Source: Microbacterium laevaniformans
GTDB taxonomy: Bacteria; Actinomycetota; Actinomycetes; Actinomycetales; Microbacteriaceae
DNA: 64,000 nt
Assembly (NCBI RefSeq): GCF_016907555.1
Contig: NZ_JAFBCE010000001.1
Coordinates: 248,001-312,000 of the forward strand
Direction of reading: 5' to 3'
The notes beneath the pieces were generated by a model, which worked only from the letters and a program-made list of their open reading frames with translations, was not told the DNA's origin and did not search any database. Position 1 is the first letter of the stretch. Each line of letters starts with the position of its first letter. A program made the position numbers and the translations under genes. Of this stretch, positions 1-64,000 are shown in pieces.

Positions 1-133
1 GGTCGCCTCGCCGCGCGCACTCGAAGACCTCGTGCGCGACATCCGTCTCGCCGCGTCGGTCCGCACGCGCACCACCGTCGTGCTGCAGACGTTCTACGAG
101 CACCGGCCGATCGTGCCGCTCGGCGCGTCCTAG
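1..133 (+). CDS. C-terminal end of a probable Lrp/AsnC-family regulator (partial)
   Basis: Only the last 43 codons are inside the window. The frame runs from base 2 to the TAG at 131-133 and the gene begins upstream. The visible end contains RTRTTVVLQTFYEHRPIVPL, which resembles the last beta strand of the ligand-binding (RAM) domain in Lrp/AsnC regulators, where a 'T-x-T-x-x-V-L' strand is common. The third codon positions are almost all G or C, as in real genes here. The family call is tentative because neither the DNA-binding domain nor most of the RAM domain is visible. Confidence 0.45.
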   Translation, partial: VASPRALEDLVRDIRLAASVRTRTTVVLQTFYEHRPIVPLGAS

Positions 134-208
134 CGCCGCCGGGCGCCGCCGACTGCAATACATCCCGCGATGGATGCCGCGACACGCGCCGTCGCGTAGC
201 GTCGAAGC

Positions 209-1489
209 GTGTTCCGCGCGCTCACCCGCACGCAGCTGACGGTCGACATCGTCGCCGCCGGCGTCTTCGCGATGTTCGCCGTGCTGGCCACCCTCGTCCC
301 CTGGGACTCGGTGAGCTCGGGCGTGCTGCCGCCGCACGTGGCGCTCGCCGTCGCGCTGGTTCTCACCGTGGTCTTCTCGGCCGCCGGCGCGATCCGGCGC
401 CTCGCGCCGGAGCTGGCGCTCGCGGTCTGCTGGGTGGCCGCGATCATGCAGATGGCCAGCGGCCTGCCGCCCCTGCCGGCGAACGTCGTGATCTTCGGTG
501 TGCTCTACACCACCGCGGCATACGGCGCCCGACGCACGTTCTGGCTCGGGCTCGCCTCATCCCTGGTCGGTGCGTTCGCGATCGCCGCCTACATCGTCGT
601 GGTGCCGCTCCTGCTCGGAGCGGGCACGCCGAACGGCATCGGCACGTACGTGTTCGCCAGCGTCGCCACCTTCGCCTCCGCCGCGTTCGCCCTGCTGCTG
701 TCGTGGACGACCGGTGCGCTGGTGCGCACCACGCTGCGTGCGCGCGAGAACCGCCGCGCGCAAGAACTCGCCGAGGCGACGGCGGTCGCCGAGGCCGAGC
801 GCACCCGCATCGCCCGCGACATGCACGACGTCGTCGCCCACTCGCTCGCGGTCGTGATCGCTCAGGCCGACGGTGCGCGCTACGCGGCGGCATCCGACCC
901 CGCCGTTGCCGCAGCGACGCTCGGCACCATCTCGGCCACGGCTCGCGCCGCGCTGTCCGACGTCCGGATGCTGCTGACGCAGCTGCGGCACACGCAGGCC
1001 GAAGGGCCACAGCCGACGCTCGCCGACCTGGAACAGCTCTACGCGCAGGTGCGCGCGGCGGGGGTCGCACTGCGCGTCGATGTCGACCCGATGCCGGCCG
1101 CCGAGGTGCCCTCGGCCGTGCAGCTCGCCGTCTTCCGCATCCTGCAGGAGGCGCTCACCAATGCGCTGCGCCACGGCGCACGCTCCGAGGTGAGCGTGCG
1201 GCTGGCGTGGCACCCTGAAGGGGTGGAGCTGACCGTGAGCAATCCCATCGATCCGCCGTCGCCGCTTGCCGGCGCGCACGGCGACCGGGCCGACGGCGAG
1301 GCGCGCGGGCACGGGCTCATCGGCATGCGGGAGCGCGCACAACTCGTCGGCGGGCACCTCGAGGCGGCTCCCCGCGGGCGGGTCTTCGTGGTGAGTGCCT
1401 CGCTGCCGATCGCCGAAGCGATGACGCCGGGATCCCGCGTGCCCGGGCCGACGCTGCCGGGTTCGCACGTCCCGGAGGCGGCGCGGTGA
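209..1489 (+). CDS. Sensor histidine kinase, HisKA_3 / NarL-partner type
   Basis: Membrane histidine kinase of 426 residues. About six hydrophobic segments fill residues 10-175. The dimerisation and phosphoacceptor helix follows with the motif RDMHDVVAHS, where H206 is the expected phosphorylated histidine. The ATPase domain has an N-box-like ALTNALRHG and a G-box GHGLIGMRER near the C terminus. There is no large extracytoplasmic loop, so the stimulus is probably sensed in the membrane, as in DesK- or LiaS-like kinases; this is inference. The GTG start at 209 lies exactly 6 bases after TAGCGT (197-202), so the mRNA is probably leaderless. The stop overlaps the GTG of the response regulator, making the two an obvious pair. 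The signal is unknown. Confidence 0.93.
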   Translation: MFRALTRTQLTVDIVAAGVFAMFAVLATLVPWDSVSSGVLPPHVALAVALVLTVVFSAAGAIRRLAPELALAVCWVAAIMQMASGLPPLPANVVIFGVLYTTAAYGARRTFWLGLASSLVGAFAIAAYIVVVPLLLGAGTPNGIGTYVFASVATFASAAFALLLSWTTGALVRTTLRARENRRAQELAEATAVAEAERTRIARDMHDVVAHSLAVVIAQADGARYAAASDPAVAAATLGTISATARAALSDVRMLLTQLRHTQAEGPQPTLADLEQLYAQVRAAGVALRVDVDPMPAAEVPSAVQLAVFRILQEALTNALRHGARSEVSVRLAWHPEGVELTVSNPIDPPSPLAGAHGDRADGEARGHGLIGMRERAQLVGGHLEAAPRGRVFVVSASLPIAEAMTPGSRVPGPTLPGSHVPEAAR

Positions 1490-2142
1490 GCGCGCCGATC
1501 CGTGTCGTCCTCGTCGACGACCAGGCCCTCTTTCGCGCCGGCATCCGCATGGTCATCGATTCGCAGCCGGACTTGACCGTCGTCGGTGAAGCCGGCGACG
1601 GGGCGGAAGGCGTGCGGGTCGTCCGACAGACGCGCCCCGACGTCGTGCTCATGGACATCCGGATGCCGGTGATGGACGGCCTCGCTGCGACCGCGGAGCT
1701 GCTGTCCGATACGACGCTGGCGAGCGCACCCCCGCGGATCGTCATGCTCACGACCTTCGATCTCGACGAGGCGGCCGCGCGGGCCATTCGTCAGGGGGCG
1801 AGCGGCTTTCTCCTGAAGGACGCCGATCCGGAGTTCCTCCTCGCGGCCATCCGCACGGTGCAGTCGGGCTCGGCGGTCATCGCCGCCGCGGCCACGCGTG
1901 AGCTGTTCGCCCAGTTCTCGTCCCCTCTGCGTGCCGCACCTCCGGCGTTCGCCGAGCTCACCGAGCGGGAGCGGGAGATCTTCGCCCTCGCCGCCCGCGG
2001 CCTCTCCAACGCCGAGATCGCCCAGCGTGAGTTCCTCTCCGAGGCCACGGTGAAGACCCACATCAGCCGCGTGCTGGGAAAGCTCGGACTCCGTGACCGC
2101 GTGCAGCTGGTCGTCTTCGCGTTCGAGCACGGCTTGGCCTGA
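1486..2142 (+). CDS. NarL/FixJ-family response regulator
   Basis: Response regulator of 218 residues, the partner of the kinase just upstream, with GTGA start/stop overlap. The receiver domain (about 1-120) has the acidic pair D11-D12 and the phosphorylation site D57 in VVLMDIRMP. A LuxR-type helix-turn-helix fills about 150-212, with the hallmarks LTEREREIFALAARGLSN and SEATVKTHISRVLGKLGLRDR. Phosphorylation by the kinase should allow dimerisation and DNA binding. The following ABC transporter is a likely target by position, but this is inference. Confidence 0.95.
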   Translation: MSAPIRVVLVDDQALFRAGIRMVIDSQPDLTVVGEAGDGAEGVRVVRQTRPDVVLMDIRMPVMDGLAATAELLSDTTLASAPPRIVMLTTFDLDEAAARAIRQGASGFLLKDADPEFLLAAIRTVQSGSAVIAAAATRELFAQFSSPLRAAPPAFAELTEREREIFALAARGLSNAEIAQREFLSEATVKTHISRVLGKLGLRDRVQLVVFAFEHGLA

Positions 2143-2234
2143 GAGCGCGTCGTCGCCGCATCATCCTTGCGATGTACGTCTCCGCGACGCGAGGCCGACG
2201 CGGGGCTGCAGACGCCTTCCGTAACGTCGAGATC

Positions 2235-2996
2235 ATGCAGATCACCACGACCGAACTCGGGCTCGCCGCTCGCGTGCAGAGCCTCACCAAGACCTACGGC
2301 GGCGGCGAGAGCGGGGTGCGCGCCCTCGACGGCGTCACCGTCGGCATCCGCCGCGGGGAGTTCACCGCCATCATGGGCCCCTCGGGCTCGGGCAAGTCGA
2401 CGCTCATGCACATCATGGCCGGGCTGGACGGCGCCACCAGCGGTCGGGCGTGGATCGGCGACACCGAGATCACGGGTCTGTCCGACCTCGAGCTGACGAT
2501 TCTTCGCCGGCGTCGGATCGGCTTCGTCTTCCAGGCGTTCAACCTCGTGCCGACCCTCGACGCGATCGGCAACATCATGCTGCCCTTCGACCTCGACGGA
2601 CGGCGCCCGACGGCGCTGGAGCGGGCTCGCATCGACGCCCTCATCGACACCCTGGGGCTGCGGGCACGCCTGCAGCACCGGCCGCACGAGCTGTCCGGCG
2701 GCCAACAGCAGCGCGTCGCCATCGCCCGCGCCCTCGCGACGGCGCCCGACCTCGTCTTCGCCGACGAGCCGACCGGCAACCTCGACTCGCGCTCGAGCCG
2801 CGAGGTGCTCTCCCTTCTCGCCGCCGCCAGCCGTGAGCACGGACAGTCCATCGCGATGGTGACGCACGACCCCGTGGCCGCCGCGCATGCCGATCGCGTG
2901 CTGTTCCTCGGTGACGGCCGTGTCGTCGCCGACAAGCCCGCGCAGACCGCCGAGCAGGTCGCGGCGTTCATGCTGGCCGCGGAGGTGAGGGCGTGA
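2235..2996 (+). CDS. ABC transporter ATP-binding protein (MacB/LolD-like)
   Basis: ATPase of 253 residues. It has Walker [10 protein letters not shown] (48-56), the ABC signature LSGGQQQRV, Walker [13 protein letters not shown] and the switch-region histidine in MVTHD. The EPTGNLDS form is typical of MacB/LolD/FtsE-type ATPases that work with FtsX-like permeases. I chose ATG 2235 because homologues start just before '[21 protein letters not shown]' and because TAACGT (2222-2227) lies 7 bases upstream, suggesting a leaderless start. An in-frame ATG at 2172 would add 21 residues unlike the family. The GTGA overlap with the next gene implies translational coupling with its permease. Confidence 0.93.
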
Positions 2997-4456
2997 GCGC
3001 GCTCGCCGGCCGCGCGGCGCCGCCGACGGCTGCGCCCCGCCGCGCCTGGACACGAGGGGCGTGGCTGCGCGAGCGCGGCATGGGGGCGAGCATTCTGGTC
3101 GCCGCGATCTCGTCCGCGTTCGGCGTGCTGCTGCTGACCGCCACCGGCTACATCGCGACGTGGGCGCGCACCGACCCCTACCTGGGAGACAGCGAGACGG
3201 TCGCGATCGTCCTCGGCATCCTCAGCGTCCTGCTGGTCGGCGTCGCCGTGTACGTCGCCGCGATCGTGACGGCCAACACCTTCGCGACCATCGTCGCCGG
3301 CCGCACCCGTCAGATCGCCCTGATGCGGCTGATCGGCGCGTCCGCGCGGGCTCAGCGCCGCCAGGTGGGGAGTCAGGGCGTCGGAGTCGGCGTCATCGGA
3401 GCCACGACGGGCCTCATCGTGGGAGCGGCCGTCGCCGCCGCGCTCGTTCATGCCGCCGACGCACTGCTGCACGTCACCGTCGGCTATGCCGTGCTGCAGC
3501 CGGTGCTGCTGGTTCCGGCTGCCGTCGTGGCGCTGACGACCTGGGCCGGCGCCTGGAGCGGGTCGCGCAGGGTGCTGGCGGTGACGCCCCTGCAGGCGCT
3601 CGGTGGGGCGACGCCGCGCACGCGCGACGAGGCCCGATCGCGCGGGCGTACCGCGGTCGCGGTCGCGCTCGGGTCCTCCGGTGCGGCGCTGCTCGCCGGC
3701 GGCGTGGTCGTCGGGACGGCATCGCCGCTGGGTGTCATCGTCGCCTTCTTCGGGGGCGTGCTGTCCTTCACCGCTCTCGCGCTGGGGGCCGTCCTCGTCA
3801 TGCCGCCGCTGTTGCGCCTGAGCGGACGCGCCTTCGGACGCTCCGCGCCCGCGCGTCTGGCCGCCGAGAATGCGCTGCGCTACCCCGAGCGCGCCAGCCG
3901 GATGGCGATCGGTGTCGTGATGGGGGTGACCCTCGTGGTGATGTTCGCGGTCGCGAGTGCGTCGGTGAAAGCGCTGCTGACCGCCGCAGCCGATGGGGTT
4001 CCGGCCGCCGAGCTGAGCCGCGTGCTCGACACGTTCGCGGCCATCATGATGGGGCTCGTCGCGGTGTCGGCCGTGATCGCCGCCGTCGGACTCGTCAACC
4101 TCCTGACGATCGGTGTCGTGCAGCGTCGGCGTGAGCTCGGCCTGTTGCGCGCGCTGGGGCTGTCGTCCGCGCAGGTGCGCACCGTGGTGCTGCTGGAGGC
4201 CGTGCACGTGACGATCACGGCGCTGGCGTTCGGGCTCGTGCTCGGCGTCGTCTACGGCTGGGTGGCGGCGCAGTCGCTGCTCGGCTCGGTCGCGCTGCCG
4301 CCGTCGTTCGCGGCGCCGACGGTCGTGGCCCCCGCCGTGCCGTGGATGCCGGTGCTCAGCGTCGTCGCGGCGACGACGCTGCTGACCGTTGTCGCCACGG
4401 TCGTTCCCACGCGGCTGGCGACGCGGGTGAGTGCCGTGGAGGCCCTCGCCGAGTGA
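2993..4456 (+). CDS. FtsX-like ABC transporter permease
   Basis: Membrane protein of 487 residues with about ten hydrophobic segments arranged as two FtsX-like halves. The second half carries [21 protein letters not shown], the cytoplasmic coupling motif usual for MacB/FtsX permeases, and ends [13 protein letters not shown] similar motif in the first half reads [20 protein letters not shown]. It overlaps the upstream ATPase by 4 bases. Together they should form a mechanotransmission-type transporter, for antibiotic peptides, lipids or envelope stress; the substrate cannot be read from sequence. Adjacency to a two-component pair resembles BceRS-BceAB-like detoxification modules, although the kinase here is a NarL partner rather than a BceS type. 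Confidence 0.9.
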
Positions 4457-4485
4457 GAATCCGGGCGCGTCGGGAGCGCCCGGAC

Positions 4486-4530
4486 GCCGGCTGCCGCGGT
4501 CACGGCTTCGACCGCGGCCGCCGGCTTTTT
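4486..4530 (+). terminator. Rho-independent terminator after the ABC permease gene
   Basis: A near-perfect hairpin pairs GCCGGC-t-GCCGCGGTC (4486-4501) with GACCGCGGC-c-GCCGGC (4510-4525), with an 8-base loop, then five Ts (4526-4530). A weaker hairpin, CCGGGCG/CGCCCGG, precedes it at 4461-4483. The T-tract orientation serves the plus-strand unit ending at 4456. Confidence 0.88.
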
Positions 4531-4544
4531 CGGGAAGGCGGCCG

Positions 4545-5075
4545 TCAGCGCTCGGACGGGTCGACGGAGGTGTCCTCCGCGGCTTCGGGGTCGTACGCCC
4601 AGGTCGGCGCCAGCGCCTTCAGCCGCGTGCCGCGCCACTGCCACGTCGCCCAGAGCACGGGCCACAGCGGGGCCGCCGCCGCACCGCCGATGACGAGCCG
4701 GTCACGCCAGAGCGTGCGAGACGGATCGCCCGGCGCGGGGGAGACGGCCATCTGGTGGTCCCAGACATCGAGGGCCGCGAGGGGACCGGTGAGCGGGATG
4801 CCGCTGTCGCGGAAGATGCGGACGGGACCGTTCGCATCGTCCACGTGACGCTCACTCACGTGGATCAGCTGCTGTCCGAGCGTGATCCGCCCGGCGACGC
4901 TCATGCGAACGGGAACGTCGGCGCCCGCCTCCAACCGCGACGGCAGCCCCTCTGCCGCCATCGGCACCAGTTGCACGAAGGGGCCGTACAGATCGGCCAC
5001 CGCCCGCGGCGAGTGCAGCGCTCGCCACGCGGCATCCGCATCGCAGTCGAGGACGAGCTTCAGCATGATCCGCAT
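4545..5075 (-). CDS. SRPBCC/polyketide-cyclase-like hypothetical protein
   Basis: Soluble protein of 176 residues with no signal peptide. The start ([20 protein letters not shown]) and the alternation of short strands, as in '[18 protein letters not shown]', '[17 protein letters not shown]' and '[10 protein letters not shown]', resemble the START/SRPBCC fold, in which a helix-grip pocket binds a small hydrophobic ligand. I see no catalytic motif. The ATG at 5075 is preceded at 6 bases by GAGACT on the minus strand, so it is probably leaderless. Only 39 bp separate it from the divergent gene at 5115. The function is unknown and the family assignment moderate. Confidence 0.7.
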
Positions 5076-5114
5076 GTGCCCAGTCTCGCATCCGCCTGCC
5101 CGTAGCCTGGAGAC

Positions 5115-5756
5115 ATGGCCTCCCCGTTCGATCAGTCCCGCTATCAGGTGCGCATGGAATGGGGCGCCTCGGGGCTCGAGCGCGTGGCGGCATCCGATGT
5201 CGTGGTCGTCGTCGACGTGCTCCGATTCTCGAGCACGGTCGCGCGGCGCATCGAGGCGGGCGAGACCGTTGCGTTGGATGCCGCCGCCCACGCCCTGTCG
5301 CTGAACGGCGCCGCCGTCGCCGCCCGCGCCGCCGAGAGCGACGCGGTGGTGTTCCTGGGAGCACTGGTCAATGCCGCCGCGGTGGCCGCCGCCGTCATGG
5401 CCGAGCAGCAGCGCCGCGCGGCGCGCACGAGCATCCTCGTCATCGCCGCCGGCGAGCTCTCGTCCCGTGAACCCGGCGCCGCCCTTCGCGTCGCGGTCGA
5501 AGACCTCCTCGGCGCCGGCGCGATCGTCGATGCGCTCGGAGCGCTCGGCATCGACCACACCTCGCCCGAGGCGGCGGCCGCCGGTGAGGCGTTCCGGGGC
5601 CTGCGCCCTGCGCTGCGGCACCTCTTGACCGCCGGCGGATCGGGGCAGGAGCTCATCGACCGGGGCCTGCGCGATGACGTGCTCGCCGCCGCGCAGGTGG
5701 ATGCCGTGTCGTCGACGCCCGTGCTGCGTGACGGGACGTTCGCGGCGTGCGCCTGA
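5115..5756 (+). CDS. 2-phosphosulfolactate phosphatase (ComB)-like protein
   Basis: Protein of 213 residues with the ComB-family motif VVVVDVLRFSSTVARRIEAG near the N terminus and a C-terminal DGTFAACA. ComB hydrolyses 2-phospho-3-sulfolactate in archaeal coenzyme M synthesis. Bacterial members are widespread and their substrate is usually unknown, so only the family is claimed. TAGCCT (5103-5108) ends exactly 6 bases before the ATG, so the transcript is probably leaderless. The gene is divergent from the SRPBCC-like gene and convergent with the SprT-like gene, 7 bp away. Confidence 0.8.
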   Translation: MASPFDQSRYQVRMEWGASGLERVAASDVVVVVDVLRFSSTVARRIEAGETVALDAAAHALSLNGAAVAARAAESDAVVFLGALVNAAAVAAAVMAEQQRRAARTSILVIAAGELSSREPGAALRVAVEDLLGAGAIVDALGALGIDHTSPEAAAAGEAFRGLRPALRHLLTAGGSGQELIDRGLRDDVLAAAQVDAVSSTPVLRDGTFAACA

Positions 5757-5763
5757 GTCGCGC

Positions 5764-6273
5764 TCAGAGCGGCGCGCCGACCGCCTCCCGCGGCGTCATC
5801 GCCGCCCGACGCGTGGCCGGTGAGATCTCGCGGCGCGTCCAGACGAAGAGGAAGCGGTCGTCGAAGGATGCCGAGCAGCGCGCGCACGACGTCGGCCTCG
5901 TGGCGCGGCGATGACGATAGGCGATGTGACCGGTGGGGCAGACGCCCACCCACGGGGCCAGCTCGGTGGCCGTCTCGCCGTGATGGGTCGTGCCGCCGGT
6001 GTAGCCGAGCAAGCGGGCCGTGCGCTTCCACGCCGCGCCGTGCCCGGCCCGCGGACCGGCGAGCGCGTGCGCGACCTCGTGCAGCAGCGTCTGGCGGTTG
6101 GTCTCGTCGTCGTATCGCGCGGCGAGGTACCGGGAGACGGTGATGCGCTGGCGCGTGTAGTCGCAGGCTCCCGCGCGCCGCTTCGCATTGTCGAAGGCGA
6201 ACGTCCACGACGCATCGAGATGCGCACGGATGAGAGCCTCGGCCTCGCGCCGGACGACGTCCAGATCGGTCAT
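5764..6273 (-). CDS. SprT-like zinc metallopeptidase-domain protein
   Basis: Protein of 169 residues with the zinc-binding helix TLLHEVAHALAG (H65, E66, H69) and a further likely ligand, H78, in GHGAAWKR. This is the arrangement of SprT/Spartan-like domains. The C-terminal part has a zinc-ribbon-like set, CPTGH and then SCARC, also usual for SprT-like proteins. Eukaryotic Spartan cuts DNA-protein crosslinks; the role of the bacterial proteins is largely undefined. On the minus strand TAGCGT (6280-6285) ends 6 bases before the ATG, so translation is probably leaderless. Confidence 0.85.
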   Translation of the reverse strand: MTDLDVVRREAEALIRAHLDASWTFAFDNAKRRAGACDYTRQRITVSRYLAARYDDETNRQTLLHEVAHALAGPRAGHGAAWKRTARLLGYTGGTTHHGETATELAPWVGVCPTGHIAYRHRRATRPTSCARCSASFDDRFLFVWTRREISPATRRAAMTPREAVGAPL

Positions 6274-6302
6274 ACGGACACGCTAGAACGGATGTCCGAC
6301 AC

Positions 6303-6827
6303 TCAGCTCGCGACGGCCGTGCTGCGACGGCGGTCGGCGGCTTCGATGGCCAGCAGCGTCGATTCGAGCTGCTCCTCTGGCGCGCCCGTCTGCTGACGCA
6401 GGAACAGCGCGCGCTTGAAGTCGGCGCGGGCGTCGGCGTAGTCCTCGGCGTCGTAGCTCACCTTGCCGCGATGCTGGAAGGCGAACGCCGCAAGGGCGGC
6501 CCAGCCCTGTCCTTCCGCCTCTTCGGCGCAGGTGGTCAGCTCCTGGTGGGCCGCGGCGTACGCTCCCCGCACCTGCAGCACGCTCGCGTGCAGGATCCGC
6601 GCGCGCAGCAGATCCTTGCGGGTCCCGCCCATCCGCGCCACACGCACCGACTGCTCCGACACGACGAGGGACTCGTCCCACCGACCGAGCACCTTCAGCA
6701 GCCACACCCGTTCGAGCAGAGCCGGAAGGCTGCGCTGGTCGCCCAACTCGTCGAGGCGCTCCTGGCACTCGCGAGGGTCCACCGTCTCGCGCAGCGTCTG
6801 CGGGTCGTATCCCTTGATGTAGCTCAC
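6303..6827 (-). CDS. TPR-repeat hypothetical protein
   Basis: Soluble protein of 174 residues made of helical repeats. Stretches such as 'LPALLERVWLLKVLGRWDESL', 'RARILHASVLQVRGAYAAAHQEL' and 'AFQHRGKVSYDAEDYADARADFKRALFLR' fit tetratricopeptide repeats (pattern W-LG-Y-A-F-P, with 'Y-x-x-A-x-x-x-F-x-x-A-L'). I chose GTG 6827, giving VSYIKGYDPQTL, because a GAAGGGGG Shine-Dalgarno-like stretch lies 7 bases upstream. Earlier codons in the same frame look non-coding. It probably mediates protein contacts. Partner and function are unknown. Confidence 0.8.
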   Translation of the reverse strand: MSYIKGYDPQTLRETVDPRECQERLDELGDQRSLPALLERVWLLKVLGRWDESLVVSEQSVRVARMGGTRKDLLRARILHASVLQVRGAYAAAHQELTTCAEEAEGQGWAALAAFAFQHRGKVSYDAEDYADARADFKRALFLRQQTGAPEEQLESTLLAIEAADRRRSTAVAS

Positions 6828-6945
6828 GGGCAGGCCCCCTTCGTCGTGCGAATCGTCGTGCGAACGCGCCCGCGTGAGGCGCACCACTCCAGTGTGACCC
6901 GAGGCCGTCGGGGGGCCCGCTTGTACACGCCGCGGCCGCCGATTC

Positions 6946-7809
6946 TCAGCGTTCGAACACGGATGCCGCGGGCTTGGGCGATGCGGTGGCATCGGCATCC
7001 GTCGCCACTCGGGCGCCTCGGACGAACTCGTCGAGCTCTGCGCCCTGCGCGACCTTCGCCGGGTGGGGACCGGCGGCCATCAGTCGCGGCAACCACTCGA
7101 CGGGCAGGGGAGAGGGGGAGGCCGCGATGACGAGATTGCCGAAGCGGCGACCCTTCAGCGTCTGCACCTCCGCGAGCACGATGACTTCGGGAAGCACCTC
7201 CCGCACGGTGGCGACCTCGCGGCGGGCGAAGGCGAGTCCCGCGCCGTCGGCGACGTTCACGAGAAGTACCCCGTCGGGCGCGAGCAGCCCGCCGAGGATG
7301 CGGAAGTACTCGACGGTGGTGAGGTGCGCGGGCGTCTGCGCACCGGCGAACACGTCGGAGACCACGAGGTCGGCGGTACCCTGCAGCCCGGCCGGAAGGC
7401 GACCGGCGACGTCGCGCGCATCGCCGATGCGCACCCGCACCTGCGCGCCGCGCGGCAGCGGCAGACGGGCGCGCACGAGGTCGACGAGGGGCTGCTCGAG
7501 CTCGATCACCTGCTGCCGCGAGCCGGGGCGCGTGTGCTCGACGTAGCGGGGGAGGGTGAGCGCTCCCGCGCCGAGGTGGATCGCGGTGAGCGGCTGCCCC
7601 GGCATCCGCAGCCGGTCGATGACCGCGCCCATCCGCGCGACGTACTCGAAGTGAAGGTGCCCGGGGTCGTCGAGGTCGACGTGCGACTGCGGTGTGCCGT
7701 CCACATCCAGCTCGTAGCCGCCGGCGTAGCGGCTCGGCACGACCCGCGCGATCGTGCCGTCCGACAGGCGCGCCTGCGGTTCGTCGTTCTCCACGTGCGC
7801 GCGAGCCAT
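6946..7809 (-). CDS. Spermidine synthase-like methyltransferase-fold protein
   Basis: Protein of 287 residues with the Rossmann fold of polyamine synthases. The glycine loop is AIHLGAGALTLPRYVE, the acidic end of strand 2 is VIELEQPLVDL, 'RIGDARDVAG' follows, and strand 4 is 'ADLVVSDVFAGAQTP'. Canonical spermidine synthases carry 'D-x-F-D-P' or similar at the last site. Here it reads SDVFAGAQ, so the substrate may not be putrescine. Many actinobacteria encode such a stand-alone 'spermidine synthase-like' protein of unknown role. TACCGT lies 7 bases before the ATG at 7809; the GGGAGG between them is too close to act as a ribosome-binding site, so the start is probably leaderless. Confidence 0.82.
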   Translation of the reverse strand: MARAHVENDEPQARLSDGTIARVVPSRYAGGYELDVDGTPQSHVDLDDPGHLHFEYVARMGAVIDRLRMPGQPLTAIHLGAGALTLPRYVEHTRPGSRQQVIELEQPLVDLVRARLPLPRGAQVRVRIGDARDVAGRLPAGLQGTADLVVSDVFAGAQTPAHLTTVEYFRILGGLLAPDGVLLVNVADGAGLAFARREVATVREVLPEVIVLAEVQTLKGRRFGNLVIAASPSPLPVEWLPRLMAAGPHPAKVAQGAELDEFVRGARVATDADATASPKPAASVFER

Positions 7810-7847
7810 GCCTCCCACGGTACTCGCGCGCCCGCACTCGGCTCGTG

Positions 7848-7926
7848 GCGTGCGCAACTCCGCCTGAATCGGCGTTGCCGGGTGTGGGGGCCGCGGTCGG
7901 CGCGTGTGAGGCGGAGTTGTGCACGC
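7848..7926. repeat. Intergenic inverted repeat, 18-bp arms
   Basis: Arms at 7848-7865 (GCGTGCGCAACTCCGCCT) and 7909-7926 are inverted copies with one mismatch. They flank a 43-base G-rich interior. The element sits between two divergent leaderless genes and has no T-tract. It may be a REP-like element or a DNA-binding site. Confidence 0.7.
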
Positions 7927-7996
7927 CGCAGTCAGGTGACCGGAGGCAGGTCGGCCGAGCCCACCGACGGAGGTCGGCCGCCGGTACGCTCGGATC

Positions 7997-8749
7997 GTGG
8001 CGGTCATCGATCTCAACGCCGATCTCGGCGAGACGGTCGGCGGGCTGCCCACGGCGGACGACGACGCCATGTTCGCGCTGATCTCGAGCGCGTCGATCGC
8101 GTGCGGGGGCCACGCCGGCGACACGGCCTCGATGCGCGCCGCGGTCGAGCGCGCCGCCCGCACCGGCGTCGCGATCGGAGCGCACCCTTCCTACCCCGAT
8201 CGCGCCGGCTTCGGACGGACGCCCCTCGCGATGAGCGCAGCCGATCTCCGCCGGAGCCTGGACGACCAGCTCGGCACCCTCGCCGCCGTCGCCGACATTC
8301 GCTACGTCAAGCCCCACGGGGCGCTCTATCACGCCGTCCGCGCCGACGTCGGGCACGCCCGCGCGGTGGTGGATGCCGTGGCCTCGGTGTCCGCCGCGCT
8401 CGGCCGCGCCGTTCCGATCCTGGGTCTGGACGGCGTCATCGCCGACGAGGCGTCGCGCACCGGGCTTCCGTTCGTGCGCGAGGCGTTCCTCGACCGCGGC
8501 TACCTGCCCGACGGCGGCCTCGTGCCGCGGAGCGATCCCGGTGCGCTCCTGCGCGACCCCGAGGCGGTGGCCGCGCGCGCCGTGCGTCTGGCCCTCGGCG
8601 GCGTCGTCGAGGCGATCGACGGCAGCCTCGTCGAGGCCGCGGCGGCGTCGCTGTGCGTGCACGGTGACTCGCCGGGTGCGCTCGCCATGGCCCGTGCCGT
8701 GCGTGCGGCCCTGGATGCCGCGGGCGTCGACATCGCCGCGCCATGGTAG
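7997..8749 (+). CDS. pxpA: 5-oxoprolinase subunit PxpA (LamB/YcsF family)
   Basis: Protein of 250 residues matching the LamB/YcsF family over its whole length. It starts with VIDLNADLGE, followed by SSASIACGGHAGD, 'GVAIGAHPSYPDRAGFGR' and 'YVKPHGALYH'. PxpA is one part of the bacterial PxpABC 5-oxoprolinase, which opens 5-oxoproline to glutamate using ATP. The other two parts are encoded, fused, by the next gene, whose ATG overlaps the end of this one by 7 bases. The GTG start lies 6 bases after TACGCT (7985-7990), which suggests a leaderless transcript. Confidence 0.93.
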   Translation: MAVIDLNADLGETVGGLPTADDDAMFALISSASIACGGHAGDTASMRAAVERAARTGVAIGAHPSYPDRAGFGRTPLAMSAADLRRSLDDQLGTLAAVADIRYVKPHGALYHAVRADVGHARAVVDAVASVSAALGRAVPILGLDGVIADEASRTGLPFVREAFLDRGYLPDGGLVPRSDPGALLRDPEAVAARAVRLALGGVVEAIDGSLVEAAAASLCVHGDSPGALAMARAVRAALDAAGVDIAAPW

Positions 8750-10341
8750 TTCCCGGCGATGGGGTGATTGCCGGCGGCATCCGCTTGCGGCCCTTCGGTG
8801 AGCGCGCTCTGCTCGCGGAGGTGGACGACCTCGACGCCGTTCTCGCGCTGCACGCTCGGCTGACGGCGACACGGCCGCCCGGCGTCGTCGACCTCGTGCC
8901 GGCGGCGCGGACGGTGCTCGTCGTCGTAGACCCGACGATGCTGCCGCTCGCGTCGGCGCGGACGTGGGTGCTCTCGGCCCCGACGGGCGTCGCGCACGTC
9001 GCGACGCCGGGCCGCACCGTCGAGATCCCGGTCGTCTACGACGGTGAGGACCTCCACCCGCTCGCCGCCGAGCTGGGCATCAGCGTCGCGCAGCTGACGG
9101 CGCGCCACGCGGCGGCCGACTGGACGGTCGCGTTCACGGGGTTCGCCCCCGGGTTCGGCTATCTCGTCAGCGCGGACTGGCACTACGACGTGCCGCGGCG
9201 GTCGCGCCCACGGCCGCGCGTGCCGGCCGGCGCCGTCGCGCTCGCCGGACGCTTCTCCGGTGCGTACCCGCGGTCGACGCCCGGCGGCTGGCAGCTGATC
9301 GGCACGACGCCCGCCGTGCTGTTCGACCCCGACGCCGCGTCCCCCGCCCTGCTGCAGCCCGGCGACCTCGTGCGCTTCGTCCCCGTGACCGGCCGCTCCA
9401 CCGCGGAACGCCCGGTGGATGCTCGCGGTGCGTCACCGGCGTCGCGCGCCGGCGGCGGCATCCGGGTGCAGGCGCCCGGCCTCGCGGCGACCGTGCAGGA
9501 TCAGGGGCGGCGCGGCACGCTCGCGTCCGGTGTCGCGGTGTCCGGTGCGGCCGACCGTGCGGCGCTGCGCGTCGCCAACCGGCTCGTCGGCACCGCGGCG
9601 GCCGCGGCCGGCATCGAGATCACGATGGGCGGGTTCCGCGCGGTGCGGGATGCCGCGGCATCCGCGGACGACCTCTGGTTCGCCCTCGCGGGTGCCTGGG
9701 GGCCGATGCGCCTCGACGGCCGCCCACTCGATCCCTATGTCGCCTACCGCTGGCCGGCGGGCGCGGAGCTGGAGATCGAGGGGTTCACGCACGGCACGCG
9801 CGCCTACCTCGCCGTCCGCGGCGGCGTCGCCGCGCGGTCACTGCTCGGCTCGAGGGCGACCGACACTCTCGCGGGGCTCGGCCCGGCGCCGCTCGCGGCG
9901 GGCGATGTGCTCGCCGTGGGCGGCGACGTGGTCGGGGCCGTGCCCGCCGTCGATCTGCGACCGTGGACCCCGCCCGCCGCCCAGCTCGAGATCACGGTGG
10001 CGCCCGGTCCGCGCGCCGAGCGGTTCGCCACGCTGGCGCCCTTGTTCGCAGAGGTCTGGACGGTGTCCACCCAGGCCGACCGGGTGGGCATCCGCCTGGA
10101 CGGACCACCGCTCGAGCGCACCGATACTTCGGAGCTGGCGAGCGAGGGCATGCTGCCCGGCGCGATCCAGGTGCCCCCGGACGGGCGCCCCGTCATCCTC
10201 GGCCCGGACGGTCCGGTCACCGGCGGCTACCCGGTCGTGGCGGTGGTGACGGATGCCGATCGCGATCTGCTGGGCCAGGCGCGGCCGGGCACGCGGCTGC
10301 GCTTCCGCCACGCCGGCGGGACATCGTCGCGCCGCTTCTGA
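8743..10341 (+). CDS. Fused 5-oxoprolinase subunits PxpB-PxpC (KipI-KipA)
   Basis: Fusion protein of 532 residues. The N-terminal half (about 1-215) is the KipI/PxpB domain, with the diagnostic FTGFAPGFGYL and 'STPGGWQLIGTTP'. The C-terminal half (about 235-525) is the KipA/PxpC domain, with LAATVQDQGRRG and 'SGAADRAALRVANRLVG'. These cyclophilin-like domains form the ATP-dependent 5-oxoprolinase with PxpA. A proline-, alanine- and arginine-rich linker (about 213-236) joins them. Separate pxpB and pxpC genes are common, but fusions are also known. The older names, allophanate hydrolase subunits or kinase inhibitor KipI, apply to homologues. pxpA and this gene form a two-gene operon. Confidence 0.92.
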   Translation: MVVPGDGVIAGGIRLRPFGERALLAEVDDLDAVLALHARLTATRPPGVVDLVPAARTVLVVVDPTMLPLASARTWVLSAPTGVAHVATPGRTVEIPVVYDGEDLHPLAAELGISVAQLTARHAAADWTVAFTGFAPGFGYLVSADWHYDVPRRSRPRPRVPAGAVALAGRFSGAYPRSTPGGWQLIGTTPAVLFDPDAASPALLQPGDLVRFVPVTGRSTAERPVDARGASPASRAGGGIRVQAPGLAATVQDQGRRGTLASGVAVSGAADRAALRVANRLVGTAAAAAGIEITMGGFRAVRDAAASADDLWFALAGAWGPMRLDGRPLDPYVAYRWPAGAELEIEGFTHGTRAYLAVRGGVAARSLLGSRATDTLAGLGPAPLAAGDVLAVGGDVVGAVPAVDLRPWTPPAAQLEITVAPGPRAERFATLAPLFAEVWTVSTQADRVGIRLDGPPLERTDTSELASEGMLPGAIQVPPDGRPVILGPDGPVTGGYPVVAVVTDADRDLLGQARPGTRLRFRHAGGTSSRRF

Positions 10342-10393
10342 GAGCGCGTCCGCGCGGTTATACCGCAGCCGGGGAGGCGCGTCAAGAATCGAC

Positions 10394-10422
10394 TGGACAT
10401 GGCGCGTCGTGCGGACTATAGT
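10394..10422 (+). promoter_or_regulatory. Sigma-70-type promoter of rpoBC
   Basis: TGGACA (10394-10399), a 17-base spacer and TATAGT (10417-10422) make a near-consensus housekeeping promoter. Transcription should begin near 10429, leaving a leader of about 160 bases. The leader holds a GGAGTG/CACTCC hairpin (10519-10538). Confidence 0.85.
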
Positions 10423-10589
10423 GGGTAGTTGCGCTCCCTTCCCCCATGCCCTCATATGGTGGTCGGCTTGTGCCTGCGTTGAGTGAACGTGCCCCCGGAT
10501 CATCGGAGGCGTCGCGCAGGAGTGGAACGGAGCACTCCACCTGACGACAAGGAAACCAGCCCCTGCCCGGGCTCATGGAGGTAATCCCC

Positions 10590-14090
<3,501 letters not shown>

Positions 14091-14134
14091 CCCGCGGCCT
14101 GATTTCGAAACTTTTCTGAGACACAGGAGAACCA

Positions 14135-18010
<3,876 letters not shown>

Positions 18011-18018
18011 TCGAGGCG

Positions 18019-18054
18019 AAAGGGCCCCGGGAACAGCCGTCCCCGGGGCCCTTT
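18019..18054 (+). terminator. Terminator of the rpoBC operon
   Basis: AAAGGGCCCCGGG pairs with CCCCGGGGCCCTTT across a 9-base loop, starting 9 bases after the rpoC stop. The stem ends in TTT, so it works as an intrinsic terminator in the plus direction. Confidence 0.88.
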
Positions 18055-18064
18055 CCCATCCCCG

Positions 18065-18142
18065 CGAGCCGCTACGTTCCGCGCGAGCCGCCATGATCTG
18101 GCGCGCCGGAACGTGGCGGCTCGGCCAGATCTTGGCGGCTCG
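18065..18142. repeat. Interleaved inverted repeats (A-B-A'-B') between rpoC and the next gene
   Basis: Four blocks share the half-site CGAGCCGCYA or its complement. A is CGAGCCGCTACGTTCCG (18065-18081) and B is 18084-18101. A' (18107-18123) is the inverted copy of A with one mismatch, and B' (18125-18142) is the inverted copy of B with one mismatch. Because the arms interleave, the RNA or single strand could form either hairpin or a pseudoknot. A second element with the same plan lies at 54020-54102. Confidence 0.75.
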
Positions 18143-18189
18143 CGGAAGGGCGCGGGGGGTGTGCGGGGGCGCGGCGATAGCCTGGGCGC

Positions 18190-18801
18190 ATGGCTCGGGT
18201 CGGAGGAAGAAACGCGGCGTTCGCGTGGGTCGTCGGCCTCGCCTGCGCGGCGACCGTCGGCGTGCTGGCGTTCCTCGCGATTCCCATGATCCCGGCATCC
18301 GTGTCCTGGCTCGCAGAGGCGGCCGGGCGCCCGTCCACGTCGACTCCGGCCGCGGAGGCGACCGGGAAGGTCGCATCCGTCGATGGCGCGCCTACCCGCT
18401 GCGCCGACCTCTACGACGAGGCGCTCGATGCCGCGTTGACCTTCGCTCCCGGGGCTGCCGGGCTGACGACATCCTCGGACGCCCCGACGACCACCGCGTC
18501 GCAGCTGGTCGACGCCCTCCGACCGCAGGTCGTCTTCACGTGCGCGTGGCGTGCCGACGCCGGAACCGTCACCACGACGCTCGCGACCGTTCCGGCGGAT
18601 GCCGGGCCCATCGCCGCCGCTGCGCTGCCGTCGGCCGGCTTCACCTGCTCATCGCAGGCTGAGCGCACGCGGTGCACGCGGACCGAGGGCGAGCTGACGG
18701 AGACGATCGAGGCAGGTGGCGGGCGATGGCTGTCCACCAGCGAGACGGGCTGGCACCCGTCGGATTACGTCACCCGCATCGCGAAGCGTGTGTGGGGCTG
18801 A
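18190..18801 (+). CDS. Membrane-anchored secreted hypothetical protein with paired cysteines
   Basis: Protein of 203 residues. One N-terminal membrane segment (about 11-37, AFAWVVGLACAATVGVLAFLAIPMI) is followed by an extracytoplasmic domain with cysteines in the order C-ADLYDEAL, TCAWRAD, GFTC and TRC. That order matches the lipoprotein encoded convergently at 18812-19465 (C-RDIL, VCVW, GYTC, IRC), so the two look like diverged paralogues. The ATG is 6 bases after TAGCCT (18178-18183), probably leaderless. The function is unknown. The cysteines suggest two disulfides outside the cell. Confidence 0.78.
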   Translation: MARVGGRNAAFAWVVGLACAATVGVLAFLAIPMIPASVSWLAEAAGRPSTSTPAAEATGKVASVDGAPTRCADLYDEALDAALTFAPGAAGLTTSSDAPTTTASQLVDALRPQVVFTCAWRADAGTVTTTLATVPADAGPIAAAALPSAGFTCSSQAERTRCTRTEGELTETIEAGGGRWLSTSETGWHPSDYVTRIAKRVWG

Positions 18802-18811
18802 GCGCCGACCG

Positions 18812-19465
18812 CTATCGCGTCGCGGACGGTGAGGGAGTCGGGGCCGGCGTCCGGGGCACCGATCCGGCGGGCGGCCAGAGCGCGTCGATGATGGCGTCGG
18901 TGTAGCCGGCGGGGGCCAGGTTCGAATACTGCGTGTCGATGACGACGCCGTCACGGTAGAAGAGCGTGCGTCCTTCCTGGACGGGAAGAGTCGCGGACGG
19001 CCAGGTCTTCTCGCAGCGGATGCCGCCGTGCGGCTCGTAACACGTGTACCCGTCGTTGCCGAGGGCGTAGAGCGCGTCGCGCGCCGGCTGGTCGGGTGCA
19101 TACCCGATGAGGGTCACCAGGCGGGTGCCAACCGCGCCGGGCTCCCCCCAGACGCACACGCGCGTGCTGTCACTGCGGATGCCGCCGCCCATCCCCTCGG
19201 CGTTCAGCGGCACGCCGTCGAGCTCCTGCAGGACGCTCGCGGTGAGGATGTCCCGGCATCCCTGGGGCAGGTTCGACGGCAGCGGCGTCGTCGAGGTGGC
19301 CGGGCCCATCGGGAACGGGGCGAGTGTCATCGCCGGCGTCGGCGCGGCAGGCGACGCCGGGGCGGACGCGCTCGTCCCGACGGTGTCGGGAGTGCCGGCG
19401 CAGGCGGTCAGCGCGAGAGCCGCGAACAGCGTGATCCCGAGGGCGGCGAGTCGGCGTGACGTCAT
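18812..19465 (-). CDS. Putative lipoprotein, paralogue of the convergent neighbour
   Basis: Protein of 217 residues with a lipoprotein signal peptide: positive MTSRR, hydrophobic core LAALGITLFAALAL and lipobox LTAC-AG. After a Ser/Thr/Pro/Ala linker comes a domain with cysteines in GCRDIL, RVCVWG, GYTCYEP and IRCEKTW. It ends in a low-complexity Pro/Ser/Thr tail. TATCGT on the minus strand (19472-19477) ends 6 bases before the ATG, so the start is probably leaderless. Only 10 bp separate its stop from the stop of the similar plus-strand gene. The function is unknown. Confidence 0.8.
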   Translation of the reverse strand: MTSRRLAALGITLFAALALTACAGTPDTVGTSASAPASPAAPTPAMTLAPFPMGPATSTTPLPSNLPQGCRDILTASVLQELDGVPLNAEGMGGGIRSDSTRVCVWGEPGAVGTRLVTLIGYAPDQPARDALYALGNDGYTCYEPHGGIRCEKTWPSATLPVQEGRTLFYRDGVVIDTQYSNLAPAGYTDAIIDALWPPAGSVPRTPAPTPSPSATR

Positions 19466-19592
19466 GGCCTCACGATAAGCGGCTCGGGCAGCGCCGGGGT
19501 AAAGACACGTCGGCATGGCTCCGCGTCGGCGCCCTGCCCCGGCGTTACGCTCGCTGTGCGGCGGCACACGTCCCGCGTGAGGAGCACACGCC

Positions 19593-20561
19593 ATGAGCGA
19601 CCCCAAGTACGGCGAACCGATCGAGGAGCCCACCCCGGTCGAGACCACGTCGGTCGATGAGGCCGTCGCGAGTGCCCATGCGGGGCTCGCCGACGCCGAG
19701 GCCGCCTCGCGCCAGGCCGCCGTCGACGCCCCCGCGACCGCGGATGCCGAGTCCGGCGACACGGTCCACGCGCCGTCGTCGGACGCCGTGGAGCATGAGC
19801 CCCAGGCCGTGGTCGCCGAGCCCACGCCCGCGGAGTCGATGCCCGCCGCCCACACCGAGCCGGTCTACGGATCCTCCTTCGCCGACGATCCGGTCGATGA
19901 GACCTACGTGCCGGGTGCCTACTCGTCCTCGACCGAGACCTCCGTCGTTGCGGAGCCGGTCGTCCCCGTCGTGCCCGTCGTGACGCCCGCACCGCAGCCG
20001 ATCTTCGTCCAGGCTCCCGAGCCGCCGCGTCAGCGCGGCAACCGCGGCGCTGCGGGCGCGATCGGCCTGCTGGCGGCGGTGGCCTTCGGCATCCTGTACC
20101 TCGGCGCCGCCCTCGGTCTGCAGGCCATCCGGGGCGAGGTGACGGGAGCCAATGTGGGCACCGCCGCGCTCGCTGCGGTGCAGTCGTGGTGGCTGTGGGT
20201 GCCGGTCGTCGTCTTCTTCATCGGCTTCTGGCTGCTCGGCGCCGTCATCAATCGTGGACGCTGGGGCCACTGGGTCGTCTTCGGCCTGCTCGTCGGCGTC
20301 GTCGCCTACGCGGGGCACCTCCTCGGCCAGCTGTTCCAGGCACCGTTCTGGTCGCTCACCGCGCGGCAGGGAGCCGACCTCGTTCAGGGGCAGCTACTCG
20401 CCCCGCTCGCGATCGTGGCCTTCGTGCTCGGACGTGAGCTGACGATCTGGTTCGGCGCGTGGGTCGCCGCGCGGGGCAAGCGTGTCACCGAGCTCAACGA
20501 CGAGGCACAGCGCGAGTACGAGCGCACGCTCGAGGCGGGCCCGCGGCTGCACCAGAGCTGA
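19593..20561 (+). CDS. Hypothetical membrane protein with acidic N-terminal tail
   Basis: Protein of 322 residues. Residues 1-145 are acidic, Ala/Pro/Val-rich and probably disordered in the cytoplasm. Four hydrophobic segments follow: 'AIGLLAAVAFGILYLGAAL', 'WWLWVPVVVFFIGFWLLGAVI', 'WVVFGLLVGVVAYAGHLLG' and 'LAIVAFVLGRELTIWFGAWVA'. A short charged tail with ELNDEAQREYERTLE ends the protein. A GAGGAG Shine-Dalgarno precedes the ATG by 9 bases. Its stop overlaps the ATG of the next small membrane protein, so the two are co-translated and may form a complex. I do not recognise a family. Confidence 0.8.
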   Translation: MSDPKYGEPIEEPTPVETTSVDEAVASAHAGLADAEAASRQAAVDAPATADAESGDTVHAPSSDAVEHEPQAVVAEPTPAESMPAAHTEPVYGSSFADDPVDETYVPGAYSSSTETSVVAEPVVPVVPVVTPAPQPIFVQAPEPPRQRGNRGAAGAIGLLAAVAFGILYLGAALGLQAIRGEVTGANVGTAALAAVQSWWLWVPVVVFFIGFWLLGAVINRGRWGHWVVFGLLVGVVAYAGHLLGQLFQAPFWSLTARQGADLVQGQLLAPLAIVAFVLGRELTIWFGAWVAARGKRVTELNDEAQREYERTLEAGPRLHQS

Positions 20562-21046
20562 TGACCGATCCGCGCGAACGCGGTGGCGCAGGCGGGCTCA
20601 CCCCGCCGGTGGCCACCGCGTTCGCCGTCGTGGGGTTCTTCGCCCTGCTGATCGGCGGGTTCGGGATGCTCAGCCTGTTCACGGGCGCGGAGGTGCTGCC
20701 GGTCTCCGGGCTGGGGCAGCTGCCCGGCATCGTCGGGGGCGCGTTCGCCGTCGGCGCCTTCGCCCTGTCGACCTGGTTCGCCGTCCGCCCCGAGCGGACG
20801 CGATACGGCAGCGCGGCGATCGTGACGGTGGCGACGGTGCTCGCCTACCTGTTCGGTGTACTGGCCGGCGGTGTGCTCTCGGGAGTGGACGGCGCGCGCA
20901 TCGTGGCCGCTGTGGGCGCATTCGCGACCTCGTGGTTCGCCGTCGTGCTGGCGGCCGCCGCGCTGGTGGGTGGATGGGGGGCGATCGCGCTCGTGCGCAC
21001 CGCAGCCGAACGGCCTCGCTGGCCGTGGGAGCGCGACGACGACTGA
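20561..21046 (+). CDS. Small four-helix hypothetical membrane protein
   Basis: Protein of 161 residues with four hydrophobic segments (starting at about residues 16, 51, 83 and 116) and a basic and aromatic C-terminal tail, RPRWPWERDDD. ATG 20561 overlaps the stop codon of the upstream gene. There is no recognisable domain. Position and coupling suggest a partner of the preceding four-helix protein. Confidence 0.78.
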   Translation: MTDPRERGGAGGLTPPVATAFAVVGFFALLIGGFGMLSLFTGAEVLPVSGLGQLPGIVGGAFAVGAFALSTWFAVRPERTRYGSAAIVTVATVLAYLFGVLAGGVLSGVDGARIVAAVGAFATSWFAVVLAAAALVGGWGAIALVRTAAERPRWPWERDDD

Positions 21047-21098
21047 GTCGTGGCCGGAAATCCCCCGCGATCCGCGTGGATGCCGCAACAATGGAGCC

Positions 21099-21764
21099 GT
21101 GGAGCGGTCGATCGAGACCCAGGTCAGCCAGGCGGTGGACGCCTGGCTGCGCTGGCTGCCGCGCTGGGAGCCTGCCACCCACCGCGGGCGCGTCGCGCCG
21201 TGCCGCCGCTGCTTCGGCTCGCCGGTGCTGTCGGCCGCGGGGCTGGGAGCGGATGTTCCGCACGGCGTGCAGCACGGGCTCTCAACCCGCATCAAGACGA
21301 TCGTCGATCACGCCGTCGCGGAGTACACGTCGCGCAACCTCCCGATGCTGCAGGCCGAACTCGACCAGCAGGCCGCCCGCAACCGGGCGCGCAGCTACCG
21401 CCCCGCGGAAGGGCTCGACCCCGAGTTCGAAGGACTTCCCCTCGATCCGGATCCGGTCCCGGGAGCACCGTTCCTCTTCACGATCGGCGGGCTCGCGGAG
21501 CAGGAGGACGCCGACATCCCGGCCCTGCCGCCGCTCAGCGACGATGCGAAGGCGGCCCTCCGTCAAGAGGTCGGACTGGCCGATGACTACGCGAACATGG
21601 TGGGTCGCGAGGTCTGCGCCGTGCTGCTGCACCATCGCCTGCGTATCCAGGCCGCTATCGCGCAGTACGTCGAGCCGCAGATCGCCGCCATGCTCGAGGA
21701 GCTCACGCGTTCGCTGGATGCACCGTTCGAGCCGAACGCCGACCCCGGCCTGCCCGAGCTCTGA
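21099..21764 (+). CDS. Conserved-looking hypothetical protein with a CxxC motif
   Basis: Soluble protein of 221 residues. It has a single CRRC (C35, C38) near the N terminus, in RVAPCRRCFGSP, which could be half of a zinc site. A helical middle reads 'RIKTIVDHAVAEYTSRNLPMLQAELDQQAARN', and a C-terminal helix bundle contains 'DYANMVGREVCAVLLHHRLRIQAAIAQYVEPQIAAMLEEL'. I chose GTG 21099 because the coding signal starts there and AACAAT lies 6 bases upstream, like the other leaderless starts. No function is recognised. It lies 118 bases before the kinase gene. Confidence 0.7.
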   Translation: MERSIETQVSQAVDAWLRWLPRWEPATHRGRVAPCRRCFGSPVLSAAGLGADVPHGVQHGLSTRIKTIVDHAVAEYTSRNLPMLQAELDQQAARNRARSYRPAEGLDPEFEGLPLDPDPVPGAPFLFTIGGLAEQEDADIPALPPLSDDAKAALRQEVGLADDYANMVGREVCAVLLHHRLRIQAAIAQYVEPQIAAMLEELTRSLDAPFEPNADPGLPEL

Positions 21765-21822
21765 TCGGTGCCGGCTCGACGCGGTGCGGAGCGGGCGCCG
21801 CGGTGTGTCGAGGTGGCTTTGT

Positions 21823-21828
21823 TAGCAT
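21823..21828 (+). promoter_or_regulatory. Probable −10 box for the kinase cluster
   Basis: TAGCAT in the T-rich stretch ctttgTTAGCATgg is the only good −10-like hexamer upstream of the kinase. Transcription would begin near 21835, with a 48-base leader ending in an AGGGG Shine-Dalgarno. No convincing −35 is seen. Confidence 0.5.
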
Positions 21829-21882
21829 GGCCGGGTTCCCGAGGTCGTCGGGGATGGGGTCGCGAGATGACTGAGGGGTGCC

Positions 21883-23028
21883 ATGACGCGCAGGCTCCCG
21901 TCTGCGCCGCCGCAGCTGCCGGGGCTCGACTACGTGCGTCCGCTGGGATCCGGCGGCTTCGCCGACGTCTTCCTCTATCAACAGGACATGCCGCGGCGTG
22001 CGGTCGCGGTGAAGGTGCTGCCGGCCGGCGAGCGTGACCCCGATCTGCTGCGCATGTTCAACGCCGAGGCCGACGTTCTGGCGCATCTGTCGGCGCATCC
22101 GGCGATCGTCACGGTCTATCAGGCGGGAATCTCCGCCGACGGACGCCCGTATATCGTGATGGAGTACTGCCCCGGCTCGCTCGCGCAGCGCTATCGCATC
22201 GAACGGATGCCGGTGGACGAGGTGATGGCCGTCGCGGTGCGTCTGGCCGGGGCACTCGAGTCCGCGCACCGCGCGGGTCTGATCCACCGCGACATCAAGC
22301 CGAGCAACATCCTGGTGACCAGCTTCGGGTCGGCGGTGCTGGCCGACTTCGGCATCTCCGCGTCGTTGCAGCGCAGCGCGGCATCCGACGTCCTCGCGAT
22401 GTCGATCCCGTGGAGCGCTCCGGAAGTCGTCGCCGAGCACAGCGGCGGCACGATCGCGAGCGAGGTGTGGAGCCTGGGCGCGACCGTGTACTCGCTGCTG
22501 GCCGGTCACAGCCCGTTCGAGAGGCGCGAGAAGGATCAGAACACCCGCGAGCTGATGCGTCGCCGCATCGCGCGGGCGACGTTCGTGCCGATCGCCCGTC
22601 CGGATGTGCCCGACGCGCTGCAGCAGGTCCTCGCGACGGCCATGACCCGGGACCCCGACCGCCGATACGCCTCGGCGCGGGAGTTCGGCGAGGCCGTCCG
22701 CGAGGTCCAGCGTGCGGCGGGGATCGCGCCCACCCCGCTGGAGGTGCCGACGGAGGAGTGGATGCCGGCATCCGACGCGATCGATTTCACCGACGTGTCG
22801 GCGCGCGGCCCCGCGCGCAGCCGCGTGGCGGAGGGTCGCCGGCGATCGATGCCGGAGGTCACGGCGCGTCGAACGCCCAGCGCGGACGAGGACGCGACCG
22901 GACTGAGCGCCTCCTCCCCGCGCGCACTGTGGTCGCCCCGGGTGATCGCCCTCTCGATCGTCGGCGCGCTGGTGGCGGCGGGCGGACTGCTCGCCGCGGG
23001 AGCAGCGCTGTGGACGGTGATCCGCTGA
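21883..23028 (+). CDS. Membrane-anchored Ser/Thr protein kinase without sensor domain
   Basis: Protein of 381 residues. The kinase domain (about 15-280) has the glycine loop GSGGFADVF, K44 in AVAVKVL, HRDIKPSN with catalytic D137, DFG with D155, and the APE motif. The activation segment ISASLQRSAASDVLAMSIPWSAPE contains serines but no threonine or tyrosine, unlike PknB. A basic linker, rich in Arg and Ser, leads to one membrane helix (about 354-378), and the protein stops there (AALWTVIR). There is therefore no extracytoplasmic sensor. The ATGA overlap with the next gene, a giant extracytoplasmic protein, suggests that protein may act as the sensing part. It probably phosphorylates the cluster's FHA protein. 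Confidence 0.93.
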   Translation: MTRRLPSAPPQLPGLDYVRPLGSGGFADVFLYQQDMPRRAVAVKVLPAGERDPDLLRMFNAEADVLAHLSAHPAIVTVYQAGISADGRPYIVMEYCPGSLAQRYRIERMPVDEVMAVAVRLAGALESAHRAGLIHRDIKPSNILVTSFGSAVLADFGISASLQRSAASDVLAMSIPWSAPEVVAEHSGGTIASEVWSLGATVYSLLAGHSPFERREKDQNTRELMRRRIARATFVPIARPDVPDALQQVLATAMTRDPDRRYASAREFGEAVREVQRAAGIAPTPLEVPTEEWMPASDAIDFTDVSARGPARSRVAEGRRRSMPEVTARRTPSADEDATGLSASSPRALWSPRVIALSIVGALVAAGGLLAAGAALWTVIR

Positions 23029-26000
23029 TGAAGCGGGGCAGCGTCGTCGGTCTCGCCGCCGCGGGTGCGGCGTTGGCGCTCATCACCGGGGTCAGCGTGG
23101 TCTGGCCGGGGCTGGACGCGCAGCGCACCCCGCCGTCGCAGAGCTCCGCGTGGGTTCTGCAGGCCGACACGCTGCGCTACGCGCGCGTGAACACCGCGAT
23201 CGGAGAGATCGACACGGTGCGCGCCGTCAGCAATCCGAGTCGGATCGTGACCTCCGCCGACGGTGCGTACATGTTCACCGACAACGACGCCAAGGTCGAG
23301 CGCATCGACGACGCCGCACCGGTCGATCTCGACGCCGAGGGGCTGCGCACCGCGACGCCGGCGCCCGCCGGGACGGCCGACATCGACGCCTCCGGTGACG
23401 TCGTGGCCTACCGCACCGATGCGGGGGCGGTCTTCGCGGGGCGGCTCTCGGCCGGACCCGCCGCGCCGATCGACGTTCCGGCCGCCGCCGCCGTCGCGGC
23501 CGCATCGTCGGGCGTGGTCTTCAGCTATTCGGCGTCGGCCGGCACGGTTTCGCGGATCGACCTCGCCTCGGGAAGGGTCGCCGCCGCCGACAAGGTGGCG
23601 GCCACGGTGGAGCGCCCCGTCCTCACTGCCGCCGGCGATGACTGGGTGCTCCTGGACACTGCCGGCAGCGGTGCGGGACGGTTCTGGACAAGCCGTGGGA
23701 CGGGCACGATCTCGCTGACGGGCACCATCGCGGTCAGCCGACCGGCGGTGGACGGCGATGCCGTCTACGTCGCCGACGACACGGGTCTGGTGCGCATTCC
23801 CGTCTCCGCGGTCGCGGCCGAGCGCATCTTCGGTGACAGCACCACCTCGCGAGGCACCCCCGCCCGTCCGGTCAGTCGCGGCGGCGTCATCAGTGCCGCG
23901 TGGCTTGCCGAGGGCACGCGCGGGGGCACGCTGTGGACCTCCAACGGAGGGGATGTGCCGCTGGACTACGGCGGGCAGGGTCTGGGCTCCCAGCGGCGCC
24001 CCGTCTTCGTGGATGCCGGCGACAGCGTGATCCTCAACGATGCGCGATCAGGGTGGGTCTGGTCCGTCCCGGAAGGGCGCCTGCTGCCCTCCAGCCAGAA
24101 CTGGGACATCGAGGACGAGGTGAAGACGGCGCCGAAGACGTCGGACCAGAAGCCGCCGCCCATCATCGACCCGCGCCCTCCGGTCGCCGAGAACGGTGCG
24201 TTCGGCGTGCGGCCGGGTGCGCTCGTGAGCCTTCCGGTCCTGCTGAACGACCACGATCCCAACGATGACGTCCTCGCCGTCGACCCGGCATCGGTCACCG
24301 GCCTCGACCCCGCCTTCGGCACCGTGACCACCACCGACGACCGCCAGCGCCTTGCGGTGCGGGTCGCCCCCGGAGCGACGGGATCGGCGACGTTCAGCTA
24401 TGCGGTCACCGACGGCACGACGGCGGACGGGCTCGTGTCGCCGCCGGCGACGGTGACGCTGCGCGTCGCGGCGGAGGACGAGAACTCCGCCCCGGTGTGG
24501 TGCGGCGTCGAGGGGTGCCGCCAGGACTGGCCGAGCCCCGAGGTGGCTCCCGGGGGCACGGTGACCGTTCCCGTGCTCGGCGACTGGGTGGACCCCGAAG
24601 GCGACCCCGTTCTGCTCCTGTCGGCGAGCGACGACTCCGGTCTCGGCGAGGTCGCCACCACCCCGGAGGGCGACGTCGTGTTCCAGCACCGCGACGCCGG
24701 GGTGGCCGGCGAGCAGGCCGAGTCGATCACGGTGACCGTCGCCGACGTCCGCGGCGCGACCGCGACCCGGCAGCTCGTCGTGCGGATCCGGGGCGACGCG
24801 CAGCCGGCCCTGCAGTCGTTCGCGGTCGTCGACGTGGCGGGCTCGCGCGTGTCGGTCGACGTCGCCCCGCACGTCACGGGGACCGCCGGCGACCTGACGC
24901 TCACCGCGGCGCGCGTGCTCGATGATGCGGCGGCCACCGCGACCGTCGTCGGCGGCTCGACCACGTTCGATGTCGTCGCGGCGTCGCCGGGCGCCTACCG
25001 TGTCGCCGTCACGGTGTCTTCGGGAGGGCACGAGGCCACCGGCACCGTCCGACTCACGCTGCTCGACCCCGGCGGGCCCGCCGACCTGTCCACCTCGCCG
25101 GTCGTCGCCTTCGTGCGTCCGCAGGCCGATGCCACCGTCGACGTCCTGGCCGCGGTCACCAACCCCACCCGGCGGGTGCTGCTGCTGAGCGATCTGGTCA
25201 TCCGCCCGGTCACCGGTGCGTCCCTGTCGGCCGACGTCGTGGCCCAGAGCCAGCTGCGGGTGTCGGGCTCGACGGCATCCGGCGCGTCGGGTCTGCTGGG
25301 AACCGTCTCGTACCGGGTCGGCGACGGCACGACCGACGAGGGTTCGGCCATCACCGGTGAAGCGACGGTGTACCTGCTGCCGCCCGCCGCCGAGCAGGCG
25401 CCGATCGCCGTCGACGATCGTGCCGTCGTGCGCGCGGGCGCGCAGATCGACATCCCGGTGCTGGACAACGACGTCGCGGCGGTCGGCACCCGCCCTCGCC
25501 TGGACCCGGAGTCGATCGTCGCCTCGCGCCCCGACGTCCTCGCCTTCGCCGCCGGCGATGTGCTGCGGGTGCTGGCTCCCACGACGCCGGGGGACGTCAC
25601 GATCTCCTATCGGGCGTTCACGACCGGCGCACCGGCGCTCGGCGACACCGCCACGGTGCACCTGATTGTGGTCGGCGACGGAGCGAACCGCGACCCCCTG
25701 CCGCGGACGCTCTCGGGGCGGGTGCTCAGCGGACTGTCCACGGTCATCGCGTTCGACGGCTTCGGGATGGATCCGGACGGCGACGTCGTGCGTCTGGATC
25801 GCATCGTCGATCAGCCCGCGCACGGCTCGGCCGTCATCTCCGCCGACGGTGCGTCCATCGTCTACTCCAGCGATGCCGGGAGTTCGGGGCAGGACACGTT
25901 CACCTATCGGGTGGTGGACCCGTCCGGCGCCGCGGGCGTCGGAACCGTCCGCGTCGGGGTGCTGAGCGGCGATGCCAGTCCTGCCCCCATCACCTACACC

Positions 26001-28973
26001 GATTACGTGCAGGTGCAAGCCGGTGACGGCAACGTGCTGCGCGTGCATCCCCTCGCCAATGACATCGACCCCCTGCAGGACACGCTGACCCTGCAGCGGG
26101 TGCGCCCCGACGTGCCTCAGTTCGCGTTGGACGGGTCGCCGACGGCGGAGTTCACTCGTCTGCAACAGCGACTCGTGTCGCAGAGCGACGACACGGTCAC
26201 GATCGCGGCGGGACCGACACCCGGGACGATGTCGTTCCTCTACGACGTGGTCTCCTCGGCCGGAAACACCGCCCGCGGCCTCATCGTCGTGCGGGTGGTC
26301 GACCAGCGCGTCGCCGACTTCCCGGTCGTCTCCGACACCGTGCTCGACGCCGACGGACGCGCCGATCTGGCGCGAGGCATCGACGTGCTCTCCGGCAAGG
26401 TGCTGTGGTCCGGAGGCGACACGGGCGACCTGTCGGTCGGGCTCTGGGCACCGGTGGACGGCATCACCGTCGAGGGGACGCGCCTGGTGGGCACCGTCGA
26501 CGACCGCGCCCACGTGATCCCGTTCTCGGTCACGGGGCAGACGTCCGCCGGGCCGGTGACGACGTACGCGTTCCTGAGGATCCCGGCCGCCGCCGATACG
26601 CCGTTGGCGCTGCGTGCCGGGGCGCCCCCGCTCACCGTCGGCGAGAACGCGCAGGCCGATGTCGACCTCGCCGCGCTCATCACGGTGCCGCGCGGTCGCG
26701 CCCTGGAGCTGTCGGGCGAGACCCGCGCCTCGGGCGCGCGGCCCGGGGCATCGTGCACCGCCGTCGGCGGAACCACCCTGCGTTACGCGGCCGGCGCGGA
26801 CGCGCCGTGGACGGACACCTGCCGGGTGCTCGTACGCCTGGCCGGTCAGCCGGCCTGGACCGTCCTGGCCATCCCGGTCGTGGTGACCCCGATCGCCCCG
26901 CAGCCGCGGCTGTCGCCGGCCGCGCTCGAGGTCGCGCCGGGCGACACCCAGGTCTTCGACCTCGGCGCGATGACCACCTGGCAAGGGCGCCCCGAGGCGA
27001 TCGTCTACCGCGTCGACGGGACCCCGGCATCCTTCGACCTCGCGCTGCAGGGCGCGCAGCTGAGCGTCCGGGGCCGTGATGCGGCCGCGCCCGGAACGAT
27101 CGAGAGCGTCGTGGTCCAGGTGACCTCCCACCCGGGTGTCGCACCGGCGCGGATCTCCCTGCGGGTCGGCGCCGCCCCGTCCACGCTGCCGCAGGGCGGT
27201 TCGGTGCAGCAGCAGTGCAGCCAGGCGTCGGGCACCTCGTGCACGATCGATGTCGTCGGCGCAGCCGGTGAGGTCAACCCGTTGCCGAGCACACCGCTGC
27301 AGGTGGTCTCCGTCGCCCCGGCGGGCGTCTGCACCGGCGTGAGCTTTGCGGTGGTCTCGCCCAGCCGTGTTTCCGCGACGTGGACCTCGGATGCGCCCGG
27401 TGCGACATGCGCGGCGAGTTTCACCGTCCGCGACGCCCAGGGGCGCCAGAGCGCGAGCGCCCGAGACGGACGGATCCTGCTCGACCTGCAGGGCTACCCG
27501 AAGGCCCCGGCGAGCGTGGCGCAGTCCGCCTACGCGGACGGCTCGCTCACCCTCCGGGTCGATCCGGGGCCCGCGCAGGCCGCCTACCCCGCGCTCACCG
27601 GGTTCGAGGTCCGTCAGGGCGGCCAGCGCGTGGCCGTGTGCACGCCGCAGGGCATCTGCCCGCCGATCAGCGCCCCGAACGGCGAGCAGCGCTCGTACGA
27701 GGCCGTTGCGGTGAACGCGGTGGGCTCCTCGCTCACCGCCGTGCGCACGACCGCGTGGGCGTACGATCCGCCGTCCGCTCCCACGGGTGCGACCGCGGCT
27801 CCCGTCGTCGCCGGCGCCGACGGCGGCGTCGCGTCGCTGGCGATCTCCGGGGTGGATGCCGCGAACACCGGATCTCTGCAGATCACCAGTCCGGTCGGCG
27901 AGACGCAGACGATCGCCGTCGGCTCGTCGCAGACCAGCGTCACGGTGCCCGCGTTCCGCGTGGGCGCGAACACGGCGACCGACGTGACGATCACACCGCT
28001 GTCGCGGTACACGGCCCCGCCGGGCCTGCCCGGCCCCGCCATCGGCTCCATGACGGTGTCGGCGCACGGCATCGGTGCGCCGACGCAGGGCGCGCTGACC
28101 CTCACGGCCGTCAACGTCGGCGGCGGCCGCGTCGACATCACGGCGGTGGGAACGGCGACGCCGGGGGGCGACGGCGCCCGCGTGCGTTATGGCATCGTGC
28201 GTCTCGACGGCCCCGTCGGCCAGGACGGCGCCCCGGTCTCCGTCGACAGCTGTCGCACGAGCGACGACGGCGGACAGCGCGTCTTTCGCGGTCTTCCGGA
28301 CGGGCGCCTGTACACCTTCGCCCTCTGCGCGGAGTCGTGGTTCGATTCCCGCTCCTTCGGTCGGGTCACCGTCACCGACACGGTGCGCGCGGTGCAGAGC
28401 GGTGCTGCGCCCACCGGCTACACCTTCGTGGTCGGTCCCACCGCCCACCTCGCCGGCGACGGCACCCCCTCGGGTCGCGCCACGTGGACGATCGATCAGA
28501 CGCCGACGTCGCCCGAGACTCCACCGAACGACAACAACGTGGTCTTCCGAGCACTGCCGAGCAGCGTGTTCGACAAAGACCCCGGAATCGAGGTGCGCTA
28601 CGAGCACAAGGACGGATGGTGGCAGTCGGCATGGGGCGACGTGACCCCCGCTGCCGGCAGCGCGCCGTATCAGGTGCAGGCCTCGTGGTCGCTCGGCACG
28701 TGCACCGGTGGCACGACGCTCTCCCGCAACGCCGGAGCGAGCGGCTCGGATGCCGCGGTGACGTTCGATGCCACCGGCATCCGCTACTACGACAAGAACG
28801 ACGCGTTGCTGGTTCCCGGCACGGACCCGTGGACGGTGCCCGCGGAGGCCGTGCGCGTCACCGGCATCCGTGTCGTCGTCGACTGGTCCGGGCAGGGCTG
28901 GAACCTCGCCCCCGCGAGCGCAGAACTCGCGACACGCTGTACGCCCTCCACCGCGCCGAACCCGGCCGGCTGA
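23028..28973 (+). CDS. Giant surface protein with tandem Ig-like and Fn3-like domains
   Basis: Protein of 1981 residues. One N-terminal hydrophobic segment (about 6-31) acts as signal anchor, with no lipobox or C-terminal anchor. Residues 35-370 look like a beta-propeller-type region of short repeats. Residues 380 onward hold repeated cadherin/Ig-like modules marked by LLNDHDPNDDVL, LDNDV, GFGMDPDGDVV and LANDIDPLQDTL. Pro-rich Fn3-like domains follow (about 1490-1760). Cysteines come in near pairs (WCGVEGC, QCSQASGTSC, CTPQGIC), which fits disulfides outside the cell. ATG 23028 overlaps the kinase stop codon, and the MoxR gene follows after 15 bases. The protein probably forms a long stalk or scaffold in the wall. 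Its ligand is unknown. Confidence 0.9.
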   Translation: MKRGSVVGLAAAGAALALITGVSVVWPGLDAQRTPPSQSSAWVLQADTLRYARVNTAIGEIDTVRAVSNPSRIVTSADGAYMFTDNDAKVERIDDAAPVDLDAEGLRTATPAPAGTADIDASGDVVAYRTDAGAVFAGRLSAGPAAPIDVPAAAAVAAASSGVVFSYSASAGTVSRIDLASGRVAAADKVAATVERPVLTAAGDDWVLLDTAGSGAGRFWTSRGTGTISLTGTIAVSRPAVDGDAVYVADDTGLVRIPVSAVAAERIFGDSTTSRGTPARPVSRGGVISAAWLAEGTRGGTLWTSNGGDVPLDYGGQGLGSQRRPVFVDAGDSVILNDARSGWVWSVPEGRLLPSSQNWDIEDEVKTAPKTSDQKPPPIIDPRPPVAENGAFGVRPGALVSLPVLLNDHDPNDDVLAVDPASVTGLDPAFGTVTTTDDRQRLAVRVAPGATGSATFSYAVTDGTTADGLVSPPATVTLRVAAEDENSAPVWCGVEGCRQDWPSPEVAPGGTVTVPVLGDWVDPEGDPVLLLSASDDSGLGEVATTPEGDVVFQHRDAGVAGEQAESITVTVADVRGATATRQLVVRIRGDAQPALQSFAVVDVAGSRVSVDVAPHVTGTAGDLTLTAARVLDDAAATATVVGGSTTFDVVAASPGAYRVAVTVSSGGHEATGTVRLTLLDPGGPADLSTSPVVAFVRPQADATVDVLAAVTNPTRRVLLLSDLVIRPVTGASLSADVVAQSQLRVSGSTASGASGLLGTVSYRVGDGTTDEGSAITGEATVYLLPPAAEQAPIAVDDRAVVRAGAQIDIPVLDNDVAAVGTRPRLDPESIVASRPDVLAFAAGDVLRVLAPTTPGDVTISYRAFTTGAPALGDTATVHLIVVGDGANRDPLPRTLSGRVLSGLSTVIAFDGFGMDPDGDVVRLDRIVDQPAHGSAVISADGASIVYSSDAGSSGQDTFTYRVVDPSGAAGVGTVRVGVLSGDASPAPITYTDYVQVQAGDGNVLRVHPLANDIDPLQDTLTLQRVRPDVPQFALDGSPTAEFTRLQQRLVSQSDDTVTIAAGPTPGTMSFLYDVVSSAGNTARGLIVVRVVDQRVADFPVVSDTVLDADGRADLARGIDVLSGKVLWSGGDTGDLSVGLWAPVDGITVEGTRLVGTVDDRAHVIPFSVTGQTSAGPVTTYAFLRIPAAADTPLALRAGAPPLTVGENAQADVDLAALITVPRGRALELSGETRASGARPGASCTAVGGTTLRYAAGADAPWTDTCRVLVRLAGQPAWTVLAIPVVVTPIAPQPRLSPAALEVAPGDTQVFDLGAMTTWQGRPEAIVYRVDGTPASFDLALQGAQLSVRGRDAAAPGTIESVVVQVTSHPGVAPARISLRVGAAPSTLPQGGSVQQQCSQASGTSCTIDVVGAAGEVNPLPSTPLQVVSVAPAGVCTGVSFAVVSPSRVSATWTSDAPGATCAASFTVRDAQGRQSASARDGRILLDLQGYPKAPASVAQSAYADGSLTLRVDPGPAQAAYPALTGFEVRQGGQRVAVCTPQGICPPISAPNGEQRSYEAVAVNAVGSSLTAVRTTAWAYDPPSAPTGATAAPVVAGADGGVASLAISGVDAANTGSLQITSPVGETQTIAVGSSQTSVTVPAFRVGANTATDVTITPLSRYTAPPGLPGPAIGSMTVSAHGIGAPTQGALTLTAVNVGGGRVDITAVGTATPGGDGARVRYGIVRLDGPVGQDGAPVSVDSCRTSDDGGQRVFRGLPDGRLYTFALCAESWFDSRSFGRVTVTDTVRAVQSGAAPTGYTFVVGPTAHLAGDGTPSGRATWTIDQTPTSPETPPNDNNVVFRALPSSVFDKDPGIEVRYEHKDGWWQSAWGDVTPAAGSAPYQVQASWSLGTCTGGTTLSRNAGASGSDAAVTFDATGIRYYDKNDALLVPGTDPWTVPAEAVRVTGIRVVVDWSGQGWNLAPASAELATRCTPSTAPNPAG

Positions 28974-28988
28974 CCCGACGGAGTCCTC

Positions 28989-29954
28989 ATGACGATCACC
29001 ACCGAGCAGGCGACCTGGTTCGCCCAGACCTTCGCGCAACTGGCCGACAACGTCGAGCGCGCCGTGCTCGGCAAGCGTCACGTCGTCGAGCTCATCCTGA
29101 CCGCCATGCTCAGCGAAGGACACGTGCTCGTCGAGGACGTGCCGGGCACGGGGAAGACCTCCCTCGCTCGCGCCGTGGCCCAGTCGGTGCAGGGGACGAC
29201 GACCCGCATCCAGTTCACCCCCGACCTGCTTCCGGGCGACATCACCGGAATCACCGTCTACGACCAGAAGACCGGCGCGTTCGAGTTCCACCCCGGCCCC
29301 ATCTTCGCCAACATCGTCCTCGCCGACGAGATCAACCGCGCGAGTCCGAAGACGCAGGCCGCGCTGCTCGAAGTGATGGAGGAGGGGAGCGTGACCATCG
29401 ACGGCGTCACGCGCGCCGTCGGCGCCCCCTTCCTCGTGCTCGCCACGCAGAACCCGGTCGAGCAGGCCGGTACCTACCGACTGCCCGAGGCCCAGCTCGA
29501 CCGCTTCCTGCTGCGCACGGCGCTCGGCTACCCCGATCATGCGGCGACCGTCCGCATCCTCGATCGCGCCGCGGTCGCGACCGCGGAGCTGGCGCCCGTG
29601 CTCACTCCGGGCGCGCTGGTCGGTATGAGCGAACTGGCCGCTGACGTCTACGTGGACGCGCTCGTGCTCGACTACATCGCGCGGCTCGTCGATGCGACAC
29701 GAGCCGCTGACGAGGTGCGCCTCGGCGTCAGCATCCGCGGGGCCCTCGCCCTGACGCGTGCCGCGCGCACCACCGCCGCCGCCCACGGTCGCACCTACGT
29801 CACTCCCGACGACGTCAAGCGTCTCGCCGTCCCGGTTCTCGCCCACCGGCTGATCCTGCATGCGGAGGCCGAGTTCGACGGTGTGGCCCCCGAGGCAGTC
29901 ATCGGCCAGGTCCTTCTCGACGTGCCGCCGCCCACCCGCCGGGACAGCGCGTGA
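28989..29954 (+). CDS. MoxR-family AAA+ ATPase
   Basis: ATPase of 321 residues. It has Walker A VPGTGKTS (51-58), Walker B NIVLADEINRASPKTQ, sensor 1 FLVLATQNPVEQAGTYRLPEAQLDRF and the C-terminal lid domain with sensor 2 ('LGVSIRGALALTRAAR'). MoxR ATPases act as chaperone-like motors that assemble or activate complexes and typically sit beside DUF58 and transglutaminase genes, as here. The ATG follows CGGAGTC, with the stop of the giant protein 15 bases upstream. The stop overlaps the GTG of the DUF58 gene. Confidence 0.95.
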   Translation: MTITTEQATWFAQTFAQLADNVERAVLGKRHVVELILTAMLSEGHVLVEDVPGTGKTSLARAVAQSVQGTTTRIQFTPDLLPGDITGITVYDQKTGAFEFHPGPIFANIVLADEINRASPKTQAALLEVMEEGSVTIDGVTRAVGAPFLVLATQNPVEQAGTYRLPEAQLDRFLLRTALGYPDHAATVRILDRAAVATAELAPVLTPGALVGMSELAADVYVDALVLDYIARLVDATRAADEVRLGVSIRGALALTRAARTTAAAHGRTYVTPDDVKRLAVPVLAHRLILHAEAEFDGVAPEAVIGQVLLDVPPPTRRDSA

Positions 29955-31327
29955 GCAGCGTCGAGAGCCGCTCGTCCGTGACCGACACCCGGCTCACGCG
30001 CACCTCGGCCACCGGACTCACCGGCGAGCGGACCGAGGTCACGGCGCGCCGCGGCCGTCGCCTCGTGGGCGCGGCCGTCCGCGCCTCGCGGGCCTGGGCG
30101 AGCGGGCGCGCGGCCGTCCGCGCCGCCACCGCGTGGTGCCGCGCGACGATCAGGCCCGCCGGGGCCCTGGCGGTGCTGACGGCGACCGCAGGCCTCTCGG
30201 CCGGGCTCGCGTTCGGATGGGTCGAGGCCCTCGTCGCCGGCGCGGCCGCGGCGGCGTTGCTCGCCATGGCCCTGCCGTTCCTCCTCGGTGCCCGCACGTA
30301 CGAGGTGCGCCTCGTGCTCGACCGGGAGCGCGTCGTCGCGGGGGTGGCGGCGCGGGCGACCGTCGTCGTGCGCAACATCGGGCGCGCCACGGCATTGCCC
30401 GGCCGCATCGACATCCCGATCGGGCCCGGACTGGTCGAATTCGGCGTTCCGCTCCTCGCCGCCGACGAGGTCTCCCGTCACGCGGTGGACCTGCCGCCGC
30501 AGCGTCGCGGCATCGTGCGCATCGGTCCGGCGACCACGATCCGCTCCGATCCGCTGGGGCTGCTGCGCCGCGAGCATGCTTTCGACGACGTACAGGAGCT
30601 GTTCGTCCACCCGCGCACCGTCGCCGTGCCGTCCACCAGCGCCGGACTCATCCGCGACCTCGACGGCAGTGCGACGCGGCGCCTCGTCGATGCGGACATG
30701 TCCTTCCACGCGATCCGCGAGTACGCGCCCGGTGATGCCCGCCGCCAGATCCATTGGAAGTCAACGGCGAAGACGGGCCGGCTCATGGTCCGGCAGTACG
30801 AGGAGTCGCGCCGCTCGCGGATGGCGGTCGTGCTGGGACTGTCGAGCGCGGAGTACGCATCCGAAGACGAGTTCGAACTCGCCGTCAGCGCGGCATCCTC
30901 CCTGGCCCTGCGCGCCGTGCACGACGCGCGCGACCTCGACATCGTCGTCGGTGCCGAGATCCCGCGCGTCGTCCGGGGGCGCCTGCGCGCCATCCGCCAC
31001 ATCGCCGCGGGCGCCCCGCGCGCCGTGCTCGACGGCTTCAGCGGCGTCGATCGCCTCGTCGAGACGATGCCGTTCCCGGAGGTGTGCCGGCTGACCGCCG
31101 AGGCCAACGAACGGCTCTCGGTCGCTGTCCTCGTCGCCGGCTCGGGCGTTCCTCTCGCGGCTCTGCGCCTGGCGACGCTGGCCTTTCCGGTGGATGCCGC
31201 GGTCATCGCCGTCCGCTGCGACGAGCGCGCCCACCCGCGCGCACAGACGGTCGGTCCGCTCACCGTCGTGACCATCGGTGCGCTCGAGGACCTCGCCGGA
31301 CTGCTCCTGCGCGGAGCGCGCTCGTGA
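29951..31327 (+). CDS. DUF58-domain membrane protein
   Basis: Protein of 458 residues. A cytoplasmic basic N terminus (about 1-65) precedes a pair of membrane segments (about 70-115). A beta-rich part (strands from 'YEVRLVLDRERVVAGVAARATVVVRN') follows, and then the DUF58 signature YAPGDARRQIHWKSTAKTG. The rest resembles a von Willebrand A-like fold ('AVVLGLSSAEYASEDEFELAV', 'VAVLVAGSGVPLAALRLA'). In many bacteria DUF58 proteins are partners of MoxR ATPases. It is coupled to the genes on both sides by GTGA overlaps. Confidence 0.92.
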   Translation: MSSVESRSSVTDTRLTRTSATGLTGERTEVTARRGRRLVGAAVRASRAWASGRAAVRAATAWCRATIRPAGALAVLTATAGLSAGLAFGWVEALVAGAAAAALLAMALPFLLGARTYEVRLVLDRERVVAGVAARATVVVRNIGRATALPGRIDIPIGPGLVEFGVPLLAADEVSRHAVDLPPQRRGIVRIGPATTIRSDPLGLLRREHAFDDVQELFVHPRTVAVPSTSAGLIRDLDGSATRRLVDADMSFHAIREYAPGDARRQIHWKSTAKTGRLMVRQYEESRRSRMAVVLGLSSAEYASEDEFELAVSAASSLALRAVHDARDLDIVVGAEIPRVVRGRLRAIRHIAAGAPRAVLDGFSGVDRLVETMPFPEVCRLTAEANERLSVAVLVAGSGVPLAALRLATLAFPVDAAVIAVRCDERAHPRAQTVGPLTVVTIGALEDLAGLLLRGARS

Positions 31328-33765
31328 GGGTCGTGGCCGGCGCGCTCTACGCGCTCGCCGCCGTGGTGTTGGCCGCCGTCGCGGCGTGGCCCATCTACCG
31401 GTCCGGATCGTTCCTGCTGCTGGTGGCCGCGGCATCCGTGCTCGCCGCGGCCATCGCGGCCCTCGTCGCCTGGCGACGGTGGAGCGGCTGGGCCGCGGCC
31501 GGACTGCTCGCCGGCGCCGTCCTCGTGGCGGGAGTGCCCCTGGCCGTCCCCTCCCGTGCGGGGGCGCCGGCACCGTTCCTCCAGGGACTGGGCGATCTCG
31601 TCACGGGACTGCTGTGGGGCTGGAAGGACCTGCTCACCGTCGACCTGCCGGTCGGGTCGTATCGCAACCTGCTGGTGCCCGCGCTCGTGGTGTTCCTGGT
31701 CGGTACGGCCAGCGTCCTGCTGCTGAGCTGGCGCAGGGACGCGCTCGCCGTGCTCGCCGTGCCCGTCGCGATCGCGATGGCCGGCTTCGGGCTGCTGTTC
31801 GGCAGCACCGAGGTCAGCGCCCCCCTGGTCGTGGGCCCCCTCGTCCTTCCTGCCCCGGTCGAGGCGGCCGTGGGAGCGGGAGTGCTGCTGACCGGCGTGC
31901 TGTGGTTGTCGTGGCGCAGCCGCGCCGCGCGCGTGCAGGCCCTTCGACGAGGGTCGGGCGCGGCTCGCGTGCGAGTGGCCGGCGACGCCGCGCGGGGAGC
32001 GGGCCCGCGACTGCGCCGGCTCGGGCTCGGGTTCGGCATGGTCGCCGTCGCCGCGGCCGTCGCCGTCTCGGTGCCGGCGGTGGCGGTGCCGACGCAGCGC
32101 GACGTGCTGCGCGAGGCGACGGGGCCCCGGCAGGAGATCTCCCGCGCGATCAGCCCGTTGAGCTCGTATCGGACGCTGTTCGCCGACGCGCGCGTCGACG
32201 AAGAACTGTTCCGGGTCACCGGCGACGCTCTTCCCGACCGGGTGCGACTGGCTGTTCTGGACGATTACGACGGCGCGGTCTGGCGCACCGACCCGGCCGG
32301 CGAGCCGTTCGTGCGGCTCGCCGCGGCACGCGTCCTCGGTGAGGGGGCTCCCATCGACGCCGAGGTGACGATCGGCGCGCTGGACGGCATCTGGATGCCG
32401 ACGGCCGGAGCCGTGGCATCCGTCGACTTCGCCGGGCCGCGCGCCGCCGCACTGGCCGACGGCTTCTACGTGAGCGGCGCACGGGAGGCGGCGGTCGAGA
32501 CGGCCCCCTGGAGCGCCGGTGACACCTACCGTCTCCGCGCTGCCGCGCCGGCGGTGAGCGCCCTGTCTTCGGTCACTGCTCCCGGTGGGCAGGCGGGAGT
32601 GTCGGTGACCGCCGCCGACGGCAGCGAACTCGTGGCACCGGCGAGCCTGCGCACCTGGGTGCAGCAGCATGCCGTCGGCACGGGCGGGGCGGCTCTGGAC
32701 GGCCTGGTCACGCTGCTGCGCTCCCGCGGCTACCTGAGCCACGCGCTGCGCCCGCCCGCTGTCGGCGCCGCCTGGATGCAGCAGCTCGGGGCGGGCTACA
32801 CCTTCGCACCGAGCGCGTCGGGACACTCGCTGGCGCGCATCGACGCCATGTTCACGGCGCTGCTGGCCCGCGAGGCCGACCCCGCCGCCGTCGCCGCGGA
32901 CGACCTCGTGGCCGCCGTCGGCGACGACGAGCAGTTCTCGGCCGCCGTCGCCCTCATCGCCCGTGAGCTGGGCTTTCCGGCGCGGGTGGTCGTCGGCACG
33001 CGCCTCACGTCGAGCGACCCGGATGCCGCGACCTGCGCCGGCGGGGTGTGTCGCGCCGGCGACGTCTCGGCGTGGGTGGAGGTGCGCGTCGCGTCGGGGG
33101 ACTGGATCCCGGTCGACGTCACCCCCCAGCACGTGCGCCCGCCGCGCACCGAGCGCACCGAGCAGCCCGACCCCCAGATCGCCACCTCGGTGCGCCCCGA
33201 CGGGGTCGACGAGGTGCAGCCCCAGCGTCCCGCGCAGGAAGACAGTGCCGCGCCGACCGACCGCTCCGACCCTCTCGACCTGCGCTGGCTGTGGACGACG
33301 CTGGGCATAACGGGAGGTGTCCTGGCGGTTCTGCTCGTGCTCGCCGGTCCGTTCGCGGCGATCGTGATCGCCAAGGCGCTGCGGCGGCGCCGGCGGCGGC
33401 GCCAGGACCGTCCCGCCGACGCGATCGCCGGGGGGTGGGACGAGTACCTCGATGTCGCGGTCGACGCCGGTCGCCGCCCGCCACCGGCCGCCACGCGTTC
33501 CGAGATCGCACAGGCGCTCGCGCGTCCGGCGGCGGGCACGCTGGCGCGCACCGCCGACGAAGCGGTGTTCTCCGCCCGCCCGATGGCCCCCGACGAGGCC
33601 GATGAGTTCTGGCGGATCGTCGAGGACGAGCGTGCTGCGCTCACGACGAGCAGGTGGCGCCGGCTGCGTGCAGCCGTATCGTTGAGATCGTTCGTCCCGC
33701 GATCGTTCCGGTCACACTTCGAGAGGGGGAGCCGCGCGGCCTCGCGCCCGCGGCGCACCGCATGA
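31324..33765 (+). CDS. TgpA-like transglutaminase-fold membrane protein, catalytic Cys and His lost
   Basis: Protein of 813 residues. About seven membrane segments (1-260) resemble the TgpA N-terminal domain. An extracytoplasmic part follows (about 265-650), then one more membrane helix (about 656-682) and a cytoplasmic tail rich in arginine. The transglutaminase core is recognisable (AVALIARELGFPARVVVG ... WIPVDVTPQ). The catalytic cysteine position in the usual G-D-C-E-Q-F is D535 (GDDEQFS), and the usual D-A-H-A-W histidine is S582 (DVSAWVEV). Only the aspartate, D598, remains. It is therefore probably a binding or structural module rather than an enzyme. I chose GTG 31324 because of the 4-base overlap with the DUF58 stop and the membrane segment that starts there. 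Confidence 0.88.
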   Translation: MRVVAGALYALAAVVLAAVAAWPIYRSGSFLLLVAAASVLAAAIAALVAWRRWSGWAAAGLLAGAVLVAGVPLAVPSRAGAPAPFLQGLGDLVTGLLWGWKDLLTVDLPVGSYRNLLVPALVVFLVGTASVLLLSWRRDALAVLAVPVAIAMAGFGLLFGSTEVSAPLVVGPLVLPAPVEAAVGAGVLLTGVLWLSWRSRAARVQALRRGSGAARVRVAGDAARGAGPRLRRLGLGFGMVAVAAAVAVSVPAVAVPTQRDVLREATGPRQEISRAISPLSSYRTLFADARVDEELFRVTGDALPDRVRLAVLDDYDGAVWRTDPAGEPFVRLAAARVLGEGAPIDAEVTIGALDGIWMPTAGAVASVDFAGPRAAALADGFYVSGAREAAVETAPWSAGDTYRLRAAAPAVSALSSVTAPGGQAGVSVTAADGSELVAPASLRTWVQQHAVGTGGAALDGLVTLLRSRGYLSHALRPPAVGAAWMQQLGAGYTFAPSASGHSLARIDAMFTALLAREADPAAVAADDLVAAVGDDEQFSAAVALIARELGFPARVVVGTRLTSSDPDAATCAGGVCRAGDVSAWVEVRVASGDWIPVDVTPQHVRPPRTERTEQPDPQIATSVRPDGVDEVQPQRPAQEDSAAPTDRSDPLDLRWLWTTLGITGGVLAVLLVLAGPFAAIVIAKALRRRRRRRQDRPADAIAGGWDEYLDVAVDAGRRPPPAATRSEIAQALARPAAGTLARTADEAVFSARPMAPDEADEFWRIVEDERAALTTSRWRRLRAAVSLRSFVPRSFRSHFERGSRAASRPRRTA

Positions 33766-35537
33766 ACGCACCCATCGGCGACTCCGTCGGCGCTCTGCTG
33801 GGCCTCGTCGCCCTCGCGGCGGGCCTCGCCCTGTACGTCTGGACCGCCCTGGCCCTGGCCGCGATGTTCCGCAAGATGGGCGAGGCCCCCTACAAGGGGT
33901 GGGTGCCCGTCCTCAACGTCGCCACCGTGCTCGGGTGGGGAGGGTTCAGTCCGTGGCTCATCCTGATCGGTCTGTTTCCGGTGCTCGGGCCGATCGCGCT
34001 GTGGGTGCTGGTGATCATCTCGGCTCACCGGATCAATCCGGGCTTCGGATACGGCGGTGGCATGACCGTCCTCGCGGCGGTGCTGTTCGTCGTCTGGGCG
34101 AGCATCCTCGGTTTCGGACCCTCGCGGTGGCTCGGCGCGCGCGCGAGCGGCGCGGCGGCGGCCTCGCGCGAGCAGCCCCGCGCGAGCCTCGGGGGAGTGT
34201 TCGCCGACCTGGCGCCGACCCCGCAGGAGGCCGCGGTCGTGTCTGAGCTGCCTCCGGGGCCGGCGCCCCTGGCGGCAGCGCCCGACGCGGCCGCGCCCGC
34301 CGGGCGCTCCGAGGGGGCGCGCGAGGACGACGACGACCTGGCACGGCTCTTCGCGCCCCCGGAGGCCGCCGCCGCGCCGGCGTGGACACCGCCGGAGACG
34401 ACGGTGCCGCCCTCGCCCGCGTCGCCCGCAGCCGCACCGCCCGCAGCGCCGCCCTCCGCAGACGCGGTCCCCACCGCGCGCGCCGCGGGAGCCGTCGACG
34501 CCGATGCGCTCGATGATCCTGCCGCGTCGCCGTCGCCGTCGCCGTCGCCGGCCGCCGTGGTCCGCCCGCCGGCGCCGGCGCCCGTGTCGGCATCCGCCGC
34601 CGTCCGCGCCGGAGAAGCCGTCGACGACGACGCGGCCTGGCCATCGGAGATCGACGACGTCTCGGCGATCGCGCCGTCCCCGTTCCCGCCCAGCTCGGGC
34701 GCCGGCTGGCGCCACGCCATGCCGCCGGTCACCGACGATGCGCCCATCGACTTCGTGCCGGGCCGCCGCAGCACCGCGCTGCCGTCGCCGCACGACGCCG
34801 CCGAGGCGACGGGGGCCGAGGCACCCGCGCCGCGGGTGTCCGCCGCCGCAGCGGCGGCGCGCGCCTCGCATGGCCCCTCGGCCGACACGGCCTCGGACAT
34901 CCCTGTCTCCGCGGCACCCGGGTCCGCGCCCGCCCCCGCAGCGGACCCCGCCCCCGCGCCCGAGGTCACGCCCGACGCGGCGGAGCCGCCGCTGCGCCGC
35001 GCGCGACCGTGGCCGGCGTTCGCGGTCGCTCCGAACGAGCCCGACGGCTTCCCGGAGCTGTCGGGCGAGGTGTCGGCGGTCATCGGCTCTCCGGCTGCGG
35101 GATCGCCGCGTTCGGCCGCGGGCGCGGTCGCCGCCCAGCACCTCCGCGGCGAGAGCGCCGACGACGACATCGACCAGACGGTCATCACGCGGCGGGTTCG
35201 CGCGGCGGTGTGGCAGCTCGTCCCGGCATCCGGTGCGCCGGTCGCGATCACGGCAGACGTCGTCATCCTCGGGCGCCGCCCGGCCGCCGACGCGGCCTTC
35301 CCGAAGGCCCAGCTCATCGCCGTTGCCGGCGAGGCCCTCACCGTGTCCAAGACCCACGCCCGTCTCGAACGGCACGACGAGGTCTGGACGATCACCGATC
35401 TGGCCTCGACGAACGGGGTGCTCGTTCGCACCTTCATGGGCGAGGAGGTCGAGGTGGAGCCGGGCTCGAAGATCGACGCGGGGGAGCGGTTCTTCCTCGG
35501 CGACGAGGAGTTCCACCTCGCGCGCATCGAACGCTGA
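33762..35537 (+). CDS. Membrane FHA-domain protein with GarA-like phosphothreonine motif
   Basis: Protein of 591 residues. Three membrane segments (about 10-32, 64-90 and 100-120), with 'MFRKMGEAPYKGWVPVLN' between the first two, resemble DUF5684. A 300-residue linker of Ala, Pro and acidic residues follows. The C-terminal FHA domain (about 500-590) has the phosphothreonine-binding residues GRR (504-506), S529-K-T-H532 and S549-T-N-G. About 30 residues before it, DDDIDQTVITRR (T473, T476) resembles the kinase-target motif of GarA and FhaB. Phosphorylation by the cluster's kinase could let the FHA domain fold onto its own tail or bind a partner. ATGA overlap couples it to the upstream gene. 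Confidence 0.92.
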   Translation: MNAPIGDSVGALLGLVALAAGLALYVWTALALAAMFRKMGEAPYKGWVPVLNVATVLGWGGFSPWLILIGLFPVLGPIALWVLVIISAHRINPGFGYGGGMTVLAAVLFVVWASILGFGPSRWLGARASGAAAASREQPRASLGGVFADLAPTPQEAAVVSELPPGPAPLAAAPDAAAPAGRSEGAREDDDDLARLFAPPEAAAAPAWTPPETTVPPSPASPAAAPPAAPPSADAVPTARAAGAVDADALDDPAASPSPSPSPAAVVRPPAPAPVSASAAVRAGEAVDDDAAWPSEIDDVSAIAPSPFPPSSGAGWRHAMPPVTDDAPIDFVPGRRSTALPSPHDAAEATGAEAPAPRVSAAAAAARASHGPSADTASDIPVSAAPGSAPAPAADPAPAPEVTPDAAEPPLRRARPWPAFAVAPNEPDGFPELSGEVSAVIGSPAAGSPRSAAGAVAAQHLRGESADDDIDQTVITRRVRAAVWQLVPASGAPVAITADVVILGRRPAADAAFPKAQLIAVAGEALTVSKTHARLERHDEVWTITDLASTNGVLVRTFMGEEVEVEPGSKIDAGERFFLGDEEFHLARIER

Positions 35538-35578
35538 GACGAGCGTCGCGAGAGCAGAGCGCGACTCACCGGGCGCGT

Positions 35579-35607
35579 TTGCCCGAGTTCGTCATACGGC
35601 GTAGTAT
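35579..35607 (+). promoter_or_regulatory. Promoter of the str operon (rpsL)
   Basis: TTGCCC (35579-35584), 17-base spacer, TAGTAT (35602-35607). Transcription should start near 35614, giving a leader of about 215 bases (to 35829). I see no open frame in the leader. The stretch 35538-35578 holds only a weak GTCGCG/CGCGAC hairpin after the FHA gene. Confidence 0.75.
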
Positions 35608-35829
35608 TGACCGGGTGTGCGTATACGCGCGCCGTCCGCCGTGCCACGGCATCCGGACGGGGTTCGGCACACGATCGGGACCGGTCTGCGAACAGGCCGC
35701 CCCCACGGCATATCCACCACCCAATGCTCGGCATCCGCCGCGCCGGTGGATCTGTGGTGAAGCCACCATCGCTGTCACCGTGCAGCACCTGTGCAGGCGA
35801 GAGCCGGCACAGCTTTACAAGGAGAGAAC

Positions 35830-36198
<369 letters not shown>

Positions 36199-36203
36199 GT
36201 CCG

Positions 36204-36674
36204 ATGCCTCGCAAGGGACCCGCACCCCGCCGCGTCGTCGTCAACGACCCGGTCTACGGTGCTCCGATCGTCACCCAGCTGGTGAACAAGATCCTCGTCG
36301 ACGGCAAGAAGTCGCTGGCCGAGTCGATCGTCTACAACGCCCTCAAGGGCGTCGAGGCGAAGAACGGCCAGGATGCCGTCGCAACGCTCAAGAAGGCGCT
36401 CGACAACGTCCGCCCCACCCTCGAGGTCAAGAGCCGCCGCGTCGGTGGCTCGACCTACCAGGTGCCGGTCGAGGTCAAGCCGCACCGCGCGAACACGCTC
36501 GCGCTGCGCTGGCTCGTCAGCTACGCGAAGGGTCGTCGTGAGAAGACGATGACCGAGCGTCTGCAGAACGAGATCCTCGACGCCTCGAACGGCCTGGGTG
36601 CCGCGGTCAAGCGCCGCGAAGACACCCACAAGATGGCCGAGTCGAACCGCGCCTTCGCGCACTACCGCTGGTAA
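36204..36674 (+). CDS. rpsG: 30S ribosomal protein S7
   Basis: S7, 156 residues, nucleates assembly of the 30S head. The sequence is typical ([43 protein letters not shown]) and ends HYRW. It follows rpsL by 5 bases. A strong hairpin separates it from fusA. Confidence 0.98.
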
Positions 36675-36687
36675 CCAGCGGCGATTC

Positions 36688-36721
36688 GGTGGCCGGCCGG
36701 GTACGCACCCGGCTGGCCACC
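36688..36721 (+). other. Strong hairpin between rpsG and fusA
   Basis: GGTGGCC-g-GCCGGGT pairs with ACCCGGC-t-GGCCACC around a 4-base loop. There is no T-tract, so it is more likely an RNA processing or attenuation structure than a full terminator. Confidence 0.6.
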
Positions 36722-36757
36722 CCACGACATCCGTCACACCACACGTAAGGACACCCC

Positions 36758-38872
36758 GTGGCACAAGAAGTGCTCACCGACCTCAACAAGGTCCGCAACA
36801 TCGGCATCATGGCGCACATCGATGCCGGCAAGACGACGACGACCGAGCGCATCCTGTTCTACACGGGTGTCAACCACAAGCTGGGCGAGACCCACGACGG
36901 CGCCTCGACCACCGACTGGATGGAGCAGGAGAAGGAGCGCGGCATCACGATCACGTCCGCCGCCGTGACCTGCTTCTGGAACAAGCACCAGATCAACATC
37001 ATCGACACCCCCGGACACGTGGACTTCACGGTCGAGGTCGAGCGCTCGCTGCGCGTCCTCGACGGCGCCGTGGCCGTGTTCGACGGCAAGGAGGGCGTCG
37101 AGCCCCAGTCCGAGACGGTGTGGCGCCAGGCCGACAAGTACGACGTGCCCCGCATCTGCTTCGTCAACAAGATGGACAAGCTGGGCGCCGACTTCTACTT
37201 CACCGTCGACACGATCGTGAACCGCCTGGGCGCCAAGCCCCTCGTGCTTCAGCTTCCGATCGGCGCCGAGAACGACTTCCTGGGTGTCATCGACCTCGTC
37301 GAGATGCGCGCACTGGTGTGGCCCGGCGACGCCAAGGGCGATGTGACCATGGGCGCCAAGTACGAGGTCCAGGAGATCCCGGCCGACCTCGCCGACCGTG
37401 CTGCCGAGTACCGCGAGAAGCTGCTCGAGACGGTCGCCGAGTCCGACGAGGCGCTGCTGGAGAAGTACTTCGGTGGCGAGGAGCTCACGCTCGCCGAGAT
37501 CAAGGGCGCCATCCGCAAGCTCACCGTCGCCGGCGAGCTGTACCCGGTGCTCTGTGGCTCGGCGTTCAAGAACCGCGGCGTGCAGCCGATGCTCGACGCG
37601 GTCGTGGACTACCTGCCCTCGCCCCTGGACGTGCCCGCCATCGAGGCGCACGACCCCAAGGACGAAGAGAAGATCATCGAGCGTCACCCCGACGCCAACG
37701 ACCCGTTCGCGGCGCTCGCCTTCAAGGTCGCCGTGCACCCGTTCTTCGGTCGCCTGACCTACATCCGCGTCTACTCGGGTCACCTCGACTCGGGCGCGCA
37801 GGTCATCAACTCGACCAAGGGCAAGAAGGAGCGCATCGGGAAGATTTTCCAGATGCACGCCAACAAGGAGAACCCGGTCGACTCGGTCACCGCGGGCAAC
37901 ATCTACGCCGTGATCGGCCTGAAGGACACCACCACCGGTGACACCCTCGCCGACCCGAACGAGCCCGTCGTCCTCGAGTCGATGACCTTCCCCGAGCCCG
38001 TCATCGAGGTCGCCATCGAGCCGAAGACCAAGGCCGACCAGGAGAAGCTGGGCACCGCGATCCAGAAGCTGGCCGAAGAGGACCCGACCTTCCGCACCGA
38101 GCTCAACCCCGAGACCGGTCAGACGGTCATCAAGGGCATGGGCGAGCTGCACCTCGACATCCTCGTCGACCGCATGAAGCGCGAGTTCAAGGTCGAGGCC
38201 AACGTCGGAAAGCCGCAGGTGGCGTACCGCGAGACGATCAAGAAGGCCGTCGAGCGTCACGACTACACCCACAAGAAGCAGACCGGTGGTTCGGGTCAGT
38301 TCGCGAAGATCCAGTTCGCGCTCGAGCCGCTCGAGGTCACGGCCGACAAGACGTACGAGTTCGAGAACAAGGTCACCGGTGGCCGTATCCCGCGCGAGTA
38401 CATCGAGCCGACCAACCAGGGCTTCCAGGACGCGATGAACGTGGGTGTCCTCGCCGGCTACCCCGTCGTCGGTGTCAAGGCGATCCTGCTCGACGGTGCC
38501 TCGCACGACGTCGACTCGTCCGAGATGGCGTTCAAGATCGCCGGTTCCATGGGCTTCAAGGAGGCCATCCGCAAGGCGAACCCCGCCATCCTCGAGCCGC
38601 TCATGGCGGTCGAGGTGCGCACGCCCGAGGAGTACATGGGCGACGTCATCGGCGACCTGAACTCGCGTCGTGGCCAGATCCAGTCGATGGAGGACGGGTC
38701 GGGCATCAAGATCGTGCGCGCCCTCGTCCCGCTGTCGGAGATGTTCGGCTACATCGGCGACCTGCGCTCGAAGACCTCGGGTCGGGCCGTGTACTCGATG
38801 GAGTTCGACTCGTACGCGGAGGTCCCCAAGGCCGTCGCCGACGAGATCGTCCAGAAGAACAAGGGCGAGTAA
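36758..38872 (+). CDS. fusA: Elongation factor G
   Basis: EF-G of 704 residues, full length, drives translocation on the ribosome by GTP hydrolysis. It has the P-loop [14 protein letters not shown], switch [17 protein letters not shown] for guanine recognition and the C-terminal domain with [16 protein letters not shown]-type sequence (seen as [17 protein letters not shown]). GTG start 36758 with AAGGA upstream. Third gene of the str operon. Confidence 0.98.
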
Positions 38873-38893
38873 CCACCCGCCCGGTCGTTGAGC

Positions 38894-38911
38894 GAGGCCC
38901 GCAGGGCCGAG
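38894..38911. repeat. Dispersed 18-bp intergenic repeat, copy 1
   Basis: GAGGCCCGCAGGGCCGAG, identical to 55487-55504. Here it lies inside gttgagc...gtcgaaac, a pattern I associate with intergenic repeats of high-GC actinobacteria. It is self-complementary (GGCCC-gca-GGGCC) and sits between fusA and the tuf promoter. Confidence 0.65.
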
Positions 38912-38949
38912 TCGAAACGCCGCACAAACTGAATACAGACCCAGTCGTC

Positions 38950-38998
38950 TAGACTGACACCCATCCCCGTAGAGCACCGGTCGCAATCCAGCGACCGG
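38950..38998 (+). promoter_or_regulatory. tuf −10 box and leader hairpin
   Basis: TAGACT (38950-38955) is a good −10 box with only a weak −35 (ACTGAA-like) upstream. The transcript would start near 38962. Its leader forms CCGGTCGC-aatcca-GCGACCGG (38977-38998) before the GGAGG ribosome-binding site at 39021. tuf therefore has its own promoter besides str read-through. Confidence 0.7.
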
Positions 38999-39030
38999 AA
39001 CCTCTACATGAACGTCCTGAGGAGGACCCA

Positions 39031-40224
39031 GTGGCCAAGGCCAAGTTCGAGCGGACCAAGCCGCACGTCAACATCGGAACGATCGGTCACGTCGACCACG
39101 GCAAGACCACGCTCACCGCTGCGATCTCGAAGGTGCTCGCCGACAAGTACCCGTCGGCGACCAACGTGCAGCGTGACTTCGCGTCGATCGACTCGGCTCC
39201 CGAAGAGCGTCAGCGTGGTATCACGATCAACATCTCGCACGTCGAGTATGAGACCCCGAAGCGCCACTACGCGCACGTCGACGCGCCCGGCCACGCCGAC
39301 TACATCAAGAACATGATCACCGGTGCCGCTCAGATGGACGGCGCGATCCTCGTGGTCGCCGCCACCGACGGCCCGATGGCGCAGACGCGCGAGCACGTGC
39401 TGCTCGCCAAGCAGGTCGGCGTGCCCTACCTGCTCGTGGCGCTCAACAAGAGCGACATGGTCGACGACGAGGAGATCCTGGAGCTCGTCGAGCTCGAGGT
39501 CCGTGAGCTGCTCAGCTCGCAGGACTTCGACGGCGACAACGCCCCGGTCGTTCGAGTCTCGGGCCTGAAGGCTCTCGAGGGCGACGAGAAGTGGGTCGAG
39601 TCGATCGTCGAGCTGATGAACGCCGTCGACGAGTCCATCCCGGACCCGGTGCGCGACAAGGACAAGCCCTTCCTCATGCCCATCGAGGACGTCTTCACGA
39701 TCACCGGTCGTGGCACGGTCGTCACGGGCCGCGCCGAGCGTGGCACGCTGGCCATCAACTCCGAGGTCGAGATCGTCGGCATCCGCCCGACGCAGAAGAC
39801 GATCGTCACCGGTATCGAGATGTTCCACAAGCAGCTCGACGAGGCCTGGGCCGGCGAGAACTGTGGTCTGCTGCTTCGCGGCACCAAGCGTGACGACGTC
39901 GAGCGTGGTCAGGTCGTCGCCAAGCCGGGTTCGGTCACGCCGCACACCGACTTCGAGGGCACCGCGTACATCCTCTCCAAGGAGGAGGGTGGCCGTCACA
40001 ACCCGTTCTTCACGAACTACCGCCCGCAGTTCTACTTCCGCACCACCGACGTCACCGGCGTCATCACGCTGCCCGAGGGCACCGAGATGGTCATGCCCGG
40101 CGACACCACGGAGATGACGGTCGAGCTCATCCAGCCGATCGCCATGGAAGAGGGCCTCGGCTTCGCGATCCGTGAGGGTGGCCGCACCGTCGGTGCCGGT
40201 ACCGTCACGAAGATCCTGAAGTAA
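39031..40224 (+). CDS. tuf: Elongation factor Tu
   Basis: EF-Tu of 397 residues, delivers aminoacyl-tRNA to the ribosome. Typical motifs are [11 protein letters not shown] (P-loop), RGITIN (switch I), DAPGHADY (switch II) and NKSDMVDD. Domains 2 and 3 are complete, ending [13 protein letters not shown] start 39031 with GGAGG 5 bases upstream. One tuf gene is seen in the window. Confidence 0.98.
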
Positions 40225-40239
40225 GCACTTCACACCCTC

Positions 40240-40274
40240 GATGCCCCCGGGAGCCACGTGCTCCCGGGGGCATC
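40240..40274 (+). terminator. Terminator-like hairpin after tuf
   Basis: A perfect 15-bp stem (GATGCCCCCGGGAGC with its complement) and a 5-base loop, 15 bases after the tuf stop. It lacks a clear T-tract, as many actinobacterial terminators do. Confidence 0.75.
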
Positions 40275-40376
40275 GTCGTCTCCGCGGGGGCACGCCTCTA
40301 GGCAGCAGGCGCCGGCGTCGCCAGAATGTCCTCAGTGCGCTCCGCACGACATCGATCGAACAGGAGGGGGACGGCC

Positions 40377-40589
40377 ATGGGGCTGGATGACATCGTGAAT
40401 CAAGGCAAGCAGTTCCTGGAGCAGAACAAGGACAAGATCGACGAGGTGATCCACTCGGACAAGGCCGAGGAGGTCAGCGACAGCGTCCTCGACGTGGCCG
40501 CCGACGTCGTGAAGAAGGTCGCGCCAGACCAGTTCGACGCGAAGGTCGGCGAGGTCCGCGACCAGGTCGACGGCGCGATCGGCACGTGA
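40377..40589 (+). CDS. Small helical protein, Rv0909/MT0933-like antitoxin family candidate
   Basis: Protein of 70 residues, highly charged and helical: MGLDDIVNQGKQFLEQNKDK, 'SDSVLDVAADVVKKVAPDQFDAKVGEVRDQVDGAIGT'. Length, the 'MG-[LF]-x-D' start and the Lys/Asp-rich helices resemble the MT0933/Rv0909-type putative antitoxins that occur alone in actinobacteria. AGGAGG lies 9 bases before the ATG. No toxin gene is adjacent, so a TA role is doubtful. It could equally be a small stress protein. Confidence 0.7.
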   Translation: MGLDDIVNQGKQFLEQNKDKIDEVIHSDKAEEVSDSVLDVAADVVKKVAPDQFDAKVGEVRDQVDGAIGT

Positions 40590-40646
40590 GCTGCGAGCGG
40601 GTCCGACGGGGCGTCGCACCGTGTCGAAAACGAGATCAAAACCGGC

Positions 40647-40675
40647 TTGACGCTGGGTCGTGCACCCTCTAGCGT
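40647..40675 (+). promoter_or_regulatory. Strong sigma-70-type promoter of an orphan transcript
   Basis: TTGACG (40647-40652), exactly 17 bases, TAGCGT (40670-40675), with A-rich sequence just upstream (cgaaaacgagatcaaaacc). It is the best −35/−10 pair in the window. The predicted start is near 40682. Confidence 0.8.
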
Positions 40676-40681
40676 CAGCAG

Positions 40682-41094
40682 TGGTCAGTACGACGCCGGG
40701 GGGCTGAAAACCGACTGAATGAACTGTGGGGGTTCGTTCCGCCGCATCGCGCAGAGTCTGCGCGTGTGCACGGTGACAGGTTGTGGGGGCATGAGCGCTG
40801 CTCGTGGATGTATGGGGGATGCTGTTCGGGGGACCCGAGCGCACTCGTCGCGGTTCGGCGTTTCCGACCGCGTCTCCCTGGCTCCTGCCGGCGATGGACG
40901 ATTCGCCGTCGATGTGGATGCCGGGGGGCGTCCTCATCGCGGTCGTCCGCGCCTGCGCGTCGTTCTGAACGCTGCGCCATCGCGTCGGGGGGACGCGGCG
41001 CGCTGAGACCCGGGGCGCGCGGTCGGGGGGTCGCGCGTCCCGCGGAGACCGGGAGGGGTGGGCTTTCCCCAAGGGCCCACCCCTCCCCTTTTTG
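40682..41094 (+). ncRNA. Candidate orphan RNA with eight G-runs
   Basis: The unit between the promoter at 40647 and the terminator at 41051 is about 410 nt. It carries runs of five or six Gs at 40698, 40728, 40785, 40814, 40828, 40923, 40987 and 41025. I do not find tmRNA, RNase P, SRP or 6S signatures. An open frame at 40719-41006 (95 codons) exists, but its third-position GC is clearly lower than in the neighbours and it has no Shine-Dalgarno sequence. A noncoding RNA, or a short-peptide mRNA, is more likely. Confidence 0.5.
41051..41094 (+). terminator. Rho-independent terminator of the orphan transcript
   Basis: A 13-bp stem pairs GGGAGGGGTGGGC (41051-41063) with 41075-41087, then C and five Ts (41089-41093). 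It separates the orphan unit from the S10 promoter. Confidence 0.88.
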
Positions 41095-41157
41095 TGTCTG
41101 CCGCGCACGGCGAGGGACCAGGGCAACGCCCGGCATCCCGGCGCGACACGCCCGGGT

Positions 41158-41186
41158 TTGCGACACGCCCGGCGGACACGTAGACT
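41158..41186 (+). promoter_or_regulatory. Promoter of the S10 ribosomal operon
   Basis: TTGCGA (41158-41163), 17 bases, TAGACT (41181-41186). The predicted start is near 41193, about 284 bases before rpsJ. Confidence 0.82.
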
Positions 41187-41192
41187 AGACCA

Positions 41193-41476
41193 GTTCCACA
41201 TTCCTGCGTGCGCGTCAGCGACGTGCGGGATCACTGCCAGGGCAGTGCATAGGCGGCGCATCCTCTTCGGAAAAGCGCACTGACCTAGGCCGCGGGCAGC
41301 AGAACAACACAATCCGATCTCTCCTGGAAACAGGATTCGCCCGCGTGCGCGCGAACGATCGGAACTGACATCAGAACAGTGGTGCGCAAGTGCCCGGCAC
41401 AACCCTGTGCCATGTGCGTCCAATGCCCCCTGAGCGATCAGGGCAGGTACGACGCGAGAAAGAGAGTGAGCAGACA
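41193..41476 (+). promoter_or_regulatory. Structured 5' leader of the S10 operon
   Basis: The leader has several perfect stems. CACTGC/GCAGTG lies at 41232-41247. CCGATC (41314-41319) pairs with GATCGG (41357-41362) and encloses TCCTG-GAAA-CAGGA (41322-41335, a GNRA tetraloop). GGCACA-accc-TGTGCC lies at 41396-41411 and CCCTGA-gcga-TCAGGG at 41428-41443, again with a GNRA-type loop. In E. coli, L4 represses its own operon through an S10 leader. A similar autoregulation here is inference. Confidence 0.65.
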
Positions 41477-41785
41477 ATGGCGGGACAGAAGATCCGCATT
41501 CGCCTGAAGTCGTATGACCACGAGGTCATCGACACGTCGGCGCGCAAGATCGTCGACACGGTGACCCGCGCAGGCGCCACCGTTGTGGGCCCCGTGCCCC
41601 TTCCGACCGAGAAGAACGTCGTGTGCGTCATCCGGTCGCCCCACAAGTACAAGGACAGCCGCGAGCACTTCGAGATGCGCACCCACAAGCGCCTGATCGA
41701 CATCATCGACCCGACGCCCAAGGCCGTCGACTCGCTGATGCGTCTCGACCTCCCGGCCGACGTCAACATCGAGATCAAGCTCTGA
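41477..41785 (+). CDS. rpsJ: 30S ribosomal protein S10
   Basis: S10 (NusE), 102 residues, a 30S head protein also involved in transcription antitermination. Typical sequence: [41 protein letters not shown] 41477 gives the standard MAGQKIRI start. The ribosome-binding site is weak (GAGAGTGAG). First gene of the S10-spc operon. Confidence 0.98.
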
Positions 41786-41795
41786 GGTCCCGGTC

Positions 41796-42455
41796 ATGGC
41801 ACACATCAACGAAAAGGTTTCCAAGGGCCTGCTCGGCACGAAGCTCGGCATGACCCAGGTCTGGGACGAGAACGGCAAGCTCGTTCCCGTCACCGTCATC
41901 GAGGTGGCCCCCAACGTGGTCACCCAGGTGCGCACGCCCGAGCGTGACGGCTACAACGCCGTTCAGATCGCCTACGGCCAGATCGACCCCCGCAAGGTCA
42001 ACAAGCCCCAGACGGCCCATTTCGAGGCCGCGGGTGTGACCCCCCGCCGCCACCTCACCGAGGTGCGCACCGCGGATGCCGCTGACTACTCACTCGGTCA
42101 GGAGCTCACCGTGGACGCCACCTTCGAGGCCGGCCAGCTGGTCGACGTCGTCGGCACCAGCAAGGGCAAGGGCACCGCGGGTGTCATGAAGCGTCACAAC
42201 TTCAAGGGTGTCTCCGCCTCGCACGGTGCGCACCGCAACCACCGCAAGCCCGGCTCCATCGGCGCCTCGTCGACGCCGAGCCGCGTCTTCAAGGGCATGC
42301 GCATGGCCGGCCGTATGGGTGGCGAGCGCGTGACCGTCCTCAACCTCACGGTGCACGCCGTCGACGCCGAGAAGGGTCTGCTGCTCGTCAAGGGCGCCGT
42401 CCCCGGTGCGCGTGGCCGCATCGTCTACGTCCGCAACGCAGTGAAGGGTGCCTGA
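41796..42455 (+). CDS. rplC: 50S ribosomal protein L3
   Basis: L3, 219 residues, binds near the 3' end of 23S rRNA and reaches the peptidyl-transferase centre. Recognised by [14 protein letters not shown] and the loop [33 protein letters not shown]. It starts 10 bases after rpsJ. Confidence 0.98.
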
Positions 42456-42457
42456 TC

Positions 42458-43120
42458 ATGGCTGACTCGACTCTCGCGCTCGACGTCCACAGCCCCAGTG
42501 GCAAGAAGGCCGGCTCGGTCGCCCTTCCCGCTGCGCTGTTCGACGTCAAGACGAACATCCCGCTGATCCACCAGGTCGTCGTCGCGCAGCTCGCGGCGGC
42601 TCGCCAGGGCACGCACTCGACCAAGCGTCGTGGCGAGGTCTCCGGTGCCGGCCGCAAGCCCTTCAAGCAGAAGGGCACGGGTAACGCCCGTCAGGGCTCC
42701 ATCCGCGCGCCGCACATGACCGGTGGTGGCATCGTCCACGGTCCGAAGCCGCGCGACTACTCGCAGCGCACCCCCAAGAAGATGATCGCCGCCGCCCTCC
42801 TGGGCGCGCTGAGCGACCGTGCTCGCGGTGGTCGTCTGCACGTGGTGGACTCCTTCGGCATCGAGGGCGCCCCGTCGACCAAGGCCGCTGCGGCCGTCCT
42901 CGCCGAGCTCGCTCCGACCAAGAACGTCCTGGTCGTCATCGAGCGCGGTGACGAGCTGGCGGTCAAGAGCGTGCGCAACCTTGCGTACGTCCACGTCCTC
43001 AGCTTCGACCAGCTGAACGCCTACGACGTGCTCGTCTCCGACGACATCGTCTTCACCAAGGCCGCCTACGACGCGTTCGTCGCGTCCAAGAGCGCCACCA
43101 CCGAGGAGGTCTCGGCATGA
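42458..43120 (+). CDS. rplD: 50S ribosomal protein L4
   Basis: L4, 220 residues, lines the exit tunnel with the extended loop [37 protein letters not shown], the site of macrolide-resistance changes. That loop is unaltered here. In other bacteria L4 represses this operon. It begins 2 bases after rplC and its end overlaps rplW by 4 bases. Confidence 0.98.
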
Positions 43121-43419
43121 ACGTCTCCGTCAACAAGGACCCGCGCGACATCATCCTGAAGCCGGTCGTCTCGGAGAAGAGCTACGGGCTCATCGACGAG
43201 GGCAAGTACACCTTCCTGGTGGACCCGCGCTCCTCGAAGACCGAGATCAAGCTCGCGATCGAGAAGATCTTCGGCGTCAAGGTCGCTGCGGTCAACACGC
43301 TCAACCGCGCGGGCAAGTCCCGCCGCACCCGCTTCGGCACCGGCAAGCGCAAGGACACCAAGCGCGCCATCGTCACGCTCAAGTCGGGCACCATCGACAT
43401 CTTCACGGCCGTCGGCTGA
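43117..43419 (+). CDS. rplW: 50S ribosomal protein L23
   Basis: L23, 100 residues, sits at the tunnel exit and is the docking site for trigger factor and SRP. Typical sequence: [46 protein letters not shown] overlap with rplD. Confidence 0.97.
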
Positions 43420-43443
43420 CAGCTGGGATAGAGGACAACCAAC

Positions 43444-44283
43444 ATGGCTATTCGCAAGTACAAGCCCACGACCCCGGGTCGCCGCGGTTCGTCGGTGGCC
43501 GACTTCGCCGAGATCACGCGATCGACGCCCGAGAAGTCGCTGCTCCGTCCGCTGTCGAAGACCGGTGGTCGCAACAACCAGGGGCGCATCACCACGCGTC
43601 ACATCGGTGGCGGTCACAAGCGTCAGTACCGCGTCATCGACTTCCGTCGCAATGACAAGGACGGCGTCAACGCCAAGGTCGCGCACATCGAGTACGACCC
43701 CAACCGCACCGCGCGCATCGCGCTGCTGCACTACGTGGACGGCGAGAAGCGTTACATCCTCGCTCCGAACAAGCTGCAGCAGGGCGACATCGTCGAGTCC
43801 GGTGCGGGCGCTGACATCAAGCCGGGCAACAACCTGCCGCTGAAGAACATCCCCACCGGTACCGTGATCCACGCGATCGAGCTCCGCCCCGGCGGCGGCG
43901 CGAAGATGGCGCGTTCGGCCGGTGCGTCGGTTCGCCTGGTCGCCAAGGACGGCCCCTACGCGCAGCTTCGTCTGCCGTCGGGCGAGATCCGCAACGTCGA
44001 CGCGCGCTGCCGCGCCACGATCGGCGAGGTCGGCAACGCCGAGCAGTCGAACATCAACTGGGGCAAGGCCGGCCGCAACCGCTGGAAGGGCATCCGCCCG
44101 ACCGTCCGCGGTGTCGCGATGAACCCGGTCGACCACCCGCACGGTGGTGGTGAGGGCAAGACGTCCGGTGGACGTCACCCCGTCTCTCCTTGGGGCCAGG
44201 CTGAGGGTCGCACCCGCCACGCCAACAAGGAAAGCGACAAGTACATCGTCCGTCGTCGCAACGCCGGCAAGAAGCGCAAGTAG
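43444..44283 (+). CDS. rplB: 50S ribosomal protein L2
   Basis: L2, 279 residues, needed for subunit joining and peptidyl transfer. Conserved: [21 protein letters not shown] and [29 protein letters not shown], which holds the key histidine near the active site. Normal length. 24 bases after rplW. Confidence 0.98.
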
Positions 44284-44295
44284 GAGTAGAGGAAG

Positions 44296-44577
44296 ATGCC
44301 TCGCAGCCTGAAGAAGGGCCCCTTCGTCGACGAGCACCTGCTTCGCAAGGTCGTCTCGCAGAACGATGCCGGCACCAAGAACGTCATCAAGACCTGGTCG
44401 CGCCGTTCGATGATCATCCCCGCCATGCTGGGACACACCATCGCCGTGCACGACGGACGCAAGCACATCCCCGTGTTCGTGTCCGAGACCATGGTCGGTC
44501 ACAAGCTGGGCGAGTTCGCGCCCACCCGCACCTTCCGCGGCCACGAGAAGGACGACAAGAAGGGTCGCCGCCGCTGA
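44296..44577 (+). CDS. rpsS: 30S ribosomal protein S19
   Basis: S19, 93 residues, in the head of the 30S with S13. Conserved: [56 protein letters not shown] ribosome-binding site, 12 bases after rplB. Confidence 0.98.
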
Positions 44578-44616
44578 CGCGGTGGCGTTCCTAGAGAGGA
44601 CTAGAGGAGGAGAGAA

Positions 44617-45015
44617 ATGGTGGATTCCATCGCACGCGTCAAGCACATCCGCGTGACCCCTCAGAAGGCTCGTCGTGTCGTCGCGCTGATCAAGGGCAAG
44701 CAGGCTCAGGAGGCCCTGGCCATCCTGAAGTTCGCGCCCCAGAGTGCCAGCGAGCCGATCTACAAGCTCGTCGCCGCTGCGGTCGCCAACGCCCGGGTGA
44801 AGGCTGACAAGGACGGCGAGTTCCTGGACGAGCAGGACCTGTACGTGCGCAACGCGTACGTCGACGAGGGCACGACGCTCAAGCGTTTCCAGCCCCGTGC
44901 ACAGGGCCGCGCCTTCCAGATCAAGAAGCGCACGAGCCACATCACCGTCGAGCTCGCGACCCCCGAGGTCGATGAGGCCGCGGCCGGCTCCACGAACAAG
45001 AAGGCGAGCAAGTAA
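44617..45015 (+). CDS. rplV: 50S ribosomal protein L22
   Basis: L22, 132 residues, with a beta hairpin in the exit tunnel ([20 protein letters not shown]). It has a short Ala/Glu/Lys C-terminal tail beyond the usual 110 residues. GAGGAGAG precedes the ATG. Overlaps rpsC by one base. Confidence 0.97.
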
Positions 45016-45776
45016 TGGGACAGAAGGTCAACCCGTACGGCTTCCGCCTCGGCATCACCACGGACCACGTGTCGCGTTGGTTCTCCGACTCCACGAAGCC
45101 GGGACAGCGTTACGCCGACTACGTGGCCGAGGACGTCAAGATCCGCAAGCTCCTGCAGACGCAGCTGGACCGCGCCGGCGTGAGCGGCATCGAGATCGAG
45201 CGCACGCGTGATCGCGTCCGCGTCGACATCCACACCGCCCGCCCCGGCATCGTCATCGGCCGCCGCGGCGCCGAGGCCGAGCGCATCCGCGCCGACCTCG
45301 AGAAGCTCACGGGCAAGCAGATCCAGCTGAACATCCTCGAGGTCAAGAACCCCGAGGCCGACGCCCAGCTGGTCGCCCAGGGCATCGCCGAGCAGCTCTC
45401 CGCCCGCGTGGCCTTCCGCCGCGCGATGCGCAAGGGTCTGCAGGGCGCACAGCGCGCCGGCGCCAAGGGCATCCGCATCCAGGTCTCGGGTCGTCTCGGC
45501 GGCGCCGAGATGAGCCGTTCGGAGTTCTACCGCGAGGGTCGTGTGCCGCTGCACACGCTGCGCGCGAACATCGACTACGGCTTCTACGAGGCCAAGACCA
45601 CCTTCGGCCGCATCGGTGTGAAGGTCTGGATCTACAAGGGCGACCTCACCAACAAGGAGCTCGCTCGCGAGCAGGCCAACGCGCCGAAGGCACCCCGCGG
45701 TCGTGACGACCGTGGTGGCGACCGTCGTCGCGCGCCCCGCAACGAGGCGCCCGTCGCAGAAGGAGCATCGGCATAA
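45015..45776 (+). CDS. rpsC: 30S ribosomal protein S3
   Basis: S3, 253 residues, with KH domain ([25 protein letters not shown]) and C-terminal domain ([32 protein letters not shown]). The last 35 residues form an Arg/Asp/Ala-rich tail. TAATGG junctions overlap both neighbours by one base. Confidence 0.98.
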
Positions 45777-46195
45777 TGCTTATTCCCCGTAAGGTCAAGT
45801 ACCGCAAGCAGCACCACCCGGGTCGCGCGGGCCAGGCCACCGGCGGCACGAAGGTCTCCTTCGGCGAGTTCGGCATCCAGGCCCTCACCCCCGCGTATGT
45901 GACCAACCGTCAGATCGAGTCCGCTCGTATCGCGATGACGCGTCACATCAAGCGTGGCGGCAAGGTGTGGATCAACATCTACCCCGACCGTCCCCTGACC
46001 AAGAAGCCGGCCGAAACCCGCATGGGTTCCGGTAAGGGTTCGCCGGAGTGGTGGGTCGCCAACGTCAAGCCGGGTCGCGTCCTGTTCGAGGTCGCGGGCG
46101 TCAACGAGCAGCTCGCTCGCGAGGCGCTCACCCGTGCAATCCACAAGCTGCCCCTGAAGGCACGCATCATCAAGCGCGAGGAGGGCGACGCGTAA
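45776..46195 (+). CDS. rplP: 50S ribosomal protein L16
   Basis: L16, 139 residues, positions tRNA at the A and P sites. Conserved: [24 protein letters not shown] and [27 protein letters not shown]. One-base overlaps on both sides. Confidence 0.98.
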
Positions 46196-46509
46196 TGGCC
46201 GTCGGAACCAAGACGCTCGCTCCGAGCGAGCTGGACACGTTCGAGGACCAGCGCCTCGTCGAAGAGCTGCGCAAGGCCAAGGAAGAGCTGTTCAACCTGC
46301 GCTTCCAGTCGGCCACCGGCCAGCTCGAGAGCCACGGCCGCATCCGCGCCGTCAAGCGCGACATCGCGCGGCTCTACACCGTGATCCGCGAGCGCGAGCT
46401 CGGCATCCGTGCCACGCCCGCCCCCGTCGAGGTCGCGTCCAAGGCGAAGAAGACCAAGGCCAAGAAGGCGGATGACGCTGCCGAGGCCACGAAGGAAGAG
46501 GCCGAGTGA
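46195..46509 (+). CDS. rpmC: 50S ribosomal protein L29 with long C-terminal tail
   Basis: L29, 104 residues. The core ([51 protein letters not shown]) is normal. A C-terminal Lys-then-acidic tail ([23 protein letters not shown]) makes it about 40 residues longer than E. coli L29. ATG 46195 overlaps the rplP stop. The S17 gene overlaps its stop by one base. Confidence 0.96.
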
Positions 46510-46874
46510 TGGCTGAGACCACCGAGAAGAAGGCCGCCAAGAAGGCGCCGGCCGCCGAGGCCGTCGTTCAGGCGCCCGCTGCCGGTCACGAGTCGGCTGC
46601 CCATGACGTGCGCGATGCGGACGCCCGTGGCTACCGCAAGTCGCGTCGTGGCTACGTCGTCAGCGACAAGATGGACAAGACGATCGTCGTCGAGGTCGAA
46701 GACCGCGTGAAGCACCCGCTGTACGGCAAGGTCATCCGTCGCACGTCGAAGGTCAAGGCCCACGACGAGCAGAACAGCGCCGGCATCGGCGACCTCGTGC
46801 TGATCAACGAGACCCGGCCGCTCAGCGCCACCAAGCGGTGGCGCCTGGTCGAGATCCTCGAGAAGGCGAAGTAA
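46509..46874 (+). CDS. rpsQ: 30S ribosomal protein S17 with long N-terminal extension
   Basis: S17, 121 residues. The core begins at about residue 38 with [40 protein letters not shown]. The first 37 residues are an Ala/Lys/Glu-rich extension absent from E. coli S17. ATG 46509 overlaps the rpmC stop; a GTG one codon earlier is less likely. Confidence 0.96.
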
Positions 46875-46877
46875 GAA

Positions 46878-47246
46878 ATGATCCAGACTGAGTCCCGCCT
46901 CAAGGTCGCCGACAACACCGGCGCCAAGGAGCTGCTCACGATCCGTGTGCTCGGCGGCTCCAACCGCCGTTATGCCGGTCTCGGCGACATCATCGTCGCG
47001 ACCGTCAAGGACGCGATCCCCGGCGGCAACGTCAAGAAGGGCGATGTGGTCAAGGCCGTCATCGTCCGTACCAAGAAGGAGGTCCGTCGTCCCGACGGCT
47101 CCTACATCAAGTTCGACGAGAACGCCGCCGTCATCCTGAAGAACGACGGGGAGCCCCGCGGCACCCGCATCTTCGGACCGGTCGGTCGTGAGCTTCGTGA
47201 CAAGAAGTTCATGAAGATCGTGTCGCTCGCACCGGAGGTGATCTGA
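46878..47246 (+). CDS. rplN: 50S ribosomal protein L14
   Basis: L14, 122 residues, an intersubunit bridge protein. Conserved: [28 protein letters not shown], the [21 protein letters not shown] loop and [13 protein letters not shown]. Three bases after rpsQ. Confidence 0.98.
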
Positions 47247-47251
47247 CCCTC

Positions 47252-47611
47252 ATGGCCAAGATCAAGAAGGGTGACCTCGTTCAGGTCATCACTGGCAAGA
47301 AGCAGGACAAGGGCGGCGACCGCGGCAAGCAGGGCAAGGTCCTCGACGTTCTCGTCGAGCAGAACCGCGTCATCGTCGAGGGCGTCAACTACGTCACGAA
47401 GCACAACCGCGTGGGCCAGTCCCAGCGCGGCACCAGGACGGGCGGCATCGAGACGATGGAAGCCCCGATCCACATCTCCAACGTCGCCCTCGTCGACCCC
47501 TCGACCAAGAAGCCGACCAAGGTCGGTCACCGTGTCGAGGAGCAGACGAAGGATGGCGTGAAGCGCACCGTCCGCGTGCGCTACGCGAAGAAGAGCGGCA
47601 AGGACCTCTGA
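47252..47611 (+). CDS. rplX: 50S ribosomal protein L24
   Basis: L24, 119 residues, an assembly initiator near the tunnel exit. KOW motif [29 protein letters not shown], then [36 protein letters not shown]. Two bases before rplE. Confidence 0.97.
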
Positions 47612-47613
47612 AC

Positions 47614-48204
47614 ATGAGCAGCACCACTGCCGCGGCGGCTGGCAAGATCCAGCCCCGCCTGAAGCAGAAGTACCAGGACGAGATCAAGAAGGCCCTGCAG
47701 GACGAGTTCGGCTACGCCAACGTCATGCAGATCCCCGGGATCGTCAAGGTCGTCGTGAACACCGGTGTCGGCGAGGCAGCTCGCGACTCCAAGGTGATCG
47801 ACGGTGCGGTCGACGACCTCACCAAGATCACCGGCCAGAAGCCGGTCGTCACGAAGGCCCGCAAGTCCATCGCGCAGTTCAAGCTGCGCGAGGGCCAGGC
47901 CATCGGTGCGCACGTCACCCTCCGCGGTGACCGTGCTTGGGAGTTCCTGGACCGTCTCGTGAACCTCGCCCTGCCGCGTATCCGCGACTTCCGCGGCCTG
48001 TCGCCCAAGCAGTTCGACGGTCACGGCAACTACACGTTCGGTCTGCAGGAGCAGTCGGTCTTCCACGAGATCAACCAGGACAAGATCGACCGCGTCCGCG
48101 GCTTCGACATCACGATCGTCACCACGGCGAAGACGGATGACGAGGGCCGGTCGCTGCTGCGCCAGCTGGGCTTCCCGTTCAAGACGGACGAGAACCAGGC
48201 CTGA
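47614..48204 (+). CDS. rplE: 50S ribosomal protein L5
   Basis: L5, 196 residues, binds 5S rRNA. Conserved: [48 protein letters not shown] and [29 protein letters not shown]. In most actinobacteria an rpsN gene would follow here. Instead there is an 87-base gap and then rpsH. Confidence 0.98.
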
Positions 48205-48291
48205 CACCCCCCGACCTCTCCGGTCGGTCCATCAAGAAGGTCGGCTGTCGTGTAACGGCATCCGAAACCGCTGAACAAAGGAAACCAAGAA
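48205..48291 (+). other. Gap at the usual rpsN site, with hairpin
   Basis: Eighty-seven bases between rplE and rpsH with no S14-like open frame. It contains the hairpin CCGACC-tctcc-GGTCGG (48211-48227) and, before rpsH, an AAAGGAAA ribosome-binding site. Confidence 0.7.
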
Positions 48292-48690
48292 ATGACGATG
48301 ACAGACCCGGTCGCTGACATGCTGACCCGTCTGCGCAACGCGAACTCGGCGCACCACGACTCCGTGTCGCTGCCGAGCTCGAAGCTCAAGACCCACATCG
48401 CCGAGATCCTCCAGCAGGAGGGCTACATCTCCGGCTGGGAGGTCTCCGACGCTCGTGTCGGCCAGACCCTCACCCTCACGCTGAAGTACGGCCCGAACCG
48501 CGAGCGGTCGATCGCCGGCATCAAGCGCGTCTCGAAGCCCGGCCTGCGCGTGTACGCACGCTCGACCGAGATCCCCAAGGTCCTCGGCGGCCTGGGCGTC
48601 GCGATCCTGTCCACCTCCTCCGGTCTTCTCACCGACCGCCAGGCAGAGCAGAAGGGCGTGGGTGGGGAAGTCCTCGCCTACGTGTGGTGA
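48292..48690 (+). CDS. rpsH: 30S ribosomal protein S8
   Basis: S8, 132 residues, a primary 16S-binding protein that in E. coli represses the spc operon. Conserved: [48 protein letters not shown]. Start at ATG 48292 (MTMTDP); ATG 48298 is possible. Confidence 0.97.
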
Positions 48691-48696
48691 TCTGAC

Positions 48697-49233
48697 ATGT
48701 CGCGTATTGGACGTCTTCCCATCGACATCCCCGCCGGCGTGACCGTTTCGGTCGACGGCCAGGATGTCACGGTCACGGGCCCGAAGGGCGAGCTCGCGCT
48801 CTCCGTCTCCAAGCCCATCGAGGTCAAGGTCGAGGAGAACCAGGTTCTGGTCTCCCGTCCCGACGACGAGCGCGAGTCGCGTTCGCTGCACGGACTGACC
48901 CGCACCCTGATCAACAACAACATCATCGGCGTCACCCAGGGCTACACCAAGGGCCTCGAGGTCGTCGGCACCGGTTACCGCGTCGCGCAGAAGGGGACGG
49001 CGGTCGAGTTCGCGCTCGGCTTCTCGCACCCCGTTCTCGTCGAGGCGCCGGCCGGCATCACGCTGACCGTCGAGGGCAACAACAAGCTCACCGTCAGCGG
49101 CATCTCGAAGCAGGCCGTCGGTGAGGCCGCCGCGAACATCCGCAAGATCCGCAAGCCCGAGCCCTACAAGGGCAAGGGTGTGCGCTACGCGGGCGAGGTC
49201 GTTCGCCGCAAGGCCGGAAAGGCTGGTAAGTAA
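48697..49233 (+). CDS. rplF: 50S ribosomal protein L6
   Basis: L6, 178 residues, near the factor-binding site. Conserved: [67 protein letters not shown]. Six bases after rpsH. Confidence 0.98.
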
Positions 49234-49235
49234 TC

Positions 49236-49595
49236 ATGGCTGTCAAGTCGAAGAGCGACGCGCGTTCGCGTCGTCACCTGCGCCTTCGCAAGAAGGTCGT
49301 GGGCACCGGGGCCCGTCCGCGCCTCGTCGTCACCCGCTCGGCCCGCCACGTCTTCGTCCAGCTCGTGGACGACAGCAAGGGCGTGACCGTCGCGTCGGCG
49401 TCGACTCTCGAGTCGGACCTGCGCACGTTCGACGGTGACAAGACCGCCAAGGCCCGCAAGGTCGGCGAGCTCGTCGCCGAGCGCGCCAAGGCGGCCGGCT
49501 TCTCGGACGTCGTGTTCGACCGCGGTGGCAACCGCTACGCGGGCCGTGTCGCAGCGATCGCCGAGGGCGCCCGCGAGGGAGGTCTGAACCTGTGA
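49236..49595 (+). CDS. rplR: 50S ribosomal protein L18
   Basis: L18, 119 residues, binds 5S rRNA with L5. Conserved: [31 protein letters not shown] and the C-terminal [26 protein letters not shown]. Its stop overlaps the rpsE GTG by 4 bases. Confidence 0.98.
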
Positions 49596-50272
49596 GCGAT
49601 GCAACTACTCAGAATGTGGAGAACGAAGTGACCGAGCAGGCTGCGGCCACCGCTCCCGTCGAGCGCGAGGCCCGCGAGCCCCGTCGCGGCGGTCGCGAGC
49701 GCAACCCCAACCGCGACCGTGGTTCGCGCGACGCCGAGAAGAGCCAGTTCCTCGAGCGCGTCGTGACGATCAACCGCGTGTCGAAGGTCGTCAAGGGCGG
49801 TCGCCGCTTCAGCTTCACGGCGCTCGTCGTCGTGGGTGACGGCAACGGTCTCGTCGGCGTCGGCTACGGCAAGGCGCGTGAGGTCCCCCTCGCCATCTCC
49901 AAGGGTGTCGAAGAGGCCAAGCGCAACTTCTTCCGCGTGCCCCGCACCGGCTCGTCCATTCCGCACCCGGTGCAGGGTGAGGCCGCTGCCGGTGTCGTGC
50001 TCCTGCGTCCGGCCGCCGCCGGTACCGGTGTCATCGCCGGTGGCCCGGTGCGCGCCGTGCTCGAGTGCGCCGGTATCCACGACGTGCTCTCCAAGTCGCT
50101 CGGTTCGTCGAACACGATCAACATCGTGCACGCGACCGTCGAGGCGCTGAAGCAGCTCGAGGAGCCCCGCGCGGTCGCCGCGCGTCGCGGTCTCGACTTC
50201 GACCAGGTGGCTCCGGCCCGTCTGATCCGTGCCGAGGCTGACGCCGCGGCCGCTGCGAAGGTAGGTGCCTGA
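49592..50272 (+). CDS. rpsE: 30S ribosomal protein S5
   Basis: S5, 226 residues, helps decoding accuracy. Core: [50 protein letters not shown] and [26 protein letters not shown]. The first about 50 residues are an acidic-then-Arg-rich extension. GTG start with GTGA overlap. Confidence 0.97.
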
Positions 50273-50457
50273 TGGCCGCGCGTCTCAAGGTGACCCAGGT
50301 CAAGTCCAAGGTGAGCGAGAAGCAGAACCAGCGTGACACGCTGCGTTCGCTCGGCCTGAAGCGGATCGGCGACTCGGTCGTCCGTCCCGACGACGCGCAG
50401 ACGCGCGGCTACGTCAAGGCTGTCGCCCACCTCGTCAAGGTTGAGGAGATCGACTGA
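50272..50457 (+). CDS. rpmD: 50S ribosomal protein L30
   Basis: L30, 61 residues: [37 protein letters not shown]. Short, normal length, with one-base overlaps to rpsE and rplO. Confidence 0.97.
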
Positions 50458-51044
50458 TGGCCGAGAAGGCTGAGAAGGCGACCGAAGAGGTCGCTGTGAA
50501 GAACACCGAGAAGAAGGCCGCCGCGAAGCCGGCTGCCAAGAAGACCGCCGAGAAGCCGGCCGCGAAGAAGGCTCCCGCCAAGAAGGCGGATGCCGAGGTG
50601 TCGCGCCCCGGTGTGCTCAAGGTCCACCACCTGCGTCCGGTCCCGGGCTCCAACACCGCGAAGACCCGTGTCGGTCGCGGTGAGGGCTCGAAGGGCAAGA
50701 CCGCCGGTCGTGGCACCAAGGGTACGAAGGCCCGTTACCAGGTGAAGGTCGGTTTCGAGGGCGGCCAGATGCCGCTGCACATGCGTACGCCGAAGCTGCG
50801 CGGGTTCAAGAACCCGTTCCGCGTCGAGTACCAGGTGGTCAACCTCGACAAGCTGGCTGAGCTGTACCCGGCCGGTGGCGATGTCACCGTCAGCGACCTC
50901 GTCGCAAAGGGCGCCGTGCGCAAGAACGAGAAGGTCAAGGTGCTCGGCACCGGCGACATCTCGGTCAAGCTCACCGTCGCCGTCGACAAGGTCTCGGGTT
51001 CGGCCGAGCAGAAGATCGTCGCCGCAGGCGGTTCGGTCAAGTAA
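50457..51044 (+). CDS. rplO: 50S ribosomal protein L15 with Lys/Ala N-terminal extension
   Basis: L15, 195 residues. The L15 core starts near residue 49 ([45 protein letters not shown]). Before it lies a run of [16 protein letters not shown]-like repeats, similar in composition to histone H1 tails, which E. coli L15 lacks. Last gene before a hairpin that splits off secY. Confidence 0.96.
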
Positions 51045-51052
51045 TTCCACGG

Positions 51053-51082
51053 CAGGGGCCGGAGGCGAGCCTCCGGCCCCTG
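51053..51082 (+). terminator. Hairpin between rplO and secY
   Basis: A perfect 13-bp stem, CAGGGGCCGGAGG-cgag-CCTCCGGCCCCTG, 8 bases after the rplO stop. The T-tract is poor (tgttg). It is probably a partial terminator, and a TACTCT box just after it may start secY transcription. Confidence 0.65.
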
Positions 51083-51153
51083 TTGCCGTACTCTGGAAGC
51101 GGTGTCCTCGGACCCGCATCGAGACACCGGTCAGCTCTCTGGAGGAAATCCCC

Positions 51154-52491
51154 TTGTTCAGCGCCGTCAGCGCCATCGCGCGGGTCTTCCGCACCCCGGA
51201 TCTCCGGCGGAAGATCTTCTTCACCCTCGCGATCATCGCCATCTACCGACTCGGTGCGCACGTTCCGGCGCCCTTCGTGAGCTTCCCCAACGTGCAGTCC
51301 TGCCTCCAGCAGACGGGCTCGGCCAGCGAAGGCCTGCTGTCGCTGGTGAACCTGTTCTCCGGCGGCGCGCTCCTGCAGCTGTCGATCTTCGCCCTGGGCG
51401 TCATGCCCTACATCACCGCGACGATCATCGTGCAGCTGCTGCGTGTGGTGATCCCGCACTTCGAGGCGCTGTACAAAGAAGGGCAGGCCGGTCAGGCCAA
51501 GCTCACGCAGTACACCCGCTACCTGACGATCGCGCTGGCGCTCCTGCAGTCCACCACGCTGGTGACGGTGGCACGTTCGGGTCAGCTCTTCGGCACGACC
51601 GGCATCGCCGAGTGCAACGCGCTGCTGACCAACGATGTGTGGTGGGCCCAGCTGCTGATGATCATCACGCTGACCGCCGGCACCGGTCTCATCATGTGGT
51701 TCGCCGAGCTCGTCACCGAGCGCGGCGTGGGCAACGGCATGTCCATCCTCATCTTCACCTCGATCGCGGCGCAGTTCCCGGCGGCCATGTGGGCCATCGC
51801 CACGTCGCGCGGTTTCGAGGTCTTCCTCCTCGTGCTGGCCGTCGGCATCGTCGTCGTCGCTCTCGTCGTCTTCGTCGAGCAGTCGCAGCGGCGCATCCCC
51901 GTGCAGTACGCCAAGCGCATGGTCGGGCGTCGCACCCTCGGCGGCACGAACACGTACATCCCGATCAAGGTGAACATGGCGGGCGTCGTGCCGGTCATCT
52001 TCGCCTCCTCGCTGCTGTACATCCCGGCACTGATAGCCCAGTTCAATCAGACGCCGGACGCCAACGGCAACATCCCGGGCTGGGTGACCTGGATCCAGCA
52101 GTACCTCACCAAGGGCGATCACCCGCTCTACATGCTGCTGTACTTCCTGCTCATCGTCGGGTTCACCTACTTCTACGTCGCGATCACCTTCAACCCCGTC
52201 GAGGTCGCCGACAACATGAAGAAGTACGGCGGGTTCATCCCCGGCATCCGTGCAGGTCGTCCGACGGCCGAGTACCTCGACTACGTGTTGACGCGCATCA
52301 CGTTGCCCGGCTCGATCTACCTCGGTCTCATCGCCCTGCTGCCCCTGGTGGCGCTCGCGACGGTCAGCGCCAACCAGAACTTCCCGTTCGGCGGCGCCTC
52401 GATCCTCATCATCGTCGGTGTGGGTCTGGAGACCGTGAAGCAGATCGACGCCCAGCTGCAGCAGCGCCACTACGAAGGGCTGCTGCGATGA
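51154..52491 (+). CDS. secY: Protein translocase subunit SecY
   Basis: SecY, 445 residues, the membrane channel of the Sec pathway with ten membrane helices. Conserved: ALGVMPYITATIIVQLLRVVIPHFEALYKEGQAGQAKLTQYTRYLT, ITLTAGTGLIMWFAELVTERGVGNGMSILIF and FNPVEVADNMKKYGGFIPGIRAGRPTAEYLD. I chose TTG 51154 (LFSAVSAIARVF): GGAGG lies 8 bases upstream in a site almost identical to that of rpoB, and SecY homologues begin here. ATGA overlap with adk. Confidence 0.97.
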   Translation: MFSAVSAIARVFRTPDLRRKIFFTLAIIAIYRLGAHVPAPFVSFPNVQSCLQQTGSASEGLLSLVNLFSGGALLQLSIFALGVMPYITATIIVQLLRVVIPHFEALYKEGQAGQAKLTQYTRYLTIALALLQSTTLVTVARSGQLFGTTGIAECNALLTNDVWWAQLLMIITLTAGTGLIMWFAELVTERGVGNGMSILIFTSIAAQFPAAMWAIATSRGFEVFLLVLAVGIVVVALVVFVEQSQRRIPVQYAKRMVGRRTLGGTNTYIPIKVNMAGVVPVIFASSLLYIPALIAQFNQTPDANGNIPGWVTWIQQYLTKGDHPLYMLLYFLLIVGFTYFYVAITFNPVEVADNMKKYGGFIPGIRAGRPTAEYLDYVLTRITLPGSIYLGLIALLPLVALATVSANQNFPFGGASILIIVGVGLETVKQIDAQLQQRHYEGLLR

Positions 52492-53078
52492 CCGCTGCGC
52501 GACTGCTCATCATCGGACCGCAGGGCTCGGGCAAGGGCACCCAGGGCGTGCGCATCGCCGATGCCCTCGGCATTCCCGCTGTCTCGACGGGGGACGTGTT
52601 CCGCGCCAACGTCAAGGAAGGCACGGAGCTCGGCCTGAAGGTCAAGGCGATCATCGACGCTGGCGACCTCGTGCCGGACACCCTGACGGGGGAGATCGTC
52701 CGAGACCGGCTCGCTCAGGCGGATGCCGCGAACGGCTTCCTGCTGGACGGCTACCCGCGCAACCTCGGCCAGGTCGGCGACCTCGACGGCTTCCTCGATG
52801 AGCGGGGCGAGCCGCTCACGGCGGTGATCGAGTTGGTCGTGCCGCGCGACGAGTCCATCCAGCGCCTGTCGCTGCGGGCGACCGAGCAGGGCCGTGCCGA
52901 CGACAACGCCGAGTCGATCGCGAAGCGTCTGGCCATCTACGAGTCCGAGACCGCGCCGATCCTCGATCTCTACCGCGAGCGGGGCATCGTCGATCAGATC
53001 GACGGCGTCGGGTCGCTGGACGAGGTCTACGCCCGGATTCAGGCCGCGCTGGAAGCTCGCGGCATCGCCGCCTCCTGA
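52488..53078 (+). CDS. adk: Adenylate kinase
   Basis: Adenylate kinase, 196 residues (ATP + AMP to 2 ADP). P-loop GPQGSGKGT (10-18), AMP-site STGDVFRANVKEGT and DGYPRN. The LID is the short form (LRATEQGRADDNAESIAKRLAIYE), as in other actinobacteria. It overlaps secY by 4 bases and map by 1, keeping the common secY-adk-map order. Confidence 0.97.
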   Translation: MTAARLLIIGPQGSGKGTQGVRIADALGIPAVSTGDVFRANVKEGTELGLKVKAIIDAGDLVPDTLTGEIVRDRLAQADAANGFLLDGYPRNLGQVGDLDGFLDERGEPLTAVIELVVPRDESIQRLSLRATEQGRADDNAESIAKRLAIYESETAPILDLYRERGIVDQIDGVGSLDEVYARIQAALEARGIAAS

Positions 53079-53908
53079 TGGGACTTCGTCGCTCCTTGTA
53101 CAAGACGCCGGCGCAGCTGCGCTCGATGGTCGAGCCGGGCCTGATCACGGCGGCCGCGCTGGATGCCGTGCGTGCACTGATCGCCCCGGGCGTGACCACG
53201 GCTGAGCTGGATGCCGCGGCATCCGAGGTCATCCTCGCCCGCGGTGCCGAGTCGAATTTCCAACTCGTGCGCGGGTACCGGCATACGACGTGCATCTCGG
53301 TCAACGACCAGGTCGTCCACGGCATCCCCGGGGAGCGGGTGCTCGAAGCGGGCGACATCGTCTCGATCGATGCGGGGGCGCAGTTCAAAGGCTGGAACGG
53401 CGACTCGGCGATCACCGTCGTCGTTCCCGGCGGGGACCCGGCCGTACGGGCATCGCGCGAGCGGCTCTCGCAGGTGACTGAAGGGTCGCTCTGGGCGGGC
53501 GTGGCCGCGCTCGCGTCGGCGTCGCGCGTCGGCGAGATCGGCGACGCGGTCCAGGGCTACATCGAGCGGTCGGGGGAGAGCTACGGCATCCTCCGCGATT
53601 ACGTCGGTCACGGCATCGGCCGGCGGATGCACGAGGGGCCGACGATCTTCAACTATCGGGTGTCCGACCTCGGCCCCGCGGTGCGTCCGGGCCTGTGCGT
53701 CGCGATCGAGCCCATGGTCACCGTCGGCTCTGAGGAGACCTTCGTCGAGGACGACGACTGGACGGTCACCACCGTCGACGGCAGCGACGGCAGTCACTGG
53801 GAGCACAGCGTCGCGGTGCACGAGAACGGCATCTGGGTGCTGACCGCTGCCGACGGCGGCGCCGCCGGTCTCGCCCCCTTCGGCGTCACACCCACCCCCA
53901 TCGCCTGA
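53078..53908 (+). CDS. map: Methionine aminopeptidase, type I
   Basis: Protein of 276 residues that removes the initiator methionine from new proteins. The five metal ligands are all present: D98 (SIDAG), D109 (NGDSA), H178 (VGHGIGR), E211 (AIEPM) and E242 (WEHSVAVH). The usual N-terminal SH3-binding linker of the longer MapB form is absent. The last 15 residues are an Ala/Pro-rich tail. Last gene of the secY unit. Confidence 0.97.
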   Translation: MGLRRSLYKTPAQLRSMVEPGLITAAALDAVRALIAPGVTTAELDAAASEVILARGAESNFQLVRGYRHTTCISVNDQVVHGIPGERVLEAGDIVSIDAGAQFKGWNGDSAITVVVPGGDPAVRASRERLSQVTEGSLWAGVAALASASRVGEIGDAVQGYIERSGESYGILRDYVGHGIGRRMHEGPTIFNYRVSDLGPAVRPGLCVAIEPMVTVGSEETFVEDDDWTVTTVDGSDGSHWEHSVAVHENGIWVLTAADGGAAGLAPFGVTPTPIA

Positions 53909-54019
53909 GCGCTCTCCTCCCGGTGTCGCAGGAGCGGCTCGCGGGGTGCGTGAAGGCTCCTCCCCAGGGCACCCCACTGCGCGCGTTCGGCATCCATCCG
54001 CAACGCTGACGAGTCACGC

Positions 54020-54102
54020 CGAGCCGCTACGAACGTGCCGAACCGACGCGAAAGGGCGCGCGAGGACATGGCGGCTCGCGGAAGAGATAGCGGTTCGGCA
54101 CG
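54020..54102. repeat. Interleaved inverted repeats (A-B-A'-B'), second copy of the architecture
   Basis: A, CGAGCCGCTA (54020-54029), pairs with A', TGGCGGCTCG (54069-54078), with one mismatch. B, CGTGCCGAACCG (54034-54045), pairs exactly with B', CGGTTCGGCACG (54091-54102). The arms interleave as in 18065-18142, and both elements share GAGCCGCTACG and GGCGGCTCGCGGAAG. It lies in the 297-base gap between map and the DsbA-like gene, which otherwise holds only a CAGAAT −10-like box at 54155. Confidence 0.75.
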
Positions 54103-54205
54103 GGTGGGGGGCGAAGTCACGGCTTTCACGGGCAACGCATAAGACCGTGTGAGCCAGAATGGGAGAACAGCGGCGACAGCCGCACATCGGAGAGGCATCG
54201 AGGTT

Positions 54206-54883
54206 ATGGCGCAGGCAGCAGCGGGTAAGAGGAACTGGTTCGCGATCTGGGTGAGCGTGGCGGCCGTCGTCGTGGTCGCGCTGGTCATCGGCCTTGTCGT
54301 GTGGATGAACAACGTCAGCTCCGGACCCGGCGCGCAGCCTTCGTCGAGCAACATCAACACGGATACCGGTGCGATCTCCTTCGGCAGCGGCCCCGACGTC
54401 GTCGACACCTACGTGGACTTCATGTGCCCGATCTGCAACCAGTTCGAGAAGACCGAGGGTGAGACGATCAAGCAGCTCGTCTCCGACAACAAGATCACCC
54501 TCAACATCCACCCCGTGTCCATCCTCGACCGTGCGTCGCAGGGAACGAAGTTCTCCAGCCGGTCGGCCAGTGCGATGTTCGCCGTCGCCGAGGCGGACCC
54601 CGCCAACGCCTATGCGTTCATGGAGGCGATGTTCCAGAACCAGCCGCAGGAGAGCTCGCCCGGTCTCTCGGACGACCAGATCGTCTCGATCGCCAAGGGC
54701 GCGGGCGTCAACGTCACGAGTGATCTCGAGAAGGCGATCACCTCGGGCACGTACATCAAGTTCGTCCAGGCGCACGGCCTGCCCGACGGCGCCAAGGGGA
54801 CACCGACGCTGGTGGTGAACGGTACTTTCGTGAACGTCACCTTCAACCCGCAGACGGACATCGTCGCCAACCTCAAGGGCTGA
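54206..54883 (+). CDS. DsbA-family membrane-anchored thioredoxin-fold protein
   Basis: Protein of 225 residues. One membrane helix (about 10-32) anchors an extracytoplasmic thioredoxin fold with active site CPIC (C74-C77) in YVDFMCPICNQFEK, and the cis-proline loop KGTPTLVVNG. This is the DsbA-like family that forms or rearranges disulfides outside the cell. It could act on the cysteine-rich secreted proteins encoded at 18190, 18812 and 23028; that is inference. ATG 54206 fits homologues (MAQAAAGKRNWFA). GTG 54149 would add 19 unlikely residues. Confidence 0.9.
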   Translation: MAQAAAGKRNWFAIWVSVAAVVVVALVIGLVVWMNNVSSGPGAQPSSSNINTDTGAISFGSGPDVVDTYVDFMCPICNQFEKTEGETIKQLVSDNKITLNIHPVSILDRASQGTKFSSRSASAMFAVAEADPANAYAFMEAMFQNQPQESSPGLSDDQIVSIAKGAGVNVTSDLEKAITSGTYIKFVQAHGLPDGAKGTPTLVVNGTFVNVTFNPQTDIVANLKG

Positions 54884-54910
54884 CCACGTGATGCGCGTCT
54901 GAGACGAGCG

Positions 54911-54945
54911 AGAGGGCCGCGCGGCAGTTTGCCGTGCGGCCCTCT
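54911..54945 (+). terminator. Terminator hairpin before infA, overlapping the infA promoter
   Basis: AGAGGGCCGC-g-CGGCA pairs with TGCCG-t-GCGGCCCTCT (16 pairs counting one G-U) around a 3-base loop. It lies 28 bases after the stop of the DsbA-like gene. Confidence 0.8.
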
Positions 54946-54957
54946 ATCACGTACACT
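54929..54957 (+). promoter_or_regulatory. infA promoter
   Basis: TTGCCG (54929-54934), 17 bases, TACACT (54952-54957). The −35 box lies in the loop and 3' arm of the upstream terminator hairpin. Transcription should start near 54964. Confidence 0.78.
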
Positions 54958-55050
54958 GGATCTTTGGTGCCTTGCGCCTTCATTGGCGTGTCGCCGCACC
55001 ACATCCCACTCACCGCAGACCGACCGGTCTGCACAAGCGTCAGCGAGGCC

Positions 55051-55272
55051 ATGGCTAAGAAAGACGGTGTCATCGAAATCGAGGGCGTCGTGTCTGAAGC
55101 GCTGCCCAACGCGATGTTCCGCGTTGAGCTCACCAACGGACACAAGGTACTCGCCACGATCTCCGGCAAGATGCGGCAGAACTACATCCGCATCATCCCC
55201 GAAGACCGCGTCGTCGTGGAGCTCTCGCCCTACGACCTCACGCGCGGTCGCATCGTCTACCGCTACCGCTAG
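55051..55272 (+). CDS. infA: Translation initiation factor IF-1
   Basis: IF-1, 73 residues, an OB-fold protein that blocks the A site during initiation: [32 protein letters not shown]-type loop seen as [29 protein letters not shown]. Normal length. First gene of the unit infA-rpmJ-rpsM-rpsK. Confidence 0.98.
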
Positions 55273-55345
55273 ACCGGTCGAGAAGTAACGAGCGGGCGGA
55301 TGCCTCGGCATCCCGTCCGACTCGAAGACAGCGAACAGGAAAATC

Positions 55346-55462
55346 ATGAAGGTCAACCCCTCCGTCAAGCCCATCTGCGACCACTGCAAGGTCATCCGTC
55401 GCCACGGTCGCGTCATGGTGATCTGCAAGTCGAACCCGCGTCACAAGCAGCGCCAGGGCTGA
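55346..55462 (+). CDS. rpmJ: 50S ribosomal protein L36
   Basis: L36, 38 residues: [19 protein letters not shown], then [19 protein letters not shown]. It is the zinc-binding (C+) form with C11, C14, C27 and H33. CAGGAAA precedes the ATG. Found by its conserved sequence. Confidence 0.98.
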
Positions 55463-55482
55463 GTCGCTCGCGGCTCGAGGAC

Positions 55483-55517
55483 GCGTGAGGCCCGCAGGGC
55501 CGAGCCGACACCTCACG
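55483..55517. repeat. Dispersed intergenic repeat, copy 2, with flanking inverted repeat
   Basis: GAGGCCCGCAGGGCCGAG (55487-55504) is identical to 38894-38911. It is enclosed by CGTGAGG and CCTCACG, which pair, so the RNA between rpmJ and rpsM can form a hairpin here. Confidence 0.65.
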
Positions 55518-55539
55518 ACGAAGACACAACTCAATACGC

Positions 55540-55603
55540 ACACAGGCAGGATCAGAGCCTCTTCGGAGGGGACACCTCGGGGCGGAGGCCCGGGCACCGA
55601 TCC
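55540..55603 (+). promoter_or_regulatory. Long-range stem in the rpsM leader
   Basis: GCAGGATC in the stretch after caatacgcacacag pairs with GATCCTGC about 45 bases later, enclosing G/C-rich smaller stems. It may be a regulatory structure for rpsM. No clear promoter pair was found. Confidence 0.45.
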
Positions 55604-55637
55604 TGCTCCACACCTCCATCACTCCTAGGAGAACCGC

Positions 55638-56018
55638 ATGGCACGTCTTGCCGGCGTTGACATCCCGCGTGACAAGCGCGTGGTGATCGCCCTCACGTAC
55701 ATCTACGGCATCGGCCGTACCCGTTCGGTCGAGATCCTCACGGCCACCGAGATCGACGAGTCGATCCGCGTCAAGGACCTCACCGACGACCAGCTGGTCG
55801 CACTGCGCGACCACATCGAAGGCAACTACAAGGTGGAGGGTGACCTTCGCCGCGAGGTCGCCGCCGACATCCGCCGCAAGGTCGAGATCGGCTCGTACGA
55901 GGGTCTGCGTCACCGCCGCGGCCTTCCGGTGCGCGGTCAGCGCACCAAGACCAACGCGCGTACCCGCAAGGGCCCGAAGCGCACCGTCGCCGGCAAGAAG
56001 AAGGCCGGCCGCAAGTAA
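55638..56018 (+). CDS. rpsM: 30S ribosomal protein S13
   Basis: S13, 126 residues, contacts the P-site tRNA and L5. Conserved: [56 protein letters not shown] and a basic tail. AGGAG precedes the ATG. Confidence 0.98.
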
Positions 56019-56055
56019 GCGCGGCCCCCCGGTACAGGTTTAGGAGAACAGACAC

Positions 56056-56454
56056 ATGGCACAGGCCAAGACTGCTGCGCGCAAGCCGCGTCGCAAGGAG
56101 AAGAAGAACATCGCGCTGGGCCAGGCCCACATCAAGTCGACGTTCAACAACACGATCGTTTCGATCACCGACCCCTCGGGCGCCGTCATCAGCTGGGCGT
56201 CCTCGGGTGGAGTGGGCTTCAAGGGCTCGCGCAAGTCGACCCCGTACGCCGCCGGCATGGCCGCCGAGTCGGCTGCCCGCCAGGCCGCCGAGCACGGCGT
56301 CAAGAAGGTCGACGTCTTCGTGAAGGGCCCGGGTTCGGGGCGCGAGACCGCGATCCGCTCGCTGCAGGCCGCCGGCCTCGAGGTGGGGTCGATCTCCGAC
56401 GTCACCCCGCAGGCGCACAACGGCTGCCGCCCGCCGAAGCGTCGCCGCGTCTGA
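56056..56454 (+). CDS. rpsK: 30S ribosomal protein S11
   Basis: S11, 132 residues, in the 30S platform: [45 protein letters not shown] and [19 protein letters not shown]. The rpsD gene that often follows in actinobacteria is absent. A terminator comes next. Confidence 0.98.
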
Positions 56455-56462
56455 CTTCCGGG

Positions 56463-56507
56463 CCGGGTGCCCCCGTGTGACGGGGGCACCCGGCATCCGT
56501 CGCTTTT
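56463..56507 (+). terminator. Terminator between rpsK and rpoA
   Basis: A perfect 14-bp stem, CCGGGTGCCCCCGT-gtg-ACGGGGGCACCCGG (56463-56493), followed by catccgtcgcTTTT. It separates rpoA-rplQ from the infA-rpsK unit. Confidence 0.82.
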
Positions 56508-56536
56508 GAAAACTCAACACCTCTTGCAATCGCACG

Positions 56537-56545
56537 TGTCATATA
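56537..56545 (+). promoter_or_regulatory. Extended −10 box upstream of rpoA
   Basis: TGtCATATA resembles an extended −10 promoter. No convincing −35 at 16-18 bases. Transcription would begin near 56552, just before the AAGGA ribosome-binding site. Confidence 0.5.
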
Positions 56546-56573
56546 GCGGGCACGTGACGGAAAGGAACACATA

Positions 56574-57563
56574 GTGCTCATTGCACAGCGTCCCACTCTG
56601 ACCGAGGAGAAGATCGGCGAGTTCCGCAGCCGCTTCGTCATCGAGCCGCTGGAGCCCGGCTTCGGCTACACGATCGGCAACGCGCTGCGCCGCAGCCTGC
56701 TGTCCTCGATCCCCGGCGCGGCTGTCACCAGCATCCGCATCGACGGCGTGCTGCACGAGTTCAGCACCATCCCGGGCGTGAAGGAGGATGTCACCGAGAT
56801 CATCCTCAACATCAAGCAGCTGGTCGTCTCCTCGGAGCGCGACGAGCCGATCACCGCCTACCTGTGCAAGACCGGCGCCGGCGAGGTCACCGCTGCCGAC
56901 ATCTCCGCTCCGGCGGGTGTCGAGGTGCACAATCCCGAGCTGGTCATCGCGACGCTCAACGACTCGGCGAAGTTCGAGCTGGAGCTCACGATCGAGCGCG
57001 GCCGCGGCTACGTGTCGGCCACGCAGAACCGCAACGAGTACGCCGAGGCGGGTCAGATCCCGATCGACTCGATCTACTCGCCCGTTCTGAAGGTCTCGTA
57101 CCGCGTCGACGCGACCCGTGCCGGTGAGCGCACCGACTTCGACAAGCTCGTCCTGGACGTCGAGGCCAAGCCGTCGATCTCCCCGCGGGATGCCGTCGCG
57201 TCGGCCGGTCGCACGCTCACCGAGCTGTTCGGTCTCGCCCGCGAGCTGAACGTCGAGGCCGAGGGCATCGAGATCGGCCCCGCGCCGGTCGCCGAGGTTC
57301 TCACCAACGAGCTGTCGATGCCGATCGAGGACCTCGATCTGTCGGTGCGTTCGTACAACTGCCTCAAGCGTGAGGGCATCAACACGGTGTCCGAGCTGGT
57401 CGCCCTCTCCGAGACGCAGCTGATGAACATCCGCAACTTCGGTCAGAAGTCGGTCGACGAGGTGCGCGACAAGCTCGTCTCCCTCGGCCTGTCGCTGAAG
57501 GACTCGGTCCCCGGGTTCGACGGTGCGCACTTCTACGGCGGCTACGACGACGAGGCCCTCTGA
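56574..57563 (+). CDS. rpoA: RNA polymerase alpha subunit
   Basis: Alpha subunit, 329 residues. N-terminal dimerisation domain ([33 protein letters not shown]) and C-terminal DNA-contact domain ([50 protein letters not shown]). GTG 56574 ([13 protein letters not shown]) has AAGGA 7 bases upstream. Followed by rplQ after 83 bases. Confidence 0.98.
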
Positions 57564-57646
57564 GCCTCCGCGCTCGCAACGGCAAGACCTTCTGTGCGCA
57601 CCGGCCCCGACCGGTTCGCTGACCTTTTCCCTCTGGAGTAACTGAC

Positions 57647-58234
57647 ATGCCCAAGCCCACCAAGGGTCCCCGCCTCGGAGGCGGCCCCGCCCACGAGCGT
57701 CTGCTGCTGGCCAACCTGGCCTCGGCGCTGTTCACCCACAAGTCGATCACGACGACCGAGACCAAGGCCAAGCGCCTGCGTCCGCTCGCCGAGCGCATGG
57801 TCACCTTCGCCAAGCGCGGCGACCTGCACGCTCGTCGTCGCGTGCTGTCCGTGCTCGGCAACAAGGACGCCGTCCACGAGCTGTTCGCCGAGATCGCGCC
57901 GCTGGTCGCCGAGCGTGAGGGCGGTTACACCCGCATCACGAAGATCGGCAACCGCAAGGGTGACAACGCGCCCATGGCCGTGATCGAGCTCGTCCTCGAG
58001 CCGGTCAACCCGAGGCCGAAGTCGACCAAGAAGGCGGCTGCGGCCGCTCCGGTCGCCGCCCCGGCCAAGGATGAGGATGTCGCCGAGGAGACCGCCACCG
58101 AGGCGGTCGCCGAGGCCGACGAGGCTCAGGATGCCGCGGACGAGGTCGTCGCCGACGCCGCCGCCGCCGCAGGTGCCGAGTCGCCCGAGGAGGGCGCCGC
58201 GGCCGAGGCTGCTGCCGAGGACGCCGCGAAGTAA
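57647..58234 (+). CDS. rplQ: 50S ribosomal protein L17 with acidic C-terminal extension
   Basis: L17, 195 residues. The core ([51 protein letters not shown]) ends near residue 125. About 70 residues of Ala/Glu/Asp-rich sequence follow, absent from E. coli L17. A strong terminator lies 16 bases downstream. Confidence 0.97.
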
Positions 58235-58250
58235 GCACGGCTGTCGTTCG

Positions 58251-58290
58251 AGAAGGCCCGCACCCGTCAGGGGTGCGGGCCTTCTCTTTT
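58251..58290 (+). terminator. Terminator of rpoA-rplQ
   Basis: A perfect 15-bp stem (AGAAGGCCCGCACCC with complement at 58271-58285), a 5-base loop, then CTTTT. Confidence 0.92.
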
Positions 58291-58364
58291 CGCGCCTCGG
58301 CCGGCTCCGCGCGTGCGCCCCACGCGCGTCCCAACTACAGTGGCCCGACGCCATCCACGCCGTG

Positions 58365-59306
58365 ATGGTGGCGGCGGAGCGTGTCGACCACCCGACCTGG
58401 ACCACTCCGCGCGAGGTCGTCGCCGACACCTTCGATCTTGCGCACATCGACCACTCCCGCGACACCGTGCTGGCGCTGGATGCCGAGGGCACGGTGATCG
58501 CGTTCGGAAGCTCCTTCCTCCACCCTTCGCGCGAGGGCGCGCTGAACGTGCACCTGTCGGGTGCGGTGCTGCCGATGCTGTGGCGCCGCGGGATCGGCAG
58601 CGCGGTGTTCGGCTGGCAGTACGCGCGCGGCCTCGAGCAGCTGGCGGAGGCCGCGGGCGCGCTGCCCGACGTGCCGGGCGATGGCTGGAGCGCTCAGCTG
58701 CGGGTGTACGCCGAGGAGTCGAACCGCGGCAATCAGAGGCTCGCCGAGTCGGCGGGTCTGGCCGCCGAACGCTGGTTCGCCACGATGCTGCGCGATCTGA
58801 CCGACGGTGCGCCGGAGGTGTCGCTGCCGGCCGCGGCGCAGGAGAGCGGGCTGCGCATCGTGGCGTACACGCACGATCGTGATGACGACGCCCGTCTGGC
58901 GCGCAACGATGCGTTCCGCGATCACTGGGGAAGCCTGCCGAGCCAGCACGAGTCGTGGGCCAAGTTCGTCGGCGGCGAGTTCTTCCGCCCCGATCTGTCC
59001 CGGCTGGTCGTCGAGGCCGACGGCACCATCGCCGCATTCTGTCTCGCGTCGGTGAACGAGGAGGACTGGGCGAGTCTGGGCGTCTCGAACTCGTACATCG
59101 ACCTCATCGGTGTCGTGCAGGCGCGCCGTCGGCAGGGACTGGCTCCCGCGGTCGTCGCGGCGACGTTGCGCGCGATCGCCGGTGCCGGTCTGCAGAAGGC
59201 GGTGCTCGACGTCGACACCGCGAGCCCGACGGGCGCCGACGCCCTCTACGAGGGGCTGGGCTTCATGGCGGACGAACGGTCCGTCGCCCTGGTGGCGCAC
59301 ATCTGA
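58365..59306 (+). CDS. Tandem GNAT-family N-acetyltransferase, start uncertain
   Basis: Protein of about 313 residues with two GNAT domains. The first has LSGAVLPMLWRRGIGSAVFGW. The second has IGVVQARRRQGLAPAVVAATLRAIAGAG, with the Q/R-x-x-G-x-A acetyl-CoA loop, and ends ALYEGLGFMADERSVALVAH. MshD (mycothiol synthase) has such a tandem form, but the substrate cannot be inferred. GTG 58362 or ATG 58365 is the first start after the TACAGT −10 box (58336-58341). Either omits the first beta strand usual for the N-terminal GNAT domain; the in-frame codons just upstream (LQWPDAIHAVM) look like its remnant. Confidence 0.8.
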   Translation: MVAAERVDHPTWTTPREVVADTFDLAHIDHSRDTVLALDAEGTVIAFGSSFLHPSREGALNVHLSGAVLPMLWRRGIGSAVFGWQYARGLEQLAEAAGALPDVPGDGWSAQLRVYAEESNRGNQRLAESAGLAAERWFATMLRDLTDGAPEVSLPAAAQESGLRIVAYTHDRDDDARLARNDAFRDHWGSLPSQHESWAKFVGGEFFRPDLSRLVVEADGTIAAFCLASVNEEDWASLGVSNSYIDLIGVVQARRRQGLAPAVVAATLRAIAGAGLQKAVLDVDTASPTGADALYEGLGFMADERSVALVAHI

Positions 59307-59341
59307 CGCGGGCGGCGCTCCCGCCGGCGGCGTGGAGCGGC

Positions 59342-61300
59342 TCAGGAGGGCGGCACGGGGGCGAGTGCCCGGGTCGTGGCCCAGCGGATCAGCTGCACCT
59401 GATACCGCGTCTGCGCGCGCTGATTCGCCACGGCATCGACGGCGCGGGTGACGGTGTCGGCGTAGATGCGCCCGCCGGTCTCGCCCGGATGGATGCCATC
59501 GCCGGCGAGCACATCGGCGTGCGGCGCGATCGCGCCGGACCAGTCGGCGAGGACGACGCCGGGATGGCTCGCCGCGAACGCGGTCAGCTCGGCATTGACG
59601 CCCGGGATCCAGTCGCGGGGAGCGAACGCCGTGACCAGAACGAGCGTGCGGTCGCGACCGACGCGGTCGTAGATGTCCTGGAGGGCGTCCGAATCGACGG
59701 GGCCGTTGGTGCCGAGGCCCACGACGACGTAGTCACGCAGGGCGCCCTGATCGGAGAGCCGGTCGATGATCTTGCTGCCCGCCCACATCGAGCGCGAGAC
59801 TTCGGCGTCGATCTGCACGCCCGGAAGCTCGTCGAGAAGCCCGCCGGCCGAGGCGAGCATCACCGAGTCGCCGACGGCCGTCACCCGGTCGCCGCTCACG
59901 GTGACCGGTGCCGGGGACAGCGGCTCGCCGTCGGGGCCCTCCGTCGCTGCGGGGGTCGGCGTCGGCAGGGGGGCATCGGTGCTGCCGCCCGACGGGGTGG
60001 GGGCTGCGGAGGCCGCGTCGAGCGCGCGCTGGCCCGCCTCGACCACCGCCTGGCTGGAGCTGACCGGCGGGGCGGCGGCGACGGCGGCCGTCGTGCCGCC
60101 GAGCACGAGCGCCCCGACGCCCACGGTCGCAATCGCCCCGAAGCGCCGTGACGGCGTGGAGTGCAGGCGCGCCCACAGTGCCCGCCCGGCTCCCCGGAAG
60201 CCGAGGCGGCGTACGGGCTGTTCGAGCAGGCGGTACGAGGCCGCGGAGACGCCGAGCGTGAGGGCGGCGGCGCCGAGCCCGACCGTGACCGGCACGGATT
60301 CCTCGAGGAAGCCGCCCGTGGTCGCGAGGGCGAGTAGGACGACGACGGGCCAGTGCCACAGGTAGATGCCGTAGGAGCGCGCGCCGATCCAGCGCAGCGG
60401 CGCGACGTCGAGTGCGCGCCCGAACCATGAGCCGGCGTGCGTCGCCGCCGCGATCGCGACCGCGGTCAGCACGCTCGCGACCGCCGGGACGAGCGGGTAC
60501 TGCTCCGCGCCCCCCGGGACGGCGCCGACGGCGACGATGCCGATCACGCTCGTGGCGCCGATGACGGCGGTCCAGGCGGGAACGACGCCGCCGATCGATT
60601 CGCGCGCCGGCGCACTCCAGGCGGTGCGTCCGGCGAGCGCGAACGCCAGCGCGACGCCGATCAGCAGGCCGAAGGCGTGTGTATCGGTGCCGTAGTACGC
60701 GCGCGTCAGGTTGACCGATGCCGACCCCGCGCCCGCGAGCTGCGCGGCCCATGCCAGGGACGCCGCGGCCAGGACCACGGCGACCGCGGCGCGCATGGCG
60801 CGGCGCGGGAGCAGGAGGAAGACGGGCAGCAGCAGCGGCCAGAGGACGTAGAACTGCTCCTCCACGGCGAGCGACCACAGGTTTCGCAGCAGCTCGGGTT
60901 GCGTCCCGGCGAAGTAGGACGCGCCAGCCGAGATCGACGCCCAGTTGGAGGAGAACGTGATCGCGCCGAGCACCTGTCGACCGAGCCCCAGCAGAACGTC
61001 CCCACCGATGAGCCAGGCGACGCTGGCACTCACGGTGACCACCACGGCGAGCGCCGGCAGGAGCCGGCGGGCACGGCGCGTCCAGAAGGCGAGGAGGGCG
61101 ATGCGCCCGGTGCGATCGTGTTCGCGCAGCAGCAGCGCCGTGATGAGGAAGCCCGAGATGACGAAGAAGACGTCGACGCCGACGAAGCCGCTGTGCAGCA
61201 CCCAGCCGGGAAACAGGTGATACACGACGACGAGAACGACGGCGAGCGCGCGCAGGCCGTCGAGGCCGGCGTAACGCGGTACCGGAGGGGGGGAGGTCAT
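59342..61300 (-). CDS. OatA-type membrane O-acyltransferase with SGNH domain
   Basis: Protein of 652 residues. The acyltransferase-3 domain (about 1-390, ten or more membrane helices) starts YAGLDGLRALAVVLVVVYHLFPGW, with the key histidine in VVYHLF, and has VDVFFVISGFLIT. After a Pro/Thr/Ser linker, the extracytoplasmic SGNH domain has GDSVMLA, GLGTNG and GDGIHPGE, giving Ser, Gly/Asn and Asp-His. Such proteins move acetyl or other acyl groups from inside to wall polymers or sugars, as OatA does on peptidoglycan. The target here is unknown. It is encoded opposite to its neighbours, divergent from the PfkB gene. Confidence 0.9.
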   Translation of the reverse strand: MTSPPPVPRYAGLDGLRALAVVLVVVYHLFPGWVLHSGFVGVDVFFVISGFLITALLLREHDRTGRIALLAFWTRRARRLLPALAVVVTVSASVAWLIGGDVLLGLGRQVLGAITFSSNWASISAGASYFAGTQPELLRNLWSLAVEEQFYVLWPLLLPVFLLLPRRAMRAAVAVVLAAASLAWAAQLAGAGSASVNLTRAYYGTDTHAFGLLIGVALAFALAGRTAWSAPARESIGGVVPAWTAVIGATSVIGIVAVGAVPGGAEQYPLVPAVASVLTAVAIAAATHAGSWFGRALDVAPLRWIGARSYGIYLWHWPVVVLLALATTGGFLEESVPVTVGLGAAALTLGVSAASYRLLEQPVRRLGFRGAGRALWARLHSTPSRRFGAIATVGVGALVLGGTTAAVAAAPPVSSSQAVVEAGQRALDAASAAPTPSGGSTDAPLPTPTPAATEGPDGEPLSPAPVTVSGDRVTAVGDSVMLASAGGLLDELPGVQIDAEVSRSMWAGSKIIDRLSDQGALRDYVVVGLGTNGPVDSDALQDIYDRVGRDRTLVLVTAFAPRDWIPGVNAELTAFAASHPGVVLADWSGAIAPHADVLAGDGIHPGETGGRIYADTVTRAVDAVANQRAQTRYQVQLIRWATTRALAPVPPS

Positions 61301-61314
61301 GGCGGGCGCTGAGA

Positions 61315-61341
61315 TTCCGTCGTGGTTCCGTAGGGTTCCGT
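61315..61341. repeat. Three phased TTCCGT repeats upstream of the acyltransferase gene
   Basis: TTCCGT at 61315-61320, 61326-61331 and 61336-61341, spaced 11 and 10 bases, about one helical turn apart. They lie 15-41 bases upstream of the acyltransferase ATG and could be an operator. Confidence 0.5.
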
Positions 61342-61480
61342 GCGGGCGCCGCGCCGGCCACGTCGGGTCGGCGCGAGCGGATCTTCCAGTGTACGTACCC
61401 TCCCTGAACGCGAGGGGTCCGCCGTACGCGCCCGCCGATGACGGGCGCGTGCGCCGCGTGGGGTGCGCCAGACTGGTGGT

Positions 61481-62377
61481 ATGGATACGGATGTGCTGGT
61501 CATCGGTGAAGCGCTCATCGACATCGTCGAGAGCGCCGAGGGCGACCGTGAGCTCGTCGGCGGCAGCCCTGCCAACGTCGCCGTGGGCCTTGCCCGGCAG
61601 GGACACGCGGTGCGTCTGCTGACCCGACTGGGGCGCGACGAGCGCGGCGAACGTATCGCCGCGCAGATCACCGACTCCGGTGCCCTCGTCGACGAGGAGT
61701 CGTGGACGGATGCCGCGACCTCCACCGCCCGCGCACGACTGCGTCCGGACGGTTCCGCCGAGTACGAGTTCGCGATCGACTGGGCCGTGCCGACGGCATC
61801 CCTGGAGGGGACGCGCATCGTCCACACCGGTTCGATCGCGCTCTTCCTCGAGCCCGGCGGCAGCGCCGTGCTGGAGGTGCTGCGTCGCGCCGCCGACACG
61901 GGTGCCGCGCTCGTCAGCCTCGACCCGAACATCCGGCCCGCGCTGGTCGGCGCGCACGAGGTCGCGCGGGCGCGCTTCGCGCAGGCGGCGGCATCGGCCG
62001 ATCTGGTGAAGCTGAGCGACGAAGATGCTGCGTGGCTGTATCCGGGGTTGGATGCCGAGGCCGTGCTGCATCAGATTGCAGCCTACGGGCCGCGCCTGAC
62101 GGTCATGACGCGCGGTGGCGAGGGAGCGATCGGGCTCGGGCCCGGCGGCGTGAGCGCCGTCGATGCGCTGCCTGTCACGGTCGCCGACACGATCGGCGCC
62201 GGCGACGCGTACATGGCGAGCCTCATCTCCAGCGCGCTGGACGATCCCGCGATCTTCGAAGACGCCGCCTCGTTCGCCGCGGCCCTTCGCCGTGCCGCCG
62301 TCACCGCCGGCATCACCGTCTCGCGCGCCGGTGCGAACCCGCCCACCCGTGCCGAGGTGGACGAGCGCCTCGGCTGA
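61481..62377 (+). CDS. PfkB-family carbohydrate kinase (fructokinase-like)
   Basis: Protein of 298 residues. N-terminal motif DVLVIGEALIDIV, sugar-binding GGSPANVAVGLARQG, and the C-terminal ATP signature DTIGAGDAYMA with catalytic base D242. Length and motifs fit fructokinase or ribokinase-type enzymes. The exact sugar is not certain. I chose ATG 61481: CAGACT ends 6 bases upstream, so translation is probably leaderless. Confidence 0.9.
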   Translation: MDTDVLVIGEALIDIVESAEGDRELVGGSPANVAVGLARQGHAVRLLTRLGRDERGERIAAQITDSGALVDEESWTDAATSTARARLRPDGSAEYEFAIDWAVPTASLEGTRIVHTGSIALFLEPGGSAVLEVLRRAADTGAALVSLDPNIRPALVGAHEVARARFAQAAASADLVKLSDEDAAWLYPGLDAEAVLHQIAAYGPRLTVMTRGGEGAIGLGPGGVSAVDALPVTVADTIGAGDAYMASLISSALDDPAIFEDAASFAAALRRAAVTAGITVSRAGANPPTRAEVDERLG

Positions 62378-62420
62378 GCCCGGCCATGTACGTCCACACC
62401 CAGAAGAGAGGTCCCCTGTC

Positions 62421-62732
62421 ATGACCGTCGTCGTCACCGCCGTCTTCCACCCCGTCGAGGGCCAGCGCCCCGCACTCATCGAGGCGCTCAGCGCCGCCAT
62501 GCCCGCCGTCCACGCCGAGGAGGGGTGTCTGCTCTATGCCATCCACGCCGCCTCCGACGGGACGGTCGTGATGATCGAGAAATGGGCCGAGCCCGCCGCC
62601 CTCGCCGCGCACGCGCAGGGCGACGCCGTGAAGGCCCTGCAAGCCGCCGTCACCGGCCTGGTGACCGGGCCTGCCGAGGTCGTGACGATGACTCCTGTGC
62701 CGGCCGGGACGCCGTCCCAAGGCGCTCTGTGA
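62421..62732 (+). CDS. Antibiotic biosynthesis monooxygenase (ABM) domain protein
   Basis: Protein of 103 residues with the dimeric alpha/beta ABM fold: VVTAVFHPVEGQRPALIEALSAAMPAVHAEEGCLLYAIH, 'VMIEKWAEPAALAAHAQGDAVKAL'. It is related to YgiN-type quinol monooxygenases. The enzymatic role of most members is unproven. GAGAGGT lies 9 bases before the ATG. Its stop overlaps the truA GTG. Confidence 0.85.
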   Translation: MTVVVTAVFHPVEGQRPALIEALSAAMPAVHAEEGCLLYAIHAASDGTVVMIEKWAEPAALAAHAQGDAVKALQAAVTGLVTGPAEVVTMTPVPAGTPSQGAL

Positions 62733-63604
62733 CGACAGACGAGGTCGTTTCCGACTCCGCGGGAGGGATGCGGCTGCGCCTCGATCTCGCCTACGACGGC
62801 ACGGACTTCCGCGGGTGGGCCCGTCAACCGGGTCTGCGTACCGTTCAGGGCACGCTCGAGACAGCACTGGCCCGCGTGCTCGGCGGCGATCCTCAGCTGG
62901 TCGTGGCGGGTCGAACCGACGCCGGGGTGCACGCGGCCGGGCAGGTCGCCCACCTCGACCTCACCGATCGGCAGCAGCAGCGGCTGTCGTCCAGCCGCGC
63001 CGGCACCGCCGAGGCGCTGGCGGCCCGCATCAACGGGGTGCTCGGCGCCTATCCCGACGTCGTGGTGCACCGCACCGCCGTCGCACCGGACGGGTTCGAT
63101 GCGCGGTTCTCGGCCGTCTGGCGGCGCTACGAGTACCGCATCGCCGATCGCATCGCCGGTTACGACCCCCTCGAGCGCGTGCGCACGACCAGCGTGAAGG
63201 CCGCGCTGGACGTGGACGCGATGGATGCCGCCGCGCATTCCCTCATCGGTCTGCACGATTTCGCGGCGTACTGCAAATGGCGGGAGGGAGCGACCACGAT
63301 CCGCACCCTGCTGGAGTTCGGCTGGTGTCGAGACGATCACGGCATCCTGGTCGCGCGGGTCAAAGCCGACGCATTCTGCCACAGCATGGTGCGCGCCCTC
63401 GTCGGCGCCTGCGCGGCGGTCGGCGAAGGGCGGCTGAAGATCGCCGACGTCGCTGCGATCCGCGACGGGGGGGTGCGCACGAGCGACGTGAAGGTGCTCG
63501 CGGCTCGCGGTCTCACCCTCACCGAGGTCGGCTACCCCGCCGATGACCTGCTGGGCTCCCGCGCCGCGCAGACGCGCGCACGCCGCAGCCTCGACGCCGA
63601 CTGA
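62729..63604 (+). CDS. truA: tRNA pseudouridine(38-40) synthase TruA
   Basis: Protein of 291 residues that makes pseudouridine in the tRNA anticodon arm. Catalytic D64 in AGRTDAGVHAAGQV. Also RLRLDLAYDGTDFRGWARQPGLRTVQG and FCHSMVRALVGACAAVGEG. GTG 62729 overlaps the preceding stop; ATG 62768 would give the minimal family start. truA often follows rplQ directly, but here a 4.5-kb segment lies between. Confidence 0.95.
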   Translation: MTTDEVVSDSAGGMRLRLDLAYDGTDFRGWARQPGLRTVQGTLETALARVLGGDPQLVVAGRTDAGVHAAGQVAHLDLTDRQQQRLSSSRAGTAEALAARINGVLGAYPDVVVHRTAVAPDGFDARFSAVWRRYEYRIADRIAGYDPLERVRTTSVKAALDVDAMDAAAHSLIGLHDFAAYCKWREGATTIRTLLEFGWCRDDHGILVARVKADAFCHSMVRALVGACAAVGEGRLKIADVAAIRDGGVRTSDVKVLAARGLTLTEVGYPADDLLGSRAAQTRARRSLDAD

Positions 63605-63681
63605 GCCGGACGGGTCCCGTCGTCAAGACGGAGCAGATTCCTAGGACCGCCGCTTAGGCTGAGAGCGACGGAAGGCGGGGG

Positions 63682-64000
63682 ATGAAGGTCATCTCGTACA
63701 ACCTCAACAAGCACAAGGCGGTCGGCGAGCTCGGCGAGCTGGTCGAGAGCACGGGGGCCGACGTCCTCTGCCTGCAGGAGGCGGTCTCCAGCGACCTGCC
63801 GTCGCAGATCGGCGATCTCCACCTGGCCGAGGCGACGGCACGCAACCGGCTGGGACTTGCGCTGTACTACCGGCGAAGCATCTTCGATGCGCGCGACGTG
63901 CGCGCGCTCGCGCTGAAGAAGTCGCTGCACGACCGTGTGCTCAAGCCCGCGGAGGAGCGCATGCTGGCGGTGCGCCTGCACGACATCGACCTCGGCCGCG
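63682..64000 (+). CDS. Endonuclease/exonuclease/phosphatase-family protein (partial)
   Basis: The first 106 residues are visible and the gene runs off the window. MKVISYNLNKHKA, then ESTGADVLCLQEAV, match the first two motifs of the EEP superfamily (N for metal or substrate, QE for metal). The family covers DNases, sphingomyelinases and inositol phosphatases, so no substrate is given. TAGGCT (63655-63660) serves as −10 and GAAGGCGGGGG is the ribosome-binding region. Confidence 0.85.
   Translation, partial: MKVISYNLNKHKAVGELGELVESTGADVLCLQEAVSSDLPSQIGDLHLAEATARNRLGLALYYRRSIFDARDVRALALKKSLHDRVLKPAEERMLAVRLHDIDLGR

Follow-up and report, generated by a model that had tools for sequence, protein, structure and literature searches.

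The window analysed here, a stretch of 64,000 nucleotides from the 3.03 Mb genome of Microbacterium laevaniformans (G000), carries what is best read as a stand-alone RNA; judged from the signals in the DNA, it would begin near a promoter and run for about 410 nt to a terminator that caps it. It lies between tuf and a small MT0933-like gene on one side and rpsJ on the other, and the slot is laid out as follows:

40377..40589, + strand: MT0933-like small gene (PF14013; Pfam E 3.6e-07), the upstream neighbour, which recurs in relatives and marks the slot there
40647..40675, + strand: promoter TTGACG-N17-TAGCGT, kept in relatives and in giant-gene leaders
40680..40790, + strand: G-loop leader, with G-runs at 40698, 40728 and 40785; its homologue is the 5' UTR of a giant gene for a surface protein in G018, a related Microbacterium
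40791..41006, + strand: 71-codon frame (MSAARGCMGD...), with G-runs at 40814, 40828, 40923 and 40987; start position equivalent to the giant-gene start; probably untranslated
41007..41050, + strand: 3' hairpin with a G6 loop (run at 41025), a predicted fold; 93% identity to G081
41051..41092, + strand: intrinsic terminator, 16-bp stem and T-run; 100% identity to G081, with a homologue behind the G018 giant gene
41477..41785, + strand: rpsJ, the downstream neighbour and other end of the slot, assigned from sequence

The promoter consists of TTGACG (40647-40652), a 17-nt spacer and TAGCGT (40670-40675); it falls below an E. coli-style 9-of-12 threshold, but when both strands of the 64-kb window are scanned for TTGACN-N16-18-TANNNT it is the sole match. 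The terminator, a stem of 16 pairs at 41051-41087 followed by CTTTTTG, is the strongest within the 6-kb region scanned. Upstream of it lie exactly eight runs of five or six Gs, at the positions listed above, against 0.3 expected by chance per 340 nt and at most three in any 340-nt stretch of the window that starts outside the unit. A preliminary description of this DNA had named the promoter, the strong terminator and the eight G-runs, had observed that several runs follow TGT or GTC, and had found no RNA family to match; all these points stand, TGT preceding the runs at 40728 and 40785 and GTC those at 40987 and 41025, while Rfam release 15 gives no match in the window at gathering thresholds and chance-level matches only in a relaxed search. 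The RNA is predicted to fold more stably than shuffled sequences, with z -4.1 for the whole unit and z -2.9 without the terminator, and five of the eight G-runs are mostly unpaired in the predicted ensemble, with P(unpaired) of 0.52-0.83 against 0.26 for the average G.

Close versions of the unit occur in Microbacterium sp. oral taxon 186 F0373 (G080), M. hominis NBRC 15708 (G081), G189 and Microbacterium sp. VKM Ac-2870; G082 has a more distant version, in which the promoter is the same and TGGGG occurs four times. Among the 99 genomes searched, rpsJ was located in 92; the named genome records that share both the leader and its setting all belong to Microbacterium, and the conserved leader string is absent from viral contigs. 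Two pattern matches outside the genus were set aside as apparent chance hits, their surroundings being different. Between the window and G081, identity is 91% in the leader, 83% in the 71-codon frame, 93% in the 3' hairpin and 100% in the terminator, as compared with 59-70% in the non-coding flanks, upstream of the promoter and downstream of the terminator. In an alignment of four species the 44 G-run columns are all invariant, whereas 82 of the 328 remaining columns vary (Fisher p 1e-5, or 5e-4 when set against other G columns). The best explanation of this pattern is that the unit is under selection and appears to be kept for its G-loops rather than for a protein.

In G018 the same promoter is followed by a leader homologous to that of the unit (71% over about 150 nt, E 2.8e-11), and at the position equivalent to the window ATG at 40791 begins a gene of 3,371 codons, whose product combines SpaA-like, DUF5979, DUF11 and isopeptide-forming fimbrial domains with an LPXTG anchor, as in sortase-anchored proteins. 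The terminator behind this giant gene shares 86% identity over 37 nt with that of the window, so that unit and gene have both ends in common and little between; after the window leader a large secreted protein gene is absent, and only the 71-codon frame precedes the terminator. Given this shared promoter, leader, start position and terminator, the unit resembles a leader followed almost at once by its terminator, next to no gene intervening, and on these alignments it is homologous to the 5' leader and terminator of a giant surface-protein gene in the same slot; the label “orphan”, which it had been given at first, no longer fits. Descent may have run either way, the gene having been lost here or gained in G018.

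A search with the N-terminus of the G018 protein led to further large secreted proteins, several of them encoded between tuf and rpsJ. Eight further giant-gene leaders could be delimited in this slot in six genomes (two genes each in G028 and G074, one each in G049, G052, G087 and G095), all with TTGAC-type promoters and with 2-4 UGGGG motifs each 5' of the start codon, and it is to such G-loop leaders that the window unit is related. Giant surface-protein genes recur in the tuf-rpsJ slot of Microbacterium, a hot spot for them; the largest have about 3,450 codons, and in some slots several stand in succession (L022:2199-12314, L109, L117, L121-L123, L125, L129, L130). Inspection by eye of four of their leaders (L123, L125, L129, L130) showed, just upstream of the ribosome-binding site, a CACCCU able to base-pair with the AGGGUG there, and a GUGC...GCAC upstream that would compete for it, a switch-like arrangement.

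Twelve other Microbacterium genomes have a different RNA in the tuf-rpsJ slot, about 290 nt long, in which GGGG loops and C-rich loops are accompanied by a strong hairpin resembling a terminator (L032-L036, L038-L041, L043-L045; alignment A1). Its predicted structure comprises 98 pairs, 29 of which show at least one two-sided compensatory change, and in the paired columns GU outnumbers AC by 95 to 11, which favours this strand; a possible GTG frame is shifted in two members, and the members scanned have no match in Rfam. When this second solo family, the nine giant-gene leaders and the window unit are taken together (22 sequences), there are 53 occurrences of TGGGGA and 69 of TGGGG, where dinucleotide shuffles give 2.8 and 13.8. 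A single covariance model for both solo families was tried and abandoned, that of the second family not matching the window unit; their common origin is plausible, on the basis of slot and motif only. In G077 (L041:1500-3608) the second solo RNA adjoins two frames that, judged by eye, resemble those of exopolysaccharide clusters, one sugar-transferase-like and the other large and membrane-anchored.

The 6C RNA is widespread across Actinobacteria. The preliminary description had proposed that a G-run RNA might pair with its C-rich loops and had advised a search for it in the same genome; such an RNA is indeed found in G000, at C1:2058422-2058514 (L145), scoring 40.7 bits, under the Rfam cut-off of 47, and E 5.6e-19 with a genus-specific model that drew on 17 members of the genus, this very copy among them. 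That model finds 6C in all 25 genomes tested, with one weak second match in G005; Microbacterium 6C mostly scores below the Rfam cut-off, which 2 of 99 genomes exceed. In the four genomes with window-type units (G080, G000, G189 and G081; L144-L147) both 6C loops are C5, and in the giant-gene genomes looked at, G018 excepted, both are C6.

The proposal of pairing held up in so far as the cell encodes 6C and seven sites of the window unit are complementary over at least 6 nt to the two loops of its own 6C, as against at most five sites in other stretches of the same size. It fared less well in specificity: the pairing energy per site is no better with the own 6C (-12.1 kcal/mol) than with the 6C of other groups (-12.2 kcal/mol), so that coevolution is not supported and group-specific pairing of each unit with its own 6C is not seen; G-runs can, moreover, pair with any C-run. 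A third C-rich segment behind 6C (CUCCUCCCC) was dropped as a pairing partner, since it sits past the second of the C-loop hairpins, apparently the terminator of 6C. Clusters of TGGGG elsewhere in G000 numbered 6, against 21 for a reversed control pattern, and no trans leaders were found in this way.

This complementarity, together with precedents from other bacteria, leads us to read the giant-gene leaders as 6C targets and the solo unit as a decoy. In Mycobacterium abscessus, 6C/B11 represses by pairing of its C-loops with G-tracts in 5' UTRs, such as that of eccB4, as supported by restoring mutations (PMC10470900), and in M. marinum loop mutants and MS2 pull-down support the same C-loop/G-tract pairing for LOS genes (PMC12395582); the 6C targets that we found described in the literature are mycobacterial. 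These targets resemble the Microbacterium leaders in having 5' UTR G-tracts near the ribosome-binding site that are complementary to the 6C C-loops, but the Microbacterium leaders carry 2-8 G-runs each, and no sizeable gene follows the window unit. In Helicobacter pylori, too, the sRNA RepG targets a G-repeat in an mRNA leader, that of tlpB (PMC8295292), though this is a single repeat of variable length whereas the Microbacterium unit has many fixed G-loops. A parallel for the solo form is RosA of Bacillus subtilis, a G-rich stand-alone RNA with its own promoter and terminator, which sponges the C-rich sRNAs RoxS and FsrA; several of its G-rich stretches are complementary to C-rich parts of these sRNAs (PMC8216469). 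The window unit likewise has both transcription signals and, at several sites, complementarity to an sRNA that the same cell encodes, and its 71-codon frame is not coding-like, yet intact; it differs in belonging to another phylum, in its unrelated sequence, in its proposed partner, 6C, and in having eight G-runs and kinship to an mRNA leader where RosA has three G-rich regions.

We therefore tentatively favour, with a probability of about 0.4, a leader-related, stand-alone G-loop RNA that is kept for its G-loops and acts as a decoy, or sponge, for 6C. The G-loops of the unit would base-pair with C-rich loops in the cell's own 6C; giant-gene leaders would be multi-site 6C targets, on which such pairing would let 6C repress translation, and the solo form would titrate 6C. 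That this pairing takes place in the cell and that the unit titrates 6C is plausible. More doubtful is the wider scheme, a system not yet described, in which multi-copy UGGGG-loop leaders would put the giant genes of the slot under a single sRNA, 6C, and in which a leader would at least twice have become a stand-alone titrating RNA.

The unit might instead be a short mRNA, in which the G-loop leader would control a 71-aa protein that derives from the giant gene by shortening and would remain under cis regulation by a C-loop sRNA or another factor. The ATG at 40791 is preceded by GUGGGGG and corresponds to the start of the giant gene; start, stop and phase of the frame are kept in four species, the sole indel being of 3 nt; and in some species pairs third codon positions change more often (8, 8 and 17). 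Yet GC3 is 0.63 in this frame, against 0.89-0.94 in tuf, the MT0933-like gene and rplC, dN/dS ranges from 0.35 to as much as 0.95, the product has no recognised domain (Pfam and NCBIfam give no match), and identity to G081 is higher in the untranslated parts than in the frame. GC3 and dN/dS speak against an ordinary protein-coding gene, a candidate we rejected, and the 71-codon frame probably is not translated, which leaves the short mRNA an unlikely reading, if one to be taken seriously. A second frame, of 95 aa from 40719, is present, and its ATG is replaced by ACG in G081 and G189. The first account of the locus had seen no good reading frame, though it mentioned the one at 40719.

The enrichment of TGGGGA across the 22 leaders and solo RNAs implies more context than pairing with a C-run needs, and this specificity may betray a protein that recognises UGGGG(A), which the solo RNA would titrate. 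We consider such an arrangement quite unlikely, as it lacks a candidate protein and in the window unit the motif is UGGGGG, not UGGGGA. CsrB-type titrating RNAs are long, with many similar hairpin loops containing G, as is the window unit, but its core is GGGG and not GGA, and CsrA (PF02599) has no match in G000 or in 11 others of the 14 genomes, its absence from G000 ruling out CsrA titration. Still less probable is a mere remnant, in which the giant gene was deleted and its leader, start and terminator are decaying without function; such an origin would account for a unit that has both ends of the G018 gene and little in between, but not for its retention in five species-level genomes, with G-runs and terminator invariant while the flanks diverge. 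A G-quadruplex RNA, raised in the preliminary description on the strength of eight G5-6 runs on one strand, we regard as scarcely credible: the unit contains no canonical motif (four G-tracts with loops of 1-7 nt), and the sole lenient one sits in the terminator stem.

A conserved G-loop RNA in genomes with 6C, and leaders of a similar kind before giant adhesin-like genes, offer a concrete, testable set of candidate targets for 6C and a possible antagonist. If the decoy reading is true, this would also be a clear case of an mRNA leader turned into, or derived from, a free-standing regulatory RNA.
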